This document shows, one piece after another, positions 1-64,000 of a stretch of DNA of 64,000 bases. Under the pieces are notes generated by a model. It did not search any database. It saw nothing but the letters and a program-made list of their open reading frames with translations, and was not told where the DNA came from. The position numbers and the translations under genes are program-made. Location: positions 62,001 to 126,000 of the forward strand of contig NZ_JAXIVS010000001.1 in NCBI RefSeq assembly GCF_034259325.1, given 5' to 3'. The stretch is from Hyalangium ruber (GTDB lineage Bacteria; Myxococcota; Myxococcia; Myxococcales; Myxococcaceae). Position 1 is the stretch's first letter. Every line of letters starts with the position of its first letter.

Positions 1-372
1 GCGCTTGCCGTCCGGATCCACCAGCAGCACCGGCACGCAGTCGGCCGTGGACACGCCCACCCACTCGCCGGGTTGATCCGTCCACAGCGCGTCGGCCTCG
101 CCCCGGTGCGGCTGCAACATGGCGGTGGCCTGGCCTCCGGTGACGTGCAGCACGCGGTCCCCATGCACCTGCTTCACGAGGTGCAGGGCCCCGAGCGGAG
201 CGGCGGCGGCGGCGGCCAGGCGGCGGTAGTTCTCCTCCACGCGCTCGCGCACGTCTCCCACGGTGAAGCCCAGGTTGAGCGAGGCGAAGCGTCCCTCGGA
301 CACGCCTCCCGCGCGCGTGGCGAAGCCATGAGGCACGGGCAGCAGTGCGGATGTGATGAACGGCGGGCTCAT
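1..372 (-). CDS. pgeF: Peptidoglycan editing factor PgeF (YfiH/DUF152 family), partial
   Basis: The first 124 codons are visible; the C-terminal half lies beyond position 1. The N-terminus carries the family signature FATRAGGVSEG followed by SLNLGFTVGD, then QVHGD and a STADCVPVLLVD segment, which holds a zinc-site Cys of the YfiH fold. Members were long annotated as multicopper polyphenol oxidases. Later work describes them as purine nucleoside phosphorylases/deaminases or as enzymes that keep L-Ser out of the peptidoglycan stem peptide. The ATG at 370-372 begins exactly where family homology begins. The gene is divergent from the diguanylate cyclase at 543, with about 170 bases between them. 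Family assignment is firm; the physiological role is known only from relatives. Confidence 0.85.
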   Translation of the reverse strand, partial: MSPPFITSALLPVPHGFATRAGGVSEGRFASLNLGFTVGDVRERVEENYRRLAAAAAAPLGALHLVKQVHGDRVLHVTGGQATAMLQPHRGEADALWTDQPGEWVGVSTADCVPVLLVDPDGKR

Positions 373-459
373 ATCGCCCTCCACGCTAGCCCACCCCACC
401 CCCGAACGGCACCCGTCTGAGGGATCCTCATCCCAGGAGGAATTTTCTTCCGGGAACGT

Positions 460-489
460 TTGACAGCCCCAAGTCGTCCACCTGACAAT
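460..489 (+). promoter_or_regulatory. Candidate sigma-70-type promoter for the diguanylate cyclase
   Basis: A consensus TTGACA at 460-465 is followed after 18 bases by GACAAT (4 of 6 matches to TATAAT) at 484-489. It points towards the gene starting at 543. The -10 match and spacing are only moderate, so this is a candidate only. Confidence 0.35.
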
Positions 490-542
490 TCCAACCCTGC
501 AGGTCCGGCGGAAAAGATTCCGACGGACCCACCTCCGAGAAC

Positions 543-2471
543 ATGGCCCTGGGTCCTCACACCGTCGGCAGGAAGCTCCTGTGGAGCATTGCCCTGCCCG
601 GCCTCATCATCGCGTTGTTGGGTGCGGGCTACTTCTTCCGGGAGATGCGGCGCGCCGTACAGGACGCGGCCCACCGAGAGGCGCTGGCGCTGGCCGAGTT
701 CGTCGCCTCCACCTTCACCCTGCCCCAGGCCGATCGCGCCCACCCGCATGGCGCGGTGGCGGAGGTGCTCGCGCAGGACAGCCGGCTGCTGCGCTCGGTG
801 GCGGAGCTTCGGGTGCTGACGCCGGATGGGCGCATCCGCTGGTCTCGGCGGCGCGGCGAGGAGGGCTCGGTCCACCCGGAGAGCGCGCGGCTGACGACGC
901 CCACGCCGGAGCGGGCCCGCTCGGGCCGAGAGGGCACCGAGGTGGTGCGCCCCCTGGGAGGCGCCGAGTGTACGGGGTGCCATACCGGCGAGGCGGCCTA
1001 TCGGATGGGGACGCTTCAGGTGCGCCTGTCCGAGCCGCTGCTCAGCCGCCAGCTCTCGGGCGTCTTCCACGTCACGCTGGTGGCCACGCTGCTGTTTGGA
1101 GGCCTGCTGACGCTGGCCACTGCGTTCGCGCTCCACTTCTTCCTCACCCGCCCGCTGCGCCGGCTCACCAACCTCATGCGGCGCGCGGAGGAGGGAGAGT
1201 TCCTGGTGCGCGCGGAGACACGCGGCACCGATGAGCTCTCGCGGCTGAGCGCGGCCTTCAACCAGATGCTGGCGCGCCTCACCTCCATGAAGGTGGAGGA
1301 GATCGACACCCACCGCGACCTGGCGATCACCAAGGACAAGCTCGCCCTCAAGGAGAAGCTCGAGGAGCGCATCACCGAGCTGTCGCTGCTCTTCGACATC
1401 GCCCACTCGCTCAACTCCACGCTGGAGCTGTCGGAGCTGTTCGAGCGTGTCACCCGGCTGGTGGTGGAGCGGCTGAAGATCCCCAACTTCTCCGTCATGC
1501 TGGTCAACGCGGACGGGCTGCTAGAGATCAAGAGCGCCTGGCCGCAACACCGGGGCAACGAGGGGCTCACCTTCGCCATGGGCGAGGGCGCGTGCGGCCG
1601 CGCCGCCGAGAGCCTCCGGGCGGTGTACCTACCGGACGTGGAGGATCGCGGCAGCGGGTTCGCCCGGCGCAACCTCGTGGGTGGCACCGACCATGGCTCG
1701 CTGCTGGCGGTGCCCATGGTTCACATGGACACGCTGCTGGGGGTGATGAACTTCCAGCGCCCGGAGGTGGCCGGCTTCTCCCCGGAGGAGCTGGAGCTGC
1801 TCACGGCGGTGGCGGATCAAGCGGCCACGGCGGTAAAGAACGCCCGGCTGCACGCGGAGACGGTGCAGCTCACCATGACGGATCCGCTCACCGGGGCGCC
1901 CAACCGTCGCCACCTCTTCAGCCGGCTGGAGCTCGAGCTGGCGCGCGCCGAGCGCTACGGCAACCCGCTGTCCGTCCTCATGGTGGACGTGGACCACTTC
2001 AAGAAGCTCAACGACGGGGCGGGCCACCGCACTGGCGACGAGGCGCTGCGCAAGGTGTGCGATGTGCTGCGCTCGCGTGTGCGCAAGGTGGACACGCTGG
2101 CGCGCTACGGCGGCGAGGAGTTCATGGTCCTGCTGCCACAGACGGACAAGGCGGCCGCGGTGGAGGTGGGCGAGAAGCTGCGGCGCGCGGTGCTGGAGGC
2201 GACCAGCCTGGCCTCCGCCACCCAGCCGGGCGGCCACATCACCATCTCCATCGGCGTGTCCAGCTTCCCGGTGGACGCCACCGATCAGGACACCCTGGTG
2301 GACTGCGCGGACTCGGCGCTCTACGGCAGCAAGCGCGGCGGCCGCAACAAGGTGACGCCGTACGAGCCTGGCATGGAGATCCACCCGGGCCGTGAGCGCG
2401 GACCCCATTCCTCTCGGCCGGCGAACGAGCCCGCTCGTCCCCTGCCCCCTCCAGGCGTGGCCAAGGCCTGA
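543..2471 (+). CDS. Membrane diguanylate cyclase with periplasmic CxxCH, HAMP, GAF and GGDEF domains
   Basis: This 642-residue protein should make c-di-GMP from two GTP. Order of parts: TM helix about 12-30; periplasmic sensor about 31-175; second TM about 176-200; HAMP to about 250; short coiled coil; GAF about 285-435; GGDEF about 445-610. The active-site loop reads RYGGEEF (523-527). An RxxD inhibitory site (RKVD, 514-517) sits at the usual distance upstream, so product inhibition is expected. The sensor contains C143-T-G-C146-H147, the covalent haem-c attachment signature, suggesting a haem-based redox or gas input. The ATG at 543 fits a short cytoplasmic tail before TM1. It converges with the SGNH hydrolase gene 13 bases away. 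Confidence 0.9.
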   Translation: MALGPHTVGRKLLWSIALPGLIIALLGAGYFFREMRRAVQDAAHREALALAEFVASTFTLPQADRAHPHGAVAEVLAQDSRLLRSVAELRVLTPDGRIRWSRRRGEEGSVHPESARLTTPTPERARSGREGTEVVRPLGGAECTGCHTGEAAYRMGTLQVRLSEPLLSRQLSGVFHVTLVATLLFGGLLTLATAFALHFFLTRPLRRLTNLMRRAEEGEFLVRAETRGTDELSRLSAAFNQMLARLTSMKVEEIDTHRDLAITKDKLALKEKLEERITELSLLFDIAHSLNSTLELSELFERVTRLVVERLKIPNFSVMLVNADGLLEIKSAWPQHRGNEGLTFAMGEGACGRAAESLRAVYLPDVEDRGSGFARRNLVGGTDHGSLLAVPMVHMDTLLGVMNFQRPEVAGFSPEELELLTAVADQAATAVKNARLHAETVQLTMTDPLTGAPNRRHLFSRLELELARAERYGNPLSVLMVDVDHFKKLNDGAGHRTGDEALRKVCDVLRSRVRKVDTLARYGGEEFMVLLPQTDKAAAVEVGEKLRRAVLEATSLASATQPGGHITISIGVSSFPVDATDQDTLVDCADSALYGSKRGGRNKVTPYEPGMEIHPGRERGPHSSRPANEPARPLPPPGVAKA

Positions 2472-2484
2472 GCGTCCCGCGCGC

Positions 2485-3081
2485 TCAGCGCCCGCCGACC
2501 AGCGGCCGTACCGTGGGCAGCATCAGATCCGCCCACTGCTCGTAGCCAGCGTCCGAGGGGTGGAAGCCGTCTCCGCTGAAGAAGTCCGGGCGCGCGGGGA
2601 TGAACTCGCGGCTGGCCGAGTACATGTCCACCACGTGGACCCCGTGCGCGCGGGCCACGGTGGAGATGGCCTCATTGAAGGGCTCGATGCGGCCCTCGTA
2701 GAGGTGGCTGGGCACCAGGCGCGCCACCGGCGCCAGCGCCATGTCCGGCAGGTTCACCACCACCAGCGAGGCCCCCGTCGGCTTCAGCCTCCGGGCGACC
2801 CGATCGAGATCGTCCCGGAAGTCCTCCACCGAGGTGCCGCGCCACAAGTCGTTGATGCCGATGCCGATCGTCACCAGCGTCGGCTGCGTGGACACGGCAC
2901 GCTTGAGCTGGGAGCTCACCACATCCCGGATGACCGCGCCGCTCATACCGAGGTTGGTGAGCCCCACCGGAAGCCCGCCCTGTCGCAGGCGCGAGGCGAG
3001 GCGCTCGGGATAGCCCCCACCACGACTCGCCCCCACCCCCACCGCCGAGCTATCCCCGAGAGCCACGTAGCTGACGCTCAA
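2485..3081 (-). CDS. SGNH/GDSL-family hydrolase
   Basis: A 198-residue SGNH hydrolase. Block I is ALGDSSAVGVGAS with nucleophile Ser, block II has the Gly of TNLGMSGA, block III is GIGINDL, and block V is DGFHPSDAGY carrying the catalytic Asp and His. The protein begins right at block I and has no signal peptide, so it is probably cytoplasmic like TesA-type esterases without leader; the substrate is unknown. The start is a TTG at 3079-3081, supported by a GAGGAG Shine-Dalgarno about 7 bases upstream and by homology starting at residue 4. It lies 31 bases downstream of the protease gene start on the same strand, so the two may be co-transcribed only through readthrough. Confidence 0.88.
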   Translation of the reverse strand: MSVSYVALGDSSAVGVGASRGGGYPERLASRLRQGGLPVGLTNLGMSGAVIRDVVSSQLKRAVSTQPTLVTIGIGINDLWRGTSVEDFRDDLDRVARRLKPTGASLVVVNLPDMALAPVARLVPSHLYEGRIEPFNEAISTVARAHGVHVVDMYSASREFIPARPDFFSGDGFHPSDAGYEQWADLMLPTVRPLVGGR

Positions 3082-3112
3082 GCCTGTCTCCTCACATCGC
3101 GTACAGGGATGC

Positions 3113-4564
3113 TCAGGGCATCTGGAGCGCGCGCAGCAGCCGGCTGCTACCGCCGGGCATCACCACGCGCAGCAGCAAGGTGCCACCCGCGGGCGTGGCG
3201 CGGATGGCCTCGGCCAGCTGCTCCGCGTTGCGCACGGGCTTGCGGTTGGCCTCCACCACCAGCATGCCGGGCGACAGCTCCGCGCGCTCCGCGGGAGAGC
3301 CGGGCACCACGTCGGTGATCAGCGCCCCCTGGTCCTGCTTGAAGCCCGCCTGCCGCGCGATGCGCGAGTCCATGTCGCTCAGCGACACACCCACGCGCGC
3401 CTTGGAGCTCTCCTCCTCCTCGCGCGGCGTGTTCTTGCCGATGCCCTCGAGGTCCGGCCGCGTGCCCAGCGTCACCTTCACATCTTCCTTCTTCCCGTTG
3501 CGGTAGATGGTGAGGGTGGAGGTGCTGCCCGGCCGCTTGAGCGCCACCGTGCGGGTCAGCGCGCTGCCGGAGCCGATCTTCTGCCCGTCCAGGGCGATAA
3601 TCACGTCATCCAGCTTCAGGCCCGCCTTCGCCCCAGGAGCCCCCGGGCGCACGTCGTTCACGATGGCGCCCTCGTTGACGGGGAGGCTGAGCGCCTTGGC
3701 GATCTCCGGCTTCAGATCCTGGATTCCAATGCCCAGGAAGCCACGGGTGACGACACCCTCCTTCTCGAGTTGGGGCAGCAGCGCGCGGATGAGGTTGCTG
3801 GGCACCGAGAAGCCAATGCCCGTGCCCCCACCCACGATGGCGGTGTTCATGCCGATCACCTCGCCCTTCATGTTGAAGAGCGGACCGCCGGAGTTGCCCG
3901 GGTTGATGGCCGCGTCGGTCTGAAGGAAGTCGTCATAGGGGCCCGCCTGGATGTCACGCGCCTTGGCCGAGAGGATGCCCAGGCTCACGCTGGAGGCCAG
4001 ACCGAACGGGTTGCCGATGGCCAGCACCCAGTCCCCCACGCGCGTGTCGTCCGAGTCGCCCAGCCCCACCGAGGGCAGGTTGGCCACCTTGCTCTTGAGC
4101 TTGAGCACGGCCACGTCCGTGAGTGGGTCCCGCCCCACCACCTCGGCGGGGAAGGAGCGCCCGTCGTCCATGCGGATCATGATGGAGACCGCGTCCTCGA
4201 CGACGTGGTTGTTGGTGACCACCACGCCCTTGGGGTCGATGATGAAACCGGAGCCGGCGCCCTGGCGAACGGGCTCACGCCCATCCATGCGGCCGCCCCC
4301 GAAGAAGCGGTCCAGGGGGCCCTGCCCCATGCCGCGCTGGCCTCCCATCTTGGCCGTCACGTCCACGTTCACGACGGCGGACTTCACGGAGTCGACCAGG
4401 GGAGCAAGCGAGGGCAGCGCCTGCGCCTCTCGCGTGGCGGGCTGAACGTTGCCCGTGGTGGGCGGCTGAGCCGGAGCCGGCTGCTGGGCCAGCGCTGGAA
4501 CGGAGAGCACAGCGACGAGCCCTGCTACCGCGGTGCTCCGAAGAACGAATTTTGGCTGTCTCAT
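3113..4564 (-). CDS. HtrA/DegP-type periplasmic serine protease with two PDZ domains
   Basis: A 483-residue Do-family protease for envelope quality control. A signal peptide (residues 1-26, ending ALAQQ) leads to the trypsin-like domain with triad H120 (TNNHVVED), D150 (LTDVAVLKL) and S225 (GNSGGP). PDZ1 follows at about 265-365 and PDZ2 at about 390-483; PDZ1 opens with the GFLGIGIQ-type carboxylate-binding loop. Length and order match DegP/DegQ/MucD proteins. A Gly/Arg-rich stretch at 74-98 sits where DegP has its LA loop. The 164 bases upstream to the next gene hold its promoter region, where I see no clear -35/-10. Which Do subtype it is cannot be decided by eye. Confidence 0.93.
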   Translation of the reverse strand: MRQPKFVLRSTAVAGLVAVLSVPALAQQPAPAQPPTTGNVQPATREAQALPSLAPLVDSVKSAVVNVDVTAKMGGQRGMGQGPLDRFFGGGRMDGREPVRQGAGSGFIIDPKGVVVTNNHVVEDAVSIMIRMDDGRSFPAEVVGRDPLTDVAVLKLKSKVANLPSVGLGDSDDTRVGDWVLAIGNPFGLASSVSLGILSAKARDIQAGPYDDFLQTDAAINPGNSGGPLFNMKGEVIGMNTAIVGGGTGIGFSVPSNLIRALLPQLEKEGVVTRGFLGIGIQDLKPEIAKALSLPVNEGAIVNDVRPGAPGAKAGLKLDDVIIALDGQKIGSGSALTRTVALKRPGSTSTLTIYRNGKKEDVKVTLGTRPDLEGIGKNTPREEEESSKARVGVSLSDMDSRIARQAGFKQDQGALITDVVPGSPAERAELSPGMLVVEANRKPVRNAEQLAEAIRATPAGGTLLLRVVMPGGSSRLLRALQMP

Positions 4565-4728
4565 AGTTACCCCAAGCTAAAGCGGTATCCGGGGTCGGCA
4601 AGCGAAACCACGTCCCGGGCGCCTGGGGAGAACACTGCGCCGCCCTTCCTCTTCCCGAGCTTTCGCCGGGAGGCCCGCCCGCTGTTCTGTTGTCCGCACC
4701 TCAACAGCAGGACAGGCTTCCAGCGGCC

Positions 4729-6318
4729 TCAGGCAGGGCGGTAAACTCGGTAGTCGATCTCCGGGAAGATGTTGTTGCGCGATTCGATCTGGGACAACCA
4801 GGGCTCGTCGATATTCCCTCCCCGCACCTGGTCGTGCAGGCGCAGGAAGCGCAGGACGTGCTCCTTCGTGCGACGCACGGCGTAGTCCACCATGGTGCCC
4901 GTCTTCATGATGAAGGCCCAATCGGAGGACTGGGCGAGCAGCAGCTCGCGCGCGGCCTGGTTGAGGGCCCGGCGCTGTAGATCCGACGTCTCGGGGAAGT
5001 CCCGCGCCAGCGCCACCATCTGCTGGGCACAGTGGTGCAGGTGCCGGTAGATCCAATCGTTGGAGCCATCCAGCCACATATGGGCGTAGCCCCCCGAGCC
5101 CCACGAACTCAGCGGCGGCGTGGACACCTGGTTCTCCGGGTGCTCGCGCAGATCATCGAACGGCGACACCAGCCGGAACGTCTCCTGGTCGCGGGCCACC
5201 TGGCGGATGAGGGCCTCGAGGAACAACGGGCCCTCGAACCACCAGTGCCCGAAGAGCTCCGCGTCGTACGGGGCCACCACCACCGGCTTGCGGCCGCCCA
5301 TGCGGGTGGCCAGGTATTCGATCTGCTTCTCGCGGTTGAACAGGAAGTTGCCCGCGTGCTCGATGGCCCGGGCGCGCGCGGCCTCGGGATCGTAGGGCTG
5401 CTTCTCCTGCGTCTTGCCGGTGATGCGGAAGTACTTGTAGCCGGTGTTCTTCCGGTCTCCGGTGGGCTGGATGAAGGGCCGGATGTAGTCCAGGTCCAGA
5501 TCCCACCCGATGTCCCGGTAGAACTCGCGGTACAGCGGGTCTCCCGGGTAGCCGCTCTCGGAGCTCCACACCTGCTGCGAGCTCTCCGGATCGCGCGCAT
5601 ACACCGCCACGCCCGCCTCCGTGTAGATGGGCGCGAAGGGGCCGTACAGCGGGCGCGGCGTGGCGTCCGTCAGCCCGTGCGTGTCCACGAAGAAGTAGCG
5701 GATGCGCTCGGAGGCCAGGAAGCGCTCCACCCCGGGGTAGTAGCCACACTCGGCCAGCCAGATGCCCGGCGCGTCCCGGCCGAACGTCAGCCGGTAGTGG
5801 TTGGCCGCCACGGTGATCTGCGCCCGCACCGCCTCGGGCGTCTCCTGCATCAGCGGCAGGAAGCCATGGGTGGCACAGCAGGTGACGATCTCCAGGTGCC
5901 CCGCGTCCTGCAGGCGCCGGAACGCGCTCACCAGATCGCCCCGGTAGCGCCCGTGCCAGGCCTCGCGCAGCGACTCGAAGTGCTCGCGATAGAAGCGCGC
6001 CAGCGGACCGAAGGTGGCGTCATTCCGGGTGCGATGGACCTCGAGCGCGCCCAGCTCGCAGAGCCGGTCCAGCTTGCGCGCGTAGCGTCCCATCAGCAGC
6101 TCGTCGCGCAGCATGGTGACGAGCGTGGGGGTGAGCGACATCGTCACCCGGAAGGGCACGCCCTCCTCCGCCAACCGGTCGAACACGAGCAGCAGCGGCA
6201 GGTACGTCTCGGAGATGGCCTCGTAGAGCCAGTCCTCCTCCAGGAAGTCCTCGTGCTCCGGATGGCGCACGAACGGCAGGTGCGCGTGGAGTACCAGCGC
6301 CAGCGAGCCCTGACTCAT
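4729..6318 (-). CDS. GH57 1,4-alpha-glucan branching enzyme (DUF1957 type)
   Basis: This 529-residue protein starts with the GH57 motif HAHLPFVRHPE (residues 11-21). It has the nucleophile region GIWLAECGYYPG (E190) and the acid/base region APYDAELFGHWWFEG (D352, H357), plus the C-terminal alpha-helical domain typical of TK1436-like branching enzymes. It should transfer alpha-1,4-glucan chains to 6-positions, making glycogen-like branched glucan in the cytoplasm. Length matches the family (about 500-560). It lies 12 bases downstream of the DUF4912 gene, clearly one transcription unit. DUF4912 and GH57 genes are frequent neighbours in other bacteria, which supports a joint alpha-glucan role. 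Confidence 0.9.
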   Translation of the reverse strand: MSQGSLALVLHAHLPFVRHPEHEDFLEEDWLYEAISETYLPLLLVFDRLAEEGVPFRVTMSLTPTLVTMLRDELLMGRYARKLDRLCELGALEVHRTRNDATFGPLARFYREHFESLREAWHGRYRGDLVSAFRRLQDAGHLEIVTCCATHGFLPLMQETPEAVRAQITVAANHYRLTFGRDAPGIWLAECGYYPGVERFLASERIRYFFVDTHGLTDATPRPLYGPFAPIYTEAGVAVYARDPESSQQVWSSESGYPGDPLYREFYRDIGWDLDLDYIRPFIQPTGDRKNTGYKYFRITGKTQEKQPYDPEAARARAIEHAGNFLFNREKQIEYLATRMGGRKPVVVAPYDAELFGHWWFEGPLFLEALIRQVARDQETFRLVSPFDDLREHPENQVSTPPLSSWGSGGYAHMWLDGSNDWIYRHLHHCAQQMVALARDFPETSDLQRRALNQAARELLLAQSSDWAFIMKTGTMVDYAVRRTKEHVLRFLRLHDQVRGGNIDEPWLSQIESRNNIFPEIDYRVYRPA

Positions 6319-6330
6319 AGGTGACGTGCC

Positions 6331-7890
6331 CTATCGTCCCCGCCCCGAATGCGGCGGTGTCCAGTGGATCTGCTCGGAGGATCCTCCCCGCGCCCCGCCT
6401 CCCAGGGACAGCTCGGAGGACCCGCCCCGAATGCCCCCTCGGAACAGCGGCTCGAAGACGCCCTTGGGCGCGCGGCCACCCATCGCGGCGGACTGCTCGG
6501 AGGAGCCGGGCGGACGCGAGGGAACCAGCATGTGCTCGGGCACGGCGCCCAGGGTCAGCTCGGGGCCGCCGGCCTCGCGGGCGATGAGCTCCCGACGAAT
6601 CTGAAGCACATCCGCCATGTCCGCGCTGCCCGGCAGCGCCACGCGCTCCCAGGTGAAGTACTCGCGCTCGTCCAGGGGCGCCTCCAGCACGGGCGGGGCG
6701 GGCACCAGCTCGGGCGTGGGCACGGGCTGCGGCACCGCGCTCACGGTGGGAGGCGGCGGCGGGGGCATCCGCATGAAGCGCACCGAGGTGTCATGCGACA
6801 GCCCCGACTGCGGCAGGTTCACCGGATGGGAGGAGTAACCGATCCGGCGCGAGCGGCCATCGCGGCCCACGAAGTGCGCCTCCACCCGATAGGCGCGTCC
6901 CGGCGGCAGGCCGTGGATGTAGAAGCTGCGCGACTCGAGGACGAACTCCTCCATGCGGACCAGCTTGTCGCCGTCGTACACGCGCAACACGGCCCGGGGA
7001 TCGTCGAGCCCCTCGATGGCCCGGGCGCGGGCGGCGGGGCTGAAGTCCCAGGAGATGAAGAGGGTGTGCGGATCCCGGGCCAGCGCCATCGCGAGATCGT
7101 TTCCGTAGTCCAGCGGCAGCTCGCCCAGGTTCTCGTCGTCGCCGGTCGCCTGGACCTGCACCGCGCGCGGAGCCTGGTCCTCGGTCATATGGTGGCGCCG
7201 TAGCTCGCGCTCCCCCACCACCCGGGCCACGAAGAAGCCCTCCAGCAGCGGCTCCGCGGGGCGCGCGTGGACAGTCTCGGGCGGCGCGCTGGACGCCTCG
7301 GACGCGGCCTCCCGCCCTGCCCTCTCGGCGGACCTGTAGGACCGTGGGCGAGGGGGGAAGTTCACTACTTGTGCGGGCTGGGGCAGCGGAGCCGTGTCCT
7401 CGGGCTGCGCCGGGGCGGCGCGTGAAGGGGCGCTCTTGCGCGCCGGAGCCGGGGAGGCCTTCTTCTCCGGCTCCTTCTTCTCCGGGGCCTTCTTCGCCTC
7501 CGCCTTCTTCTCCGGGGCCTTCTTCGCCTCCGCTTTCTTCTCCGGGGCCTTCTTCGCCTCCGCCTTCTTCTCCGGAGCCTTCTTGCGCTCGGGCTCCTTC
7601 GTCCGCTCGGCCCCCTTCTTCTCGGAGGAGGCCTTCTTGCCCTTGGGCTTCTTGTCCATGGCCTGGACACCGCGGAACGTCCGGGACGCGGTGGCGGCGC
7701 CCTTGGGCGCGGCCTTGGCGGGGGTGGGCAGCGCGATGCCGGCGAGCTTCGCCAGCTTCTTCAGCGCGGGGACGAACTGGGCGAGCGCGGCGATGAGCTG
7801 CTGCTTGTTCAGCTTGCTGTGGCCGGGGCCCAGGTACTTGCGCGCCAGGTCACGCAGATAGCTCACGGTGACGCTCTTGAGTTCGTCCAT
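6331..7890 (-). CDS. Rho-N / DUF4912 protein with Lys-Ala-Pro repeat linker
   Basis: A 519-residue protein of unknown biochemical function. It starts with a SAP/Rho-N-like helical motif (SVTVSYLRDLARKYLGPGHS), which in other proteins binds nucleic acid. A highly charged linker follows, with KKAPEKKAEA repeats at about residues 105-140. The C-terminal DUF4912 domain (about 250-470) includes TLFISWDFSPAARARA and the RAYRVEAHFVGRDG segment. An Ig/CBM-like glucan-binding role has been proposed for such domains because they neighbour GH57 genes; that is inference. The ATG at 7888-7890 is chosen because homology begins there and AAAGG precedes it; an in-frame start at 7974 would add 28 atypical residues. 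It forms an operon with the GH57 gene downstream. Confidence 0.82.
   Translation of the reverse strand: MDELKSVTVSYLRDLARKYLGPGHSKLNKQQLIAALAQFVPALKKLAKLAGIALPTPAKAAPKGAATASRTFRGVQAMDKKPKGKKASSEKKGAERTKEPERKKAPEKKAEAKKAPEKKAEAKKAPEKKAEAKKAPEKKEPEKKASPAPARKSAPSRAAPAQPEDTAPLPQPAQVVNFPPRPRSYRSAERAGREAASEASSAPPETVHARPAEPLLEGFFVARVVGERELRRHHMTEDQAPRAVQVQATGDDENLGELPLDYGNDLAMALARDPHTLFISWDFSPAARARAIEGLDDPRAVLRVYDGDKLVRMEEFVLESRSFYIHGLPPGRAYRVEAHFVGRDGRSRRIGYSSHPVNLPQSGLSHDTSVRFMRMPPPPPPTVSAVPQPVPTPELVPAPPVLEAPLDEREYFTWERVALPGSADMADVLQIRRELIAREAGGPELTLGAVPEHMLVPSRPPGSSEQSAAMGGRAPKGVFEPLFRGGIRGGSSELSLGGGARGGSSEQIHWTPPHSGRGR
7471..7590. repeat. 30-bp in-frame tandem repeat encoding KKAPEKKAEA-type units
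   Basis: About 3.7 near-identical 30-bp units lie in the DUF4912 gene. Full units start at 7501 and 7531, with partial copies before and after. They encode ten-residue Lys/Glu/Ala/Pro units. One unit differs only by a T-for-C change at 7534. The unit length is a multiple of three, so copy-number change would alter linker length without breaking the frame. Confidence 0.85.
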
Positions 7891-7998
7891 ACCCGGGTCG
7901 CCTTTAGGCCGCCGGCCCCCGAGGGTCAACGAGGCTGTGTTTTTTTCTGTTCGTCGCACGACCGCACTCCCCATGTCACAGCCGATGACACCTTGGAA

Positions 7999-10617
7999 AT
8001 GGAACGGTTATCCTGCTCCCGCTTGAGCGACCTGCCCAGACTCCTGCTGTGCAGCTTCGACGTCATCCCCGGCCCGTCGGGTTCGTCGCGCCGTCTGACC
8101 GAGTACCTCAAGGCGCTACCCGATCGGTTCCATGTGGTGGTGTTGTCCGCGAAGACGCCGGACCATTCCCACATCGAGAAGTACCAGGGCGCACGCCTGC
8201 TGCGCGTCCCCGTGGGCTCGGGCGATCTGGCCTCCCGAATCCAGGCCTTCGAGCGCGCCGTGCGGCGCCAGCTCGAGAGTGAGGAATACGCCCTCGCCCA
8301 CTTCACCGATCCGTTCGGCGGCTATGCCCTGTGCGAGCTGAAGGGCGACTACGGCTACCGCCTCATCTATGAGGCGCAGACCTTCCCCTCGCAAGAGCTG
8401 CGCTACACCCACCCTCAGACGGAGGGCGACAAGCGCTTCCTGGCCAAGATACGGCGGCAGGAGCTGTTCTGCCTGATGAACGCCGACAGGGTCGTCACCG
8501 GCTCGCAGGCCACCCAGTCGTACATTCAATCGCTCGGTGCCAGCACGGAGCAGATCCGGCTGCTGCGAGCGCCGGTGGACCTGACGCCCTACACGCCGGA
8601 CGTGCTGGGAGCGCCCGACAGCCGCCCCATGCGGCTGATGTACCTGGGCAGTCAGTCCGGCTGGCAGGGCCTGCCCACCCTGTTCCGTGCGCTCGCCATC
8701 GCCCTGGAGAAGGGCGCCGAGGCGAAGCTCACGCTGGTGGGCGCGCGTCACCCGGACTGGCAGCCGCACCTGGAGGATCTGTCCAAGGAGCTGGGCATCC
8801 AGGCGCACGTGGAGTTCCAGCCCCCGGTCCTCCACGACGATCTCGTGAAGGTGCTGGCGCTGGCGGACGTGGGCGTCATTCCTCTGGATGACGTGGACCG
8901 CAACCGGCTCCAGGGAGGCCCGCTCGCCAAGGTCTCCGAGTACCTGGCCGCCGGCCGACCGGTGATCGCCGCGGACCTCCCGGTGACGCGCGAGCTCATC
9001 CCCGAGTCCACCGTCCTCTTCCATCCGCCGGGGGATGCGCGGGCCCTGGCCGAGCGAATCATCGAGCTGGCGAGGGACGTGCCTCGGCGGGTGGCGATGG
9101 GGCAGGAGGCCCGGGCCTTCGCCGAGCAGGAGCTCGACGCGGGCATCGTCCGCGGCAAGCTGCTGGACCTCTATGATGAGCTGCTCGGGCCGCAGGCGCC
9201 CGTGAGCGCTCCGACCGAGCTGCCCATGCCGACGATGACGGGCACGCCGACCAACCGGATTCCCCAGCTCACGTCGTCCGAGAATCGGAAGAACTCCGCG
9301 CTCGCCGCCTCCGAGCCGGCCAAACCCGCGGCCTCCGCCCCCGTCCCTCCTCACAAGGAGCCGTCCCGCGAGGACCTGCCGCTGGTGGTGGGCCAGGTGC
9401 TCGACGAGAACGTCGACACGCGCCTCATCAAGACCGAGCCCGACGTGCGCCCCAACGAGCCTCCGGTGGTGATGGGCCTGCCGCTGCGCGAGAAGGCGGC
9501 TCCGAGCGTCTCCAGCCTGTCGGTCGAAGAGCCCCCGGCGCCCACGCCCATCGTCCGACCGCCCGCCTCATTGCGCGAGGAGCCCCCGGCGCCCACGCCC
9601 ATCGTGAAGCCGCCAGCGGGGCTGCGCGAGGAGCCCCCCGAGGAGGAGCCGCCGACCCCGGTCCTCTCCCCTCCTCCGGTCCCTCGTCGCGAGGCCACGC
9701 CCCCGACGCCCACTCCGGTGGTCCGCCTGCCGCCAGAGCCCGTGCGCGAGGAGCCTCCCGCGCCCACGCCAATCGTTCAGATGAAGACGCTTGGCCCGAG
9801 CCGCTCCTCCCGGCCAGAGCCCCCTCCCAGCCGCCCTCCCGTGCTGACCCCAATCAAGCCGCCGCCGGAGCCCGTCAAGGCACCGCCCGAGCTCATCAAG
9901 TCACCTCCCGAACCCGTCAAGGCACCGCCCGAGCCCGTGCGCGCGCAGCAGGAGCCCGCCGAGAAGAGCCGCTCGCTTCCGCCCGCGCTCCCGAAGACGC
10001 CTCCCACGGGCACCCGGACCCCGCCGCCCCTCACGACGCCCGCGAGCCCTCCGCCCCCGCGCCCCGCTCCGCCTCCCGTGGTCGCCGTCGTCGAGGAAGA
10101 GCCCGAGGAGCTGCCGGAAGATGTCGCCGAGGACGTGTCCGACGAGCCCGAGGACATCTCCGACGAGGCCCAGGATATCTCCGACGAGGCCGAGCTGGAC
10201 GCGGCACCCACCCCTCCCCACCCCCACCCACGGCTGGAGGAGCCCGAGGAGATCAGCAGCGACGAGGTCCAGGAGACCGGGGACGCGGACGCCGTCGAGG
10301 CGGTGGATGATCACGTCGAGCCGGTCGAAGACGCCGTCCCGGAGGCCGAGGCTGATCCGATCAAAGCGGCCGAGGCCGCCGTGCCGGAAGCCGAGGCCGA
10401 GCCCGAGGACACCCCGGAGCCCGCGCCGCCTAACTCGGCCTTGGATCCATGGTTTGCGCAGCTGGCCCACGGCTACTGCCCCCCCGAGGGAGCACAGTTC
10501 GCCCGGCACACCCCGCCCACCACCTTCCCGGGCCGGGACGAGGACACGACGGATCCGTCTCGGGTCCCGCCTCCTCCCTCGCTGGCCCAGGGAGCGCCGC
10601 GCGGCAAATCGTCGTAG
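7999..10617 (+). CDS. GT-B (family 4-like) glycosyltransferase with long Pro-rich and acidic tail
   Basis: An 872-residue protein whose first 400 residues form a GT-B transferase. The acceptor domain opens with LLCSFDVIPGPSGSSRR; the donor domain contains LMYLGSQSGWQGLPTLFRAL and the nucleotide-sugar segment EYLAAGRPVIAADLPVTREL. The remaining 470 residues are low complexity: many EEPPAPTPIV and PPEPVKAP repeats, then acidic DISDEA repeats, then a short conserved-looking end (LDPWFAQLAHGYCPPEG). The start at 7999 is preferred over 7819 because the 60 extra residues resemble antisense of the neighbouring gene. It diverges from the DUF4912-GH57 operon across 108 bases, suggesting a role in the same glucan pathway. 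The donor sugar is unknown. Confidence 0.82.
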   Translation: MERLSCSRLSDLPRLLLCSFDVIPGPSGSSRRLTEYLKALPDRFHVVVLSAKTPDHSHIEKYQGARLLRVPVGSGDLASRIQAFERAVRRQLESEEYALAHFTDPFGGYALCELKGDYGYRLIYEAQTFPSQELRYTHPQTEGDKRFLAKIRRQELFCLMNADRVVTGSQATQSYIQSLGASTEQIRLLRAPVDLTPYTPDVLGAPDSRPMRLMYLGSQSGWQGLPTLFRALAIALEKGAEAKLTLVGARHPDWQPHLEDLSKELGIQAHVEFQPPVLHDDLVKVLALADVGVIPLDDVDRNRLQGGPLAKVSEYLAAGRPVIAADLPVTRELIPESTVLFHPPGDARALAERIIELARDVPRRVAMGQEARAFAEQELDAGIVRGKLLDLYDELLGPQAPVSAPTELPMPTMTGTPTNRIPQLTSSENRKNSALAASEPAKPAASAPVPPHKEPSREDLPLVVGQVLDENVDTRLIKTEPDVRPNEPPVVMGLPLREKAAPSVSSLSVEEPPAPTPIVRPPASLREEPPAPTPIVKPPAGLREEPPEEEPPTPVLSPPPVPRREATPPTPTPVVRLPPEPVREEPPAPTPIVQMKTLGPSRSSRPEPPPSRPPVLTPIKPPPEPVKAPPELIKSPPEPVKAPPEPVRAQQEPAEKSRSLPPALPKTPPTGTRTPPPLTTPASPPPPRPAPPPVVAVVEEEPEELPEDVAEDVSDEPEDISDEAQDISDEAELDAAPTPPHPHPRLEEPEEISSDEVQETGDADAVEAVDDHVEPVEDAVPEAEADPIKAAEAAVPEAEAEPEDTPEPAPPNSALDPWFAQLAHGYCPPEGAQFARHTPPTTFPGRDEDTTDPSRVPPPPSLAQGAPRGKSS

Positions 10618-10728
10618 ACCAGCCAACCGAGCACGCCCCGGAAACTTTCCTGCCTTGCGGCCGGTGGAATAGGATGCTCCGGTTTTCACTGCACTTTTCG
10701 CGAGCCATCGCGACTACCGAAGGACTTC

Positions 10729-13700
10729 ATGGAGCGTCGGGTCCTCATCGTCGAAAGCCAGAACGAATTCGCCCTCAGCATGGCCACTGTCCTCCGCAGC
10801 GCGGGGTACACCACGGCCATGGCCAACTCCTCCGTTGAAGCACAACGGGAGATGGAGAAGCGCCGGCCGGACCTCGTGGTCCTCCGGGCGGAGCTTCCAG
10901 ACCAATCCGGCTTCACCCTCTGTGGTCAAATCAAGAAGGGAAAGTGGGGCCAGAACCTGAAGGTTCTGCTCCTCTCTTCGGACACAGGGGTGGATGGGCT
11001 CAACCAGCACCGGCAGACGCCGGCCGCCGCGGATGGCTACCTGGTCATCCCCTTCGAGATGGGGGAGCTGGCCTCGCTCAGCTCCAACATCGTGCCGCCC
11101 GGCACCCCGGAGGACTCGGAGACGGACGCGTCGCTCGACTCGGCGCTGGCCGGAAACCCGCGCGAGGCGCCGCCGGCCATTCCGCCGCCGCTGCGCACCG
11201 CCCCCGCGGGAGGTCCGCCCAAGCTGCCCAAGCGTGAGCGCCGCAGCGCCATCAACGACGAGGACCGTACCTTCCTCGATCGCGCCTTCCAGTCCATCGC
11301 GGACCGCAAGGCGGAGCTGCTGGCCGAGTCGCGTCAGGTCAAGCGCACCCCGCCCAAGCGCGAGCTGATGGGCACGCCCGAGGGCAAGATCCAGGTCCTC
11401 CGAGACGAGCTGAAGGTGCGCGAGGCGCAGCTGGCCCGCATCTCCGAGATCTGGAGCGTGCGCGAGCGCGAGCTCCTGTCCGTCGAGGACCGGCTCCACG
11501 AGAAGGACGTGGAGCTGCAGGGCCTGAAGATGCAGGTGGACGACCTGCTGCGCCGCTTCAACGAGGCGCAGACGGCCATGCTCCAGAAGGAGCGTGAGCA
11601 CGGCGCCACGGTCGACGACCTGCTCCTGCAGAAGTTCTCGGCCGAGAAGGACCTCATCGAGGTCGTCGCCTCCAAGGAAAAGGACATCAATGTCCTCAAG
11701 AAGGAGGTCAAGAACCGCGACGAGGACCTGAGCCGCCGCGCCTCGGAGCTGGAGAACGCCCGGAACGAGTACGACAAGCTGGAGAAGCAGTTCAACACCT
11801 CCACGCTGGAGTCCGAGGTCCGCGAGCAGAAGCTCCACGACACCATCCGCGGGCACGAGACGGAGATCTCCCAGCTGCGCCGCCGCGGCGACGAGCTGGA
11901 CGCCACCCTGGCGCAGACGGTCAGCGATCGCGACCAGCGCTACGCGGAGCTGGACGGCGAGATTCAGGCCCTCCAGGAGCGGCTGCAGCAGACCGAGCAG
12001 GAGCGCGACGCCACGGTGCGCGCCCTGGAGCAGCGCGCCACCGCCGCCGAGGAGCACGGCGCCCAGTCCGACGCGGAGATCGAGCGGCTGAAGGCCGAGC
12101 GCGTGGCGCTCGAAGCCCGGCTCAACCAGCAGATCGCCGACCTGGAAGCGGACCTTGCCCGGACCATCGGCGAGCGCGACCAGCTCAGCTCCGACAAGGA
12201 CGCGCAGGAGCAGGACCTCACCCAGCGCATCGAAGAGCGCGACACGAAGATCTCCGGCCTCGAGCGCGAGCTGGCCGAGACCATCGCGCGCAACGAGCAG
12301 CACGAGGCGGAGCTCAACTCCTCCATCCAGCAGCACCTGGAGCGCATCGGCGAGCTGGAGGGCGAAGTCGAGGCCCTCAAGGCACACCTGGCCGACCGTG
12401 AGAACGAGCTCACTGGCGAGCTGGAGGCCCTCAACCAGGCCAAGGATGCGCTGGAGACGGACCTCACCGACCGGCTCCACGCGCTGCAGACGGCCAAGGA
12501 CACCCTGGAGGCGGACCTCAAGGGCCAGCTCGAGGCGCTCAACCAGGCCAAGGACACCCTGGAAGCCGACCTCACCGGCCAGCTCCAGGCGCTCAACATC
12601 GCCAAGAACACCCTGGAGGCGGACCTCACCGGTCAGATCCAGGCGCTGGAGCAGGCCAAGGCCGCCATGGAGGCGGACCTCAACGGCCAGCTCGAGGCGT
12701 CGCAGGCCCACGGCGAGAAGCTCCAGGCGAACATCGTCTCCCTCGAGGACACCGTCGCCCAGCGCGACCAGACCATCGAGGGCCTGCGCACGGACGTGTC
12801 CGAGCGTGACAGCCGCATCGCCGACGTGACCGGCGAGCTGGAGGCCACCTCCCAGACGCTCTCCGAGACGCAGGGCACGCTCACCCGCACCGAGGAGACG
12901 CTGGCCACCACGCGTGGCGAGCTGGAGGCCACCTCCCAGACGCTCTCCGAGACGCAGGGCACGCTGGCCCGCACCGAGGAGACGCTGGCCAGCACCCGGG
13001 GCGAGCTGGAGGCCACCTCCCAGACGCTCTCCGAGACGCAGAACACGCTGGAGCAGACCAAGGCGCAGCTGGCCTCCACCACGGCCATCCGCGACGAGCT
13101 GGACAGCGAGCTGTCCGACACGAAGGCCACGCTGGAGCACACGCAGGGCGAGCTGTCCCGCACCGCGCAGACGCTCTCCACGCGTGAGGGCGAGCTGAAG
13201 ACGGCGCGCGGGGACATCGACCGGCTCACCGGCGAGCTGCGTGACACCGAGCAGGCCAAGGCTGCCCAGGAAGCGGAGCTCACCGGTCAGATCGGCGAGC
13301 TGCGCGCGGAGCTGTCCGAGACGCAGGGCAACTACGAGGCCGAGCGCGCCGCCCACCACAAGCTCGCCGAGGAGACCACCGCGCAGATCCAGGCCCTCAC
13401 GGGCGAGCGCGAGGGGCTGCGCCGCGAGCTGGACAGCACCATCGAGGACCTGACCTCCACGCAGGGCACGCTGGCGCAGACGCGGGACACGCTCGCGCGC
13501 GAGCAGGCCGCGCACGAGGCCACCCAGCAGCAGGCCGCGCAGACTCAGGCGAACCTGGAAGCGCAGCTCAACGACGCGCGCGACCATGGCCAGGATCTGG
13601 CCGAGCAGCTGGCCGCCACCAAGCAGGAGCTGGGCGAGCGCGTGGCCGAGCTAACGCAGCTCACCTCGCAGCTGGCGGACGCCGAGAACACCCGCCACAT

Positions 13701-14970
13701 CCTCGAGGACAAGCTCCACACGCTCACCGAGGAGTCCCAGCGCCGCGAGGAGCTGCTGCAGAACGACCTGGCCGGCAAGAGCAAGGAGCTGTCCGACACG
13801 CTCCGCAAGCTCACCACCGTCACCCAGGAGAAGCAGCGCCAGGCCGAGGCCCTCACCCGCGACGTCACCGCCAAGACCGAGCAGCTCAAGGCGCTCGAGG
13901 CCAAGCTGCAGCAGCAGCAGGCCGATGCCCAGAAGCAGGCCCAGGCGCTCCAGCAGCAGGTCGCGGGGCTCACCGGGGACCTGGACGGGGCACGCAAGGA
14001 GATCGCCGGCCGCGACGATCAGCTGCGCCAGGCGGGCAACGCCCAGGCGAAGCTCATGGCCGACCGCGATGCCGTGGCCGGTCAGCTCCAGCAGGCCGAG
14101 GGCCGGCTGCAGCAGCTCACCCAGGTCCAGACGGCCGAGCGCGCCGAAGCCAAGCGCACCTCGGACGATCTCGCCAAGAAGGTGGCCGCCGCCGAGGCGC
14201 GCATCGCCCAGCTCACCCAGGAGGCCCAGCAGCGCGCCGCCGAGGCCGAAGCCAAGGTCAAGGAGGTCCAGGGCCAGCTCACCACCCGCACCCGGAAGAT
14301 CCAGGAGCTGGAGCTGGCGTTGGAGAACGCCGCCAGCGCCAAGGGCCGCGCGGAGAAGGAGCTGAACGCCAAGGTCGCCGCCGCCGAGACCAAGGCCAAC
14401 GAGGCCGCCACCAAGCTGGCCGCCGCCCAGCGCGAGCGCAAGGAGCTGGAGGGCAAGCAGCTCAAGGAGATCGAGGACCTCAACGCCAAGCAGAAGGCGG
14501 AGCTGGAGCGCCGCGACGCCATCAAGGCCCAGGAGGTGGCGCGCCTGCAGCAGTCCGTGCAGGAGAAGAGCAAGGCGCTCAAGGTCGCCGAGCTGGAGCT
14601 GGCTCGCTACAAGAGCAAGTCTCCCGCCGCCGCCGGGGCCGCCAAGCCCGCCGCCGCCAAGACTCCCGTCGGAGACGAGGAAGAGGACGCCGTGAAGACC
14701 CAGGTCAACACGGTGGCCGCTCCCGCGGCTCCCGCCGCACCGGCCAAGCCCGCTGCGGCCAAGCCCGCGACGGGCGCGCGCCCGGCCGCGGTCCAGACCA
14801 TGGGGAAGAAGGCCCCTCCGGCGCCGGTCCAGGCCGCACCCGCTCCGGCCGCCGCGCCCGCGTTGGGCGACGACATGGACCCGGCCGACCGCACCGTGAT
14901 GGTGCCGCTCGCCACCATGAAGAAGGAGGACGACCCCTGGTCCGCCCTCGTGGATGAGCTGGACAAGTAG
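10729..14970 (+). CDS. aglZ: AglZ-type gliding motility protein: pseudo-receiver plus giant coiled coil
   Basis: A 1,413-residue protein matching Myxococcus xanthus AglZ in architecture and size (about 1,395). AglZ is a filament-forming cytoplasmic protein needed for adventurous gliding and linked to the Frz/MglA polarity machinery. Residues 1-118 are receiver-like, but the phosphoacceptor position is R53 (PDLVVLRAEL), the acidic pocket reads VESQ and the conserved Lys before Pro-Phe is Ile (LVIPFE), so it cannot be phosphorylated normally. A conserved KLPKRERRS linker follows. From about 210 to 1,300 the chain is nearly continuous coiled coil, ending in an Ala/Pro tail and the C-terminal ADRTVMVPLATMKK. 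AAGGA precedes the ATG at 10729. A terminator follows the gene. Confidence 0.87.
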   Translation: MERRVLIVESQNEFALSMATVLRSAGYTTAMANSSVEAQREMEKRRPDLVVLRAELPDQSGFTLCGQIKKGKWGQNLKVLLLSSDTGVDGLNQHRQTPAAADGYLVIPFEMGELASLSSNIVPPGTPEDSETDASLDSALAGNPREAPPAIPPPLRTAPAGGPPKLPKRERRSAINDEDRTFLDRAFQSIADRKAELLAESRQVKRTPPKRELMGTPEGKIQVLRDELKVREAQLARISEIWSVRERELLSVEDRLHEKDVELQGLKMQVDDLLRRFNEAQTAMLQKEREHGATVDDLLLQKFSAEKDLIEVVASKEKDINVLKKEVKNRDEDLSRRASELENARNEYDKLEKQFNTSTLESEVREQKLHDTIRGHETEISQLRRRGDELDATLAQTVSDRDQRYAELDGEIQALQERLQQTEQERDATVRALEQRATAAEEHGAQSDAEIERLKAERVALEARLNQQIADLEADLARTIGERDQLSSDKDAQEQDLTQRIEERDTKISGLERELAETIARNEQHEAELNSSIQQHLERIGELEGEVEALKAHLADRENELTGELEALNQAKDALETDLTDRLHALQTAKDTLEADLKGQLEALNQAKDTLEADLTGQLQALNIAKNTLEADLTGQIQALEQAKAAMEADLNGQLEASQAHGEKLQANIVSLEDTVAQRDQTIEGLRTDVSERDSRIADVTGELEATSQTLSETQGTLTRTEETLATTRGELEATSQTLSETQGTLARTEETLASTRGELEATSQTLSETQNTLEQTKAQLASTTAIRDELDSELSDTKATLEHTQGELSRTAQTLSTREGELKTARGDIDRLTGELRDTEQAKAAQEAELTGQIGELRAELSETQGNYEAERAAHHKLAEETTAQIQALTGEREGLRRELDSTIEDLTSTQGTLAQTRDTLAREQAAHEATQQQAAQTQANLEAQLNDARDHGQDLAEQLAATKQELGERVAELTQLTSQLADAENTRHILEDKLHTLTEESQRREELLQNDLAGKSKELSDTLRKLTTVTQEKQRQAEALTRDVTAKTEQLKALEAKLQQQQADAQKQAQALQQQVAGLTGDLDGARKEIAGRDDQLRQAGNAQAKLMADRDAVAGQLQQAEGRLQQLTQVQTAERAEAKRTSDDLAKKVAAAEARIAQLTQEAQQRAAEAEAKVKEVQGQLTTRTRKIQELELALENAASAKGRAEKELNAKVAAAETKANEAATKLAAAQRERKELEGKQLKEIEDLNAKQKAELERRDAIKAQEVARLQQSVQEKSKALKVAELELARYKSKSPAAAGAAKPAAAKTPVGDEEEDAVKTQVNTVAAPAAPAAPAKPAAAKPATGARPAAVQTMGKKAPPAPVQAAPAPAAAPALGDDMDPADRTVMVPLATMKKEDDPWSALVDELDK
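12421..12690. repeat. Five 54-bp tandem repeats inside aglZ
   Basis: Five consecutive 18-residue units of the form L-x-A-L-x-x-A-K-x-x-L-E-x-D-L-x-x-x occupy residues 565-654. Eighteen residues equals one hendecad plus one heptad, so the repeat keeps a coiled-coil seam but with altered supercoil. DNA identity between units is high, indicating recent duplication. Confidence 0.85.
12832..13083. repeat. Three 84-bp tandem repeats inside aglZ
   Basis: Three 28-residue units (four heptads each) starting GELEATSQTLSETQ occupy residues 702-785. The first two are almost identical and the third diverges in its second half. Because the unit is a multiple of seven residues, it extends the coil without changing phase. 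Confidence 0.87.
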
Positions 14971-14989
14971 TCGGCGCGGCTAGCGCCCA

Positions 14990-15034
14990 AAAACAAGGAG
15001 CGCGGTCCTCTCGGGCCGCGCTCCTCGTGTTTTC
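14990..15034 (+). terminator. Intrinsic, probably bidirectional terminator after aglZ
   Basis: GGAGCGCGG (14997-15005) pairs perfectly with CCGCGCTCC (15016-15024), followed by TCGTGTTTT. An A-rich run (AAAAACAA) on the left side would supply a U tract for the opposite strand, which suits the convergent small gene at 15051-15263. Confidence 0.75.
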
Positions 15035-15050
15035 AGGGTCTGTGGATGCC

Positions 15051-15263
15051 TCAGAAAGCGGCTCGGGCCTCTCTCACCAGATCCCGGAAGTGCAGCGTGG
15101 CCACCACGTCCCGCAGGGCCACTACCCTACCGTTGGCCTGCGCCTGGGCCTGCCGCCACCGCGCCAGCAGGGTCCGCGCGGTCACATAACCGAGCACCAT
15201 CGGGAACCCACCCGGGAGGAGGAACACCACCAGCGCCAGAACCATCCTCAACCACACCCACAT
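15051..15263 (-). CDS. Small membrane protein, unknown function
   Basis: A 70-residue protein starting MWVWLRMVLALVVFLLPGG. It has one strong hydrophobic segment (about residues 5-30) and a basic, amphipathic C-terminus (RWRQAQAQANGRVVALRD). The ATG at 15261-15263 has a good GAGGTG Shine-Dalgarno about 8 bases upstream; the longer in-frame reading (to 15464) adds Cys/Arg-rich residues with no support. It converges on aglZ, sharing the terminator at 14990-15034. I do not recognise the family; topology predicts inner-membrane localisation with the basic tail in the cytoplasm. Confidence 0.55.
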   Translation of the reverse strand: MWVWLRMVLALVVFLLPGGFPMVLGYVTARTLLARWRQAQAQANGRVVALRDVVATLHFRDLVREARAAF

Positions 15264-15427
15264 GACGACGCACCTCAACGAAGACCGGAATGCCCGTTTT
15301 GGATGCACGTCGCATGCCCAGGGTGCGCAGAAAACTTCCCACCGTGTTTCCAGCAGGTTGCATACGGAGCAGGCTGTCGACGCGTCGCCGACACGTCGGG
15401 AACCCTGGCATTTTTGCCGCAGTCGGC

Positions 15428-15442
15428 ACCGATCGCATCGGT
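15428..15442. promoter_or_regulatory. Perfect inverted repeat just upstream of the MoxR gene
   Basis: ACCGAT-CGC-ATCGGT, a 6-bp dyad with a 3-bp spacer, ends 12 bases before the GTG start at 15455. It overlaps where the promoter or ribosome site must be, so it could be an operator. No matching copy was noticed elsewhere in the window. Confidence 0.35.
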
Positions 15443-15454
15443 TAAGTTCCGTTC

Positions 15455-16396
15455 GTGAGCGCACCTACGACATCCCCGCAGGGCCGTCCCTTCGCCAGCG
15501 TGGAGGACGCGGAGACCCGCCTGGAGCAGGTCGGCTACCTGTCCTCGCCGGAGATCGCCACGGCGTGCTTCCTGGCGGACCGGATGGACAAGCCCATCCT
15601 GGTGGAGGGCCCGGCGGGGGTGGGCAAGACGGAGCTGTCCAAGGCGCTGGCGCAGGCGCTGGGCCGGGAGTTCATCCGCCTGCAGTGCTACGAGGGGCTG
15701 GACGAGGCCAAGGCGCTCTACGAGTGGGAGTACGCCAAGCAGCTGCTCTACACCCAGCTCCTCCAGGACAAGATCGGCGAGATGGTGGGCGATGCGCGCT
15801 CGCTGGCGGAGGCCGCCGACCGGCTGGCCTCGGGCGACGCGGTGTTCTTCTCCGAGCGCTTCCTGCTGCCGCGGCCCATTCTCAAGGCGCTGCTGTCCGC
15901 GCAGCCGTCGGTGCTGCTCGTGGACGAGATCGACAAGGCGGATCCCGAGTTCGAGGCCTTCCTGCTGGAGGTGCTCTCGGACAACGCGGTGACGATTCCG
16001 GAGCTGGGGACGTTCAAGGCGAAGCACGTGCCTCGGGTGATCCTCACCTCGAACAACGCGCGCGAGCTGTCGGACGCGCTCAAGCGGCGCTGCCTGCACC
16101 TGCACATCGATTTCCCGGACCGCGAGCGCGAGCTGCGCATCGTCCGCTCGCGGCTGCCCCAGGTGGCCCAGACGCTGGCCGAGCAGGTGGTCGAAGCGGT
16201 GGCGGCCATCCGCAAGCTGGATCTGAAGAAGGCCCCCTCCATCAGCGAGACGCTGGACTGGGCGCAGAGCCTGGCGCTGCTCAACGCGGAGTCGCTGACG
16301 GCGGATCTGGTCGCCTCCACACTGAACCTGGTCCTCAAGTACGAGGGCGATATCGAGAAGGCGAAGGCCAACCTCTCGCAGATCGCCCAGGCCTGA
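15455..16396 (+). CDS. MoxR/CoxD-type AAA+ ATPase
   Basis: A 313-residue AAA+ protein of the MoxR group. Walker A is EGPAGVGKTE (51-60), Walker B is VLLVDEIDKADPEFEAFLLE, and sensor 1 is VILTSNNAREL; the Arg finger region LKRRCLHLHIDFPD follows. The C-terminal helical lid ends with KYEGDIEKAKANLSQI. CoxD/MoxR proteins usually remodel partner complexes together with a VWA-domain protein, for example in metallocofactor maturation. No VWA gene is adjacent here, so the client is unknown. The start is GTG at 15455 because the Ser-rich N-terminus before ASVEDAETRLEQ is typical. It is followed after 89 bases by ilvE on the same strand. Confidence 0.87.
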   Translation: MSAPTTSPQGRPFASVEDAETRLEQVGYLSSPEIATACFLADRMDKPILVEGPAGVGKTELSKALAQALGREFIRLQCYEGLDEAKALYEWEYAKQLLYTQLLQDKIGEMVGDARSLAEAADRLASGDAVFFSERFLLPRPILKALLSAQPSVLLVDEIDKADPEFEAFLLEVLSDNAVTIPELGTFKAKHVPRVILTSNNARELSDALKRRCLHLHIDFPDRERELRIVRSRLPQVAQTLAEQVVEAVAAIRKLDLKKAPSISETLDWAQSLALLNAESLTADLVASTLNLVLKYEGDIEKAKANLSQIAQA

Positions 16397-16410
16397 GAAA
16401 AGTCGAGAAT

Positions 16411-16435
16411 TGCCGCTTTGACGGGTCCAGCGGCA
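16411..16435 (+). terminator. Weak hairpin between the MoxR gene and ilvE
   Basis: TGCCGCT (16411-16417) and AGCGGCA (16429-16435) form a perfect 7-bp stem with an 11-base loop. There is no following T run, so it may be an attenuating or Rho-linked structure, or an operator, rather than a true intrinsic terminator. Confidence 0.3.
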
Positions 16436-16485
16436 TGTGAAAGAAGACCCGCGCGACTCTCCCCCATTCCGAATAAGGAACGACC

Positions 16486-17433
16486 ATGAGCTCCACCTCG
16501 TCCGCCACGCTGCGCGCCAATCAGATCTGGATGGATGGCCAGTTCATGAAATGGGACGAGGGCCAGATGCACGTGATGACGCACGCGCTGCACTACGGCC
16601 TGGGCGTCTTCGAGGGAATCCGCGCCTACCGCACCCATGACGGGCGCATCGCCGTCTTCCGCCTGCGCGAGCACATCCAGCGGCTGGTGGACTCGGCGCA
16701 CATCTGCATGCTGAAGCTGCCGTACACCACCGATGAGCTGGTGGAGGCGTGCGTCGAGTTGCTGCGCAAGCAGAAGGACATCTTCGCCAACGGCGCCTAC
16801 CTGCGGCCCATCGCCTTCATGGGCGACGGCGCCATGGGCCTGGGCGCGGTGAACCCCACGCGCGTGGCGATCACCGCCTGGGACTGGGGCGCATACCTGG
16901 GCGAGAAGGGCATCCGCGAGGGCATCCGCGGCAAGGTCAGCTCCTTTACCCGCATGCACGTGAACGTGAACATGGTGCGCGGGAAGATCTCCGGCCAGTA
17001 CGTGAACTCCATCCTCGCCAAGCGCGAGGCGGTGCTCGCCGGCTATGACGAGGCCATCCTGCTGGACATCAGCGGCTTCGTGGCCGAGGCCTCCGGCGAG
17101 AACATCTTCATGGTGAACAAGAAGGGCGTCATCAAGACCCCTCCCCTCTCCTCGCCCATCCTGGATGGCATCACCCGCGACACGGTGCTGAAGCTCCTGC
17201 GCGACAGCGGGCGCTACGTGGAAGAGGTGACGTTCACCCGTGACGCGCTCTACATCGGCAACGAGATCTTCTTCACCGGCACGGCGGCGGAGATCACCCC
17301 GGTGCGCGAGGTGGACAACCGGATGGTCGGCGACGGCAAGCCCGGCCCGGTGACGCAGTTCGTGCAGGAGACGTACTTCCGCACGGTCCGGGGCCAGGAG
17401 CCGCGCTACGCGGAGTGGTTGACCTACATCTAG
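16486..17433 (+). CDS. ilvE: Branched-chain amino acid aminotransferase (class IV)
   Basis: A 315-residue PLP fold-type IV enzyme that interconverts Leu/Ile/Val and their 2-oxo acids with glutamate as partner. The N-terminus contains THALHYGLGVFEGIRAY, the hallmark of BCAT-I. The Schiff-base Lys is K167 in VRGKISGQYVNS. The cofactor-binding segment SGFVAEASGENIFMV and the late FFTGTAAEITPV motif are intact. Length matches bacterial IlvE (about 305-315). AAGGA precedes the ATG at 16486. In myxobacteria, branched-chain amino acid breakdown feeds iso-fatty acid synthesis, so a role in that pathway is plausible. A terminator follows at 17461-17485, making the gene a separate unit from the downstream ATPase. 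Confidence 0.95.
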   Translation: MSSTSSATLRANQIWMDGQFMKWDEGQMHVMTHALHYGLGVFEGIRAYRTHDGRIAVFRLREHIQRLVDSAHICMLKLPYTTDELVEACVELLRKQKDIFANGAYLRPIAFMGDGAMGLGAVNPTRVAITAWDWGAYLGEKGIREGIRGKVSSFTRMHVNVNMVRGKISGQYVNSILAKREAVLAGYDEAILLDISGFVAEASGENIFMVNKKGVIKTPPLSSPILDGITRDTVLKLLRDSGRYVEEVTFTRDALYIGNEIFFTGTAAEITPVREVDNRMVGDGKPGPVTQFVQETYFRTVRGQEPRYAEWLTYI

Positions 17434-17460
17434 TGGGACAAGGCCCGGGTTGCCTGGCCG

Positions 17461-17485
17461 CCCGGCACATTCATGCCGGGTTTCT
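17461..17485 (+). terminator. Intrinsic terminator after ilvE
   Basis: CCCGGCA (17461-17467) and TGCCGGG (17474-17480) form a perfect 7-bp GC-rich stem with a 6-base loop, followed by TTTCTCC. It lies 27 bases after the ilvE stop codon. Confidence 0.65.
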
Positions 17486-17510
17486 CCAGATGGGTTAAAA
17501 CCTCCCGGAG

Positions 17511-18845
17511 ATGCGCCAGCCCGGCTACGCGGACAACAACCCCTTCAATCTCGAGAACCCGTCCATCCTCGACATCGCTCCGCCGGAGCCGAAGTCGCTG
17601 GAGGAGACGGGTCTCAAGATGGGCCTGCTCTCGGACATCGCCCTGAAGTACCTGTACTACTCGGGTACGGGCACGGGCATGTCGATCGCGGACGAGCTGT
17701 GCCTGCCGTGGACCGGCGTCATCGAGCGCGTGGTGGACTTCGTCGCCGCGGAGAAGCTGGTGGACCTGCGCGGCGGCAAGGGCTTCGGCCGCGCCTCGGT
17801 GGAGTTCGTGCTCACGGAGAAGGGGCGCGAGTACGCGCGTGACGCGCTCACGCGCACCACCTACGTGGGCCCGGCCCCGGTGCCCATCGAGCAGTACAAC
17901 GCGCTCATCACCAGCCAGATCGAAGAGAACCCCGTTGTCAGCCGCGAAGAGCTGCTGATGGGGCTCTCGCACCTCACCGTCACCGAGGATCTGCTCGACA
18001 AGCTGGGCCCGGCGGTGAACTCGGGCCGCTCGCTGTTCCTCCACGGGCCTCCGGGCAACGGGAAGACGAGCCTCGCCGAGGCCATCTCGCGCATGTTCGG
18101 CGGCGAGGCGTACATCCCCTACTGCCTCGAGATCGACAATCAGATCATCAAGGTCTTCGACAACCTCAACCACGCCCCTGTCCCGCTGGAGATCGGCCGC
18201 GACAGCTCGGGCCGTCGGCAGACCTTCGAAATGGACAACCGCTGGCAGCTCTGCCGCCGGCCCGCGGTCATCGTCGGCGGTGAGCTGACGCTGGAGACGT
18301 TGGACCTCATCTACTCGGAGAGCGCCCGCTTCTACGAGGCCCCGTTCCAGGTGAAGGCCAACGGCGGCATGCTCCTCATCGACGACTTCGGCCGGCAGAA
18401 GGTCCACCCCACGGACCTGCTCAACCGGTGGATCGTCCCGCTGGAGAAGCGCATCGACTTCCTCACCCTGCACACGGGCAAGAAGTTCGAGATCCCCTTC
18501 GAGCAGCTGCTGGTGTTCTCCACCAACCTCGACCCCAAGGAGCTGGTGGACGAGGCCTTCCTGCGGCGCATCAAGTACAAGATTGAAGTGAAGAACCCGG
18601 AACAAGACACCTTCCGGGAAATCTTCGAGAGAGTGTGCGAGGCAGCGGGAATTCCCTATGTGGATCAGGCTGTCACGTACCTGATTGAGGGCTATTACAA
18701 GCCGCGAAACATGCAACTGCGCGCCTGCCACCCCCGAGACCTGGTGGCCCTCATCAAGGACGCGGCGCGCTACCGGCAAATCCCCCCGGCTTTGTCGAAG
18801 GATCTGCTCGACCAGGCGTGCGAGGTCTTCCTCGTCGATTTGTAG
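17511..18845 (+). CDS. Unnamed AAA+ ATPase with N-terminal winged-helix-like domain
   Basis: A 444-residue protein. Residues about 30-125 look like a winged-helix module (GLLSDIALKYLYYSGTGTG to LTEKGREYARDAL). The ATPase core has Walker A FLHGPPGNGKTSLAEA (177-192), Walker B GGMLLIDDFGRQ (285-296) with the DD form of the motif, and sensor-like LLVFSTNLDPKELVDEAFLRRIKYKI with an Arg-finger pair. The C-terminal lid contains YKPRNMQLRACHPRDLVALIKDAARY. I do not recognise a named family. The ATG follows an almost abutting CGGAG, so translation may be leaderless or inefficient. The Fic-fold gene starts 122 bases downstream and could be its partner. Confidence 0.8.
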   Translation: MRQPGYADNNPFNLENPSILDIAPPEPKSLEETGLKMGLLSDIALKYLYYSGTGTGMSIADELCLPWTGVIERVVDFVAAEKLVDLRGGKGFGRASVEFVLTEKGREYARDALTRTTYVGPAPVPIEQYNALITSQIEENPVVSREELLMGLSHLTVTEDLLDKLGPAVNSGRSLFLHGPPGNGKTSLAEAISRMFGGEAYIPYCLEIDNQIIKVFDNLNHAPVPLEIGRDSSGRRQTFEMDNRWQLCRRPAVIVGGELTLETLDLIYSESARFYEAPFQVKANGGMLLIDDFGRQKVHPTDLLNRWIVPLEKRIDFLTLHTGKKFEIPFEQLLVFSTNLDPKELVDEAFLRRIKYKIEVKNPEQDTFREIFERVCEAAGIPYVDQAVTYLIEGYYKPRNMQLRACHPRDLVALIKDAARYRQIPPALSKDLLDQACEVFLVDL

Positions 18846-18967
18846 AGCGGGCTTTTCGTTGTCCTAAGCGCTCGGAATTTCTAGAATCACGGCCGAGTTG
18901 CAGACGTCGGCCGACCACCCGGTCCACCCTGGCGCTTCAGGAGCGGGTACGAAGGAGCCGTAGGTCC

Positions 18968-19801
18968 GTGAAGGAACGCTACCAAGAGATCGACGAGAAG
19001 AACGAGACGCTGCGTGACTACCTTGGCATCTTCAAGGAGAAGGCGCGCGAGTTCATCGACCGCTTCGAGATGTCGTGGATCTACCACGACGCAGCGCTCG
19101 AGGGCGTGGTGTACACGCAGCAGGAGCTGACGGCGGCGCTGTATCCGGGCCGCCTGCCTGCCGAGGCCTCGATGATGCCGGTGGTGCTCGAGGTTCGAAA
19201 CCACAAGGCGGTCTGCGAATACATCCGCGAGGAGGCCGCCTCCAGCAAGAAGAACGCGCAGATCACGCTCACGCAGATCAAGCGCATGCACGACCTGTTC
19301 ATCGGCAACACGCCCGAGGCACAGCAGGCGCGTGCGGCCACCGAGCGTCGGGAGCGCACGGAGAAGGAGCTGGCCAAGGAGCGCGAGCGCGCCGGCTTCC
19401 GCAAGGACATGCCGCTGCACCGCACGTACTTCCACGACATCTCCCAGCCGGCGAAGATCCAGCCCGCGCTGGAGAAGCTGGTGGACTACACCGCGAGCGC
19501 CGAGTTCCGGGAGTTCCACCCGATCAAGCAGGCGGCCACGGTGCAGCACATGTTCCTGCAGATCTTCCCCTTCACCGAGCACAGCGGGAAGGTGGGCAGG
19601 ATGTGTACGAACCTGATTCTGCTGCGCAACAACTACATGCCGGCGGTCATCCACTCGATCGATCGGCAGAAGTACTACGAGTCCTTCCGCGGCCCGGTGT
19701 CGGGCTTCCGCACGCTGCTGATGGACGCCATCGAGAACTCGCTCGACAACGGCATCAAGTACTTCAAGGACCTCAACCGGCGGTACAAGGCCATCAACTA
19801 G
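18968..19801 (+). CDS. Fic-fold protein with degenerate catalytic motif (probable pseudoenzyme)
   Basis: A 277-residue protein with the Fic helical core. The region HPIKQAATVQHMFLQ at 184-198 and YMPAVI...IDRQKYYESF at 223-240 aligns well with Fic domains. The catalytic loop HPFxDGNGRxxR is replaced by F200-PFTEHSGKVG-R211: the catalytic His is Phe, the Asp is Glu, the Asn is Ser and the first Arg is Lys. An N-terminal segment DAALEGVVYT (41-50) resembles the autoinhibitory (S/T)xxxE(G/N) helix. AMP transfer is therefore unlikely, and a scaffold or altered chemistry is possible. The GTG at 18968 has an AAGGAG ten bases upstream; the longer reading from 18818 overlaps the previous gene. Confidence 0.78.
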   Translation: MKERYQEIDEKNETLRDYLGIFKEKAREFIDRFEMSWIYHDAALEGVVYTQQELTAALYPGRLPAEASMMPVVLEVRNHKAVCEYIREEAASSKKNAQITLTQIKRMHDLFIGNTPEAQQARAATERRERTEKELAKERERAGFRKDMPLHRTYFHDISQPAKIQPALEKLVDYTASAEFREFHPIKQAATVQHMFLQIFPFTEHSGKVGRMCTNLILLRNNYMPAVIHSIDRQKYYESFRGPVSGFRTLLMDAIENSLDNGIKYFKDLNRRYKAIN

Positions 19802-19808
19802 CGCCGCC

Positions 19809-20642
19809 GTGTTGATTGGAGCTCACGAGTCCATCGCCGGAGGCGTGAGCCACGCCTTCGCGCGCGCCGAGGAGCACGGCGCTCGCAGCCTGCAGATCTT
19901 CACGAAGAACGCGCGCGGCTGGAGCGCGCCGGCGCTCACCGAGCAGGAGCGCCGCGCCTTCCGCGCCGAGGCCCGGCGCACCGGCCTCCCCTCCGTCGCC
20001 CATGGCAGCTACCTGGTGAACCTGGGCTCTGAAGACGCGACGCTGCGCGAGAAGTCGCTGGCGTGCGTGACGGAGGAGCTCACGCGCTGCGAGCGGCTGG
20101 GCATCACCTACCTCGTCATCCACCCGGGCGCGCATCCGGACGAGCGGAAGGGGCTCTCGCTGATCGCCGCCGGCATCGACGAGATCCACCAACGCACCCC
20201 GCGCTTCCGCGCTCGCCTGTGCCTGGAGATCACCGCGGGCCAGGGCAACTGCCTCGGCTGGCGCTTCTGGCACCTGGCGGAGATCCTCTCCCAGGTGAAG
20301 CGGGAGGACCGGATCAGCATTTGCCTGGACACCTGTCACCTGTTCGCCGCCGGGTATGACGTGTCCACGGAGCAGGGCTACGAGGCGGTGATGGCCGAAT
20401 GCGACACCACCGTGGGCCTGGAGCGGGTAGGCTGCTTCCACCTCAATGACTGTAAGAAGCCGCTCGGCTGCCGGGTGGACCGGCACGAGGAGGTGGGCAA
20501 GGGGACAATCGGGCGTACGGCCTTCCGCTGCCTCGTGAACGATCCGCGCTTCGTCAACACCATTGGAGTACTGGAGACGCCGTTTCCGGAACGTTATGGG
20601 GAGAGCATCCGGCTCCTCGAATCCCTCCGCCGGACTCGGTAA
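19809..20642 (+). CDS. nfo: Endonuclease IV (apurinic/apyrimidinic endonuclease)
   Basis: A 277-residue TIM-barrel AP endonuclease that nicks DNA 5' to abasic sites in base-excision repair. It opens LIGAHESIAGGVSHAF, as in the family. The trinuclear zinc site is intact: HPGAH, the EITAGQGNCLGW Glu, CLDTCHLFAAGYD, HLNDCKKPLGCRVDRHEEVGKGTIG. Length is close to E. coli Nfo (285). The start is GTG at 19809 (a TTG follows at 19812), only 8 bases after the Fic gene stop, so translation is probably coupled. It is followed by the DHH phosphoesterase 12 bases later. Together with that gene it suggests a nucleic-acid turnover segment of the operon. Confidence 0.94.
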   Translation: MLIGAHESIAGGVSHAFARAEEHGARSLQIFTKNARGWSAPALTEQERRAFRAEARRTGLPSVAHGSYLVNLGSEDATLREKSLACVTEELTRCERLGITYLVIHPGAHPDERKGLSLIAAGIDEIHQRTPRFRARLCLEITAGQGNCLGWRFWHLAEILSQVKREDRISICLDTCHLFAAGYDVSTEQGYEAVMAECDTTVGLERVGCFHLNDCKKPLGCRVDRHEEVGKGTIGRTAFRCLVNDPRFVNTIGVLETPFPERYGESIRLLESLRRTR

Positions 20643-20654
20643 AGAAGAGACCCC

Positions 20655-21770
20655 ATGCCAGGCACACCCTCCGCCCACACCCGACGAGCCTCATCTACCG
20701 GGGAGTCCGCGGAACCTCCTGCACCACGCATCGCCCAGCTGCCCGCTCGCGACAAGCTCGAGCGCCTGCTGCGTGTGGCCCGAGGGAAGAAGAAGGCGCT
20801 CATTCTCACCCACGACAACCCGGATCCCGACTCCCTCGCCGCCGCGGTCACGCTCGCTCACATCCTGGAGCGTCGGGTGGGCATGGAGGCCCGGGTAGGG
20901 TACGGGGGCATCGTCGGCCGCGCGGAGAACATCGCCTTCGTGAAGGTGCTGCGGCTGCCCGTCTCCCACGTCTCGCAGCTGGACTTCGACGACTTCGATC
21001 TCTTCGGACTGGTGGACACACAGCCTCCCGTGGGCAACCACTCGCTGCCATCACGGTTGCCCGCGGACATCGTGATCGACCACCACCCGCTGCGCGACGA
21101 GAGCCTGCAGGCGCCGTTCGCGGACGTGGGCGGTGACTTCGGCGCCACCTCGACGATGGTGGTGGAGTACCTGCGCGCCGCGCGCCTGGAGCCCTCGGTG
21201 GAGGTGGCCACGGCGCTCTTCTACGGCATCAAGGCGGACACGAGAGATCTCGGCCGCGAGACGACGCAGACGGACATCGACAGCTACCTGTGGCTCTTCC
21301 CGCGCTGTGACAAGCATCTGCTGGGGCAGATCGAGCACCCGGAGCTGCCCGCGCGCTACTTCCAGTTGCACCACACGGCGATCGAGCGGGCCAAGGTGTA
21401 CGGCACCGCCATCGTCACGGACCTGGAAGAGGTCTACACCCCGGACATGGTGGCCGAGGTGGCCGAGCGGATGATGTTCCTCGAGGGCATGAAGTGGTCG
21501 CTGGCGTATGCCACGTACCGCAATCAGCTCTTCGTGTCCCTGCGGGTGAAGGACCGCCGGATGAACGCAGGCAAACTGATCCGGGACATCTGCGAGGACT
21601 TCGGCGGCTCCTCGGGCGGCCATGGCAGCATGGCGGGCGCTCGGCTGCCGCTGTCGGGCCGAGCCAACCAGCGCAAGGCGCTCAAGCGCGAGCTGGTGAA
21701 CCGGTTCCTGGAGGCGTTCGGCGTCGAGGATGAGCGGCCGGTCTCGCTGCTGACCGCGCAGGACGCGTGA
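20655..21770 (+). CDS. DHH/DHHA1 phosphoesterase (NrnA-like)
   Basis: A 371-residue protein of the DHH superfamily. Motif I is LILTHDNPDPDSLAAA, motif II is DLFGLVDTQPPVGNH, the DHH triad is VIDHHPLRDE, and the C-terminal DHHA1 domain ends with GGSSGGHGSMAGARLP. These manganese enzymes degrade short oligoribonucleotides and cyclic or 3',5'-bisphosphate nucleotides, as NrnA does. Residues 1-30 form a Pro/Ser-rich extension absent from NrnA. The last codons overlap the start of the cysteine desulfurase gene (GTGA), so the two are translationally coupled. A link to c-di-GMP or c-di-AMP turnover (pGpG-type substrates) is possible but not shown here. Confidence 0.87.
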   Translation: MPGTPSAHTRRASSTGESAEPPAPRIAQLPARDKLERLLRVARGKKKALILTHDNPDPDSLAAAVTLAHILERRVGMEARVGYGGIVGRAENIAFVKVLRLPVSHVSQLDFDDFDLFGLVDTQPPVGNHSLPSRLPADIVIDHHPLRDESLQAPFADVGGDFGATSTMVVEYLRAARLEPSVEVATALFYGIKADTRDLGRETTQTDIDSYLWLFPRCDKHLLGQIEHPELPARYFQLHHTAIERAKVYGTAIVTDLEEVYTPDMVAEVAERMMFLEGMKWSLAYATYRNQLFVSLRVKDRRMNAGKLIRDICEDFGGSSGGHGSMAGARLPLSGRANQRKALKRELVNRFLEAFGVEDERPVSLLTAQDA

Positions 21771-22924
21771 TCTACTGGGACTACAACGCGGCCACGCCGC
21801 TGCGTCCGGAGGTGGCGCAGGCGCTGGCCCGCGCGCTGACGGAGGGCGGCTTCGGCAACCCGTCCAGCGTCCACCGCGCCGGCCGTGAGGCCCGCGGGCG
21901 GCTGGATGCGGCGCGGGCCCGGGTGGCGCGAGTGCTGGGCTGCGAGCCGAAGGAGGTGTGCTTCACCGGCTCCGGCTCCGAGGCGGACGCGCTGGCGCTC
22001 AAGGGCGCCTTCCTCGCGCGGCCGGATCCGAACCGACGGCGCATCGTCTCCTCGTCCATCGAGCACCCAGCGGTGCTCGCCGCGCTGACGCAGTTGGAGA
22101 AGCAGGGCGCGGAGGTGGTGCGGGTGCGCCCCGGTGAGGACGGGCGCGTGCGCGCGGAGGCCGTGCTGGACGCGCTCACGCCGGCCACGGCGCTCTGCTC
22201 GCTGATGTGGGCCAACAACGAGACGGGCGTGGTGCAGCCGGCGGCGGAGGTGGCGCGGGCCTGCCGCCAGCGCGGCATCCTCTTCCACACGGACGCGGTG
22301 CAGGCAGCGGGGAAGCTGTCGCTGAGCCTGCGCGAGGTGGACGCGGACCTGCTGGCGCTCTCGGCATACAAGTTCGGCGGTCCCACGGGCGTGGGCGTGC
22401 TGGTGGTGCGCAAGGGCGTGGACGTGTTGGCGCTCACCCCGGGGCATCAGGAGGCCGGGCGCCGAGGGGGAACGCAGAACGTCCCCTACGCGGAGGCCTT
22501 TGCCCTGGCGCTGGAGCTGGCCCAGGCGGAACAGGAGGCCTCCTCCGCCCGGGTGGGCGCGCTCCGCGACGCGTTCGAGCGCGCGGTCCTCTCGCGCATC
22601 CCGGATGTCACCGTGAATGGCGGTGGCGTGCTCCGTGTGCCGAACACCAGCAACCTGCGCTTCCAGGGCGCCGATGGCGAGGCGCTCCTCATCGCGCTGG
22701 ATCTGGAGGGCATCTGCGTCTCCTCAGGCTCGGCGTGTGCCTCGGGCACCCTGACGCCGTCGCATGTGCTCACCGCCATGGGGCTCACGCCCGCGCAGGC
22801 CCACGGCTCGCTGCGCTTCTCGCTGGGCCCGGGCACCACCGAGGCCGAGGTAGAGCGCGTCGTGGAGGCGCTCTGTACCCACGTGCCTCGCGCCCGGGCG
22901 CTCGCGGCGCAGGAGCTGGCGTGA
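21767..22924 (+). CDS. Cysteine desulfurase (NifS/IscS-like, aminotransferase class V)
   Basis: A 385-residue PLP enzyme that removes sulfur from cysteine for Fe-S clusters or thio-modified nucleosides. Signatures: YWDYNAATPLRPEV at the N-terminus, CFTGSGSEADALAL, the HTDAVQAAGKL pair, and the PLP-Lys segment SAYKFGGPTGVG, where the usual His before Lys is Tyr. The mobile loop SSGSACASGTLTPSHVL carries the persulfide Cys in a class I-type loop. Length matches NifS (about 390). The start is GTG at 21767, overlapping the upstream stop by 4 bases. No IscU, IscR or SufBCD gene is nearby, so it is not an Isc operon; a tRNA thiolation role would fit equally. Confidence 0.9.
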   Translation: MIYWDYNAATPLRPEVAQALARALTEGGFGNPSSVHRAGREARGRLDAARARVARVLGCEPKEVCFTGSGSEADALALKGAFLARPDPNRRRIVSSSIEHPAVLAALTQLEKQGAEVVRVRPGEDGRVRAEAVLDALTPATALCSLMWANNETGVVQPAAEVARACRQRGILFHTDAVQAAGKLSLSLREVDADLLALSAYKFGGPTGVGVLVVRKGVDVLALTPGHQEAGRRGGTQNVPYAEAFALALELAQAEQEASSARVGALRDAFERAVLSRIPDVTVNGGGVLRVPNTSNLRFQGADGEALLIALDLEGICVSSGSACASGTLTPSHVLTAMGLTPAQAHGSLRFSLGPGTTEAEVERVVEALCTHVPRARALAAQELA

Positions 22925-24090
22925 GGCGTGCCGCCGCCCTGCTCGCCGCGCTGGCGATGGGGGCGTGCGGCGATCCCGAGTGTCCTGCCGTACCGGTGAC
23001 GTTGCCTTCGGCCTCCACTTCCCTGCCCTGGGTGGCCGACGCGCCTCCGGGTACGGTGTTGACGCGCGTGGGCGAGCGTGAGGTGCCGCTGCTGCTGGAC
23101 ACGGGGTTTCCTCGCACCTCCCTCTCGATCTCCACGCTGGCGGGGCAGGACAACACCCGCGCCAGACTGGAGCTTGGCCCCGTGCGAGCCGGTCCCTTCA
23201 GGGTGGAGCCACTGCTCGCGCCGCTCGGGCTCCAGGGCATCGTGGGCGCGGATGTGCTCTCCCGGCTCCCCCTCTCCTTCGAGCCGCGCCGCCGCGAGGT
23301 GGTGCTGCACCCGGCCTTCGCGCCCGACGCCGCCGGAACCCCGCTGGATGTCGTCACGCCCCCGCGCTGCCAGGACAAGAGCCTGCCGCTCCTGCTCGTG
23401 AGCGGGACGGTGGAAGGCGAAGCGGCCACCTTCGTGCTCGACACGGGGGCGACGGGGACCTTCCTTCGCTCCTCGCGAACGGAGGCCTTGTCCTCCCGTG
23501 CCCGCCTGGAGGGAATCCGCCTGCAGACGGGCTTCGCGGGGCTGACCCAGGCCTCCGCTGTGCGCGCGCGCTCGCTGTCGGTCGGCGCGGCCGAGACACA
23601 CGGCACGCCCCTGCTGTTCGCCTCGGCCGTGGACGCGCAATTGGACCGGCTGGAGGCCGAGATGACCGCCGCGTGTGGCGAGGGCTGCAAGCCTCGCGCG
23701 CTGGACGGTTTCCTGGGCTGGAGCTTCCTGCGCGAGTTCCGGGTAGGGCTCACGGGAGGCGCTTCCGCGAGCGAGGCCCGCACGCTGGGCCTGTCCCGCC
23801 TGGAAGCACAGGACCACTGGCAGCGCGACTACGTGGGCGTTGGCCTGGTCTTCCAGCCGAGCGACTCGCCCCTAGGACTGCGCGTCGAGGGCTTCCTGTC
23901 CCCCTCCCCCGCCCGAGAGGCAGGCATCGAGGCCGGAGACATCTTGGTGGCGGTGGATGACACACCCATCGCCCAGGCGCCCTCTCCGTGGGCACCACCG
24001 GGAACCTCGGTGCAGGTGACGCTGGAGCGAGCCGGGCAGACGCGCACCGTCACCCTCGAGGTGCGCGACCTGCTCCCGGATCCGCCCTGA
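22921..24090 (+). CDS. Lipoprotein with tandem retropepsin-like aspartyl protease domains and a PDZ domain
   Basis: A 389-residue exported protein. A hydrophobic leader ends in a probable lipobox (LAMGAC16). Two retropepsin-like units follow. Unit 1 has LLLDTGFPRTSL (D60-T-G) and GIVGADVLSRLPLSFE; unit 2 has FVLDTGATGTFL (D174-T-G) and GFLGWSFLREFRVGL. Each unit has its own Asp and flap partner, so one chain could form a pepsin-like pseudodimer. A PDZ-like domain (about 305-385, REAGIEAGDILVAVDDTPI) ends the protein. Cysteines at 150, 252 and 256 may form disulfides. The GTG at 22921 overlaps the desulfurase stop (GTGA). It is probably anchored in the outer or inner membrane facing the periplasm; the substrate is unknown. 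Confidence 0.85.
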   Translation: MRRAAALLAALAMGACGDPECPAVPVTLPSASTSLPWVADAPPGTVLTRVGEREVPLLLDTGFPRTSLSISTLAGQDNTRARLELGPVRAGPFRVEPLLAPLGLQGIVGADVLSRLPLSFEPRRREVVLHPAFAPDAAGTPLDVVTPPRCQDKSLPLLLVSGTVEGEAATFVLDTGATGTFLRSSRTEALSSRARLEGIRLQTGFAGLTQASAVRARSLSVGAAETHGTPLLFASAVDAQLDRLEAEMTAACGEGCKPRALDGFLGWSFLREFRVGLTGGASASEARTLGLSRLEAQDHWQRDYVGVGLVFQPSDSPLGLRVEGFLSPSPAREAGIEAGDILVAVDDTPIAQAPSPWAPPGTSVQVTLERAGQTRTVTLEVRDLLPDPP

Positions 24091-24091
24091 G

Positions 24092-24259
24092 CTACCAGCC
24101 CTGGTCCGGCAGGGGCTTGCGGACCTCGCCGGGAGGCTGGCCGTACCCCGGCATCCCCTCCTTGGCCTTGTCCGCGTTTTCAGCGGGCTTCTCGCGCTCC
24201 GCGCCGGCCTCACGGGGCCGCTCCTGCTCCTGCTTGCGCTCCTTCGGGTCGGTCGCCAT
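24092..24259 (-). CDS. Small hydrophilic protein, unknown function
   Basis: A 55-residue charged protein starting MATDPKERKQEQERPREA and ending GQPPGEVRKPLPDQGW, with no hydrophobic segment; it is probably disordered. The ATG at 24257-24259 has a GGAGG ribosome site about 7 bases upstream, which favours this start over 24364. It converges with the aspartyl protease gene, 1 base between stops. The 144 bases upstream of it contain no other gene that I can support. Function is unknown; similar Pro/Glu/Lys-rich mini-proteins are common in myxobacterial genomes. Confidence 0.5.
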   Translation of the reverse strand: MATDPKERKQEQERPREAGAEREKPAENADKAKEGMPGYGQPPGEVRKPLPDQGW

Positions 24260-24403
24260 CGCATCCTCCGTTCGCGTGTGGGACAGCCACGAAGAAAGCT
24301 CGGCACCCGGTGCGGGGCAGGCTCGCGGTCCTCCACGCCCGACGGCAGGAGGCGCTACCGGCAAGGGGCTCCATCTCCTCCCCGCCAGGCAGCCAACGGA
24401 GCG

Positions 24404-25339
24404 TCAGTCGCTGGTGCCGAAGAGCCCGCGGACGACAGCAGCGATGGCCAACGGCGTGCCCACCAGCTCGTCGTAGTGCGGCGTGAGCGACTGGGCGTAG
24501 GACTCCGCCGTGGGGAAGCGATCCTTGATGTGCGCGGCGAAGCCCCGCGCCACGAGCTCCTCCAGCAACTCGGGGACCTCGGGACGCAGCGCGTGGATGG
24601 GCCGGTAGCGGCGGTGGCGGATGTTGAAGAACACCTCCTCCGGCGTGTTCCCGGTGAAGGGGCGCTCCAGCGTCAGCAGCTCGTAGAGCACCACCGTGGC
24701 GGCCCACAGGTCCGCCTCCGGCGTGACGATGCCCCGGAGCGACTCGGGCGACAGGTAGTACGGCTTGCCGAGCACCTCGCCGCCATCGCGCGAGCCATCG
24801 AAGAACACCCGCGCCACGCCAAAGTCGCCCAGCTTGATCTCCCCGAGCCGGGAGATGAACAGGTTGGAGGGCGACACATCACAGTGGACGATGCCCAGCG
24901 CGTCTCCGCTCGAGCCGGAGGCGGTGTGCGCGTACGCCAGCGACTCCAACAACACCTTGGCCAGGTACACGGCGAAGTCGATGGGCAGGGGGATGCCCCG
25001 CTGCTTGCAGCGGCGGAGGATCTGCGCCAGGTCCTTGCCGTCCACCAGCTCCATCACGATGTAGTAGGTGCCCTCGGCGATGCCCACGTCCAACACCTTG
25101 ACGATGTTGGGGTGGTCCAGCTGCGTGGACAGGTCCGCCTCGCGGATGAAGCACTCGACCGAGGCGGGGTCCCCCGTGAGCGAGGGCAGCAGCCGCTTCA
25201 CGGCCACGTCCCAGCCCTCGTACTTCCCGGAGAGCACGCGCGCCCGGAACACCTCGGCCATGCCTCCCTTGCCGAGCGGCGACAGGAGCTCGTAGTTACC
25301 GAAGACCCGAGTCGTACGCGGCGTCAGAGGCGTGCTCAC
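24404..25339 (-). CDS. Eukaryotic-like Ser/Thr protein kinase, non-RD type
   Basis: A 311-residue soluble kinase with no membrane anchor and no accessory domain. The Gly loop is LGKGGMAEVF (22-31), the ATP Lys K48 (DVAVKRL) and helix-C Glu E67. The catalytic loop is HCDVSPSN with Cys153 where most myxobacterial kinases have Arg. DFG is at 172-174, and SPE replaces APE after YYLSPES. Without the HRD arginine, activation-loop phosphorylation would not control it in the usual way. It starts with GTG at 25337-25339, overlapping the stop of the upstream TPR lipid-facing gene by 4 bases, so the two are co-translated. The exported TPR protein cannot be its substrate without translocation intermediates; the partner is unknown. 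Confidence 0.9.
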   Translation of the reverse strand: MSTPLTPRTTRVFGNYELLSPLGKGGMAEVFRARVLSGKYEGWDVAVKRLLPSLTGDPASVECFIREADLSTQLDHPNIVKVLDVGIAEGTYYIVMELVDGKDLAQILRRCKQRGIPLPIDFAVYLAKVLLESLAYAHTASGSSGDALGIVHCDVSPSNLFISRLGEIKLGDFGVARVFFDGSRDGGEVLGKPYYLSPESLRGIVTPEADLWAATVVLYELLTLERPFTGNTPEEVFFNIRHRRYRPIHALRPEVPELLEELVARGFAAHIKDRFPTAESYAQSLTPHYDELVGTPLAIAAVVRGLFGTSD

Positions 25340-26370
25340 GGCTTCTGGGTTCCAGGGCCTACCGTTCCACGGGTTTGAGCGGCCGCCTTATCACGCGACT
25401 TCTTCAGCAGCTCCTGGAACTCCGGCAGCTCGCCCAGGAGCTTCTTCGGGATCGGGTCCACCTCGACGACATCGTGGAGCGGATAGTTGGCCTTCACGGC
25501 CTGACGCATGAACTCCATCGCCCGCTTCTTGTCGCCGTTCTGCGCGTGGGCGCACCCGAGCACGTAGAACAGCCCCGCGTGCCGGGTGGAAGAGACCTTC
25601 GCGTTGGCCACGCGCGAGCGCTCCAGATCCTGGATGGCCTCCTTCACCTGGCCCAGCATGAGCCGGCTCGAGCCCCGCCCCATGTACGCCGGCCAGTTCT
25701 TGTCCCCGGGATCGTGCGCCAGGCTGATCTCGAACTGCTGCGCCGCCTGGACGTAGTTCTTCTCCTTATAGAGCTTCTCGCCCAGCTCGCTGGCCTGCTT
25801 CGCCGCCTCGGCGTTGCGCCCACCGCGCTTGTTGGCCAGCGCCGACGCGGAGCTGCCGCCCGCGCTGGGGCTGGTGACCGCGACGGGAGTGCTGCCCGCG
25901 CTGGGCGCAGGTGGGGCGGCGACCATCTCCTCCGGGGCCGCCTTGCCCGCCGGCTGCAGGATGAACCGCCCCTCCTTCACCACCGGGGACTCGCAGCCCT
26001 CGCGCAGGCGCACATGCGCCACGAGCGCCCGGTCCTCCTCGTTGTAGAAGGCCAGGAGGGGGTAGGTCTGCACCTCCGGACACTGGGGGCCCGTCTGGCA
26101 CACCGTCAGCCGCCCCACCAGCACCGGCCCCTGGAAGTCACCCTCCAGCACCCGACGCGGCGCGTCAAGCCGACAGTCCCAGCCCTCTCCCGCCGTGCCG
26201 GTGAGCCGGTCGCCCTCGGAGACCAGCTCCAGCGAGCCGGACGCCTCGACACGATGGCTTCCAGAGAGCATCGGCCCGGCTTGGGCCAGGGCAGGCGCCA
26301 GGAAAAAGACCACCGCGAGCGCGGTTATGAATGATACGGGCGCCATCGGGAGGTAGGGCCGGCGCATCAT
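25336..26370 (-). CDS. Exported TPR-repeat protein
   Basis: A protein of about 344 residues with a signal peptide (SFITALAVVFFLAPALAQA). An N-terminal beta-rich region (LSGSHRVEASGSLELVSEGDRLTG) includes paired Cys (WDCRL, TVCQTGPQCPEV). A Pro/Ala/Ser linker follows, then TPR repeats (about 215-330: LYKEKNYVQAAQQFEISLAHDPGDKNWPAYMGRGSSRLMLGQ and the next unit). The start is uncertain: ATG codons at 26370, 26367 and 26346 give normal leaders, while 26439 has AGGAG almost touching the ATG and a 35-residue basic extension. Its stop overlaps the kinase start. Periplasmic scaffolding is the likely role. The domain pattern is clear; the function is unknown. Confidence 0.75.
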   Translation of the reverse strand: MMRRPYLPMAPVSFITALAVVFFLAPALAQAGPMLSGSHRVEASGSLELVSEGDRLTGTAGEGWDCRLDAPRRVLEGDFQGPVLVGRLTVCQTGPQCPEVQTYPLLAFYNEEDRALVAHVRLREGCESPVVKEGRFILQPAGKAAPEEMVAAPPAPSAGSTPVAVTSPSAGGSSASALANKRGGRNAEAAKQASELGEKLYKEKNYVQAAQQFEISLAHDPGDKNWPAYMGRGSSRLMLGQVKEAIQDLERSRVANAKVSSTRHAGLFYVLGCAHAQNGDKKRAMEFMRQAVKANYPLHDVVEVDPIPKKLLGELPEFQELLKKSRDKAAAQTRGTVGPGTQKP

Positions 26371-26494
26371 AGGTGGCAGCCACCCGCGTTGTAAACGCGC
26401 GCGGGACACCTTGACCCGGCCGGGCCCCGTCCTTATCATTTCTCCTGCGTATTGCAGGGTTTCTCCAGCAAGTTCGAGGGTTTAAGAGACCTTA

Positions 26495-26663
26495 TTTTCA
26501 GGTTGTACAAAGGCTGTCCCCTGCGGGGCGCGTGATGCCCAGCAGAAATTCGAACCGATACGTCCATCACGGGGTCCGTTTCGGGTTCCATGCGCAAGCC
26601 CTCCCCCTCGCGGGGCAGAGGGAAGCCTACGGAGCCATGACTTTGGTCCCCACCTGGCTTTTT
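26495..26663 (+). ncRNA. ssrS: 6S RNA (RNA polymerase regulator)
   Basis: This 170-base intergenic stretch directly precedes the 5-formyl-THF cyclo-ligase gene, the classic location of ssrS. A closing stem is formed by CAGGT (26500-26504) with ACCTG (26652-26656); ACAAAG with CTTTGG and GGCT with AGCC continue it. The left bubble strand contains GTCCCCTG, matching E. coli 6S (AGTCCCCTGAGCC). The right strand AGCCTACGGAGCCAT matches E. coli AGCCTGCGGCGGCAT. A GC-rich apical hairpin (CGTGATG with CATCACG) lies between. The 3' end has CTTTTT, a terminator-like run. 6S mimics an open promoter and sequesters the housekeeping holoenzyme in stationary phase. Ends are approximate. Confidence 0.82.
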
Positions 26664-26728
26664 AGGGTTCAATGGACGCTAGGCACACGGCCATGCGGCG
26701 GGGGACTTTTTCTGTGGAGCGGCAGGCG

Positions 26729-27352
26729 GTGAGCGAGACGGTGGCGACAGACGAGGCGGCGAAAAAGCAGGGCCTGCGCGAAGAGTTGACCGCGCGGCGC
26801 AAGGCAATGACGCCAGACCTCATCGACGGGCGTGGGTTGAAGGTGCAGTCTCGGTTCCTGGCATCGCCGTACTATCACAAGGCCAGGACGGTGGCGCTGT
26901 ATGCGCCCATCCGCGGAGAAGTGCCTACACGAGACATCCTGATAGCGGCGCTGCAAGACGAGAAGGTCGTCTGCTACCCGCTGTCACATGTCCATGGGCG
27001 CATCCTCTCCTTCCGAGCCATCAAATCGGAGGCCGAGCTGGAGCCGGGACGGCTGGGGGTGCGCGAGCCCTCCAACTCCTCGGATCTCATCCCGGTCGAC
27101 CAGATCGATCTCTTCGTGGTGCCCGGGCTGGGCTTCACGCGGGACGGCAAGCGGCTGGGACGCGGAGGTGGCTACTACGACGCCACCTTGAGAGCGGCCT
27201 CGGCGCGCAGCCGGCGCATCGGCCTGGCGTTCAATGATCAGATCGTCTCCTGGTTGCCGACGAACGGGGACGACGTGGACATGGATCTGGTGGTGACGGA
27301 GTCCGAGTCCCTGCGCGGCACGTACCGCGATTGGGACTTCCTGGACACGTAG
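26729..27352 (+). CDS. fau: 5-formyltetrahydrofolate cyclo-ligase
   Basis: A 207-residue enzyme that converts 5-formyl-THF to 5,10-methenyl-THF with ATP, clearing inhibitory 5-formyl folate. Evidence: KKQGLREELTARRKAMTP at the N-terminus, VALYAPIRGEVPTRDIL in the middle, and the signature VPGLGFTRDGKRLGRGGGYYDATL near the C-terminus. The GTG at 26729 is preferred because a GGAG lies 9 bases upstream and family homology starts just after it; ATG codons at 26672 and 26693 would add atypical residues. The gene follows 6S RNA, the same pairing seen in enterobacteria (ygfA/ssrS). TyrS lies 126 bases downstream on the same strand. Confidence 0.92.
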   Translation: MSETVATDEAAKKQGLREELTARRKAMTPDLIDGRGLKVQSRFLASPYYHKARTVALYAPIRGEVPTRDILIAALQDEKVVCYPLSHVHGRILSFRAIKSEAELEPGRLGVREPSNSSDLIPVDQIDLFVVPGLGFTRDGKRLGRGGGYYDATLRAASARSRRIGLAFNDQIVSWLPTNGDDVDMDLVVTESESLRGTYRDWDFLDT

Positions 27353-27478
27353 CCAGAGGCTTCTGTTGTCTTCTGAGATGGGGTGGGCAGGCCAGTGTTG
27401 CTGGCGGCTCACCCCTTCTCTTTTGGCAGGCAGAAGGACGCCGCCCTGACCTGGCTTTCGGGTAAGGTGCGACGCGTC

Positions 27479-28741
27479 ATGACCCAGGACCTGCTGCGTA
27501 AGGCGACTCCCGAAGAGCAGTTCGACGAAGTGACTCGCGGCACCGTGGATCTCCAGGTGGCCGAAGAGCTGAAGAAGAAGCTCGAGCGCTCGTACCGGGA
27601 GGGCAAGCCCCTCATCATCAAGGCGGGGTTCGATCCGAGCCGGCCGGACCTGCACCTGGGGCACTCGCTGCTGCTCACGCGCATGCGGCGCTTCCAGGAC
27701 TTCGGGCACACGGTGGTGTTCCTGATTGGCGACTTCACGGCGCTGATTGGTGATCCCTCGGGCAAGAACGTCACGCGGCCTCCCCTCACCCGCGAAGAGG
27801 TGAAGGTGAACGCGGAGACGTACAAGGAGCAGGTCTTCAAGGTGCTGGACTCGCACCGCACGGTGGTGCGCTTCAACTCCGAGTGGCTCGACACGCTGGG
27901 CACCGAGGGGATGATCCGGCTCGCGTCGCGCTACTCGGTGCAGCGCATGCTGGAGCGCGACGACTTCAAGAAGCGCTTCCGGGACAACCGCTCCATCGCG
28001 ATCCATGAGTTCCTGTACCCGCTGCTGCAGGGCTACGACTCGGTGGCGCTCAAGTCGGACGTGGAGCTGGGCGCGACGGATCAGCTCTTCAACCTGCTGG
28101 TGGGTCGGCAGTTGATGAAGGAGCAGAACATGGAGCCCCAGGTCATCATGACGGGGCCGATCCTGGAGGGCCTGGACGCGAAGCTGGTCGACGGGAAGAT
28201 CTTCGGCGACAAGATGTCCAAGAGCCTGGACAACTACGTGGGCGTCAGTGAGTCGGCCGAGCAGATCTTCGGCAAGCTGATGAGCATCACGGACGACTTG
28301 ATGTGGCGCTACTACGAGCTGCTGTCGCGCAAGCCGCTGAAGGAGCTCCAGGAGATGAAGGCGGCGGTGCAGTCGGGGCAGACGCACCCGAAGGCGGCGA
28401 AGGTGGCGTTCGCACAGGAGATCGCCGCGCGCTTCCAGGGAGAGGAGGCCGGGAAGAAGGCGGCGGAGGCCTTCGAGGCGCGCTTCGCGAACAAGCAGCT
28501 CGACACGGAGAGCCTGTCACTGGTGGAGGTGGCGATGGCGGGCGCGGCGAAGGTGCTCGTCACGAAGGTGCTGCCGGAGACGAAGCTGGTGGCCTCGGCG
28601 ACGGAGGCGCGCAAGCTGATGGCCCAGGGCGGCGTGCGGGTGAACGGGGAGAAGGTGACGGACCCGAAGGCAGAGCTGGGGCCGGGCGAGTACCTCGTGC
28701 AAGTGGGCAAGCTGAAGGCGGCGAAGGTGAAGCTGGCGTAG
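27479..28741 (+). CDS. tyrS: Tyrosyl-tRNA synthetase
   Basis: A 420-residue class Ic synthetase. The HIGH motif is HLGH (59-62), within the [13 protein letters not shown] block. The tyrosine-site region includes [10 protein letters not shown] and [19 protein letters not shown] is at 245-249, and a C-terminal S4 RNA-binding domain begins around [21 protein letters not shown] (about 365). The longer sequence before KMSKS and the LIIKAGFDP opening place it in the TyrZ-like bacterial group rather than the E. coli TyrS group. The ATG at 27479 has AAGGTG upstream; the in-frame start at 27383 would add a non-conserved leader. No T-box fits the 126 bases upstream. This appears to be a single-gene unit. 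Confidence 0.96.
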
Positions 28742-28829
28742 CGGCGCGGCCTCGCGCGGGTGAATAAGCCAGGCCGGATGCGGTCCAAGCATCCGAGCCC
28801 GTGGCTCAAGGCTTCAGCCCTCCCAAGGT

Positions 28830-29882
28830 ATGCTCCCGCGCGCCATGCTGCGTCTCCTTGCCCTGCTGCTGACCCTCTCCCTTCCCCTCTCCGCGCTGGC
28901 GGGCCCAGGGGCCTTCGTCTCCTCCACCCGAGTCGAGGCGGTGGACCAGCCGGAGTCGAAGAAGGTCGTCTTCACCGTGGAGCCGGACACGTCCTACCCG
29001 CTCCTCAAGAAGGGCGGGCCTGGGCGCAAGTGGTGCAAGCTGAAAGGCACCACGGCCGAGGGCTGGGTACTCTGCGACGGCGCGGAGGAGACAGCGGTGT
29101 CGGCGCAGCCGAGCGCGGTGGCGCTCGCGGCGGCGGACAAGCAAGTGAAGGTCGAGGCGGTGCCAGCGGTGGCGCGCGCCGCCTCGGGTTGCGCGACGAC
29201 GTGCAACAGGCCTCCTCTCTTCTCGAAGCCCCCTGCCCTATCGGCGCTGGACCGGGAGGTCCTCGCGCTCTGCCCGGCGCGCCCGGACGTGTCGGTGAGC
29301 GCGGGGGACGTGCAGCGCTTCTTCTCCAAGCACTATGACGATGCGCGCATCCAGCGGGCGCTGGCGGCGGCCGGACGCACGCGCCAGGGCTCCGGCTCGA
29401 AGCAGGCCAACATCGAGTGGCTCACGAGCCTGTGGGTGAGCACGGGACCGCGCAACGCCTTCACGCACGTCTTCTGCGGCGACGACTGGCAGAAGGGGCC
29501 CATCGGCGGGCTGCACTTCCTGCCCCGCTACGCGCAGCTCGAGGCCGAGGGGAAGCTTTGCTACGACGGCCCGGCGCGCGGCGGTGAAGCGCTGAAGGGT
29601 GACCAGTACCTCATCACCTTCCGCGGCGTGGCGCCGTGGTCCTGCGGCGAAAAGAAGATCGGCGGCTTCCCGCGCTCCGAGGACGCGGTGAGCATCGCGG
29701 CCATCGGCACCCGGGCCTTCGTGCGCTGCTGCGCGCGGGATGGGGCCAAGAAGGAGGGCGGCGTCTACTCCGCGAAGGACCTTGGCGGCACTTCGTGGCA
29801 GGTCTACTGCGGCACGCGCAACGGTACCTACGGCATCGCCACGCTCTACCCCACCACCGATCGCCCCACCTGCTCCGAGTAG
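28830..29882 (+). CDS. Secreted SH3-domain protein with EndoU-like ribonuclease domain
   Basis: A 350-residue exported protein. The signal peptide ends LPLSALAG. An SH3b-like domain (about 30-85: RVEAVDQPESKKVVFTVEP to EGWVLCDG) is followed by an Ala-rich linker. The C-terminal domain (about 140-350) has features of bacterial EndoU nucleases: NAFTHVFCGDDWQKGPIGGLHFLPRYAQLE with two spaced His residues (HVF and GLHF), and a terminal GIATLYPTTDRP stretch. These residues correspond to the paired catalytic His and the closing Thr/Tyr of EndoU. Ten or so Cys residues suggest disulfides. The start is ATG 28830 or 28845. If correct, it is a secreted RNase, perhaps for predation; the family call is tentative. 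Confidence 0.6.
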   Translation: MLPRAMLRLLALLLTLSLPLSALAGPGAFVSSTRVEAVDQPESKKVVFTVEPDTSYPLLKKGGPGRKWCKLKGTTAEGWVLCDGAEETAVSAQPSAVALAAADKQVKVEAVPAVARAASGCATTCNRPPLFSKPPALSALDREVLALCPARPDVSVSAGDVQRFFSKHYDDARIQRALAAAGRTRQGSGSKQANIEWLTSLWVSTGPRNAFTHVFCGDDWQKGPIGGLHFLPRYAQLEAEGKLCYDGPARGGEALKGDQYLITFRGVAPWSCGEKKIGGFPRSEDAVSIAAIGTRAFVRCCARDGAKKEGGVYSAKDLGGTSWQVYCGTRNGTYGIATLYPTTDRPTCSE

Positions 29883-29894
29883 ATTGAACTCGGA

Positions 29895-30035
29895 GTGCTC
29901 GTGCCCCTCTGCGCGAGCGTCCTCCTGCTTCGCAAGGAGGGCCTGCACCCCGGACGTCGCGCACTCCTGCTCGGAGGACTGGGGCTCGTGGCCCTTGCCC
30001 TCACGGCGTGGGCCACGAGCCTGTCTCGCTTCTAG
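29895..30035 (+). CDS. Possible 46-residue single-pass membrane protein
   Basis: A GTG start at 29895, 12 bases after the EndoU-like gene stop, opens a 46-codon frame (VLVPLCASVLLLRKEGLHPG then ALLLGGLGLVALALTAWATS). It has a hydrophobic C-terminal half and mostly G/C third positions. CGGAG overlaps the start rather than preceding it well, so translation may depend on coupling to the upstream gene. It ends 4 bases into the convergent macroglobulin gene. Such short hydrophobic frames arise by chance in GC-rich DNA; this is offered as plausible, not established. Confidence 0.35.
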   Translation: MLVPLCASVLLLRKEGLHPGRRALLLGGLGLVALALTAWATSLSRF

Positions 30036-33000
30036 CGGGCGCTGCCCACGGTGAGCACCGCGCCCGTCGAGTAGGCGGTGAACTCCGGTGCGTACATGGA
30101 CTGCACCGTCGCGGGACCCACGCGGAACGTGCCCGCCATGTTCGCCCTCAGCCGGTACTTGAACGTGTACTCACCCACCGGCAGCCACTCGAAGAAGAAG
30201 TTCGTCCCCGAGTCCCGCGTCTCCTCGTACCAGACGATCCCCAGATCCCACTTGTGCCGGGACACCGCGCTCTCCGGCTCCAGTCCCGCCGCGCGGGGAT
30301 CTCTCAGATGCACGTACTCGGCCGCGTGCTTCGTGCGCAGCGAGAGTTGCACCTCGACCTCGTCGCCCGGACTCAGCTTCGCCCCTTCCGCCAGCGGCTG
30401 GAGCACCGCCTCCTTCCCCTCGCGCACGCGCAGGAAGTAGCGCCGCGACACCTGGAAGAAGTCCCCGCGGTCCTCCGTGGGCAGCTTCTCCGTGGAGAAG
30501 TGCCACGTCGCCGAGGCGAACGCGAAGCCCTTCGTCGTCTTCTCCACCACCACCGTGCTGCTCTTCACCGGATCCACCTCGGGTCCGGGGATGAGGACCT
30601 GGTTCTTCTTGCCCGTGTACTTGTCCGGCTCGAAGACGAACTCCACCGACTTGTCCCCCACTGTCACCTTCGCGTCCTCGCGGACGCCCAGCGCCCCCTC
30701 CTGCTCCAGGTACTTCACCAGCGCGTAGATGGACTCCGCCGTGGCCCGCGTGGACTTCCAGTGGTTGAGCTTCTTGTCCAGCAGCAGCCACTGCACCAGC
30801 CCGTCCCGCCGCGCATCCTTGGGCTTGAGCTCGGTGAGCGTGCGCAGCGCGAAGGCATGCGTCTCCGTGGTGTCGTTGTACCAGAGCCAGCTCCGGTCCT
30901 CGGCCGCCCAGTACGTGCCCAGCTCCGGGCTCGTCTTCGCCGAGTCCATCACGCTCTCCCACACCCGCTCCGCGTCCTGCGTGCGCCCCGCCCGCTTGAG
31001 CGTCAGCGCCAGGTAGCCCTTGAGGTATGGCGAGTGCTTCTTCCAATGCTTGAAGGAGAACTCGAGGATGCGCTTGCGCTCCTCCGTGCTGAGCGCCTCG
31101 CCCGTGTAGCTGTTGTCCGGGAAGCTGGAGGCCACGTAGTTGAGGAAGGTGAGGAACTCCCAGCCCCGGTCCTCCTTCATCATCTTGTTGGCGTACTCCT
31201 CGCGGTAGTGGCGCGCGAGGTAGCTCCACGCCTGCCGCACCATGTCGGTGGGCACCTCCACCTTGTACTCGGCCGCCCGCGCCAATCCGTGGGTGATGTA
31301 GAGCGTCATATAAGGAGACGGAGGGCCCCCCGGCCACCAGGGGAAGCCGCCGCTCGACGTCTGGGCCTTGCGCAGCTTCGCCAGGGAGGCCTCGCGCTCG
31401 GCCTTCGCCACCGCCGGGTCCAGCACCTTCACCAGCGGGAGCCCCGTATCGGCCCCGCCCTGCGCCTCCTGCAGCCAGGGCGTCTCCTCCAGGCTCATCT
31501 TCCGGTTCGGATCGGCCGCGTCCCACGTCTCGAAGCGCGTGGGCCGCGCGCTCATGTCCTTGGCCATCTTCGCCACCGCCGGGTACTGGCCATAGAGGCT
31601 GGAGACGATGCCCGTGGAGACGAAGCGGTTGAGCGTCTGCTCCGTACACTCGTACGGGTAGTCCACCAGGTACGGCAGCGCCTGGAGCGCCGAGTAGAAG
31701 AGCTGCGCGTCCACGGTGACGACGAGCTGCTCGTTGATGCGGCTTGGGTCGTCATTGCGCTTGAGGTCCTCGAAGCTCATCACCTTGCGGTCCTTGCCGC
31801 GCAGGGTGACGAAGCGCGACTGCGCCAGGTGCATGCGTCCGGGCAGCACGGGCAGCGGGCGCAGCTCTCCGTCTCCCAGGTTGCCGGCGCGCGCGGTGAC
31901 GCGGAAGGCCACCGAGCCCACCTTCGACGGCGTCGACAGCGGGAAGCGCAGCGAGGTCCCCTTGCCCGGCTCCACCGTGAAGGACTGGCTGGCCGTGGAG
32001 ACACCGAAGCTGGAGAGCACGCTCTTCTCCGTCACGGTGTCGAGGATGTCCAGCGTGAGGGTGCCCTGCTGCCGCTGCTCGCTGGCGTTGTTGACCACCA
32101 CCTCCAGCACCGCCTTGTCGCCCTCGCGCAGGAAGCGCGGGACGTAGGGCCGCACCATCAGCTCCTTCACGCTGCGCGCCGTGCGCTGCACCGCGCCGCC
32201 CTTCAAGTCGCGCGTCACCGCGTGGACCCAGGAGCTCCAGGCCGTCACCGAGTCCGGCACGGTGAACTCCAGCGTCGCCGAGCCGTCCTTGCCCATCAGC
32301 AGCTGGGGAATCCAGAAGGCCGTCTCCGCGAAGTTCGAGCGCGGCGGCTCCTGGGCTGCCTTCTCGGCGGGTGGAGCCGCCTTCCCCCCCAGCAACCCGA
32401 AGGCCGAATCGAGCTCGCTCTGGATGGGCTGCACGTTCCCCGCGAGGGTCTCCGTCGGCGGGCTGCCGGGCGGTGGCGGTGGCGGTGGCGCCATGGGGGC
32501 TGCTGCCGACGGGAGTGCCTCCGCACGCGCCATATTCTGATGGAGGACGCGACGCCTCCCTGGACCGCCGATGGCGTACCCCTCCTGGAAGCGGAGGCTG
32601 TCTTCCACCGGCGCGCTCCAATGGCGCACCTCGCCCAGACCCTGACCGTAGACCCAGCGCATGACGCCCACCCCAATCGAGGAGCGCAGGTCCACGCCGC
32701 TCGCCTGGGAGGGGTAGAGCCCGACCACCGAGGGCGGCACATGGGGGGCGAAGAGATCCAGCGACTGATCGTACATGTACGCGAGCAGCTCGGCGGCCCC
32801 CGCCTCCACCTTCGCGCCCTTGGGGCCCTTCACCGTCACCCGCCATGTCTCCTTCGCGCCGGGGCGCATGCGGTCCCGGAACGTCGTGAACTCGAGGCTC
32901 AGCTCCTTGTCGTCGTACGGCACGTGGACCGGCTGGGCGAAGCGCAGGAACTGGTAGTCGCGCACGCCCACCAGCACCACGGTGAAGCCGCCGCGCATCT

Positions 33001-36000
33001 GCTCCGTCACCGGCAGCTCGACGAGCGGCGAATCCTTGCCGCGCGTGAGCACCTGCCGATGGATGCGCTGCTCTCCCCGGTACAACTCCAGGAACAGCAT
33101 CTGCCCCTCGAAGCCGGAGAACGCGAGCAGGCGCGCCTTCTCCCCCACCCGCACCAGCTCCCGCTCGAGCTTCAGCATCGCGGGCAGCGCGATGGGCGCC
33201 GTCGCTCCGGCCACGAGGAACTCGCGCGTGGTGGTGAACTTCTGGCCGAAGGCATCCACCGTCTCGTACCGCAGGCGGTATGCGCCCGGCTTCAGCGCGG
33301 GCAGCGTTACCCGCGCCAGCCCTTGCGCGTCATGCTCCGCCGTGCCCTTCACCTGCTCCGCCCCGTCTCCCCAGGCGCGCAGGCTCCGGTCGGGAGAGGC
33401 GTCCTCGGTCCACCTCGGCCGGAGCTTGTCGCCCTCCGTGGTGATGGCGCCCTCCTCCTGGGGCGGTGCTCCCGGGCTCGGCTCGATCGGCTCCTCCGAG
33501 GGGAGCAGCGGCTGCGAGGGCTGCTGGAGCGCCACGAGCGACCAGCTGCCCTTGCCCGGCTGAGGCACTCCGTCCAGGTTGGAGCGCACCAGCCGGACCT
33601 CCGCAGGCGTTCCCTCGCGGAAGAAGCCCAGGTCCGTCTCCACGCGCGCCTCCACCGCGACGAAGCCCAGGCGGAACGCCCGGCTCGCCGAGCGCGTCTC
33701 TCCGCCCTCGTCCGTCGCGTCCGCCTCCACGCGGTAGCGCCAGCTCACCTCGGGAGTCTTCGCGGCGCGCTCGTCCGCCTCGGGGGTGAAGGTGAGCTGG
33801 AAGGAGCCATCCTCCGTCAGCGGGGACGTGCCCGTGGCCACCACCTGCCGAGCCCCACCGATACGTCCACGCATCGGTCCTCCATGCCACCACCACCACG
33901 GCAGCACTGGCTCGCGGGACACGCGCCAGCGCACCGAGCCACTCACCACCGGCAGCCCGAAGTAGTAGCGGGCCTCGCCCCGGAACGTGGCCGGCCGGTT
34001 GAGGCGCAGCGGGGAGTCCGAATCCTTCAGCGTCACCTCGAAGGTGGGCCGCTTGTACTCCTCCACCTGCACATCGGCGCTGCCTTGCGGCTCGGTCCCC
34101 ACGCGCCAGTTCCCGAGCACCCGGCCCGGGGGGATGGTGAACTCGCCCGCCACCGTGCCGAAGGAGTTGGTGCGCACCTTGCGCTGCTCGACGACCTGGT
34201 TGTTCGGGTCATACAGCGACACCGTCACCGGCAGGTTCTCCTGCGTCTTGTAGCGCGCCTGCTGCCGGCTGCCCTGGAAGGCCACCACCTTCCAGAGGAT
34301 CTTCTGCAGCGGCCGGTAGATGCTCCGATCGGTGAAGACCAGCGTCTGGGACGAATCCGGCTCCTTGTAGGGCTCGTAGAAGGACACCTGCGACGGCAGC
34401 AGCAGCGCGTCGCGCCCTCGCCCCACCACGACGATGAAGGCCTGGTAGCCCTTCTCCTGCTGGCGCTGGAAGGTCACCATGCCCTGGGCATCGGTCTTCG
34501 CGCGCTGCGCCTCCTTGTGGCCACGCTGGTAGTCCGTCAGGAAGAGGCGGACCTCGGCTCCGGGAACAGGCCGGCCCTTGTCGCCACCCACCACCCGGAC
34601 CTCGATGCGGTTGCCCTGATCGCTCCGGACGATGGCGGTCAGCGGCGTCACGGTCATGAACACCCCGCGCACGTGGTTGCCCTGCTCCGCGAAGTCCTCA
34701 CGCGCGGAGGCGACGATGAAGTAGAGGCCCGGCTGCGTGAGCGGCGGAGTGACGAACGTGCGGTGCTCCCGGAAGTCCGTCGTCGCCGGCAGCGCCGCGC
34801 TCCAGGAGGCCTCGGGCTTCTCCTGCCGGACGAGCCGCTGCAGCGCGGCCCCGTTGGGCATCAGGTCATACTCATCCGCGCTGGAGATGCGCTTCTCCAA
34901 GTCATAGGCGTAGGCGCGGAAGTACAGGGTCGGCAGGTTTCGGTGCATCACCTCGAGCGAACGCTTGCGCGGGCCGTCCGAGGACATGCCCTGCAGGGAG
35001 AACTGCGGCGCCTCCAGCATGCTCACCAGCGAGTCGCAGCGCTGCGCACCCAGGCTGTTCGGGTAGGCCGCCACTCCCGCCTTCGCCACCGTGTGCGCAC
35101 GAATCAGGTGGCCTGAGTCTCGCTCCAGCTCCGCCAGCAGGCCCTGCCCCATCGCCCACCACGGCACGTTGCGGAAGCCCTCCAGGTGCGCGACGAGGTG
35201 CTGACGGATGCGCGCGCGATCCTCTTCCTCCGAGAAGGCGGTGTGGAGCCGCTGGTAGCGCGCCAGCCGCGCCTCCAGCTCCGCCTCGCGCCGCTTGCCA
35301 CCGCGGTGCCAGGCCTCCAGGTCCCCGAGGACGACGGCCATCTTCATCAACGGGTGGACCGCCGGATCGGTCAGCTCCACCGAGGGGATACCCGAGAGCA
35401 GCGCGTCCAGTTTGAGCTGATAGAGCTCGTGCGACTGCTCCGGTCGCCATGCCGAACTGTCCACCAGCAGGCCCACCCATAGGTAGGCGACGGCGTCCCG
35501 CATCGTGCTCCGGATGCCCGCCGGGTAGGTGTTCGGCTGGATGTACTCGGAGAGGGACTGGACGGGCGCGTTGCCCAGCCGCTCGCGGTCCTTCCACACC
35601 TCGGCGAAGGCGCGGTGGGCCTCGGTGATGATCTGATCGTACGTCCACGACTTGAGATCCACCGGCCCCGAGGAGACGACGCGCTCGCGCTGACGCATCT
35701 CCCACCCGTAGGCATTCGCGTAGATGCTCAGGGTCTGGGCATAGAAGAGCTGCAGCACCGTGCGGGGAACGCTCCCCTTCGGCCACGGCTGCTCGCGCAG
35801 GAAGCGCACCGACGTCTCATACCCGTGCAGCGCCGTGCGAATCTGCACCGTGCGGACGAGGGCCCGCGCCCACTCGTCCTCGTCCGACTTCGCCCGGGCC
35901 TGAGTCAGCCGTGCCTCGGCACCTTGCGCCGCCGCCTCGAACTTCTGCTCGTTGATGAGCTGGTCGATCTCCTTCCACGAAGGCGGCGCCTTGGCCTGCG

Positions 36001-36091
36001 CGTGCGCGGGGACGGCGAGGCTCAGCGAGGCGAGGAGGAACAGCGGGAGGGCAGAGGCCAAGAACCGGTGGAGCAGTGCCATGGGCGGCAC
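30032..36091 (-). CDS. Alpha-2-macroglobulin family protein with thioester motif
   Basis: A 2,019-residue exported protein (signal peptide ending VPAHAQA). Helical N-terminal region to about 400, then MG-type beta domains including the MG2-like segment QTLVFTDRSIYRPLQKILWKV. A Gly/Pro-rich bait-like stretch (about 1,175-1,230) precedes the A2M core. The thioester motif is C1482-T-E-Q1485 in YPYECTEQTLNRF, followed by an alpha/alpha toroid complement-like domain and a final MG domain ending YTFKYRLRANMAGTFRVGP. It should trap proteases by bait cleavage and covalent attachment in the periplasm. It has no lipobox, unlike E. coli YfhM. The gene follows the M6-like peptidase by 39 bases on the same strand, suggesting co-expression. 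Confidence 0.92.
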   Translation of the reverse strand: MPPMALLHRFLASALPLFLLASLSLAVPAHAQAKAPPSWKEIDQLINEQKFEAAAQGAEARLTQARAKSDEDEWARALVRTVQIRTALHGYETSVRFLREQPWPKGSVPRTVLQLFYAQTLSIYANAYGWEMRQRERVVSSGPVDLKSWTYDQIITEAHRAFAEVWKDRERLGNAPVQSLSEYIQPNTYPAGIRSTMRDAVAYLWVGLLVDSSAWRPEQSHELYQLKLDALLSGIPSVELTDPAVHPLMKMAVVLGDLEAWHRGGKRREAELEARLARYQRLHTAFSEEEDRARIRQHLVAHLEGFRNVPWWAMGQGLLAELERDSGHLIRAHTVAKAGVAAYPNSLGAQRCDSLVSMLEAPQFSLQGMSSDGPRKRSLEVMHRNLPTLYFRAYAYDLEKRISSADEYDLMPNGAALQRLVRQEKPEASWSAALPATTDFREHRTFVTPPLTQPGLYFIVASAREDFAEQGNHVRGVFMTVTPLTAIVRSDQGNRIEVRVVGGDKGRPVPGAEVRLFLTDYQRGHKEAQRAKTDAQGMVTFQRQQEKGYQAFIVVVGRGRDALLLPSQVSFYEPYKEPDSSQTLVFTDRSIYRPLQKILWKVVAFQGSRQQARYKTQENLPVTVSLYDPNNQVVEQRKVRTNSFGTVAGEFTIPPGRVLGNWRVGTEPQGSADVQVEEYKRPTFEVTLKDSDSPLRLNRPATFRGEARYYFGLPVVSGSVRWRVSREPVLPWWWWHGGPMRGRIGGARQVVATGTSPLTEDGSFQLTFTPEADERAAKTPEVSWRYRVEADATDEGGETRSASRAFRLGFVAVEARVETDLGFFREGTPAEVRLVRSNLDGVPQPGKGSWSLVALQQPSQPLLPSEEPIEPSPGAPPQEEGAITTEGDKLRPRWTEDASPDRSLRAWGDGAEQVKGTAEHDAQGLARVTLPALKPGAYRLRYETVDAFGQKFTTTREFLVAGATAPIALPAMLKLERELVRVGEKARLLAFSGFEGQMLFLELYRGEQRIHRQVLTRGKDSPLVELPVTEQMRGGFTVVLVGVRDYQFLRFAQPVHVPYDDKELSLEFTTFRDRMRPGAKETWRVTVKGPKGAKVEAGAAELLAYMYDQSLDLFAPHVPPSVVGLYPSQASGVDLRSSIGVGVMRWVYGQGLGEVRHWSAPVEDSLRFQEGYAIGGPGRRRVLHQNMARAEALPSAAAPMAPPPPPPPGSPPTETLAGNVQPIQSELDSAFGLLGGKAAPPAEKAAQEPPRSNFAETAFWIPQLLMGKDGSATLEFTVPDSVTAWSSWVHAVTRDLKGGAVQRTARSVKELMVRPYVPRFLREGDKAVLEVVVNNASEQRQQGTLTLDILDTVTEKSVLSSFGVSTASQSFTVEPGKGTSLRFPLSTPSKVGSVAFRVTARAGNLGDGELRPLPVLPGRMHLAQSRFVTLRGKDRKVMSFEDLKRNDDPSRINEQLVVTVDAQLFYSALQALPYLVDYPYECTEQTLNRFVSTGIVSSLYGQYPAVAKMAKDMSARPTRFETWDAADPNRKMSLEETPWLQEAQGGADTGLPLVKVLDPAVAKAEREASLAKLRKAQTSSGGFPWWPGGPPSPYMTLYITHGLARAAEYKVEVPTDMVRQAWSYLARHYREEYANKMMKEDRGWEFLTFLNYVASSFPDNSYTGEALSTEERKRILEFSFKHWKKHSPYLKGYLALTLKRAGRTQDAERVWESVMDSAKTSPELGTYWAAEDRSWLWYNDTTETHAFALRTLTELKPKDARRDGLVQWLLLDKKLNHWKSTRATAESIYALVKYLEQEGALGVREDAKVTVGDKSVEFVFEPDKYTGKKNQVLIPGPEVDPVKSSTVVVEKTTKGFAFASATWHFSTEKLPTEDRGDFFQVSRRYFLRVREGKEAVLQPLAEGAKLSPGDEVEVQLSLRTKHAAEYVHLRDPRAAGLEPESAVSRHKWDLGIVWYEETRDSGTNFFFEWLPVGEYTFKYRLRANMAGTFRVGPATVQSMYAPEFTAYSTGAVLTVGSAR

Positions 36092-36130
36092 TCTATGCGC
36101 TCGGCCCTCCCGTGTTGCGAAGAACCCGCG

Positions 36131-38698
36131 TTAAAGGCGCACGGGTTCTCTGGAGCAATCCGCGAGCCCCTCCGGTGGCACGTAATAGGCCTCCACGGTG
36201 CCCCCCGCCACCTGGGGGATCTGGGCCTGGAACCGGCCCTTGGCCACCTCGAGGGTCTGGTACTTCTTCTCCTGCTTCTTTCCGCGGCCCGTGGTCACGC
36301 TGAGGATGACCTTCCCGCCTCGCACGGGCTTGCCGTCATCGACGGTGACGATGGTGCCTCGAACGACTCCGTCCCGTACCTCGAAGTCCTCGAACCGCGT
36401 GGCGCGTCCGGTGGCCACCTGCGCCTGCGCCCCGCCCAGCACCTGGATGGCATGGCGGGGAGTGTCGCGGGGATCCTCGATGAACGCCGTCAGGCCCACG
36501 TTGTTGGGCTTGCCCCCGAACTCCCGGAAGATGCGGCGCTCCTGCTGCTCCTTCGATGGCTGGCGAGGATCGAAGGCGAACTCGTACATCACCTTCACCC
36601 GGCGCGTCTCTCCCGGATTTAACGTCAACCACGCCGTCTCCAAGTAGGTGCGGTAGGCGGGATTGTTCTGCCCGGCGACGATGAAGATGCGGGTCCGCAG
36701 CGGGTACGGATTGCCGACCTCCATGAAGCTCACCTCCCGCGTGGCGGGCGAGGCGGTGCGGGAGATGAACCGGTCGTAGTTCGACTGCGCCAGGTTGTTG
36801 AGCTCGGTCATCTCCACCACGGAGGGGTTGGTGGGGTTCTGGTACAGGGGGATGCGGGCGATGACGCAGAAGTGCCCCTGGTTGGGAGGCGTCCACGTGG
36901 TGGAGAACTCAACCGTGGCGCCCGCTGCCACGTCGCGCACATCCGTGCCCAGGAAGGTCTCCGGAGTACCTCCGATGTTGTAGTTCTTCACGAAGAAGTT
37001 GACCCGCACGCCGGGCGCATCCAGCGAGCCGTTGTTCTTCACTCGGGCGATCACCGTGTTGGTGTTGCCCTCCCACGGAACATTGAACCAGGCGGGGTTC
37101 GCCTGATTGCGCACGTTGCGCACCTCGATGTCCGGGCTCTGCCACTGCCGGTCCGGGCTCGCGGGCCAGGGGCGGATGGAGGGGTCTGGCCGGCTGTTCA
37201 CCCCGTAGCGGATGCGCACTTCGGCTTTGGTGCCGTCCTCGCCGCTCACGTCCACGCGGAAGTCCGTGGGGAAGACGGGGTCCGTCGTGTCCGTCTCCTC
37301 GTAGTCCTGACCGTTGCCCAGCACGCTGCCATCCCCGTCCCCGTCGTTGTTCAGCAGCAGGATGGCCGGGCGGGCGATGGGCGGCGAGAAGGGCCCCGAC
37401 ACCACATCCGTGCCCAGCACCCGGCTGTCGGTCGGAAGGTTCCGGTCCGCGATCTGGGTGACCTGACCGGCGCGGTACTCGAAGTAGTAGTTCCAGCCAT
37501 CGGCCAGGCGCACCTCGATACCCCGCTTGCGCCCCGCCGGCAGCGTCTGTGCCTCGGCTGGGTGCAGGGTGATGGTCTGATCCACCGGCACGCCCATGGA
37601 GACGAAGTTGAAACTCTGCACCGCCGCAGCCGGCACCCAGCCCAGCATCATCCGATGGGAGAGCGAGAAGTGGGGGAGCGGGTCATCGGCGTCCATCATC
37701 TCCCAGGCCCCCGGGTTCCTGCCGGGCACCGAGGGCGCGTACTGATCGCCGAGCCCGAGGTTGTGCCCCAGCTCGTGCGCCAGGGTCTCGTGGATCTCCC
37801 GGGTATCCGTCACGCCCCACTCGTTGGGCATGGAGATGACTCCGTAGTTCTTGTTCCCCTCGGCCGTCGTGTAAGGCCCCCAGTTGCCGATGGAGGCATA
37901 GGGCCAGGCGGCCCGGGGCGTGGCCCCCGTCACCGGCTGCGATACGCACAGCAGGGTGTCGAAGTTGTTGTAGTTGATCAGCCCATCGCCCGCCGTGAAG
38001 CAGGCCTGGTAGTAGGTGCCCTTGGGTGAATTGTCCGCGTTGAAGTAGTCGTCGTAGCTGCCGGGGAGCTCGACCGGGCCGAAGACCTCCGCCGAGAGCG
38101 TGAACGCTCCGTAGGAGACCTCCTGGTAGAACTGCCGCGTGCTGCGCGTCACTCCGCCGTCCGTCACCCCGTTGACCACTTCGTTGAGCCAGCGATCGCG
38201 GTGGGCCTGCAGCGTCGCGGCGTCGGTGGTGAAGCGCTGGCTGCTCGTGTCCACCAGCAGGATGGCGATGCGGCGAGTCCCCGTCGCCGGGACCACGTTG
38301 ATGTTCTGAGGGCCCGCGGGGCCCCCGCCCCACGCCGCCCCCGAGGCGAAACCGGTCCCCTGCCCGTCGAACCAGCGCGGAGGCCCCACCTCCTCACTCG
38401 GCCAGAGCGCATCGACGCGGAAGCGCGCCTCTCCCACCACGGTGGTGGTGCCCTTCTTCAGCGCCTGCAGGGCATAGTCCCCGGGCCGGTAGCCGACCAG
38501 GAGCATGATGCTCGGAGCTTTTTCCTGGGTCTGCCGCTCCTGGGAGACCGAGACCCGGCCTCCTGGGGGCCCCTCCCGCACGATGAAGTCGAGGTCCTCC
38601 ATCAGGAGACCGGACTTCGGGTCGATGCGTACGGGGACCTTGAGATACGAACCCACGAACAGGGGGCGCTTGGACAACCTCAGGAAGACGTCGGCCAT
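36131..38698 (-). CDS. M6-like zinc metallopeptidase with CARDB-like domains
   Basis: An 855-residue protein. The zinc motif is H308-E-L-G-H312-NLGLGD318, a metzincin-like HExxHxxGxxD. It is followed by QYAPSVPG, a WEMMDADDPLPHFSLSHRMMLGWV block typical of immune-inhibitor-A-type M6 peptidases, including the Met-turn candidate. A non-catalytic N-terminal domain (1-145) precedes it. After the catalytic domain there are CARDB-like beta domains (about 525-620: NTVIARVKNNGSLDAPGVRVNFF) and an Ig-like C-terminus (VRGTIVTVDDGKPVRGGKV). The N-terminus (MADVFLRLSKRPLFVGSYLK) shows no signal peptide, which is odd for this family. AGGAGGAGCACCTGCC precedes the ATG. It sits 39 bases upstream of the macroglobulin gene. 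Confidence 0.82.
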   Translation of the reverse strand: MADVFLRLSKRPLFVGSYLKVPVRIDPKSGLLMEDLDFIVREGPPGGRVSVSQERQTQEKAPSIMLLVGYRPGDYALQALKKGTTTVVGEARFRVDALWPSEEVGPPRWFDGQGTGFASGAAWGGGPAGPQNINVVPATGTRRIAILLVDTSSQRFTTDAATLQAHRDRWLNEVVNGVTDGGVTRSTRQFYQEVSYGAFTLSAEVFGPVELPGSYDDYFNADNSPKGTYYQACFTAGDGLINYNNFDTLLCVSQPVTGATPRAAWPYASIGNWGPYTTAEGNKNYGVISMPNEWGVTDTREIHETLAHELGHNLGLGDQYAPSVPGRNPGAWEMMDADDPLPHFSLSHRMMLGWVPAAAVQSFNFVSMGVPVDQTITLHPAEAQTLPAGRKRGIEVRLADGWNYYFEYRAGQVTQIADRNLPTDSRVLGTDVVSGPFSPPIARPAILLLNNDGDGDGSVLGNGQDYEETDTTDPVFPTDFRVDVSGEDGTKAEVRIRYGVNSRPDPSIRPWPASPDRQWQSPDIEVRNVRNQANPAWFNVPWEGNTNTVIARVKNNGSLDAPGVRVNFFVKNYNIGGTPETFLGTDVRDVAAGATVEFSTTWTPPNQGHFCVIARIPLYQNPTNPSVVEMTELNNLAQSNYDRFISRTASPATREVSFMEVGNPYPLRTRIFIVAGQNNPAYRTYLETAWLTLNPGETRRVKVMYEFAFDPRQPSKEQQERRIFREFGGKPNNVGLTAFIEDPRDTPRHAIQVLGGAQAQVATGRATRFEDFEVRDGVVRGTIVTVDDGKPVRGGKVILSVTTGRGKKQEKKYQTLEVAKGRFQAQIPQVAGGTVEAYYVPPEGLADCSREPVRL

Positions 38699-38810
38699 GG
38701 CAGGTGCTCCTCCTCATGGAGGACGGAGATGCCAGGCGTTCCTTGTGAAGCGTGCAACGTGCCCCGAACGAGGCTGCCAGTCACCTCATCAGCCGAGATG
38801 ACCGGAGCGC

Positions 38811-39455
38811 TCAGGGTGTCGCCGAGGCGGGCGCCGCGGCCTTGAGGCGCAGGCCCACCAGGTACACCTCCATGCTCGCCCCGCGCGTGGCCTCGGGGCG
38901 CACCACCTTCACCTCTTCGTAGTGCGAGCGGACCTGGGCGCGGAACTCCTCGAAGTCGCCGCCCATGAACAGCTTGGCCACGAAGCTCGAGCCGGGCCGG
39001 CTCCGCGCCACCGCCACCTCCAGCGCCTTGCCCGCGAGCCGCAGGCTGCGCGCCTCGTCCGTGGCCTTGATGCCGCTGGTCTTCGGCGCCATGTCCGAGA
39101 TGACCGCGTCGAACGGCCCGTCGTACATCGCCAGCAGCTTGGCGTCGAAGTCGTCCGCCAGCACGTCCAGCACCGCCGTGCTGACATGCTTCTGCGTGAA
39201 GGGCCGGATGGCGACGATGTCCACGCCGATGACACGGCCCGAGGTGCCCACCGAGTCCGCGAGGATCTGCAGGAAGCCCCCCGGCGCCGCCCCGAGGTCC
39301 AGCACCGCCCCGCCCTTCTTGGCGATGGGGAAGCGCTTGAGGATTTCATCCAGCTTGAACGCCGAGCGGGCTCTCAGCCCTTCTTGCTTGGCTTTCTGGA
39401 AATAGTGGTCTTTCGGCCGGTAGGGCTTGCCCATAACGGGGGGGGTGCCTACCAT
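38811..39455 (-). CDS. rlmE: 23S rRNA 2'-O-methyltransferase RlmE (FtsJ/RrmJ)
   Basis: A 214-residue SAM-dependent methyltransferase that modifies U2552 of 23S rRNA in the A-loop. The KDKE tetrad is present: Lys in DHYFQKAKQEGLRARSAFKLDE, Asp in DAVISDMAPKTSG, Lys in FVAKLFMG and Glu in ASMEVYLVG. The SAM motif is VLDLGAAPGGFLQ. Length matches E. coli RlmE (209). The start ATG at 39455 has GGAG about 10 bases upstream; a second ATG at 39434 would give 207 residues. A longer frame (to 39635) overlaps the divergent gene and is not supported. The 112 bases upstream of the peptidase start separate the two genes. Confidence 0.93.
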   Translation of the reverse strand: MVGTPPVMGKPYRPKDHYFQKAKQEGLRARSAFKLDEILKRFPIAKKGGAVLDLGAAPGGFLQILADSVGTSGRVIGVDIVAIRPFTQKHVSTAVLDVLADDFDAKLLAMYDGPFDAVISDMAPKTSGIKATDEARSLRLAGKALEVAVARSRPGSSFVAKLFMGGDFEEFRAQVRSHYEEVKVVRPEATRGASMEVYLVGLRLKAAAPASATP

Positions 39456-39532
39456 CCCGCACTGTCTCCGGGGAAGGCTTGGGCGGCAGCGGGTGTCGGA
39501 TACCCGTGATTGGGTGTAGCATGGAGGGGTCC

Positions 39533-39949
39533 ATGGGTACCCGAAGCGTGGTTGTGGCTGTGAGCGTCTCCCTCCTTTCGTTGGGATGTGCCGGCTACTG
39601 CTACACCCGCTCCCAGGCCCTGCACGGCGAGGCACGGTGGCTGCTGGAGCGCGGCAACGCGCAGGCCGTCGAGTACGCCCAGCGCCTGGACAACGCGGTG
39701 GCCGACGCCCAGCTCAAGACGTTCGCCGCGCGGCGCGAGGTGATGGAGCGCGCGCACCTCTGGCAGCGCGGTCAAATGCTCGGGGTGATGGCCGCGGCCA
39801 TCTCGGCCCTGGTGGCGTACATGCTCTACCTGCTCCGGCGGCTGGACTCGCAGTTGGATGACGCGGCCGCCGAGGCGCCTTCCGAGTCCATGACGAGCAG
39901 TGCCCCCTCGGATACTTCACGCGGGCTCGTGGCCAGCCCGCACCGCTGA
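39533..39949 (+). CDS. Membrane protein, unknown function
   Basis: A 138-residue protein. The N-terminus MGTRSVVVAVSVSLLSLGC is a signal anchor or lipoprotein leader (LSLG-C19). The middle is a helical, Arg/Glu/Ala-rich segment (WLLERGNAQAVEYAQRLDNAV) with coiled-coil character. A TM helix lies at about 94-113 (MLGVMAAAISALVAYMLYLL), and a Ser/Ala/Glu-rich tail ends the protein. The ATG at 39533 has GGAGG about 6 bases upstream; ATGs at 39479 and 39521 are weaker. It diverges from rlmE. I do not recognise the family; a small envelope protein with the helical segment in the periplasm is the simplest reading. Confidence 0.6.
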   Translation: MGTRSVVVAVSVSLLSLGCAGYCYTRSQALHGEARWLLERGNAQAVEYAQRLDNAVADAQLKTFAARREVMERAHLWQRGQMLGVMAAAISALVAYMLYLLRRLDSQLDDAAAEAPSESMTSSAPSDTSRGLVASPHR

Positions 39950-40005
39950 GCGCTCGCCCCATCCCGTCTCACACTGGCAAGATGGCGCCCTCTTTCGGAG
40001 GTGCC

Positions 40006-40293
40006 ATGCCCGGCTGCGCGCACTGCGGACGCCCGCTCGACATCGTCGGAAACCAGGTAGGGCGGCGCGACACGTGCCCGCACTGCGGCGAGGAGGTGCA
40101 TTCCTGCCGCAACTGCCGGCACTTCGACCTCTCCGTGGCCAAGGAGTGCAAGGAGCCCTTCGCGGAGGTGCCCTCGGACAAGGACTCGGCCAACTTCTGC
40201 GAGTTCTTCCAGATTGGCGAGGGCGGCCTGACGGCCAAGGAGAGCCGTGAACAACAGCTCTCGGCCGCCGAGGCCCTGTTCCGCAAGAAGTGA
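40006..40293 (+). CDS. Small zinc-ribbon protein
   Basis: A 95-residue protein with CAHCGRP, CPHCGEE and CRNCRHFD pairs plus a later CKEP and FCEFF. Six to eight Cys residues are arranged as two zinc ribbons or one treble-clef unit in the first 50 residues. The C-terminal part (AKESREQQLSAAEALFRKK) is helical and charged. The ATG at 40006 has GGAGG five bases upstream; an ATG at 39982 would add eight residues with no ribosome site. It converges with the acyl-CoA dehydrogenase gene (5 bases between stops). The function is unknown; such ribbons often bind nucleic acid or act as adaptor modules. Confidence 0.7.
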   Translation: MPGCAHCGRPLDIVGNQVGRRDTCPHCGEEVHSCRNCRHFDLSVAKECKEPFAEVPSDKDSANFCEFFQIGEGGLTAKESREQQLSAAEALFRKK

Positions 40294-40298
40294 GCGGC

Positions 40299-41438
40299 TC
40301 AGAAGCCGTAGAGCTTCGAGATGATCTCCTTCATGATCTCGGAGGTGCCGCCGCCGATGGTGATGAGGCGCACGTCGCGCCAGGCGCGGGCGATCGGCGT
40401 CTCCTCGATGTAGCCCATGCCGCCGAAGAACTGCTGGCAGTCGTAGGCCACCTTCTGCGCGAGATCTCCGGCGAACAGCTTCGCCATGGAGATCTCCTTC
40501 ACCGGGTTCTCCTTGGCGTCGTAGAGCGCCACGGCGTGGTAGGTGAGCCGCTTGGCCGCCTCGATGGCCGTGAGGTGCTCGACGAACTTGTGGCGCCACA
40601 CCTGGAACTTGATGAGCGGCTTGCCGAAGGCCTGGCGCTCGTTGCCGTAGCGAATGGAGTCCTCCACCATGCGCTCCATGCCCGCCACCGTGGTGATGGC
40701 GCCCACCAGGCGCTCGCCCTGGAAGTTGGTCATGATGTGGTAGAAGCCCTCGTTCTCCTCGCCGATGACGTAGCGGCGCGGGATGCGGCAATCCTCGAAG
40801 TAGAGGATGGCCGTGTCCGAGGCGAGGTTGCCCACCTTGTCGAGCTTCTTGGACACGCTGAAGCCCTTCACGTCCGTGGGGAACGTGACCAGGGAGATGC
40901 CGCCGTAGCCCGCCTCGCCCGTGCGCACGCCTAGGGTGATGAAGTCGGCCCGGGTGCCGTTGGTGATCCACATCTTCGAGCCGTTGATGACGTAGTCGTC
41001 GCCGTCCAGGCGCGCCGTCGTCTTCATGTTGGCCACGTCCGAGCCGGCGCCGGGCTCGCTCACGCCCAGGGCGGCGATCTTCTCGCCCTTGAGCGCGGGC
41101 TCGAGGAACTCGCGCTTCTGCTCGTCCGTGCCCAGCTCGTTGATGATGGGCGTGGCCATCTGGCTCTGCACCAGCAGGGCCATGTTCACGCCCGCGTTCT
41201 GGCTGCGCGTCAGCTCCTCGCTGAACGCGGTGACGAACCAGTAGTCCAGGCCGCTGCCGCCGTACTTCGGGTCGTGGTTGATGCCCAGGAAGCCCAGCTC
41301 GCCGGCCTGCTTGAAAACCTCCCGGGGGAAGATGCCTGCCCGATCCCACTCCAGGGAGTGCGGCGTCAGCTCCTTCTCGACCCAGGCGCGCACCGACTTG
41401 CGAAAGGCCTCATGCTCGGCGGTGAAGGGGTTGATCAT
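40299..41438 (-). CDS. Acyl-CoA dehydrogenase
   Basis: A 379-residue flavoenzyme that oxidises acyl-CoA to trans-2-enoyl-CoA in beta-oxidation or branched-chain catabolism, passing electrons to ETF. It has the family blocks LGVSEPGAGSDVANMKTTA (signature 1), the FAD-contacting KMWITNGTRADF, and QFFGGMGYIEETPIARAWRDVRL with IGGGTSEIMKEI near the C-terminus. The ATG at 41438 is supported by GAGGAG six bases upstream; a start at 41468 would add ten residues across the palindrome at 41459. The palindrome lies just upstream, so the gene is probably controlled by a TetR-type repressor. Chain-length specificity cannot be read from the sequence. Confidence 0.92.
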   Translation of the reverse strand: MINPFTAEHEAFRKSVRAWVEKELTPHSLEWDRAGIFPREVFKQAGELGFLGINHDPKYGGSGLDYWFVTAFSEELTRSQNAGVNMALLVQSQMATPIINELGTDEQKREFLEPALKGEKIAALGVSEPGAGSDVANMKTTARLDGDDYVINGSKMWITNGTRADFITLGVRTGEAGYGGISLVTFPTDVKGFSVSKKLDKVGNLASDTAILYFEDCRIPRRYVIGEENEGFYHIMTNFQGERLVGAITTVAGMERMVEDSIRYGNERQAFGKPLIKFQVWRHKFVEHLTAIEAAKRLTYHAVALYDAKENPVKEISMAKLFAGDLAQKVAYDCQQFFGGMGYIEETPIARAWRDVRLITIGGGTSEIMKEIISKLYGF

Positions 41439-41458
41439 CGTCGCTCCTCGCAAAAGAG

Positions 41459-41476
41459 ATTGACTCATCAGTCAAT
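41459..41476. promoter_or_regulatory. Candidate operator 1: ATTGACT-N4-AGTCAAT
   Basis: A perfect 7-bp inverted repeat with a 4-bp spacer, 20 bases upstream of the acyl-CoA dehydrogenase start. The same pattern (TTGAyT-N4-ArTCAA) occurs at 44237-44252 before the SCP2 gene. Spacing and symmetry resemble TetR-family sites that control fatty-acid or leucine degradation genes in other proteobacteria. Confidence 0.6.
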
Positions 41477-41523
41477 AGCAGGCGCCCCGCGAGTGAACAA
41501 GCATCCCTCCTCCCAGAACTTCC

Positions 41524-42615
41524 ATGCTCTCCGCCTCCCTCGTCCTCCTGAGCTTCATCACCGCGACGCCACCGGCCACTCCCTCGACCGCCGAGCAGTT
41601 GCGCGCGGTGTGTACCGCTCAAGCCTCAGACCCTCGGAATCCGTGGGCGCTGGCCCATGGCATCACGCTCGAGGGGCGAGGGTTCCGGGCACGGGACGGG
41701 CGGCTGGCGGCCGAGGTCATCCTGGGGGACTTCCTGCGCCGCGACAGCACGCCCCAGGGCCGAGGGCTGTACTTCGAACCCTTCGCCGAAGACGGCACGC
41801 CGGTGGAGCCACACCCGGCGTTGCAGGTGAAGACGCTGGTGCTGGCGGGCTTTCCCCTGAGCCGAAAGTTCCAGGCGGCTGGGGGGACGGTGACGGTGGG
41901 AGCGCTCGTGGAGGACCTGCAACGCGACTTCCGCGTGGACCTGTCCCGCTCGCCTGATGGTGCCTGGGCACTGGATGCGCTGGGCCATGTGCTGGCGCCC
42001 GGAGCGAGCTTCCGGAACGGCGCAGGAGAGACGGTGCGGTTCGACGCGGTGATGGACGAGGCGCTCGTCACGCTGGAGCGCGCGCACGCGGAGCTGGCCG
42101 AGGGCATGGAGACCGGGCTGGCGCAGGTCCCCAAGCAGAAGCAGGGCATCTACACGCACCCGTGCGGAGGGCTGCACTTCTTCCAAGCCGTGGCGAGCTG
42201 GGCCCGCCACCCAACCGTGCGCAAGGCGTGGGGCGGGAGGATGGAGGCGCAGGTGGAGGTGCTCGTCTACCGCCTGGGCTCGGAGGCCCGCCAGTACGAG
42301 GCCGCGTTGGCCTCCTCACCCCAACAGCGGCTGCCCCTGCTCTCCCAGTCCCTGAAGTTCTATGGTCACTTCCTGGAGACGCTCGGGCGCTACCGGCAGG
42401 AGAATGGGTGGCAGCCCACGCCCGCGCAGCAACAGGCGGTGACCCGGGCGCACCAGCTCCTCGAAGCCACCGTCCGCCGGCTCGGGGAATCAGGCGCCTT
42501 CCAACAGATGGAGACGCTGTCGCGCGAGCGGCCTCAGCTCTACCTGGATCTCGTGGGCGATGCGTGCCACGCGGCCCACGGGCTCGCGCTCTGGGCGCCC
42601 GCCAAGAAACGCTGA
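41524..42615 (+). CDS. Exported protein of unknown function
   Basis: A 363-residue protein with a short signal-like N-terminus (MLSASLVLLSFITATPPATP). It has few Cys (CTAQAS, HPCGGLHFFQA, DACHAAHG). The HPCGGLHFFQA and GDACHAAHGLAL segments could form a metal or haem site, but no CxxCH is present. It is largely helical in the C-terminal half. It is divergent from the acyl-CoA dehydrogenase gene with 85 bases between, including the operator at 41459, and convergent with the CaiB-type gene (4 bases between stops). I do not recognise a family. Codon use is like that of neighbouring genes. Confidence 0.65.
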   Translation: MLSASLVLLSFITATPPATPSTAEQLRAVCTAQASDPRNPWALAHGITLEGRGFRARDGRLAAEVILGDFLRRDSTPQGRGLYFEPFAEDGTPVEPHPALQVKTLVLAGFPLSRKFQAAGGTVTVGALVEDLQRDFRVDLSRSPDGAWALDALGHVLAPGASFRNGAGETVRFDAVMDEALVTLERAHAELAEGMETGLAQVPKQKQGIYTHPCGGLHFFQAVASWARHPTVRKAWGGRMEAQVEVLVYRLGSEARQYEAALASSPQQRLPLLSQSLKFYGHFLETLGRYRQENGWQPTPAQQQAVTRAHQLLEATVRRLGESGAFQQMETLSRERPQLYLDLVGDACHAAHGLALWAPAKKR

Positions 42616-42619
42616 GCGC

Positions 42620-43795
42620 TCACCCTCCTCCGAGGCGCGCGATCTCCTCGGCGGAGAAGCCCGCCTCCTGGAGAATCTCTCGGGAGTGCTGCCCCAGCCC
42701 CGGAGGAGGACGCAGCGGCGTCTCACCCATCCGCAGCGGCGTGAGCAGGTGCGTCACCTTGCGCCCGCGCTGCGCGTCCTCCGCCTCCACGAAGAGCCCT
42801 CGCGCCCGGTGCTGCGGATCGGCCAGCACCTCATCGCCCTCCAGCACCGGCTCGATGCACAGGTCCGTGCCCGCGAAGAGCTGCTGCCAGTGCGCCAGCG
42901 GGTACACGGCGAACAGGCGCGCCAGCTCCGCCTTCACCCGCTCCGCGCCTCCGTTCAGGTCGTAGCCGTCCGTGAACAGATCCATCCGCCCCAGCCGCTC
43001 ACACAGGCCCGAGAAGAACTTGGGCTCCAGCGAGCCCACCGCCAGCCACCGGTCATCCTTCGTGCGGTAGAGCCCGTAACACGCGTAGCCGCCGTTGAGC
43101 GCCTCGCGCCCGCGCTGCAGCGCCTGCCCCTGCGCGCCCATCGCCAGCCGCGCCGCCAGGTGCATGTGGACGAACGCCATCGCCCCTTCCGTCATCGACA
43201 CGTCCACGAAGCGGCCCTGCCCCGTCCGCTCGCGCTCGTGCAGCGCCGCCAGGATGCCCACCAGCGCGAACAGGCTCCCGCCGCCGATGTCGCCGATCTG
43301 CACCCCGGGAAAGGCCGGCGCTCCGCCCGCCTCACCGCCGTACGCGAGCACTCCCGCCCGCGCCACGTAGTTGATGTCATGCCCCGCCTTGAGCCGGTCC
43401 GGCCCCGTCTGCCCGTACCCCGAGATGGCGCAGTAGATGAGGCGCGGGTTCTCCTTGCGCAGCGCCGCCTCCCCCACCCCCAGCTTGTCCATCACCCCGG
43501 GCCGGAAGCTCTCCACCAGCACGTCATAGCCGCGCACCAGCCGCTTGAGCGCCTCGCGCCCCTCGGGCGTCTTGAGGTTCAGCGTCACCGAGCGCTTGTT
43601 CCGGTTCAGCCCGTAGAAGAGCGCGCTCTCCTCCTCGCGCATCGGCGGCATCTGCCGGATGTAGTCCCCGCCCTCGGGCTCCTCCAGCTTGTCCACGGTG
43701 GCGCCCAGGTCCGCGAGGACGAGCGTGGCGTACGGGCCCGGCAACAACCGGGAGAGATCCAACACCTTGAGACCAGCGAGCGGCAGCGTGTTCAT
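42620..43795 (-). CDS. CaiB/BaiF-family acyl-CoA racemase or transferase (AMACR-like)
   Basis: A 391-residue protein of the family III CoA-transferase fold. It has the N-terminal LAGLKVLDLSRLLPGPYAT and VDKLEEPEGGDYIR. The pair GHDINY (His of AMACR) and VQIGDIGGG (Asp of AMACR) is present, as in alpha-methylacyl-CoA racemases, which interconvert (2R)- and (2S)-methyl acyl-CoAs so that branched chains can enter beta-oxidation. Length fits (about 360-390). It lies 100 bases downstream of the SCP2 gene on the same strand, likely one unit. Myxobacteria are rich in branched and iso-fatty acids and steroids, which gives the activity a setting. A CoA-transferase role cannot be excluded. Confidence 0.87.
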   Translation of the reverse strand: MNTLPLAGLKVLDLSRLLPGPYATLVLADLGATVDKLEEPEGGDYIRQMPPMREEESALFYGLNRNKRSVTLNLKTPEGREALKRLVRGYDVLVESFRPGVMDKLGVGEAALRKENPRLIYCAISGYGQTGPDRLKAGHDINYVARAGVLAYGGEAGGAPAFPGVQIGDIGGGSLFALVGILAALHERERTGQGRFVDVSMTEGAMAFVHMHLAARLAMGAQGQALQRGREALNGGYACYGLYRTKDDRWLAVGSLEPKFFSGLCERLGRMDLFTDGYDLNGGAERVKAELARLFAVYPLAHWQQLFAGTDLCIEPVLEGDEVLADPQHRARGLFVEAEDAQRGRKVTHLLTPLRMGETPLRPPPGLGQHSREILQEAGFSAEEIARLGGG

Positions 43796-43895
43796 GGGAG
43801 CCAGAGCACCGGAGACGACAGCGGCGCGGCCCCCAAGGGAGCACGCGCCGCGGTGAAAGGCACCCGCTCACGGGCGCCACGACAGAAGGGTTCGC

Positions 43896-44222
43896 TTACG
43901 ACAGCAGCTTGGCCAGCTTCATCGCCAGGCCCATGTCCATCGGCTTGAACTTGAGCTTGCCCTGCATGGCCGCCATCTGCGCGTTGAGCGTCTTCTGACG
44001 GATCTTCACGAAGTCGTCGTTGCTCACCGTGATGGTCATCTTCGGCTCGCCCGTGGCGCCCTTCGACACCCAGTCCGAGGACTTGGTCAGGTCCAGCGTC
44101 CACTTCCCCCCGTTATCACCCGTGATGTCGAAGTGGATGATCGAGTTGATGTCCTTGCCCAGCTCCGGCTTCTGCGCGAGGACGGCGGGAATCTCCTTCT
44201 CGAGAATGTCCTGCGACGTCAT
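43896..44222 (-). CDS. SCP2 sterol-carrier-domain protein
   Basis: A 108-residue single-domain protein. It has the SCP2 pattern: helix (SQDILEKEIPAVLAQKPEL), beta-strands with NSIIHFDITGDNGGKWTLDL, an intact ADP-like loop EPKMTITVSNDDFVKI, and a C-terminal FKPMDMGLAMKLAKLL helix that closes a hydrophobic pocket. It should bind lipids or acyl-CoA. The ATG at 44222 has GGAGG upstream; a start at 44291 would add 23 residues across the palindrome at 44237. It precedes the CaiB-type gene. The palindrome just upstream matches the one before the acyl-CoA dehydrogenase gene, so all three genes may share control. Confidence 0.88.
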   Translation of the reverse strand: MTSQDILEKEIPAVLAQKPELGKDINSIIHFDITGDNGGKWTLDLTKSSDWVSKGATGEPKMTITVSNDDFVKIRQKTLNAQMAAMQGKLKFKPMDMGLAMKLAKLLS

Positions 44223-44236
44223 GGGTCCCTCCTGGT

Positions 44237-44252
44237 TTGATTGGTGAATCAA
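44237..44252. promoter_or_regulatory. Candidate operator 2: TTGATT-N4-AATCAA
   Basis: A perfect 6-bp inverted repeat with a 4-bp spacer, 14 bases upstream of the SCP2 start. It matches the palindrome at 41459-41476 at 10 of 12 arm positions, the differences being compensatory (C-G versus T-A). Overlap with the promoter or ribosome-site region fits repression. Confidence 0.55.
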
Positions 44253-44287
44253 CGTCGGGCGGACCGTAGTGGCCAGCCCCCGACGGG

Positions 44288-44764
44288 TCAAGCGCGAGGA
44301 GTCTCGGGAGGCTTGCCGCCCTTGAGCGCGCGGCGCACCATCTCCAGCAGATCATTGAGCTCGAAGGGCTTGGCCAGGTGGCCCACGGCGCCGATGTCCA
44401 GCGCCTTGCTGCCCACGTTGCGATCGGCGCTCAAGACGATCAGCGGAATGCCCGAGATCGCGGGCGGCCGCTGCCGCATGCGCTGGGCGAACTCCCACCC
44501 GTCCATCACCGGCATCATCAGGTCCAGGAGGATGAGTTGGGGCGGATCCGGCTCCAGACGATCCAGCGCCTCCTTGCCATTGCGCGCTCTGCGGATCTCG
44601 AAGCCCTCCGCTTCCAGGATCTCCGACAGGGCTTCCAGGATGTCGGGATCGTCGTCCACGACCAGGATCACGGTCGAACCATTGGGCTGTGCGGTCGAAG
44701 CCAGAATCTTCTCCTGTAGAAACGCGCCCGGGATTCTCCACCAATCCAGGCGCTTGGGGCGCAA
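44288..44764 (-). CDS. Single-domain response regulator
   Basis: A 158-residue protein consisting of a CheY-like receiver. The acidic pocket is VVDDDPDI, the phosphoacceptor Asp is in QLILLDLMMPVMDGWEF, the Thr/Ser is in IVLSADRN, and the Lys is in VGHLAKPFEL. All phosphorylation residues are present, and no output domain follows; the tail is GGKPPETPRA. The first 30 residues are unlike receivers, and the true start may be nearer the VILVVDDDP segment. It is divergent from the histidine kinase-like gene at 44865 (100 bases between), suggesting a paired system. It also lies upstream of the SCP2 gene (65 bases) on the same strand. Confidence 0.87.
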   Translation of the reverse strand: MRPKRLDWWRIPGAFLQEKILASTAQPNGSTVILVVDDDPDILEALSEILEAEGFEIRRARNGKEALDRLEPDPPQLILLDLMMPVMDGWEFAQRMRQRPPAISGIPLIVLSADRNVGSKALDIGAVGHLAKPFELNDLLEMVRRALKGGKPPETPRA

Positions 44765-44864
44765 GAAAATGGGGGTAGCCCCTTACCCGGGGGGGCCCGT
44801 TGCAAAACGGACAGTCGCTCCCCACCCTTCCATCGGAACCGTTGCACACAAGGCAGGAGGCGCG

Positions 44865-45878
44865 ATGGCTCAGGGGGAGCAACTCTCAGGTGGTGCAACG
44901 AACGCTCCCGGATTGGCCTTCCTGCCAAGGCAGGGAGCCCCCCGCTTGTTGGGTCGCCTGCTCCTCGAGCACCTGGGGCTGGAGGCGCTCCCCCCGTTCA
45001 TCGAGTCGGTGGGTGACTTGATGGCGCTGGCGGGCTTCCAGCCCCGCGCCGACGCGGAGGATGTCTGGGAGCGTGACGGCCAGGCCGTCCGCGCCGGAGA
45101 GAGCGTGCTGGAGGATGGGGCCCGGCTGGTGTGGACCTGGCCCCTGAACGACGGCGACGCGGAGGACACCCACCACCGGGTGCGCTACCTGGGGCTGGCC
45201 TCGCATGACCTGCGAGGCGCGCTGGCCAACATCCGCTCCTACGCGGCGCTGCTGCTCAATGGGCGCATCCCCCTGGAGCCCAAGGTGCAGCGCGGGCTGG
45301 AGACCATCCTGCGCAACGCGGACCGGGCGCTGTCCTTCTCGCAGGACTACTTCGATTCGACCCGCGCGGACCTGGGCTCGCTCGCCTTCGAGCGAGAGCG
45401 ACAGGCGCTCGAGCCCCTGCTCGCCGCCGCCGTGGAGCGTCACCAGGCGGCTGCCCGGACGGCCGGCGTGGTGCTGATGCTCGATGGCCATATCCCCCTG
45501 CCCCTGGTGAACGTGGATGCGGGGCGCATCCAGCACGCGGTGGAGGCCCTGGTGCAGCACCTGATGGCCCGCTCGCAGCCGGGCGAGGTCATCCATGTGC
45601 GCGCCCTGCCCGTCCCGGGCGGCCTGCGCGTGGAGGTGCGGCGCGAGGGAGTCCCCCTGTCCGAGGAGGAGGCGGGCCTCGTCTTCGCCCACCAGGAGCG
45701 CGCCTTCCGGGAGAAGAAGCTGGAGGATGCGCTGCGCGTCAACCTCGCCCGCCAGGAGGTCGAGGTCCACGGCGGCAGTGTTGGGGTGGAGACGGATCGA
45801 GCCGGGACGACCCTGTTCTTCACCCTCCCCCTCGAGCTTTCCCAGGAACTTGCCCCCCCTGCCTCCTTGCAGACGTGA
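44865..45878 (+). CDS. Histidine-kinase-like protein with degenerate ATPase domain
   Basis: A 337-residue soluble protein. Residues about 100-165 form a HisKA-like helical hairpin with H114 in LASHDLRGALANIRSY, an acceptable phosphoacceptor site. The ATP-binding domain (about 175-330) has the fold-level pattern but lacks key residues. The N box reads IQHAVEALVQHLM with no Asn, the DxGxG motif is replaced by VRREGVPLSEEE, and only HGGSVGVETDRAGTTLFFTLPL resembles the G2 region. ATP hydrolysis is doubtful; it may act as a phosphotransfer or sequestering partner. The ATG at 44865 has GGAGG directly upstream. It is divergent from the response regulator at 44288-44764 and precedes tatA. Confidence 0.8.
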   Translation: MAQGEQLSGGATNAPGLAFLPRQGAPRLLGRLLLEHLGLEALPPFIESVGDLMALAGFQPRADAEDVWERDGQAVRAGESVLEDGARLVWTWPLNDGDAEDTHHRVRYLGLASHDLRGALANIRSYAALLLNGRIPLEPKVQRGLETILRNADRALSFSQDYFDSTRADLGSLAFERERQALEPLLAAAVERHQAAARTAGVVLMLDGHIPLPLVNVDAGRIQHAVEALVQHLMARSQPGEVIHVRALPVPGGLRVEVRREGVPLSEEEAGLVFAHQERAFREKKLEDALRVNLARQEVEVHGGSVGVETDRAGTTLFFTLPLELSQELAPPASLQT

Positions 45879-45953
45879 GGGAGGTGCTCGTGTCACTGGC
45901 GGCCAGCGCCTCTGGCCGGTATGCTCGGCGCGCTGACTTCCAGGAGTGGTGCG

Positions 45954-46196
45954 ATGGGTCTGAAGTGGACTGAGATTCTGCTGATCATGGCGGTGCTGCT
46001 GCTGCTCTTCGGGGCGACGCGGCTGCCCCAGCTCGGCTCTTCCCTGGGAAGCGCCATCCGCAACTTCAAGCGCGGCTTCGGCGGCGAGGATGAGTCGGAG
46101 TCCGAGCAGAAGAAGTCTGCTCAGCCGGGCTCGCTGGCCAGCAACACCTCGGTGGAGCAGAACGCCTCCGCCAAGGCGACCAGCCACCAGGGCTGA
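45954..46196 (+). CDS. tatA: Sec-independent translocase component TatA/TatE
   Basis: An 80-residue protein with a short periplasmic N-terminus, a TM helix (TEILLIMAVLLLLFGATRLP) and the amphipathic helix QLGSSLGSAIRNFKRGFGGE. The Phe-Gly hinge (LFGATRLP) is intact. The C-terminal tail is acidic then Ser/Gln-rich. It forms the protein-conducting ring of the Tat pathway with TatBC, which are not in this window. The ATG at 45954 has AGGAG upstream; a start at 45921 adds eleven residues with no support. It is 75 bases downstream of the histidine kinase-like gene, and a hairpin terminator candidate follows at 46224. Confidence 0.92.
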   Translation: MGLKWTEILLIMAVLLLLFGATRLPQLGSSLGSAIRNFKRGFGGEDESESEQKKSAQPGSLASNTSVEQNASAKATSHQG

Positions 46197-46223
46197 GCCT
46201 TACCGCTTCTTCGCCAAGTCAAA

Positions 46224-46270
46224 CGCCCGACCCGCCCCGAGCTCTCGAGGCGTGGCCGGGCGTCGTCATT
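46224..46270. terminator. Hairpin between tatA and the convergent acyl-CoA synthetase gene
   Basis: CGCCCG (46224-46229) pairs with CGGGCG (46257-46262), with an inner GCC-CGAG/CTCGAGGC stem. TCGTCATTT follows on the plus strand; on the minus strand GTTTGACTT would follow. The T runs are poor, so it is a modest candidate serving both genes. Confidence 0.4.
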
Positions 46271-46317
46271 TCCGGCGGGCGGGGGGAAGGCGCCTCCCCC
46301 GCGCCCCGCGCCGTGAC

Positions 46318-48183
46318 TCAGTCGGCGCTCTTGCCCTCGTAGAGCTTGCCGATCGAGGCCGCGTACTTCTGGCTGCAGAACTTGCGCTTCACCTTGAGCG
46401 TCGGCGTCAGCTCGCCGCTCTCCTGGGTGAAGTCCGCGTCCATGATCTCGAACTTCTTGAGCGTGCTGTAGGGCGGCTGGTCCTCGTTCACCTTGTTGAT
46501 GATGTCCTGCACGGCGGCGCGGATCTCCGGCCGCTTGCCCAGCTCCGCGTAAGAGGCCACCTGGACACCCTTGTCCGTCAGCAGCTTGCGCGCTGAGTCC
46601 TCCATCACGGCGATGAGCACCACGAGGTAGGGCCGCTGGTCGCCGTAGACCATCGCCTGGCTGATGAGCGGGAAGGTCTTCAGCGTGTTCTCGATGTTCT
46701 GCGGCGCCACGTTCTTGCCGCCCGCGGTGACGATGATGTCCTTCTTGCGGTCGGTGATGCGCAGGTACCCGTCCGCGTCCACCTCGCCGATGTCACCGGT
46801 GTGGAACCAGCCGTCCGGCTCCAGGGCCTCGGAGGTGGCGGTGGGGTTCTTGTAGTAGCCCTTCATGACGCAGGGGCCACGCACGAGAATCTCTCCGTCC
46901 GGGGCGATCTTGATCTCGGTGCCGGGCATGGCCGGGCCCACCGTGCCGATCTTGATCTTGTTGGGCACGTTGGCGTTGCAGGGCGCCGAAGTCTCCGTGA
47001 GGCCGTAGCCCTCGAGCACCTGGAAGCCGAGCAGATCGAAGAAGTAGGCGATCTTGCGCGACAGCGGCGCGCCGCCCGAGATGAACAGGCGCATGTTGCC
47101 GCCCAGCTTCTCGTCCAGCGTGGCGCGTACCTTGTTGAACACCAGCGCGCGCGCCACCGAGAAGCCCAGCGAGTTGTACTCGCGGCCCTGCATCTTCGCC
47201 TCGGCGTACTCGTCGAAGAGCTTGAAGGCCCAGCGGAACAGCTTGCCCTTCACGCCCGGCGCCGCCGAGCCGTTGGCTACCACGTTGTTGTAGACCTTCT
47301 CGAAGACGCGCGGCACCGCCGGCAGCACCGAGGGCTTGGTCTCCACCAGGTTGGGCAGCAGCTTCTCCACCGACTCGGCGAAGATGAGCCGGAAGCTCAT
47401 GCCCAGCCACGCCGCCTTCACCACCTGCGCGAACGAGTGCGCCAGCGGCAGGAACAGCATCACCGAGTCATTGGGCGCCATCAGCCCGTTGGCGCGCGTC
47501 GCCTCGGCCTGGTACGCCCAGTTGCCGTGCGTGAGGATGACGCCCTTCGGGTCACCCGTGGTGCCCGAGGTGTAGATGAAGCCCCAGACATCGTCCGGCT
47601 TCACCGCGCGGGCGCGCTCCTCGAAGGCATGGGGATGCGCCTTCTCCTCCGCCTCGCCCTTGGCCATCAGGTCCTTGAGCGACATCTCCTTGTCGCCCGA
47701 GACGGCGCCGTCGAACACGACGACCTTCTGTACGCTGGGACACTCGCCGAGCCGCTGGCGAATTCGGGAAAGTCGCCCGGCCTGCTTGGCGTCCTTCTCG
47801 TCGTTGTCCACGAAGACGAGCGTCGTCTCCGAGTGGTTGAGGATGTAGCGGCACTCATCCGGCGTATTGGACGAGTAGATCGGCACGGTGACGGCCTGCG
47901 CCGCCGAGATGGCCAGATCGCACACCACCCACTGCGGGCCCGTGCCGGAGAAGATGGCGACGCGGTCTCCCGGCTTCACGCCCTGGGCGATCAGGGCCGA
48001 CGAGAGCACCTTGACCTCCTGGAGCACCTGGCCCCAGGTCATCTCCTGCCACTTGCCGTCCTTCTTGTGGGTAATGGAGACCTTGGAGGCCTCTTGCGCC
48101 CGCTGGATCAACAACTCCACCAGGTTCTTGGCTCCCGCCCCCGTGGCAGGGGCCGACTCCACCATCTGACGCTCTGCCCTCAT
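46318..48183 (-). CDS. Long-chain acyl-CoA synthetase (AMP-forming)
   Basis: A 621-residue ANL-superfamily enzyme that activates fatty acids to acyl-CoA via acyl-AMP. Evidence: the P-loop FIYTSGTTGDPKGVILTHGN, the gate/A5 region GYGLTETSAPCNANVPN, the A7/A8 region GWFHTGDIGEVDADGYLRITDRKKDII, and the catalytic Lys region PTLKVKRKFCSQKY near the end. Length is typical for long-chain FadD-like enzymes. The start at 48183 (ATG) overlaps the upstream TPR gene stop (ATGA) and has a GAGGAGGAG site; the start at 48225 would be inside that gene. Members of this family in myxobacteria also feed lipid-body synthesis. Chain specificity is not readable. Confidence 0.93.
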   Translation of the reverse strand: MRAERQMVESAPATGAGAKNLVELLIQRAQEASKVSITHKKDGKWQEMTWGQVLQEVKVLSSALIAQGVKPGDRVAIFSGTGPQWVVCDLAISAAQAVTVPIYSSNTPDECRYILNHSETTLVFVDNDEKDAKQAGRLSRIRQRLGECPSVQKVVVFDGAVSGDKEMSLKDLMAKGEAEEKAHPHAFEERARAVKPDDVWGFIYTSGTTGDPKGVILTHGNWAYQAEATRANGLMAPNDSVMLFLPLAHSFAQVVKAAWLGMSFRLIFAESVEKLLPNLVETKPSVLPAVPRVFEKVYNNVVANGSAAPGVKGKLFRWAFKLFDEYAEAKMQGREYNSLGFSVARALVFNKVRATLDEKLGGNMRLFISGGAPLSRKIAYFFDLLGFQVLEGYGLTETSAPCNANVPNKIKIGTVGPAMPGTEIKIAPDGEILVRGPCVMKGYYKNPTATSEALEPDGWFHTGDIGEVDADGYLRITDRKKDIIVTAGGKNVAPQNIENTLKTFPLISQAMVYGDQRPYLVVLIAVMEDSARKLLTDKGVQVASYAELGKRPEIRAAVQDIINKVNEDQPPYSTLKKFEIMDADFTQESGELTPTLKVKRKFCSQKYAASIGKLYEGKSAD

Positions 48184-48920
48184 TTGAGCTCCTCCTCGAT
48201 GTCGGCTTCGACCTTCTTGGCCCACTCTTGGACCCGCCGACCTTCCGGCGGATCGTACGCAACGTTGCCCTGCTTCACCTTGAGGATCGCCTCACGCGCC
48301 TTCTTCGCCTCGTCGTCCGCCAGCAGCGTCTCGGCCAGGTAGTAGTTCGCGCGCAGGTTGTTCGGAAACTTCGCCAGCGCCTTCTCGTACAGCTTCGCGG
48401 ATTCACCCAGGTCGCGCTTGGGCCACGGCAGCTCGTAGTGGTAGCGGCCCTTCGCCAGCCAGGGAGCCCCCATGTCAAAGGTAGGATCGATCTTGATGGC
48501 GGCGTCCAACCGCTCGTTGAACTTGCCCTCCAAGCCATCCTTGAGCGCCTTCATGATTCCGACCGCCTGGGAGTAAGTGCCGATGCCACCCGCGGCGAAG
48601 TACTGGCACTCCACACGTTGGGGGGCGAGCTTCACTCCGCGCTCGCACACATCCCACGCCTGCTTGCCGAGCACCTTCTTCTGGCGCGCGTCACTGGCCC
48701 CGTCGGCCTGCCACACCAGCAGCCGGGCCTGCCGCCACAGCAGCTCGTAGTCCTCCGGCGCGGCCTGCAGCTCCTTCTTCAGCGTCTCTTCCTGCTCCTT
48801 GATCGCCGCCTCCTCCGAGCGACGCGCGTGGAGTGCATCCAGCGATGCCAACAACTCCGGCGTCGCCGCCGAGGCCGGTAAGGCCAGCAGCAACGAAAGG
48901 GCGAGCAAAATCAGGCGCAT
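48180..48920 (-). CDS. Exported TPR-like protein, unknown function
   Basis: A 246-residue protein with a signal peptide (LILLALSLLLALPASAA). The mature part is helical with TPR-like repeats: LLWRQARLLVWQADGASD, GKQAWDVCERGVKLAPQRVECQYF, and LGESAKLYEKALAKFPNNLRANYYLAETLLADDEAKKAREAILKV. The AAGGIGTYSQAVG segment before the second repeat resembles TPR proteins of the TatT group, which assist TRAP transporters; no TRAP gene is nearby. The ATG at 48920 fits the leader; a start at 48944 would add eight residues. It is co-translated with the acyl-CoA synthetase gene (4-base overlap), so a lipid-handling role is possible. Confidence 0.7.
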   Translation of the reverse strand: MRLILLALSLLLALPASAATPELLASLDALHARRSEEAAIKEQEETLKKELQAAPEDYELLWRQARLLVWQADGASDARQKKVLGKQAWDVCERGVKLAPQRVECQYFAAGGIGTYSQAVGIMKALKDGLEGKFNERLDAAIKIDPTFDMGAPWLAKGRYHYELPWPKRDLGESAKLYEKALAKFPNNLRANYYLAETLLADDEAKKAREAILKVKQGNVAYDPPEGRRVQEWAKKVEADIEEELK

Positions 48921-49011
48921 GGCGGGCGGTGTTAGCACGCGCACTCGCTCCCCAGCAACCCGACCAGCCCCGACAGGTAGGCTTTGTCGCGGGTGATCTC
49001 AAGCAACCCGG

Positions 49012-49064
49012 GAAAAACAAGAAGGGCGGCCGACGGAGCCCTGGCCCCATCGCACCGCCCTTCT
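49012..49064 (-). terminator. Intrinsic terminator of the sigma-factor gene
   Basis: AGAAGGGCGG (49055-49064 read on the minus strand) pairs perfectly over 10 bp with CCGCCCTTCT (49020-49029), followed on the minus strand by TGTTTTTCCC. The arms flank a 25-base loop. It lies just after the stop of the gene at 49103-49849. Confidence 0.75.
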
Positions 49065-49102
49065 CGGCTCTACATGACCTCGGAGGAGATCGCGTCGCGA
49101 CT

Positions 49103-49849
49103 TCAGGCCGCGTCCGCCGCCACGTTCTCGTTGTTCTCCTCGTCCTGGTTGAACGCGGAGAGGTAGCGCTCGAGGAAGCTCTTCGTCTTCAGCTCCACCT
49201 GCCGCACGCGCTCGCGCGACACGCCCCAGCGCTGGCCCAGCTCCTCCAGCGTCAGCGGCTTGTCCTGGGTGAGCCGCTCCTGGAGGATGTCCCAGCCCAG
49301 GTCGCCAATGCGCTTGCGCACCTTGGCCAGCGCCTCCTGTACCTCGTCGTCCTGCTCGCGTGACAGGTACACCTCGGCCGGCGAGGGACCGTTGTCCTCG
49401 ATGCGGTCCAGGAAGGTCGTCTCGCCCTCCTCATCGATGGTGGCATCCAGGGAGAAGTCCACCATGCTGCCGCGCTCGGACTCACCTCCGCGTACCTGGC
49501 TGCGGTTGTCCTTCAGGTAGCGGGTGATGTAGGCGCGAATCCACCACACGGCATAGGTGGCGAAGCGCACGTTCTTCTTGGGATCGAAGTGCTCGATCGC
49601 CTTCATCAGCCCGACGTTGCCCTCTTGAATGAGGTCGTCCAGGCGAGCGCCCCGGTTGGCGAACTTCTTGGCCACCGCCACCACGAAAGCCAGGTTGGAG
49701 GTCGCAAGGGTCTGCCGAGCGGACTCGTCGCCTTTGCGCGCCCGCTTGGCCAGTTCGTACTCCTGCTCACGCGTCAGCTGCTGGTGACCACCCAGGTGAC
49801 GCAGGTAGTGCGACAAGCCCTCTGCCGCATACTTCGTCGTGTTGGCCAT
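49103..49849 (-). CDS. RpoH-like RNA polymerase sigma factor
   Basis: A 248-residue sigma-70 family protein with all regions 2-4. Region 2 is ARLDDLIQEGNVGLMKAIEHFDPKKNVRFATYAVWWIRAYITRYL, a well-conserved core- and -10-binding block. Region 4 is LTLEELGQRWGVSRERVRQVELKTKSFLERYL, a complete helix-turn-helix. It groups with sigma-32-type factors rather than ECF; M. xanthus has several such factors (SigB/SigC class) that act in development and heat response. The start at 49849 (MANTTKYAAEGLSHYL) is chosen because homology begins there; a start at 49972 would read through the hairpin leader. A terminator follows, and a 220-base structured leader precedes it. Confidence 0.92.
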   Translation of the reverse strand: MANTTKYAAEGLSHYLRHLGGHQQLTREQEYELAKRARKGDESARQTLATSNLAFVVAVAKKFANRGARLDDLIQEGNVGLMKAIEHFDPKKNVRFATYAVWWIRAYITRYLKDNRSQVRGGESERGSMVDFSLDATIDEEGETTFLDRIEDNGPSPAEVYLSREQDDEVQEALAKVRKRIGDLGWDILQERLTQDKPLTLEELGQRWGVSRERVRQVELKTKSFLERYLSAFNQDEENNENVAADAA

Positions 49850-49948
49850 GATCCTGATCTCCGTTCCGAGATAAATCGCGGCGCGATTCCGACCCTCTCC
49901 GCACCGGCTTGTTACTAAGACGCGCAACGGGCCAAAGGGTTTCGCATT

Positions 49949-49979
49949 CCGATGCGGGGAATTTTTCGCCACGCATCGG
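49949..49979 (-). promoter_or_regulatory. Hairpin in the sigma-factor gene leader
   Basis: CCGATGCG (49949-49956) and CGCATCGG (49972-49979) form a perfect 8-bp stem with a 15-base loop. If the transcript starts upstream of it, the hairpin lies about 100 bases before the start codon. It could be an operator, an mRNA structure or part of a terminator for the upstream gene. Confidence 0.45.
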
Positions 49980-50008
49980 GATGTGACAGGCCCGTCACGC
50001 CCGCGTTT

Positions 50009-50025
50009 CTCTCAACACTTGAGAG
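50009..50025. promoter_or_regulatory. Palindrome CTCTCAA-N3-TTGAGAG upstream of the sigma-factor gene
   Basis: A perfect 7-bp inverted repeat with a 3-bp spacer, about 160 bases upstream of the sigma gene start and 47 bases after the glcD stop. A further 7-bp dyad (AGCGGCA...TGCCGCT, 50039-50065) follows it. No equivalent was noticed elsewhere in the window. Confidence 0.45.
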
Positions 50026-50071
50026 GCCGTACGGGCGAAGCGGCACGCGCGTTTCCAATGCCGCTGCGTCT

Positions 50072-51508
50072 TTAGAAACGCTTGGGATCGGGAAACATTT
50101 TCTCGGGATTGAGGAGACCTGCTGGGTCGAAGAAGGTCTTCAACCGGCGCTGCAATTCGAGCACGGCCGGGGACTGCTCCATCGCCAGGTAGTCACGCTT
50201 GGCGTGTCCCACTCCATGCTCGCCAGTAATCGTGCCACCCATCTGCACCGTCATTTCGAGCATGCGTCGGATGGCCGTCTCCACGAGGGCACGCTGGTGC
50301 GGCCCCTCGTAGAGGATGTTGGCGTGGAGGTTGCCGTCTCCGGCGTGGCCATAGGTGGCAACCATCAGGCCGAGCTCAGTTCCCATCGCCTTCAACTTTT
50401 CGATGATTTCGGGAATACGTGAGCGAGGTACGGCGATGTCTTCGGAGAGCTTGTAAGGCTTGAGCGTGCGCAGGGCGGTGGAGACTCCGCGCCGAGCGGA
50501 CCAGAGCTTCTCGCGCTGCTCCTCGTTCTGCGCGACGAGCGTCTGAGTGGCGCCCAGCCGCTCGCAGATCTCTCCCGCCTGGGCCAGCTCGGCCAGCAGC
50601 CCCTCTTCCACGTTGCCGTCCACCTCGAGGATGACGGCCGAGCCCGCGCCCGCCGGGAAGTGGAACGCCTTGCCGTCCACCGCGCGCAGGGCTACGTCGT
50701 CGATGAGCTCCAGGGTGCGGGGCAGTACGCCCGCGGCAAGCACCGCGGAGACGGCGCGCGCGGCGGTAAGCACCGAGTCGAAGATGATGAGCGCCGTCAT
50801 CACATGCTTGGGTTTGGGGATGAGCTGGAGGGTGATCTCCGTGGCGACCCCCAGCGTGCCCTCCGAGCCCACGAAGAGGCCGACGAGATCGTAGCCCGCC
50901 ACACCCTTGATGGTGCGCCTGCCCACCTGGAGGATCTCCCCGGTCGGCGTCACCCACTCCAGGCCGATGACGTAGTCGCGCGTCACCCCGTACTTGAGCG
51001 CTCGGGGACCTCCCGCGTTCTCGGCGATGTTGCCGCCCATCGTGCAGAACTGCCACGAGTTGGGATCCGGTGGATAGAAGAGGCCCACCGCCTCCACGGC
51101 CTTCATCAGGTCGCCCGTAATCACGCCGGGCTCCACCACGGCCGTCAGGTCCTCCACGGAGATGGAGCGGATGCGGTTCATCCGCTCCAGGCTCACCGCC
51201 ACGCCGCCTCGCAGGGGCAGCGAGCCGCCACTCTTGCCGCTGCGCGCGCCGCACGGGGTGAAGGGCACGCCCAGCGCCTGGCACGTCTTGAAGACGGCGG
51301 ACACCTGCTCGGCGCTCTCCGGAAAGACAATCAGGTCCGGCGGGAAGACGCCGCTGTCGGACTCGTCGCGGGAATATTGCTGGCGGGTGTCCTCGTCGCG
51401 GCGCACCTGGCCCGGGGAGAGCACCTCGGTGAGCGCGGTGAAGGCACGCTCCAGGCGCTCGGGCTCCACGCGCGGGAAGGTCTTCTCGAACGGCAACGGC
51501 GCCGTCAT
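50072..51508 (-). CDS. glcD: FAD-linked 2-hydroxyacid oxidase (GlcD-like)
   Basis: A 478-residue VAO-type flavoprotein. The FAD-binding domain has TPCGARSGKSGGSLPLRGG and FCTMGGNIAENAGGPRALKYG; the pyrophosphate loop and GLFVGSEGTLGVATEITLQLIP are present, and the C-terminal cap contains VATYGHAGDGNLHANIL and TGEHGVGHAKRDYL. It oxidises glycolate, D-lactate or a related 2-hydroxy acid; GlcE and GlcF partners are absent, so it may use a different acceptor. The ATG at 51508 overlaps the folE stop (ATGA), which fixes the start. The operon order is Rieske, folE, glcD on the minus strand. Confidence 0.88.
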   Translation of the reverse strand: MTAPLPFEKTFPRVEPERLERAFTALTEVLSPGQVRRDEDTRQQYSRDESDSGVFPPDLIVFPESAEQVSAVFKTCQALGVPFTPCGARSGKSGGSLPLRGGVAVSLERMNRIRSISVEDLTAVVEPGVITGDLMKAVEAVGLFYPPDPNSWQFCTMGGNIAENAGGPRALKYGVTRDYVIGLEWVTPTGEILQVGRRTIKGVAGYDLVGLFVGSEGTLGVATEITLQLIPKPKHVMTALIIFDSVLTAARAVSAVLAAGVLPRTLELIDDVALRAVDGKAFHFPAGAGSAVILEVDGNVEEGLLAELAQAGEICERLGATQTLVAQNEEQREKLWSARRGVSTALRTLKPYKLSEDIAVPRSRIPEIIEKLKAMGTELGLMVATYGHAGDGNLHANILYEGPHQRALVETAIRRMLEMTVQMGGTITGEHGVGHAKRDYLAMEQSPAVLELQRRLKTFFDPAGLLNPEKMFPDPKRF

Positions 51509-52131
51509 CGTTGCATCCCCAGCCGTGTCCACAGCTCTCGGCGCAGCGGCCCATCCCGCCGCAGACGCCCCTCGTAGGCCTCCGCGTGGGTGACGGCATC
51601 CCGCTGCTTGTCGCCTCGCATGCGCAGACACGCCTGCTTCGCCTCGAGGATGCACGCGGTGGCGGGGCTGCCGAGCACTCGCGCTAGCGAGCTGGCCACG
51701 TGGCGCGCCAGGTCTTCCTGAAGGATGAGGCGGTGGGCGAAGCAGTCCACCAGCGCGGACAGGCGTCCGAAGCCCACCACCTGCTTGCCCGGCACATAGG
51801 CCACGTGCGCGCGGCCTTCATAAGGAAGCAGGTGGTGCGGACACATGGAGTGGAAGCGCAGGTCCGTCACCACCACCAGCTCGCCCGAGGAGTCCGGTGG
51901 GGCCGGGAAGGTCTCCCCCAGCGCCTCCTCGGCGGTGCGGCCGTAGCCATCGAGGAACTCGCTCGTCCAGGCCTCGGCCACGCGCTCCGGCGTCTCGGTC
52001 AGGTTGGGGTCCGTGAGCGGCAGGCCCGCGGCGCGCAGGAAGTCCTTGATCGCCGCGGCCATGGCGGCCGGGTCTGGGACAACGGGGGTGGCGCCGCGAA
52101 GGGAACGACGGGGGGCTCGGGGGTTTCCCAC
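51505..52131 (-). CDS. folE: GTP cyclohydrolase I
   Basis: A 208-residue enzyme that opens the guanine ring of GTP to dihydroneopterin triphosphate, the first step of folate and pterin synthesis. It has FHSMCPHHLLPYEGRAHVAY with the zinc Cys and His residues, VVGFGRLSALVDCFAHRLILQE, and ILEAKQACLRMRGDKQRDA with the second Cys. The start is GTG at 52131 with AGGAG seven bases upstream; a longer frame overlaps the Rieske gene. Length fits (about 190-220). It is zinc-dependent and sits beside the metal-uptake region, on the opposite strand from it. Co-translated with glcD. Confidence 0.9.
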   Translation of the reverse strand: MGNPRAPRRSLRGATPVVPDPAAMAAAIKDFLRAAGLPLTDPNLTETPERVAEAWTSEFLDGYGRTAEEALGETFPAPPDSSGELVVVTDLRFHSMCPHHLLPYEGRAHVAYVPGKQVVGFGRLSALVDCFAHRLILQEDLARHVASSLARVLGSPATACILEAKQACLRMRGDKQRDAVTHAEAYEGRLRRDGPLRRELWTRLGMQR

Positions 52132-52156
52132 TGAGAGTGCTCCTTGGTGGCCGACG

Positions 52157-52501
52157 TCAGGGGGCCGAGACCCTATCCGAGAACGGAGCGACCTGAATCT
52201 CCTCGCCCACCACGCGGACCGCATAGATGCGCAGCCGCACGCCCGCGTTGCTCGGACAGGCGCCCGTCCGCACATCGAAGGGCCAGGCGTGCAGGGGGCA
52301 GTGGACGAGGTAGCCGTCCACATCCCCTTCCGAGAGCGGCCCTCCCCGGTGCGGGCAGGTGTCCTGCATGGCGTAGAGCTGACCCGCTATCCTTAGGATG
52401 GCCACCGGGGTGCCCTCCACCCGCACGACGAGGCGCCCGCGCTCATCCAGGTCGGAGAGCCGGGCGACGGGAATGAATGGCTCGGTGGCTCTTCCGTCCA
52501 C
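52157..52501 (-). CDS. Rieske [2Fe-2S] ferredoxin-like protein
   Basis: A 114-residue single-domain Rieske protein. The cluster motifs are CPHRGGPLSEG and CPLHAWPFDVRTG (two Cys, two His), as in NirD or the ferredoxins of ring-hydroxylating oxygenases. No membrane segment is present, so it is a soluble electron carrier. The start is GTG at 52501 with GGAGG about 7 bases upstream; the frame extends to 52876 but without coding signs, and that region is occupied by an opposite-strand gene. It is 25 bases upstream of folE on the same strand, and its redox partner is not in the window. Confidence 0.85.
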   Translation of the reverse strand: MDGRATEPFIPVARLSDLDERGRLVVRVEGTPVAILRIAGQLYAMQDTCPHRGGPLSEGDVDGYLVHCPLHAWPFDVRTGACPSNAGVRLRIYAVRVVGEEIQVAPFSDRVSAP

Positions 52502-52524
52502 GGGTTGGACCTCCGTCCTCCGCC

Positions 52525-52553
52525 TTGACACCTCTGAAGCACGACAGTAGAGC
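52525..52553 (+). promoter_or_regulatory. Candidate promoter of the metal-uptake operon
   Basis: TTGACA (52525-52530) is followed after 17 bases by TAGAGC (52548-52553), pointing at the gene starting at 52574. The -35 is perfect and the -10 is poor. No recognisable Zur palindrome was seen in the same 70 bases. Confidence 0.35.
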
Positions 52554-52573
52554 ACCCGAGTCCCCTGCCTTCG

Positions 52574-52993
52574 ATGCTCAATCGCGCCGCCACCTTCCGA
52601 CGCTACACCGCGACACTGCTCGTCGTGCTGTGGGGCTTGCCCCTGCTGGTGGCGCTGGGGCACTCCGAAGAGCACGCGCACCGCTACTGCCAGGAACATC
52701 AGACCTTCGAGGACATGGCGCGCAGCGGCGGGGCGACGGTGTCCCTGGCCGCCGAGGCCACGTCTCGGCTCATGGCCATGCCCGCCTCCACGCAGGGCGC
52801 GGACCGCATGGCCCACGAGTCCTGCCCGCTGCTGACGACCAGCCCGCGGGATGAGGCGCTCACCCTGGAGATGCATGTGGTGGTGTCGGCCTGCCTGGCC
52901 GTCAGCCGCCCCGCGACGGCGCCTCCTCGGCCGCTCTCCTCGATTCCCATCCTCGCGACCGCTCCCAAGTCCTCGCCACCCGCACGCGCCTAG
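52574..52993 (+). CDS. Exported His-rich protein at the head of the metal-uptake operon
   Basis: A 139-residue protein with a hydrophobic N-terminal segment (TATLLVVLWGLPLLVALG) followed at once by the metal-ligand cluster GHSEEHAHRYCQEHQ. A second Cys/His area is MAHESCPLL, and another hydrophobic stretch (MHVVVSACLAV) lies near residue 105. The C-terminus ends LATAPKSSPPARA, nearly the same as the end of the protein at 62900-63346 (LRLAPKSSPPLS), so the two look paralogous. It starts an operon with the porin-like, ZnuA, lipoprotein, ZnuC and ZnuB genes. I do not know the family; binding zinc or a similar metal in the periplasm is inferred. Confidence 0.7.
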   Translation: MLNRAATFRRYTATLLVVLWGLPLLVALGHSEEHAHRYCQEHQTFEDMARSGGATVSLAAEATSRLMAMPASTQGADRMAHESCPLLTTSPRDEALTLEMHVVVSACLAVSRPATAPPRPLSSIPILATAPKSSPPARA

Positions 52994-53059
52994 CGTCCGA
53001 AGCGAGAGGCCGTGGGTCGACGTCCGTCCATCGGGCGTCCGGTTCCGAGGAGTTCCCGA

Positions 53060-54376
53060 GTGTCATCCCCGTCACGCCGGTTCACCGGCATACCTGTTGT
53101 CCTTATAAGCATTCTTTCGCTCTCCGCCCTGTCCGCTCGGGCCCAGGAGACGCAGCCCGCCGCCTCTCCGCCAGCCGAGGAGGGCTCTGGCCAGGAGCTG
53201 AGCCCCGAGGAGCAGGCGGAGATCGAGGCCGCCATCGGTAAGGACACGAAGGCCGAGCCCCAGGCTCCCGCCGAGTCCGCCCCCACCTCTGGCGCTTCGG
53301 CTCCGCTCCCGGTGCCGCAGATCCTGTCCTCGCAGTTCCTCGAGCTGAGCTTCGTGCTCGACGTGGCGCTCGCAGCCTTCACCGCCGAGGAACCCCTGCA
53401 AGGCGGCGCGCACGATCCTTTGGACAACGGGTTCACCTTCCAGCAGTTGGAGCTGTCCATCAGCAGCGTGGTGGACCCGTACCTGCGCTTCAACGGCAAC
53501 ATCGTCTTCAGCCAGTTCGGGGTGGAAGTCGAAGAGGCCTACGTCACCTCGCTGGACCTGCCCGCCAACCTGCAGGTGCGCGCGGGCCAGTTCCTCACCC
53601 GCTTCGGTCGCCTCAACAACACGCACCCCCACGCCTGGGACTTCGCGGACCAGCCCTTCGTCTTCAGCCGCGTCTTCGGCGGCGAGGGCAACCGGGGCCT
53701 GGGCCTGGAGGTGTCCTGGCTCTCGCCGCTGCCCTGGTACCTGGAGGTGGTGGGCTCGGGCACCGACGCCACGGGCGAGAGCACCGCGCGCAGCTTCTTC
53801 GGCGCCGAGAGCAGCCGGGTGGTGTCTCCGTTCGACTTCCAGTTCACCGGCGCGGTGAAGCAGTTCTTCCCCTTCGGCGATGATCTGTCGCTGCTGTGGG
53901 GCCTGTCCGCCGCGACGGGCCCCAACGCCTCGGGCTACCGCAACCGCAGCGATGTCTACGGCACGGACCTCTATCTGAAGTACCGGCCCACCTCGGCGGC
54001 CGACGCCAACGTGGTCTCCCTGCAGGCGGAGCTGCTCTACCGCCGCCGGCAGGTGCCCGACGATCTGCTCTCCGACTGGGGCGGATACGCCCAGGTCCTC
54101 TGGCGCTTCTCGAGGCGCTGGGCCACCAGCGGACGCTACGAGTTCGGCACCGCCGCCCGCGACCAGGACGGCCGCCTCGCGGAGGATCCGCTCGATCCGG
54201 AGTGGACCGCCACGCGCCAGCGCATCTCCGCCAACGTCACCTTCTGGCCCACGGAGTTCTCCCGGCTGCGCCTGCAGGCCGCCACCGACCGTGTCGGCTG
54301 GCGCTCGGAGCCGGACTACTCCGCCTTCCTCACTCTCGAAGCAGTGATGGGTGCCCACGGCGCCCACGCCTTCTGA
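53060..54376 (+). CDS. Porin-like outer-membrane protein of the metal-uptake operon
   Basis: A 438-residue protein. A signal peptide (IPVVLISILSLSALSARA) is followed by an acidic linker (about 30-70, SPEEQAEIEAAIGKD) and then a beta-rich barrel with alternating residues: FLELSFVLDVALAAF, YLRFNGNIVFSQFGVEV, NLQVRAGQFLTRFGRLN, AQVLWRFSRRWATSGRYEFG. The start at GTG 53060 has GAGGAG seven bases upstream and gives a normal leader. The C-terminus LTLEAVMGAHGAHAF ends in Phe, as barrel proteins do, and has three His in the last eight residues. Similar proteins occur next to zinc ABC transporter genes in other bacteria, so it may admit zinc or a zinc complex. It is 66 bases after the His-rich gene. 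Confidence 0.8.
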   Translation: MSSPSRRFTGIPVVLISILSLSALSARAQETQPAASPPAEEGSGQELSPEEQAEIEAAIGKDTKAEPQAPAESAPTSGASAPLPVPQILSSQFLELSFVLDVALAAFTAEEPLQGGAHDPLDNGFTFQQLELSISSVVDPYLRFNGNIVFSQFGVEVEEAYVTSLDLPANLQVRAGQFLTRFGRLNNTHPHAWDFADQPFVFSRVFGGEGNRGLGLEVSWLSPLPWYLEVVGSGTDATGESTARSFFGAESSRVVSPFDFQFTGAVKQFFPFGDDLSLLWGLSAATGPNASGYRNRSDVYGTDLYLKYRPTSAADANVVSLQAELLYRRRQVPDDLLSDWGGYAQVLWRFSRRWATSGRYEFGTAARDQDGRLAEDPLDPEWTATRQRISANVTFWPTEFSRLRLQAATDRVGWRSEPDYSAFLTLEAVMGAHGAHAF

Positions 54377-54400
54377 ACCCTTCTTCTCCGGAGCCTTCCG

Positions 54401-55324
54401 ATGAGAACCCTTCGCTTCTTCACGGCGCTGAGCGCCGCCCTCCTCTGCCTCCTGTCCCTGCCGGCCCGCGCCGACCTGAACGTCGTCACCACCGTGCCGG
54501 ACCTCGCCGCCCTGGCCAAGGCCGTGGGCGGTGACAAGGCCACCGTCACCTCCCTGTCCCTGCCCACGCAGGATCCCCACTTCGTCGACGCCAAGCCCAA
54601 CCTCGCCCTCACGCTCAACCGCGCCGACCTGCTCATCGCGGTGGGCCTGGAGCTGGAGCTCGGGTGGCTGCCCACGCTCCAGCTCGGCGCGCGCAATGCC
54701 CGCATCCAGTCCGGCAACCCCGGCTTCCTGGATGCCTCGCAGTTCGTGAAGGTGCTCGATGTGCCCGCCGGCGCGGTGGACCGGAGCCAGGGCGATGTCC
54801 ACCCCCGGGGCAACCCGCACTACCTCTATGACCCGCGCGCGGCCCTCGCCGTGGCCCAGGGTATCGCCGGGCGCATGGAGCAGCTCGATCCGAAGAACGC
54901 CGCCACCTACCGGGCCAACCTGGAGAAGTTCTCCACCGAGTTGGAGAAGACCCGCGCCGACTGGGAGAAGCGCCTGGCGGGGCTGCGCGGCGTGCCGGTC
55001 ATCTCGTACCACAAGACAACCATCTATCTGGCTGACTGGCTGGGCTTCTCCTCGACGGCCTTCCTCGAGCCGAAGCCGGGCATTCCTCCCAACCCCTCGC
55101 ACGTGGCCAAGGTGCTGACGCAGGGGCGACAGCAGAAGGTGCGCTTCGTCCTCCAGGAGGACTTCTACCCGGACGCCACCTCGCGACTCGTGGCCTCGAA
55201 GATCCCCGCGCCGCTGGTGCTCCTGCCGGGCGGCACGGACTTCCGCGGCGGGGAGACGTACCTCCAGAACATGGAGCAGCTGGTGAAGCGGCTCGAGCAG
55301 GCCCTCGCGGGCAAGGGAGGCTGA
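54401..55324 (+). CDS. znuA: ZnuA-like metal-binding periplasmic protein (ABC cluster A-I)
   Basis: A 307-residue exported solute-binding protein (signal peptide ending LSLPARA). The metal ligands are the usual ones: His in TQDPHFVDAKP, His in GNPHYLYDP, His in VISYHKTTIYL, and an acidic residue in VLQEDFYPDA. The long alpha-helical backbone (ALAVAQGIAGRMEQLDPKNAATYRANLEKFSTELEKT) is typical. There is no His-rich loop of the kind found in E. coli ZnuA, so zinc capacity may depend on other proteins of the operon. Zn versus Mn cannot be decided from the ligands alone; zinc is favoured by context. It lies 24 bases downstream of the porin-like gene. Confidence 0.9.
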   Translation: MRTLRFFTALSAALLCLLSLPARADLNVVTTVPDLAALAKAVGGDKATVTSLSLPTQDPHFVDAKPNLALTLNRADLLIAVGLELELGWLPTLQLGARNARIQSGNPGFLDASQFVKVLDVPAGAVDRSQGDVHPRGNPHYLYDPRAALAVAQGIAGRMEQLDPKNAATYRANLEKFSTELEKTRADWEKRLAGLRGVPVISYHKTTIYLADWLGFSSTAFLEPKPGIPPNPSHVAKVLTQGRQQKVRFVLQEDFYPDATSRLVASKIPAPLVLLPGGTDFRGGETYLQNMEQLVKRLEQALAGKGG

Positions 55325-55327
55325 GCC

Positions 55328-56170
55328 ATGCGCGCCCCCCTGCTGCTTCCCGTGCTGATGCTGGCCGGCTGCGCCTGGGAGCCCGGTGCGGGCTTCGCCG
55401 CGCTCGAGGCCACGATGAACGCCAAGTACGCCCCCGAGGGGTCTCGTGAGCGAGGGCTCGGCTATCAACAGCTCGCGTCCAGCTACCAGATCCAGGTGAC
55501 CGGAGCGACGATGCAGCTGGAGCGCATCGAGCTCATTGGCCGCGCCGCCAGCACCGGGCCCTCGCGCTTCGATCCGGCCAACCCTCCCCCGGGCTATACC
55601 CTGTGCCACGGCGGCCACTGCCACCGCGACGACGGCGCGCTCATCCCCTACGAGGACATCGAGGCGGAGCTGAGTGGAGGTGGCGCCACGGCGACCCCAG
55701 TGGCCACCCTGCCCGTGGGCGAGCTGAACCTGCTGGCGCCCGTGCCGCGCACCCTGGGCTGCGAGCCCGACTGCGAGCTGCCTCGCACCGAAGTCACTCG
55801 CGCGCGCTGGGCCGTGACGACGCTGCGACTGGCGGGCACCGTGCGTGATTCGCTCACCACGCCTCGCTTTCCGGGGAACCGTTTGTTCCAGCTGGAACTC
55901 GCCACCACGGGCACGGCCTCGCCCGTCGCGGTGCTCGAAGGGGACCTGGACGTGCCCTCCGATCGGGAGCACGCGCCGCGCGTCCTCATGCACCTCCAGC
56001 TCGACATCCCGTCCCGAATCTTCGACGAGGTGGATTGGGCGGCCACCACGCCGGGCGCGGACGGCACCGTGGATCTGGGAGCCGAGGCCAACGCCGCGGC
56101 CCGCGCAGAGATCCTCGAATACCTGTCGGGAGTGAAGCCGACGGCGGAGGTGACGCGTGAAGACCGATGA
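55328..56170 (+). CDS. Lipoprotein with CHGGHCH metal-binding motif inside the znu operon
   Basis: A 280-residue lipoprotein (LMLAGC15). The mature part is beta-rich (YQIQVTGATMQLERIELIGRAA, TEVTRARWAVTTLRLAGTV). It carries C93-H94-G-G-H97-C98-H99-RDDG and a second Cys pair (LGCEPDCELPRTE), likely metal ligands or disulfides. Its start lies 3 bases after the ZnuA stop and its end overlaps the ZnuC start by 14 bases, so it is fully embedded in the transporter operon. No known family is obvious to me. The simplest reading is a membrane-anchored metal-binding protein that delivers metal to ZnuA or to the porin-like protein; that is inference. Confidence 0.8.
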   Translation: MRAPLLLPVLMLAGCAWEPGAGFAALEATMNAKYAPEGSRERGLGYQQLASSYQIQVTGATMQLERIELIGRAASTGPSRFDPANPPPGYTLCHGGHCHRDDGALIPYEDIEAELSGGGATATPVATLPVGELNLLAPVPRTLGCEPDCELPRTEVTRARWAVTTLRLAGTVRDSLTTPRFPGNRLFQLELATTGTASPVAVLEGDLDVPSDREHAPRVLMHLQLDIPSRIFDEVDWAATTPGADGTVDLGAEANAAARAEILEYLSGVKPTAEVTREDR

Positions 56171-56975
56171 ACAGGACTTCGCCTCGGGACAGGTCGGCGC
56201 TTCCTCACGGACCGAGGCGGCGGAGTTGCTCCTGTCCTGCGAGCGCCTCGTCATCGGCTTCGGGGGCAAGCCCCTGCTGCCGCCCATCGACCTTCAGGTC
56301 CGGCGCGGCGACTTCGTGGCGGTGGTGGGCCGCAATGGCTCGGGCAAGAGCACCTGGTTCAAGACGCTGCTCGGGCTGCAGTCCCCGGTGTCCGGCCGCA
56401 TCCTCAAGGGGCGCCCGGGCATGAAGAGCGCGTACGTGCCGCAGACGGCGGGCATCGACGCCATCCTCCCGGTGCGCCCCAAGGAGATGGTCCTCTGGGG
56501 CCGGATGTCGGGCTGGAACTTCCTCAACCCCTTTCCCAGCCGGGAGGACCGGCGGGTGGCGGAGGCGGCGCTCGACACCGCGGGAGCGCGCGCGTTCGCC
56601 CAGCGCCCCTACCGCGAGCTGTCCGAGGGCCAGAAGCAGCGCACGCTGCTGGCCCGCGTGCTCGCCAGCGAAGCGGACCTCGTGCTGCTGGACGAGCCCA
56701 CCGCCGCCATGGACGCGGTGGCCGAGCGCGAGACGATGCAGCGCCTGGCGGGGCTGGCGCACGAGCGGCGCATCGCCGTGGTGGTGGTGAGCCACGACCT
56801 GACGATGGCCGCCGAGCACGCCGACACCCTGCTCTTCCTCGATCGCGAGGGCCCCGCCGTCGTCGTCGGGGATGCCCCCACCGTCTTCTGCCACCCGGCC
56901 TTCCGCCACCAGTACGGCGACGAGTACTGCGCTCGCGCCTCCTCAGGATCCCGACTTGGACCCGTCCCTCCTTGA
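56157..56975 (+). CDS. znuC: Metal ABC transporter ATP-binding protein (ZnuC-like)
   Basis: A 272-residue ABC ATPase. Walker A is VVGRNGSGKSTWFKTL, the signature is YRELSEGQKQRTLLARVLAS, Walker B is LVLLDEPTAAMD and the switch His is in VVVVSHDLTMAAEH. The N-terminal 25 residues are a non-conserved extension, and the C-terminus has an extra HPAFRHQYGDEYC segment after the core, which supplies two His and one Cys. The start GTG at 56157 overlaps the lipoprotein end by 14 bases, indicating coupling. ZnuB follows with overlap, completing the A-C-B order of the family. Confidence 0.92.
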   Translation: MKTDEQDFASGQVGASSRTEAAELLLSCERLVIGFGGKPLLPPIDLQVRRGDFVAVVGRNGSGKSTWFKTLLGLQSPVSGRILKGRPGMKSAYVPQTAGIDAILPVRPKEMVLWGRMSGWNFLNPFPSREDRRVAEAALDTAGARAFAQRPYRELSEGQKQRTLLARVLASEADLVLLDEPTAAMDAVAERETMQRLAGLAHERRIAVVVVSHDLTMAAEHADTLLFLDREGPAVVVGDAPTVFCHPAFRHQYGDEYCARASSGSRLGPVPP

Positions 56976-57828
56976 ACCCTCGAAGTGGGAGCAGTTCCAG
57001 GCCAGCTTCGACCTGTTCCGAGATCCCGTCCTGTGCGCGCTGATCGCCGGGGGCGTCCTGGGCTTCCTCAGCGTCTACGTGGTGCTGCGGCGCATGGTGT
57101 TCGTCAGCGCCGCGGTCACCCACTCGGCCGGCCTCGGCGTGGCGCTCGCCTTCTTCGCGGAGATCCACCTGGGCACGCACGTGGACCCCATGCTGGGCGC
57201 CACCGGCCTGTCCCTGCTGGCCACCCTGTTGCTCATGGCGGACCCGGCCCGGTTGAAGCTCACTCGGGAGAGCATGCTGGGCCTCGCCTTCGCGTTCGCC
57301 GGCGGCGCGGCCGTGCTGGTGGGCGACCGCATCGCGCAGGAGGCCCATGACATCCAGGGCATCCTCTTCGGAACCGCGGTGCTGGTGACCGAGGAGCAGC
57401 TCGCCGCCGTGGCCATCGTCGGCGCCGCCGTCCTGTTCATCCAGCTCTGGTGGTTCCGAGGCCTCACCTTCGCCAGCTTCGACCGGGTGGGTGCCCGCGT
57501 GCAGGGGCTGCCCGTGCGGCTCCTGGATTCGGTGCTGATGATCTCCATCGGCGTGATGGTGGGCGTATCGGCACGGGCGCTCGGCGCGCTGCCCGTCTTC
57601 GCCTTCTCCACCTTGTCGGCCATCGCCGCGCTCGTGCTGGACCTGCGGCTGGGCTGGACCTTCCTGCTGGCCACCCTCGCCGGGTGCATCTCCGGCGTGG
57701 GCGGCTACCTGTTCGCCTTCTTCTACGACTTCCCCGTGGGCGGCTCGCAGACGGTCCTTTCGAGCGCACTGGTGGTAGTGGCCGTGCTCCTGCGCGCCCT
57801 GCGCGGACTGGTCCGACCGGCGCGCTGA
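56956..57828 (+). CDS. znuB: Metal ABC transporter permease (ZnuB-like, ABC-3 family)
   Basis: A permease of about 290 residues with eight or nine membrane helices (for example VLCALIAGGVLGFLSVYVVL, LSLLATLLLMADPARLKL, LDSVLMISIGVMVGVSARALG). It has the ABC-3 family features, with DIQGILFGTAVLV forming the coupling region. A TTG at 56956 with AGGA upstream is preferred because it overlaps ZnuC by only 20 bases; an ATG at 56872 would overlap 104 bases and add a Ser/Thr/Pro-rich leader. The stop is 5 bases from the convergent isochorismatase gene. It transports the metal received from ZnuA; zinc is the likely substrate. Confidence 0.9.
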   Translation: MDPSLLEPSKWEQFQASFDLFRDPVLCALIAGGVLGFLSVYVVLRRMVFVSAAVTHSAGLGVALAFFAEIHLGTHVDPMLGATGLSLLATLLLMADPARLKLTRESMLGLAFAFAGGAAVLVGDRIAQEAHDIQGILFGTAVLVTEEQLAAVAIVGAAVLFIQLWWFRGLTFASFDRVGARVQGLPVRLLDSVLMISIGVMVGVSARALGALPVFAFSTLSAIAALVLDLRLGWTFLLATLAGCISGVGGYLFAFFYDFPVGGSQTVLSSALVVVAVLLRALRGLVRPAR

Positions 57829-57833
57829 GAGCC

Positions 57834-64000: not shown

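Follow-up and report, generated by a model that had tools for sequence, protein, structure and literature searches.

A probable zinc-uptake operon of Hyalangium ruber joins a plug-less porin to a loop-less ZnuA

Zinc is known to cross the outer membrane mainly through TonB-dependent receptors such as ZnuD and through metallophore receptors. The nearest characterised relative of the locus described here is the Vibrio cluster omr-znuA2-znuB2 (VP_RS21430-21420), in which ZnuA2 corresponds to VPA1307. In V. parahaemolyticus, this cluster is a member of the Zur regulon and is up-regulated 283- to 1034-fold in zinc limitation (PMC9817125). Deletion of VPA1307 in one strain of this species decreased growth by about 70% under TPEN, and the conserved histidines of the protein, for which the mutants H69A and H148A were made, contribute to its activity (PMC3794297). 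In another strain, deletion of znuA2 alone resulted in no growth defect (PMC9817125).

The window, i.e. the whole stretch of 64,000 nucleotides of H. ruber DNA analysed here, carries six open reading frames on the forward strand, all of them found where the sequence-only reading had placed a six-gene operon. HisR (52574..52993), a small exported His/Cys protein with a C-terminal APKxSPP motif, is followed by a porin, a predicted 16-stranded outer-membrane barrel without plug domain (53060..54376), and by a ZnuA of a porin-linked subfamily without the His-rich loop (54401..55324; PF01297, 1.4e-49). The remaining genes encode a lipoprotein with an FDPxxPPxGYxxCHxGHCHxDDG motif, a lipobox at Cys15 and Ala at +2 (55328..56170), the importer ATPase ZnuC (56157..56975; PF00005, 9e-25), and the importer permease ZnuB (56872..57828; PF00950, 2e-37). 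According to Pfam, the ZnuA-type binding protein, the ATPase and the ABC-3 permease constitute an importer of ABC cluster A-I (ZnuABC type). For the porin, whose frame opens at GTG 53012, a start at GTG 53060 is more plausible in view of the signal peptide and of relatives; it yields a protein of 438 aa and leaves a gap of 66 bases. Of the two overlaps reported in the sequence-only reading, the one of 104 bases between ZnuC and ZnuB probably stems from a misassigned start: in one relative (L031) the ZnuB frame opens only past the end of ZnuC. The ZnuB start is uncertain and probably lies 3' of 56872.

Several described systems resemble this operon in part. ZnuABC of the E. coli type likewise comprises a substrate-binding protein, an ATPase and a permease that belong to ABC cluster A-I. 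In the window operon, however, the His-rich loop is missing, ZnuA belongs to a separate clade, and a dedicated porin is encoded in the operon. AztABCD of Paracoccus is a zinc importer that is likewise encoded alongside a periplasmic accessory protein, and the NCBIfam models closest to ZnuA and ZnuC are AztC and AztA, respectively. However, ZnuA scores 83 bits against a curated AztC cut-off of 350 bits, the AztA score of ZnuC is under the cut-off, and no match to an AztD model occurs. In addition, AztC requires its own loop to take zinc from AztD, whereas the window ZnuA is loop-less. ZrgABCDE of Vibrio and Pseudomonas also combines a zinc importer with additional envelope proteins in one operon, but ZrgA is a DUF2796 protein unrelated to cluster A-I, and DUF2796, DUF2607 (ZrgD) and DUF3299 (ZrgE) were not among the Pfam matches of the operon proteins. 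At the outer membrane, MnoP of Bradyrhizobium japonicum, which is regulated by Mur along with MntH, would work alike if the reading of the window porin as a zinc porin is right. It differs in its metal and, as far as known, in its porin family. MnoP is cited as an outer-membrane porin for manganese uptake that is not TonB-dependent (PMC6011978).

The Vibrio cluster, in turn, has the order barrel-ZnuA-permease and a homologous permease in common with the window. The Vibrio barrel, located directly upstream of ZnuA, is homologous to the window porin (27% identity, 5e-19), both ZnuA proteins belong to one subfamily (35%, 8e-56), and the C terminus of the V. campbellii barrel, GAHGAHAF, is identical to that of the window porin. 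Unlike the window, the V. campbellii locus lacks genes for an ATPase, HisR and the lipoprotein, and its barrel carries a His-rich insertion. As the V. campbellii cluster matches the Zur-regulated, zinc-responsive omr-znuA2-znuB2 of V. parahaemolyticus, a role in zinc uptake has good support, and the core of the system is not new. Thus, the earlier assignment to zinc import stands as a metal-uptake operon, the metal being very probably zinc, as judged from the role of VPA1307 in zinc limitation. The accompanying statement that no such system has been described holds, as far as searchable, for the set of six genes; it fails for the core, which is that of omr-znuA2-znuB2 (PMC9817125, PMC3794297). 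A literature search yielded no work on ZnuABC in myxobacteria. One reading frame of a published vpa1307 primer encodes GAHGAH, the C terminus of the upstream porin.

The metal ligands of ZnuA (H60, H140 and H204) aligned with those of the controls and are three histidines, as is typical for the zinc type. Across the 79 residues separating the first two ligands, ZnuA has a single His compared to eight in Pseudomonas ZnuA, confirming that the protein is loop-less. The missing loop places ZnuA outside group II, yet within cluster A-I, and its clade was split from eight other cluster A-I controls with a bootstrap value of 100%. No more than this single ZnuA was located in the genome. The further proposal that the accessory proteins replace the loop had to be abandoned: the loop is missing in 31 of 31 porin-linked ZnuA proteins whichever accessories are present, including those from loci without lipoprotein and/or HisR, and transport in other species does not require it (PMC7731109).

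The structure model of the porin displays 16 strands, and its structural matches are porins. Although model confidence is low (pLDDT 60), the predicted architecture is that of a 16-stranded barrel without plug, as would be expected of a metal-uptake porin of the MnoP kind. Due to the weak model, the placement of H205 and H207 in loop L3 relies on strand counting. Pfam returned a sub-threshold BBP2 match only and detected neither a TonB plug nor a receptor domain in the window porin, in 18 relatives, or in the barrels of Vibrio and Sulfurovum, while a true TonB receptor encoded elsewhere in the genome does match PF07715. The absence of a plug domain rules out that the porin is a TonB-dependent receptor. 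The annotation of the V. parahaemolyticus barrel as such a receptor contrasts with its plug-less homologues analysed here, which suggests that the label of Vibrio omr is mistaken. The porin contains five histidines in total (H134, H205, H207, H449 and H452, numbered from GTG 53012). H205 and H449 are invariant in all 36 porins compared from Myxococcota, Campylobacterota and Vibrio, and the H-x-H in L3 and the C-terminal GAHGAH are near-invariant motifs.

Among the matches listed, the porin occurs in 139 and ZnuA in 141 of 193 Myxococcota genomes; 137 genomes harbour both, and in 136 of these the two genes are adjacent on one strand, with a median gap of 33 bases. This gene arrangement is far beyond chance. 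Outside the phylum, the pair is present in Sulfurovum and in Vibrio campbellii. A cluster A-I binding protein was encoded in 1,191 plasmid records, of which just two gave strong ZnuA matches (1e-47 and 2e-45; the best other was 1e-18 among the matches listed); these, from Sulfurovum and Vibrio, are the same two with the porin next door. A plug-less, His-bearing porin as outer-membrane partner that is near-inseparable from ZnuA throughout a phylum seems to be undescribed. Within the class, 71 of 147 genomes encode the lipoprotein. Most relatives that carry it retain the six-gene order, and in most its gene is located within the transporter operon, the commonest place being between ZnuA and ZnuC. 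With regard to co-occurrence, the expectation that the accessory genes accompany ZnuABC in related genomes was therefore borne out. HisR and the lipoprotein are missing at many loci that retain porin and ZnuA, indicating that their role is optional. The porin-ZnuA pair is the core, to which HisR and the lipoprotein are optional additions.

To call HisR His-rich, as had been done, is generous for a protein with only six His in 139 residues; its His/Cys motif, however, is invariant. In a 16-row alignment, the invariant residues are H30, H36, C39, H42, E46, H81 and C84, together with A130-P131-K132 and S134-P135-P136 at the C terminus. Pfam returned no convincing family for any HisR member, and HisR seems to be an undescribed exported His/Cys protein. 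A paralogue sits directly 5' of a gene for a COG0523 (CobW) GTPase, and a Desulfovibrio-type Zur palindrome precedes this pair. The COG0523 family is reportedly linked in part to zinc homeostasis (PMC2770081).

In the lipoprotein, the residues of the FDPxxPPxGYxxCHxGHCHxDDG motif are kept in at least 90% of 18 members, and some members (L036, L037) carry long C-terminal His tails. The structure model is confident (pLDDT 87). A Foldseek search with this model gave no significant match; the best VIA match was MbnP of Methylosinus (Z 8.4, rmsd 3.9, 174 aligned, 12% identity), from which the lipoprotein differs by the CHxGHCH segment. Membership in the MbnP family by sequence was rejected, as PF20243 matched none of the 18 members and the profile match, albeit collinear, was weak (0.0056, probability 6.5%; controls 0.22-0.56). 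Pfam returned no family for the window lipoprotein, which seems to be undescribed, the structural match to MbnP being weak. A fusion of lipoprotein and ZnuA was likewise rejected, since the long open frames run merely from stop to stop and separate open reading frames are seen. Scanning the genome contigs with the lipoprotein revealed one locus only, and plasmid records contained no relatives.

Taken together, the operon is likely to be a zinc-scavenging system serving both membranes, with porin and ZnuA as core and HisR and the lipoprotein as options. The porin would be a dedicated, non-TonB outer-membrane channel through which Zn2+ diffuses in, favoured by the pore histidines of L3 and the GAHGAH at the periplasmic end. 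ZnuA would take up periplasmic zinc via its three His ligands, with VPA1307 pointing to zinc as the metal, and would pass it to ZnuB/ZnuC for ATP-driven import. The lipoprotein, probably located at the periplasmic side of the outer membrane, may buffer zinc or relay it from the porin to ZnuA, and HisR may bind zinc and assist at the outer-membrane step, as suggested by the paralogue beside the COG0523 gene. More tentatively, and with somewhat less than even confidence, we propose that the porins form a zinc-selective, passive and TonB-independent family, marked by the L3 H-x-H and the C-terminal HGAH, that hands zinc to loop-less ZnuA along a trans-envelope route conserved in Myxococcota, Campylobacterota and Vibrio; an MbnP-like lipoprotein and a His/Cys helper would be myxobacterial additions. 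If true, a zinc-linked porin with few invariant histidines would represent a simple, directly testable route for zinc without TonB, and the conserved cluster suggests a path across both membranes that bypasses an energy-driven outer-membrane receptor. HisR and the CHxGHCH lipoprotein, two uncharacterised envelope families, are now candidates for zinc handling.

As predators, myxobacteria digest the protein of their prey, and zinc may therefore reach them bound to peptides. The porin might then be a channel for general or other solutes, and its link to ZnuA would stem from a substrate that is a zinc chelate (such as a zincophore or zinc-peptide) instead of free Zn2+, the importer taking zinc released in the periplasm; the similarity of its fold to the substrate porins chitoporin, OprO and sucrose porin is consistent with this. 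However, the invariance in the porin concerns histidines rather than a sugar or phosphate site, and no ligand-biosynthesis genes were found among the conserved neighbours, so that such a role appears unlikely. It is very unlikely that the system imports manganese or iron instead of zinc, with the loop-less ZnuA grouping with group III proteins of cluster A-I. Lack of the His-rich loop is a trait of that group (PMC7731109), and the PDB matches of ZnuA include many Mn-binding proteins, but at the third ligand position ZnuA has a histidine (H204) like the zinc proteins, in contrast to the Glu of the SitA control. Moreover, VPA1307 acts in zinc limitation, and the V. campbellii copy is preceded by two Zur-like boxes 19-65 bases upstream.

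Optional and patchy as they are, HisR and the lipoprotein might also stand outside uptake, protecting the envelope by storing, sequestering or sensing excess metal while merely being co-transcribed. HisR paralogues are also found away from the importer, and MbnP, which came out as the closest structure to the lipoprotein, binds metal in a different context. Such a function is rather unlikely, as the lipoprotein gene is inside the transporter operon in most relatives and the pairing of HisR with COG0523 indicates metal starvation, not excess.

With regard to regulation of the putative zinc-scavenging operon, no Desulfovibrio-type Zur palindrome (ATGCAACnnnGTTGCAT), a consensus that may not be myxobacterial, was found in the window within 3 mismatches, nor was one found 5' of the operon in close relatives. 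An Rfam search revealed no riboswitch or other RNA, and the region upstream of HisR displayed no consistent dyad or shared inverted repeat. Immediately 5' of HisR, a putative sigma-70-like promoter, TTGACAC...TAGAGC with a 17-base spacer (52525..52553, forward strand), was not called by a consensus promoter scanner. The pattern has a single match across the window, and the block is common to the window and 12 relatives while the surrounding sequence has diverged.

The sequence-only reading had described a six-gene metal-uptake operon (52574-57828), which lies on the forward strand and encodes, in this order, a small exported His/Cys protein (HisR), a porin, ZnuA, a CHxGHCH lipoprotein, ZnuC and ZnuB. 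The open reading frames were confirmed, apart from corrections to two start sites: GTG 53060 is the probable start of the porin, and it is doubtful that ZnuB begins at 56872. Pfam assigned the ZnuA, ABC ATPase and ABC-3 permease families, while the porin gave only a sub-threshold match to BBP2. HisR and the lipoprotein matched no Pfam family, even when every family member was scanned. The operon ZnuA is the sole ZnuA-type gene found in this 10.8-Mb myxobacterial genome. FolE and Rieske genes lie divergently upstream (51508-52600, reverse strand) and an isochorismatase gene convergently downstream (57837-58406, reverse strand), none with an obvious link to zinc; a MerC-family membrane protein is encoded nearby (58419-58850, reverse strand).

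Co-occurrence of the six genes was borne out by the fetched neighbourhoods, as relatives with the lipoprotein mostly share the order. Their operons are usually flanked by FolE and often by the Rieske gene, both divergent upstream, and by the isochorismatase convergent downstream. The lipoprotein occurs in 71 of the 147 genomes of the class. In two genomes the order is altered to HisR-porin-lipoprotein followed by ZnuA, one operon (G008) is devoid of the lipoprotein, and another (G058) reads HisR-ZnuC-ZnuB-ZnuA-porin. Across the phylum, porin and ZnuA were each found in 141 of 193 genomes. Among the matches listed, 137 genomes carried both, adjacent on the same strand in 136 and with the porin upstream of ZnuA in 136 of the 137 pairs (median gap, 33 bases); in the single non-adjacent case the genes are on different contigs. 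Thus, the porin-ZnuA pair is nearly obligate across the phylum, and HisR and the lipoprotein are variably present around this core.

When 72,556 plasmid records were searched by tblastn with the porin as query, two matched, from Sulfurovum mangrovi and Vibrio campbellii. On both plasmids the porin gene is followed by ZnuA and then a permease. In Sulfurovum, the porin is preceded by a gene for an exported 118-residue His/Cys protein without detectable homology to HisR. A ZnuA search matched 1,191 of the same records; the ZnuAs of the two porin-carrying plasmids scored 1e-47 and 2e-45, and the best other match listed 1e-18. In a maximum-likelihood tree, all porin-linked ZnuAs, including those of Sulfurovum and Vibrio, were separated as a single group from eight other cluster A-I proteins (bootstrap 100). 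Two Thermus plasmid loci encode loop-poor metal binding proteins; SaoD/DsrE-family proteins and hypothetical genes are close by, and neither permease nor ATPase is annotated within the stretch shown.

An omr-znuA2-znuB2 cluster has been reported for several species including V. campbellii; in V. parahaemolyticus it belongs to the Zur regulon and zinc limitation raises its expression 283- to 1034-fold (PMC9817125). Its ZnuA2, VPA1307, was reported to represent a novel ZnuA subfamily; conserved histidines contribute to the activity of VPA1307, and its deletion decreased growth under TPEN by about 70% (PMC3794297). In RIMD2210633, deleting only this gene was without effect (PMC9817125). The third frame of the published vpa1307 forward primer encodes GAHGAH, the C terminus of the porin, and the VPA1307 mutagenesis primers, as read here, spell two motifs also present in the window ZnuA, QDP-H-Y and GNP-H-V, so the link between the Vibrio cluster and the operon is direct in sequence. 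Gene content and species are the grounds on which the V. campbellii locus was equated with the published cluster; this locus has two Zur-like boxes just 5' of the porin. Taken together, the operon core is a zinc module that is already known but has drawn little notice, and HisR and the lipoprotein appear to be new.

The accessory proteins had also been proposed to replace the His-rich loop of ZnuA. This was not upheld: all 31 of 31 porin-linked ZnuAs are devoid of the loop, including those at loci without HisR or lipoprotein, and in other species transport does not require the loop, which serves chaperone contact (PMC7731109). Loop loss therefore tracks the ZnuA subfamily, not the accessories. 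Upstream of the operon, the window and 12 relatives retain a TTGACAC-(N)-TAGAGC block, located 20 bases 5' of the first gene, amid otherwise diverged intergenic sequence; this block is therefore the probable promoter. Neither a Desulfovibrio-type Zur palindrome nor a consistent inverted repeat was found upstream of the operon in the window or close relatives. As no second ZnuABC was found in the genome, expression could be constitutive.

The porin was modelled with 16 strands at low confidence (pLDDT 60), and the model matched porin structures (VhChiP, OprO and Omp32). No plug domain was found in the porin, in 18 relatives or in the Vibrio and Sulfurovum barrels, and the 'TonB-dependent receptor' label of the Vibrio homologue therefore looks wrong. 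Among the five histidines of the porin (numbered from GTG 53012), H205 and H449 are invariant in 36 porins from three phyla, H207 is conserved in 34 and H452 in 33. H205 and H207 sit between strands 5 and 6 of the model; in 16-stranded porins this loop, L3, folds into the pore. H449 and H452 are located in the final residues, on the periplasmic side. From these positions we infer that the porin may be a metal-conducting channel.

The lipobox of the lipoprotein places Ala after Cys15, which in E. coli directs lipoproteins to the outer membrane; by this rule, an outer membrane location would be expected. Nearly all members contain FDPxxPPxGYxxCHxGHCHxDDG, two more cysteines are invariant in the family, and His-Asp-rich tails form the C terminus of two relatives. 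The confident model (pLDDT 87) had no significant Foldseek match; VIA-align ranked MbnP first (Z 8.4, 174 residues). Profile comparison with MbnP proteins of the phylum was weak, though collinear (E 0.0056 versus 0.22-0.56 for controls; probability 6.5%), and a distant MbnP-like fold is possible. Three MbnP-family (PF20243) proteins are encoded elsewhere in the genome, outside the operon (contigs C4 and C11).

HisR proteins share an invariant H/C motif and a C-terminal APKxSPP. Two further copies occur in the genome. One is immediately followed by a COG0523 (CobW) GTPase gene (locus L080 on contig C1, 4098-6047, reverse strand). The sequence ATGCAATTGAGTTGCAT, which matches the Desulfovibrio Zur palindrome (PMC545781) almost perfectly, precedes this pair, and HisR proteins are thereby linked to metal starvation. 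Genome-wide, the palindrome at two mismatches is not enriched over its reversed control (16 versus 12 matches), and only the perfect site stands out. The other copy (62903-63358, ending APKSSPP) belongs to a second cluster of exported metal-handling proteins (61664-63358, all reverse strand), together with two lipoproteins, one ending HDDGHEH (62131-62616) and one consisting of His-rich repeats (61664-62125). Three surveyed genomes (G014, G029 and G027) likewise have HisR paralogues near the operon, and in G012 a MerC-like gene is directly downstream of one (L083, 5572-6588, reverse strand). On contig C5, a one-mismatch palindrome copy is located upstream of an esterase gene and an opposite-strand gene (region of 403673). 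A two-mismatch copy lies in the promoter region shared by a TonB-dependent receptor and a divergent lipoprotein (region of 396556); the receptor, which contains HGGEGHAE and SHAHGHG segments, is a candidate zinc receptor within the same regulon.
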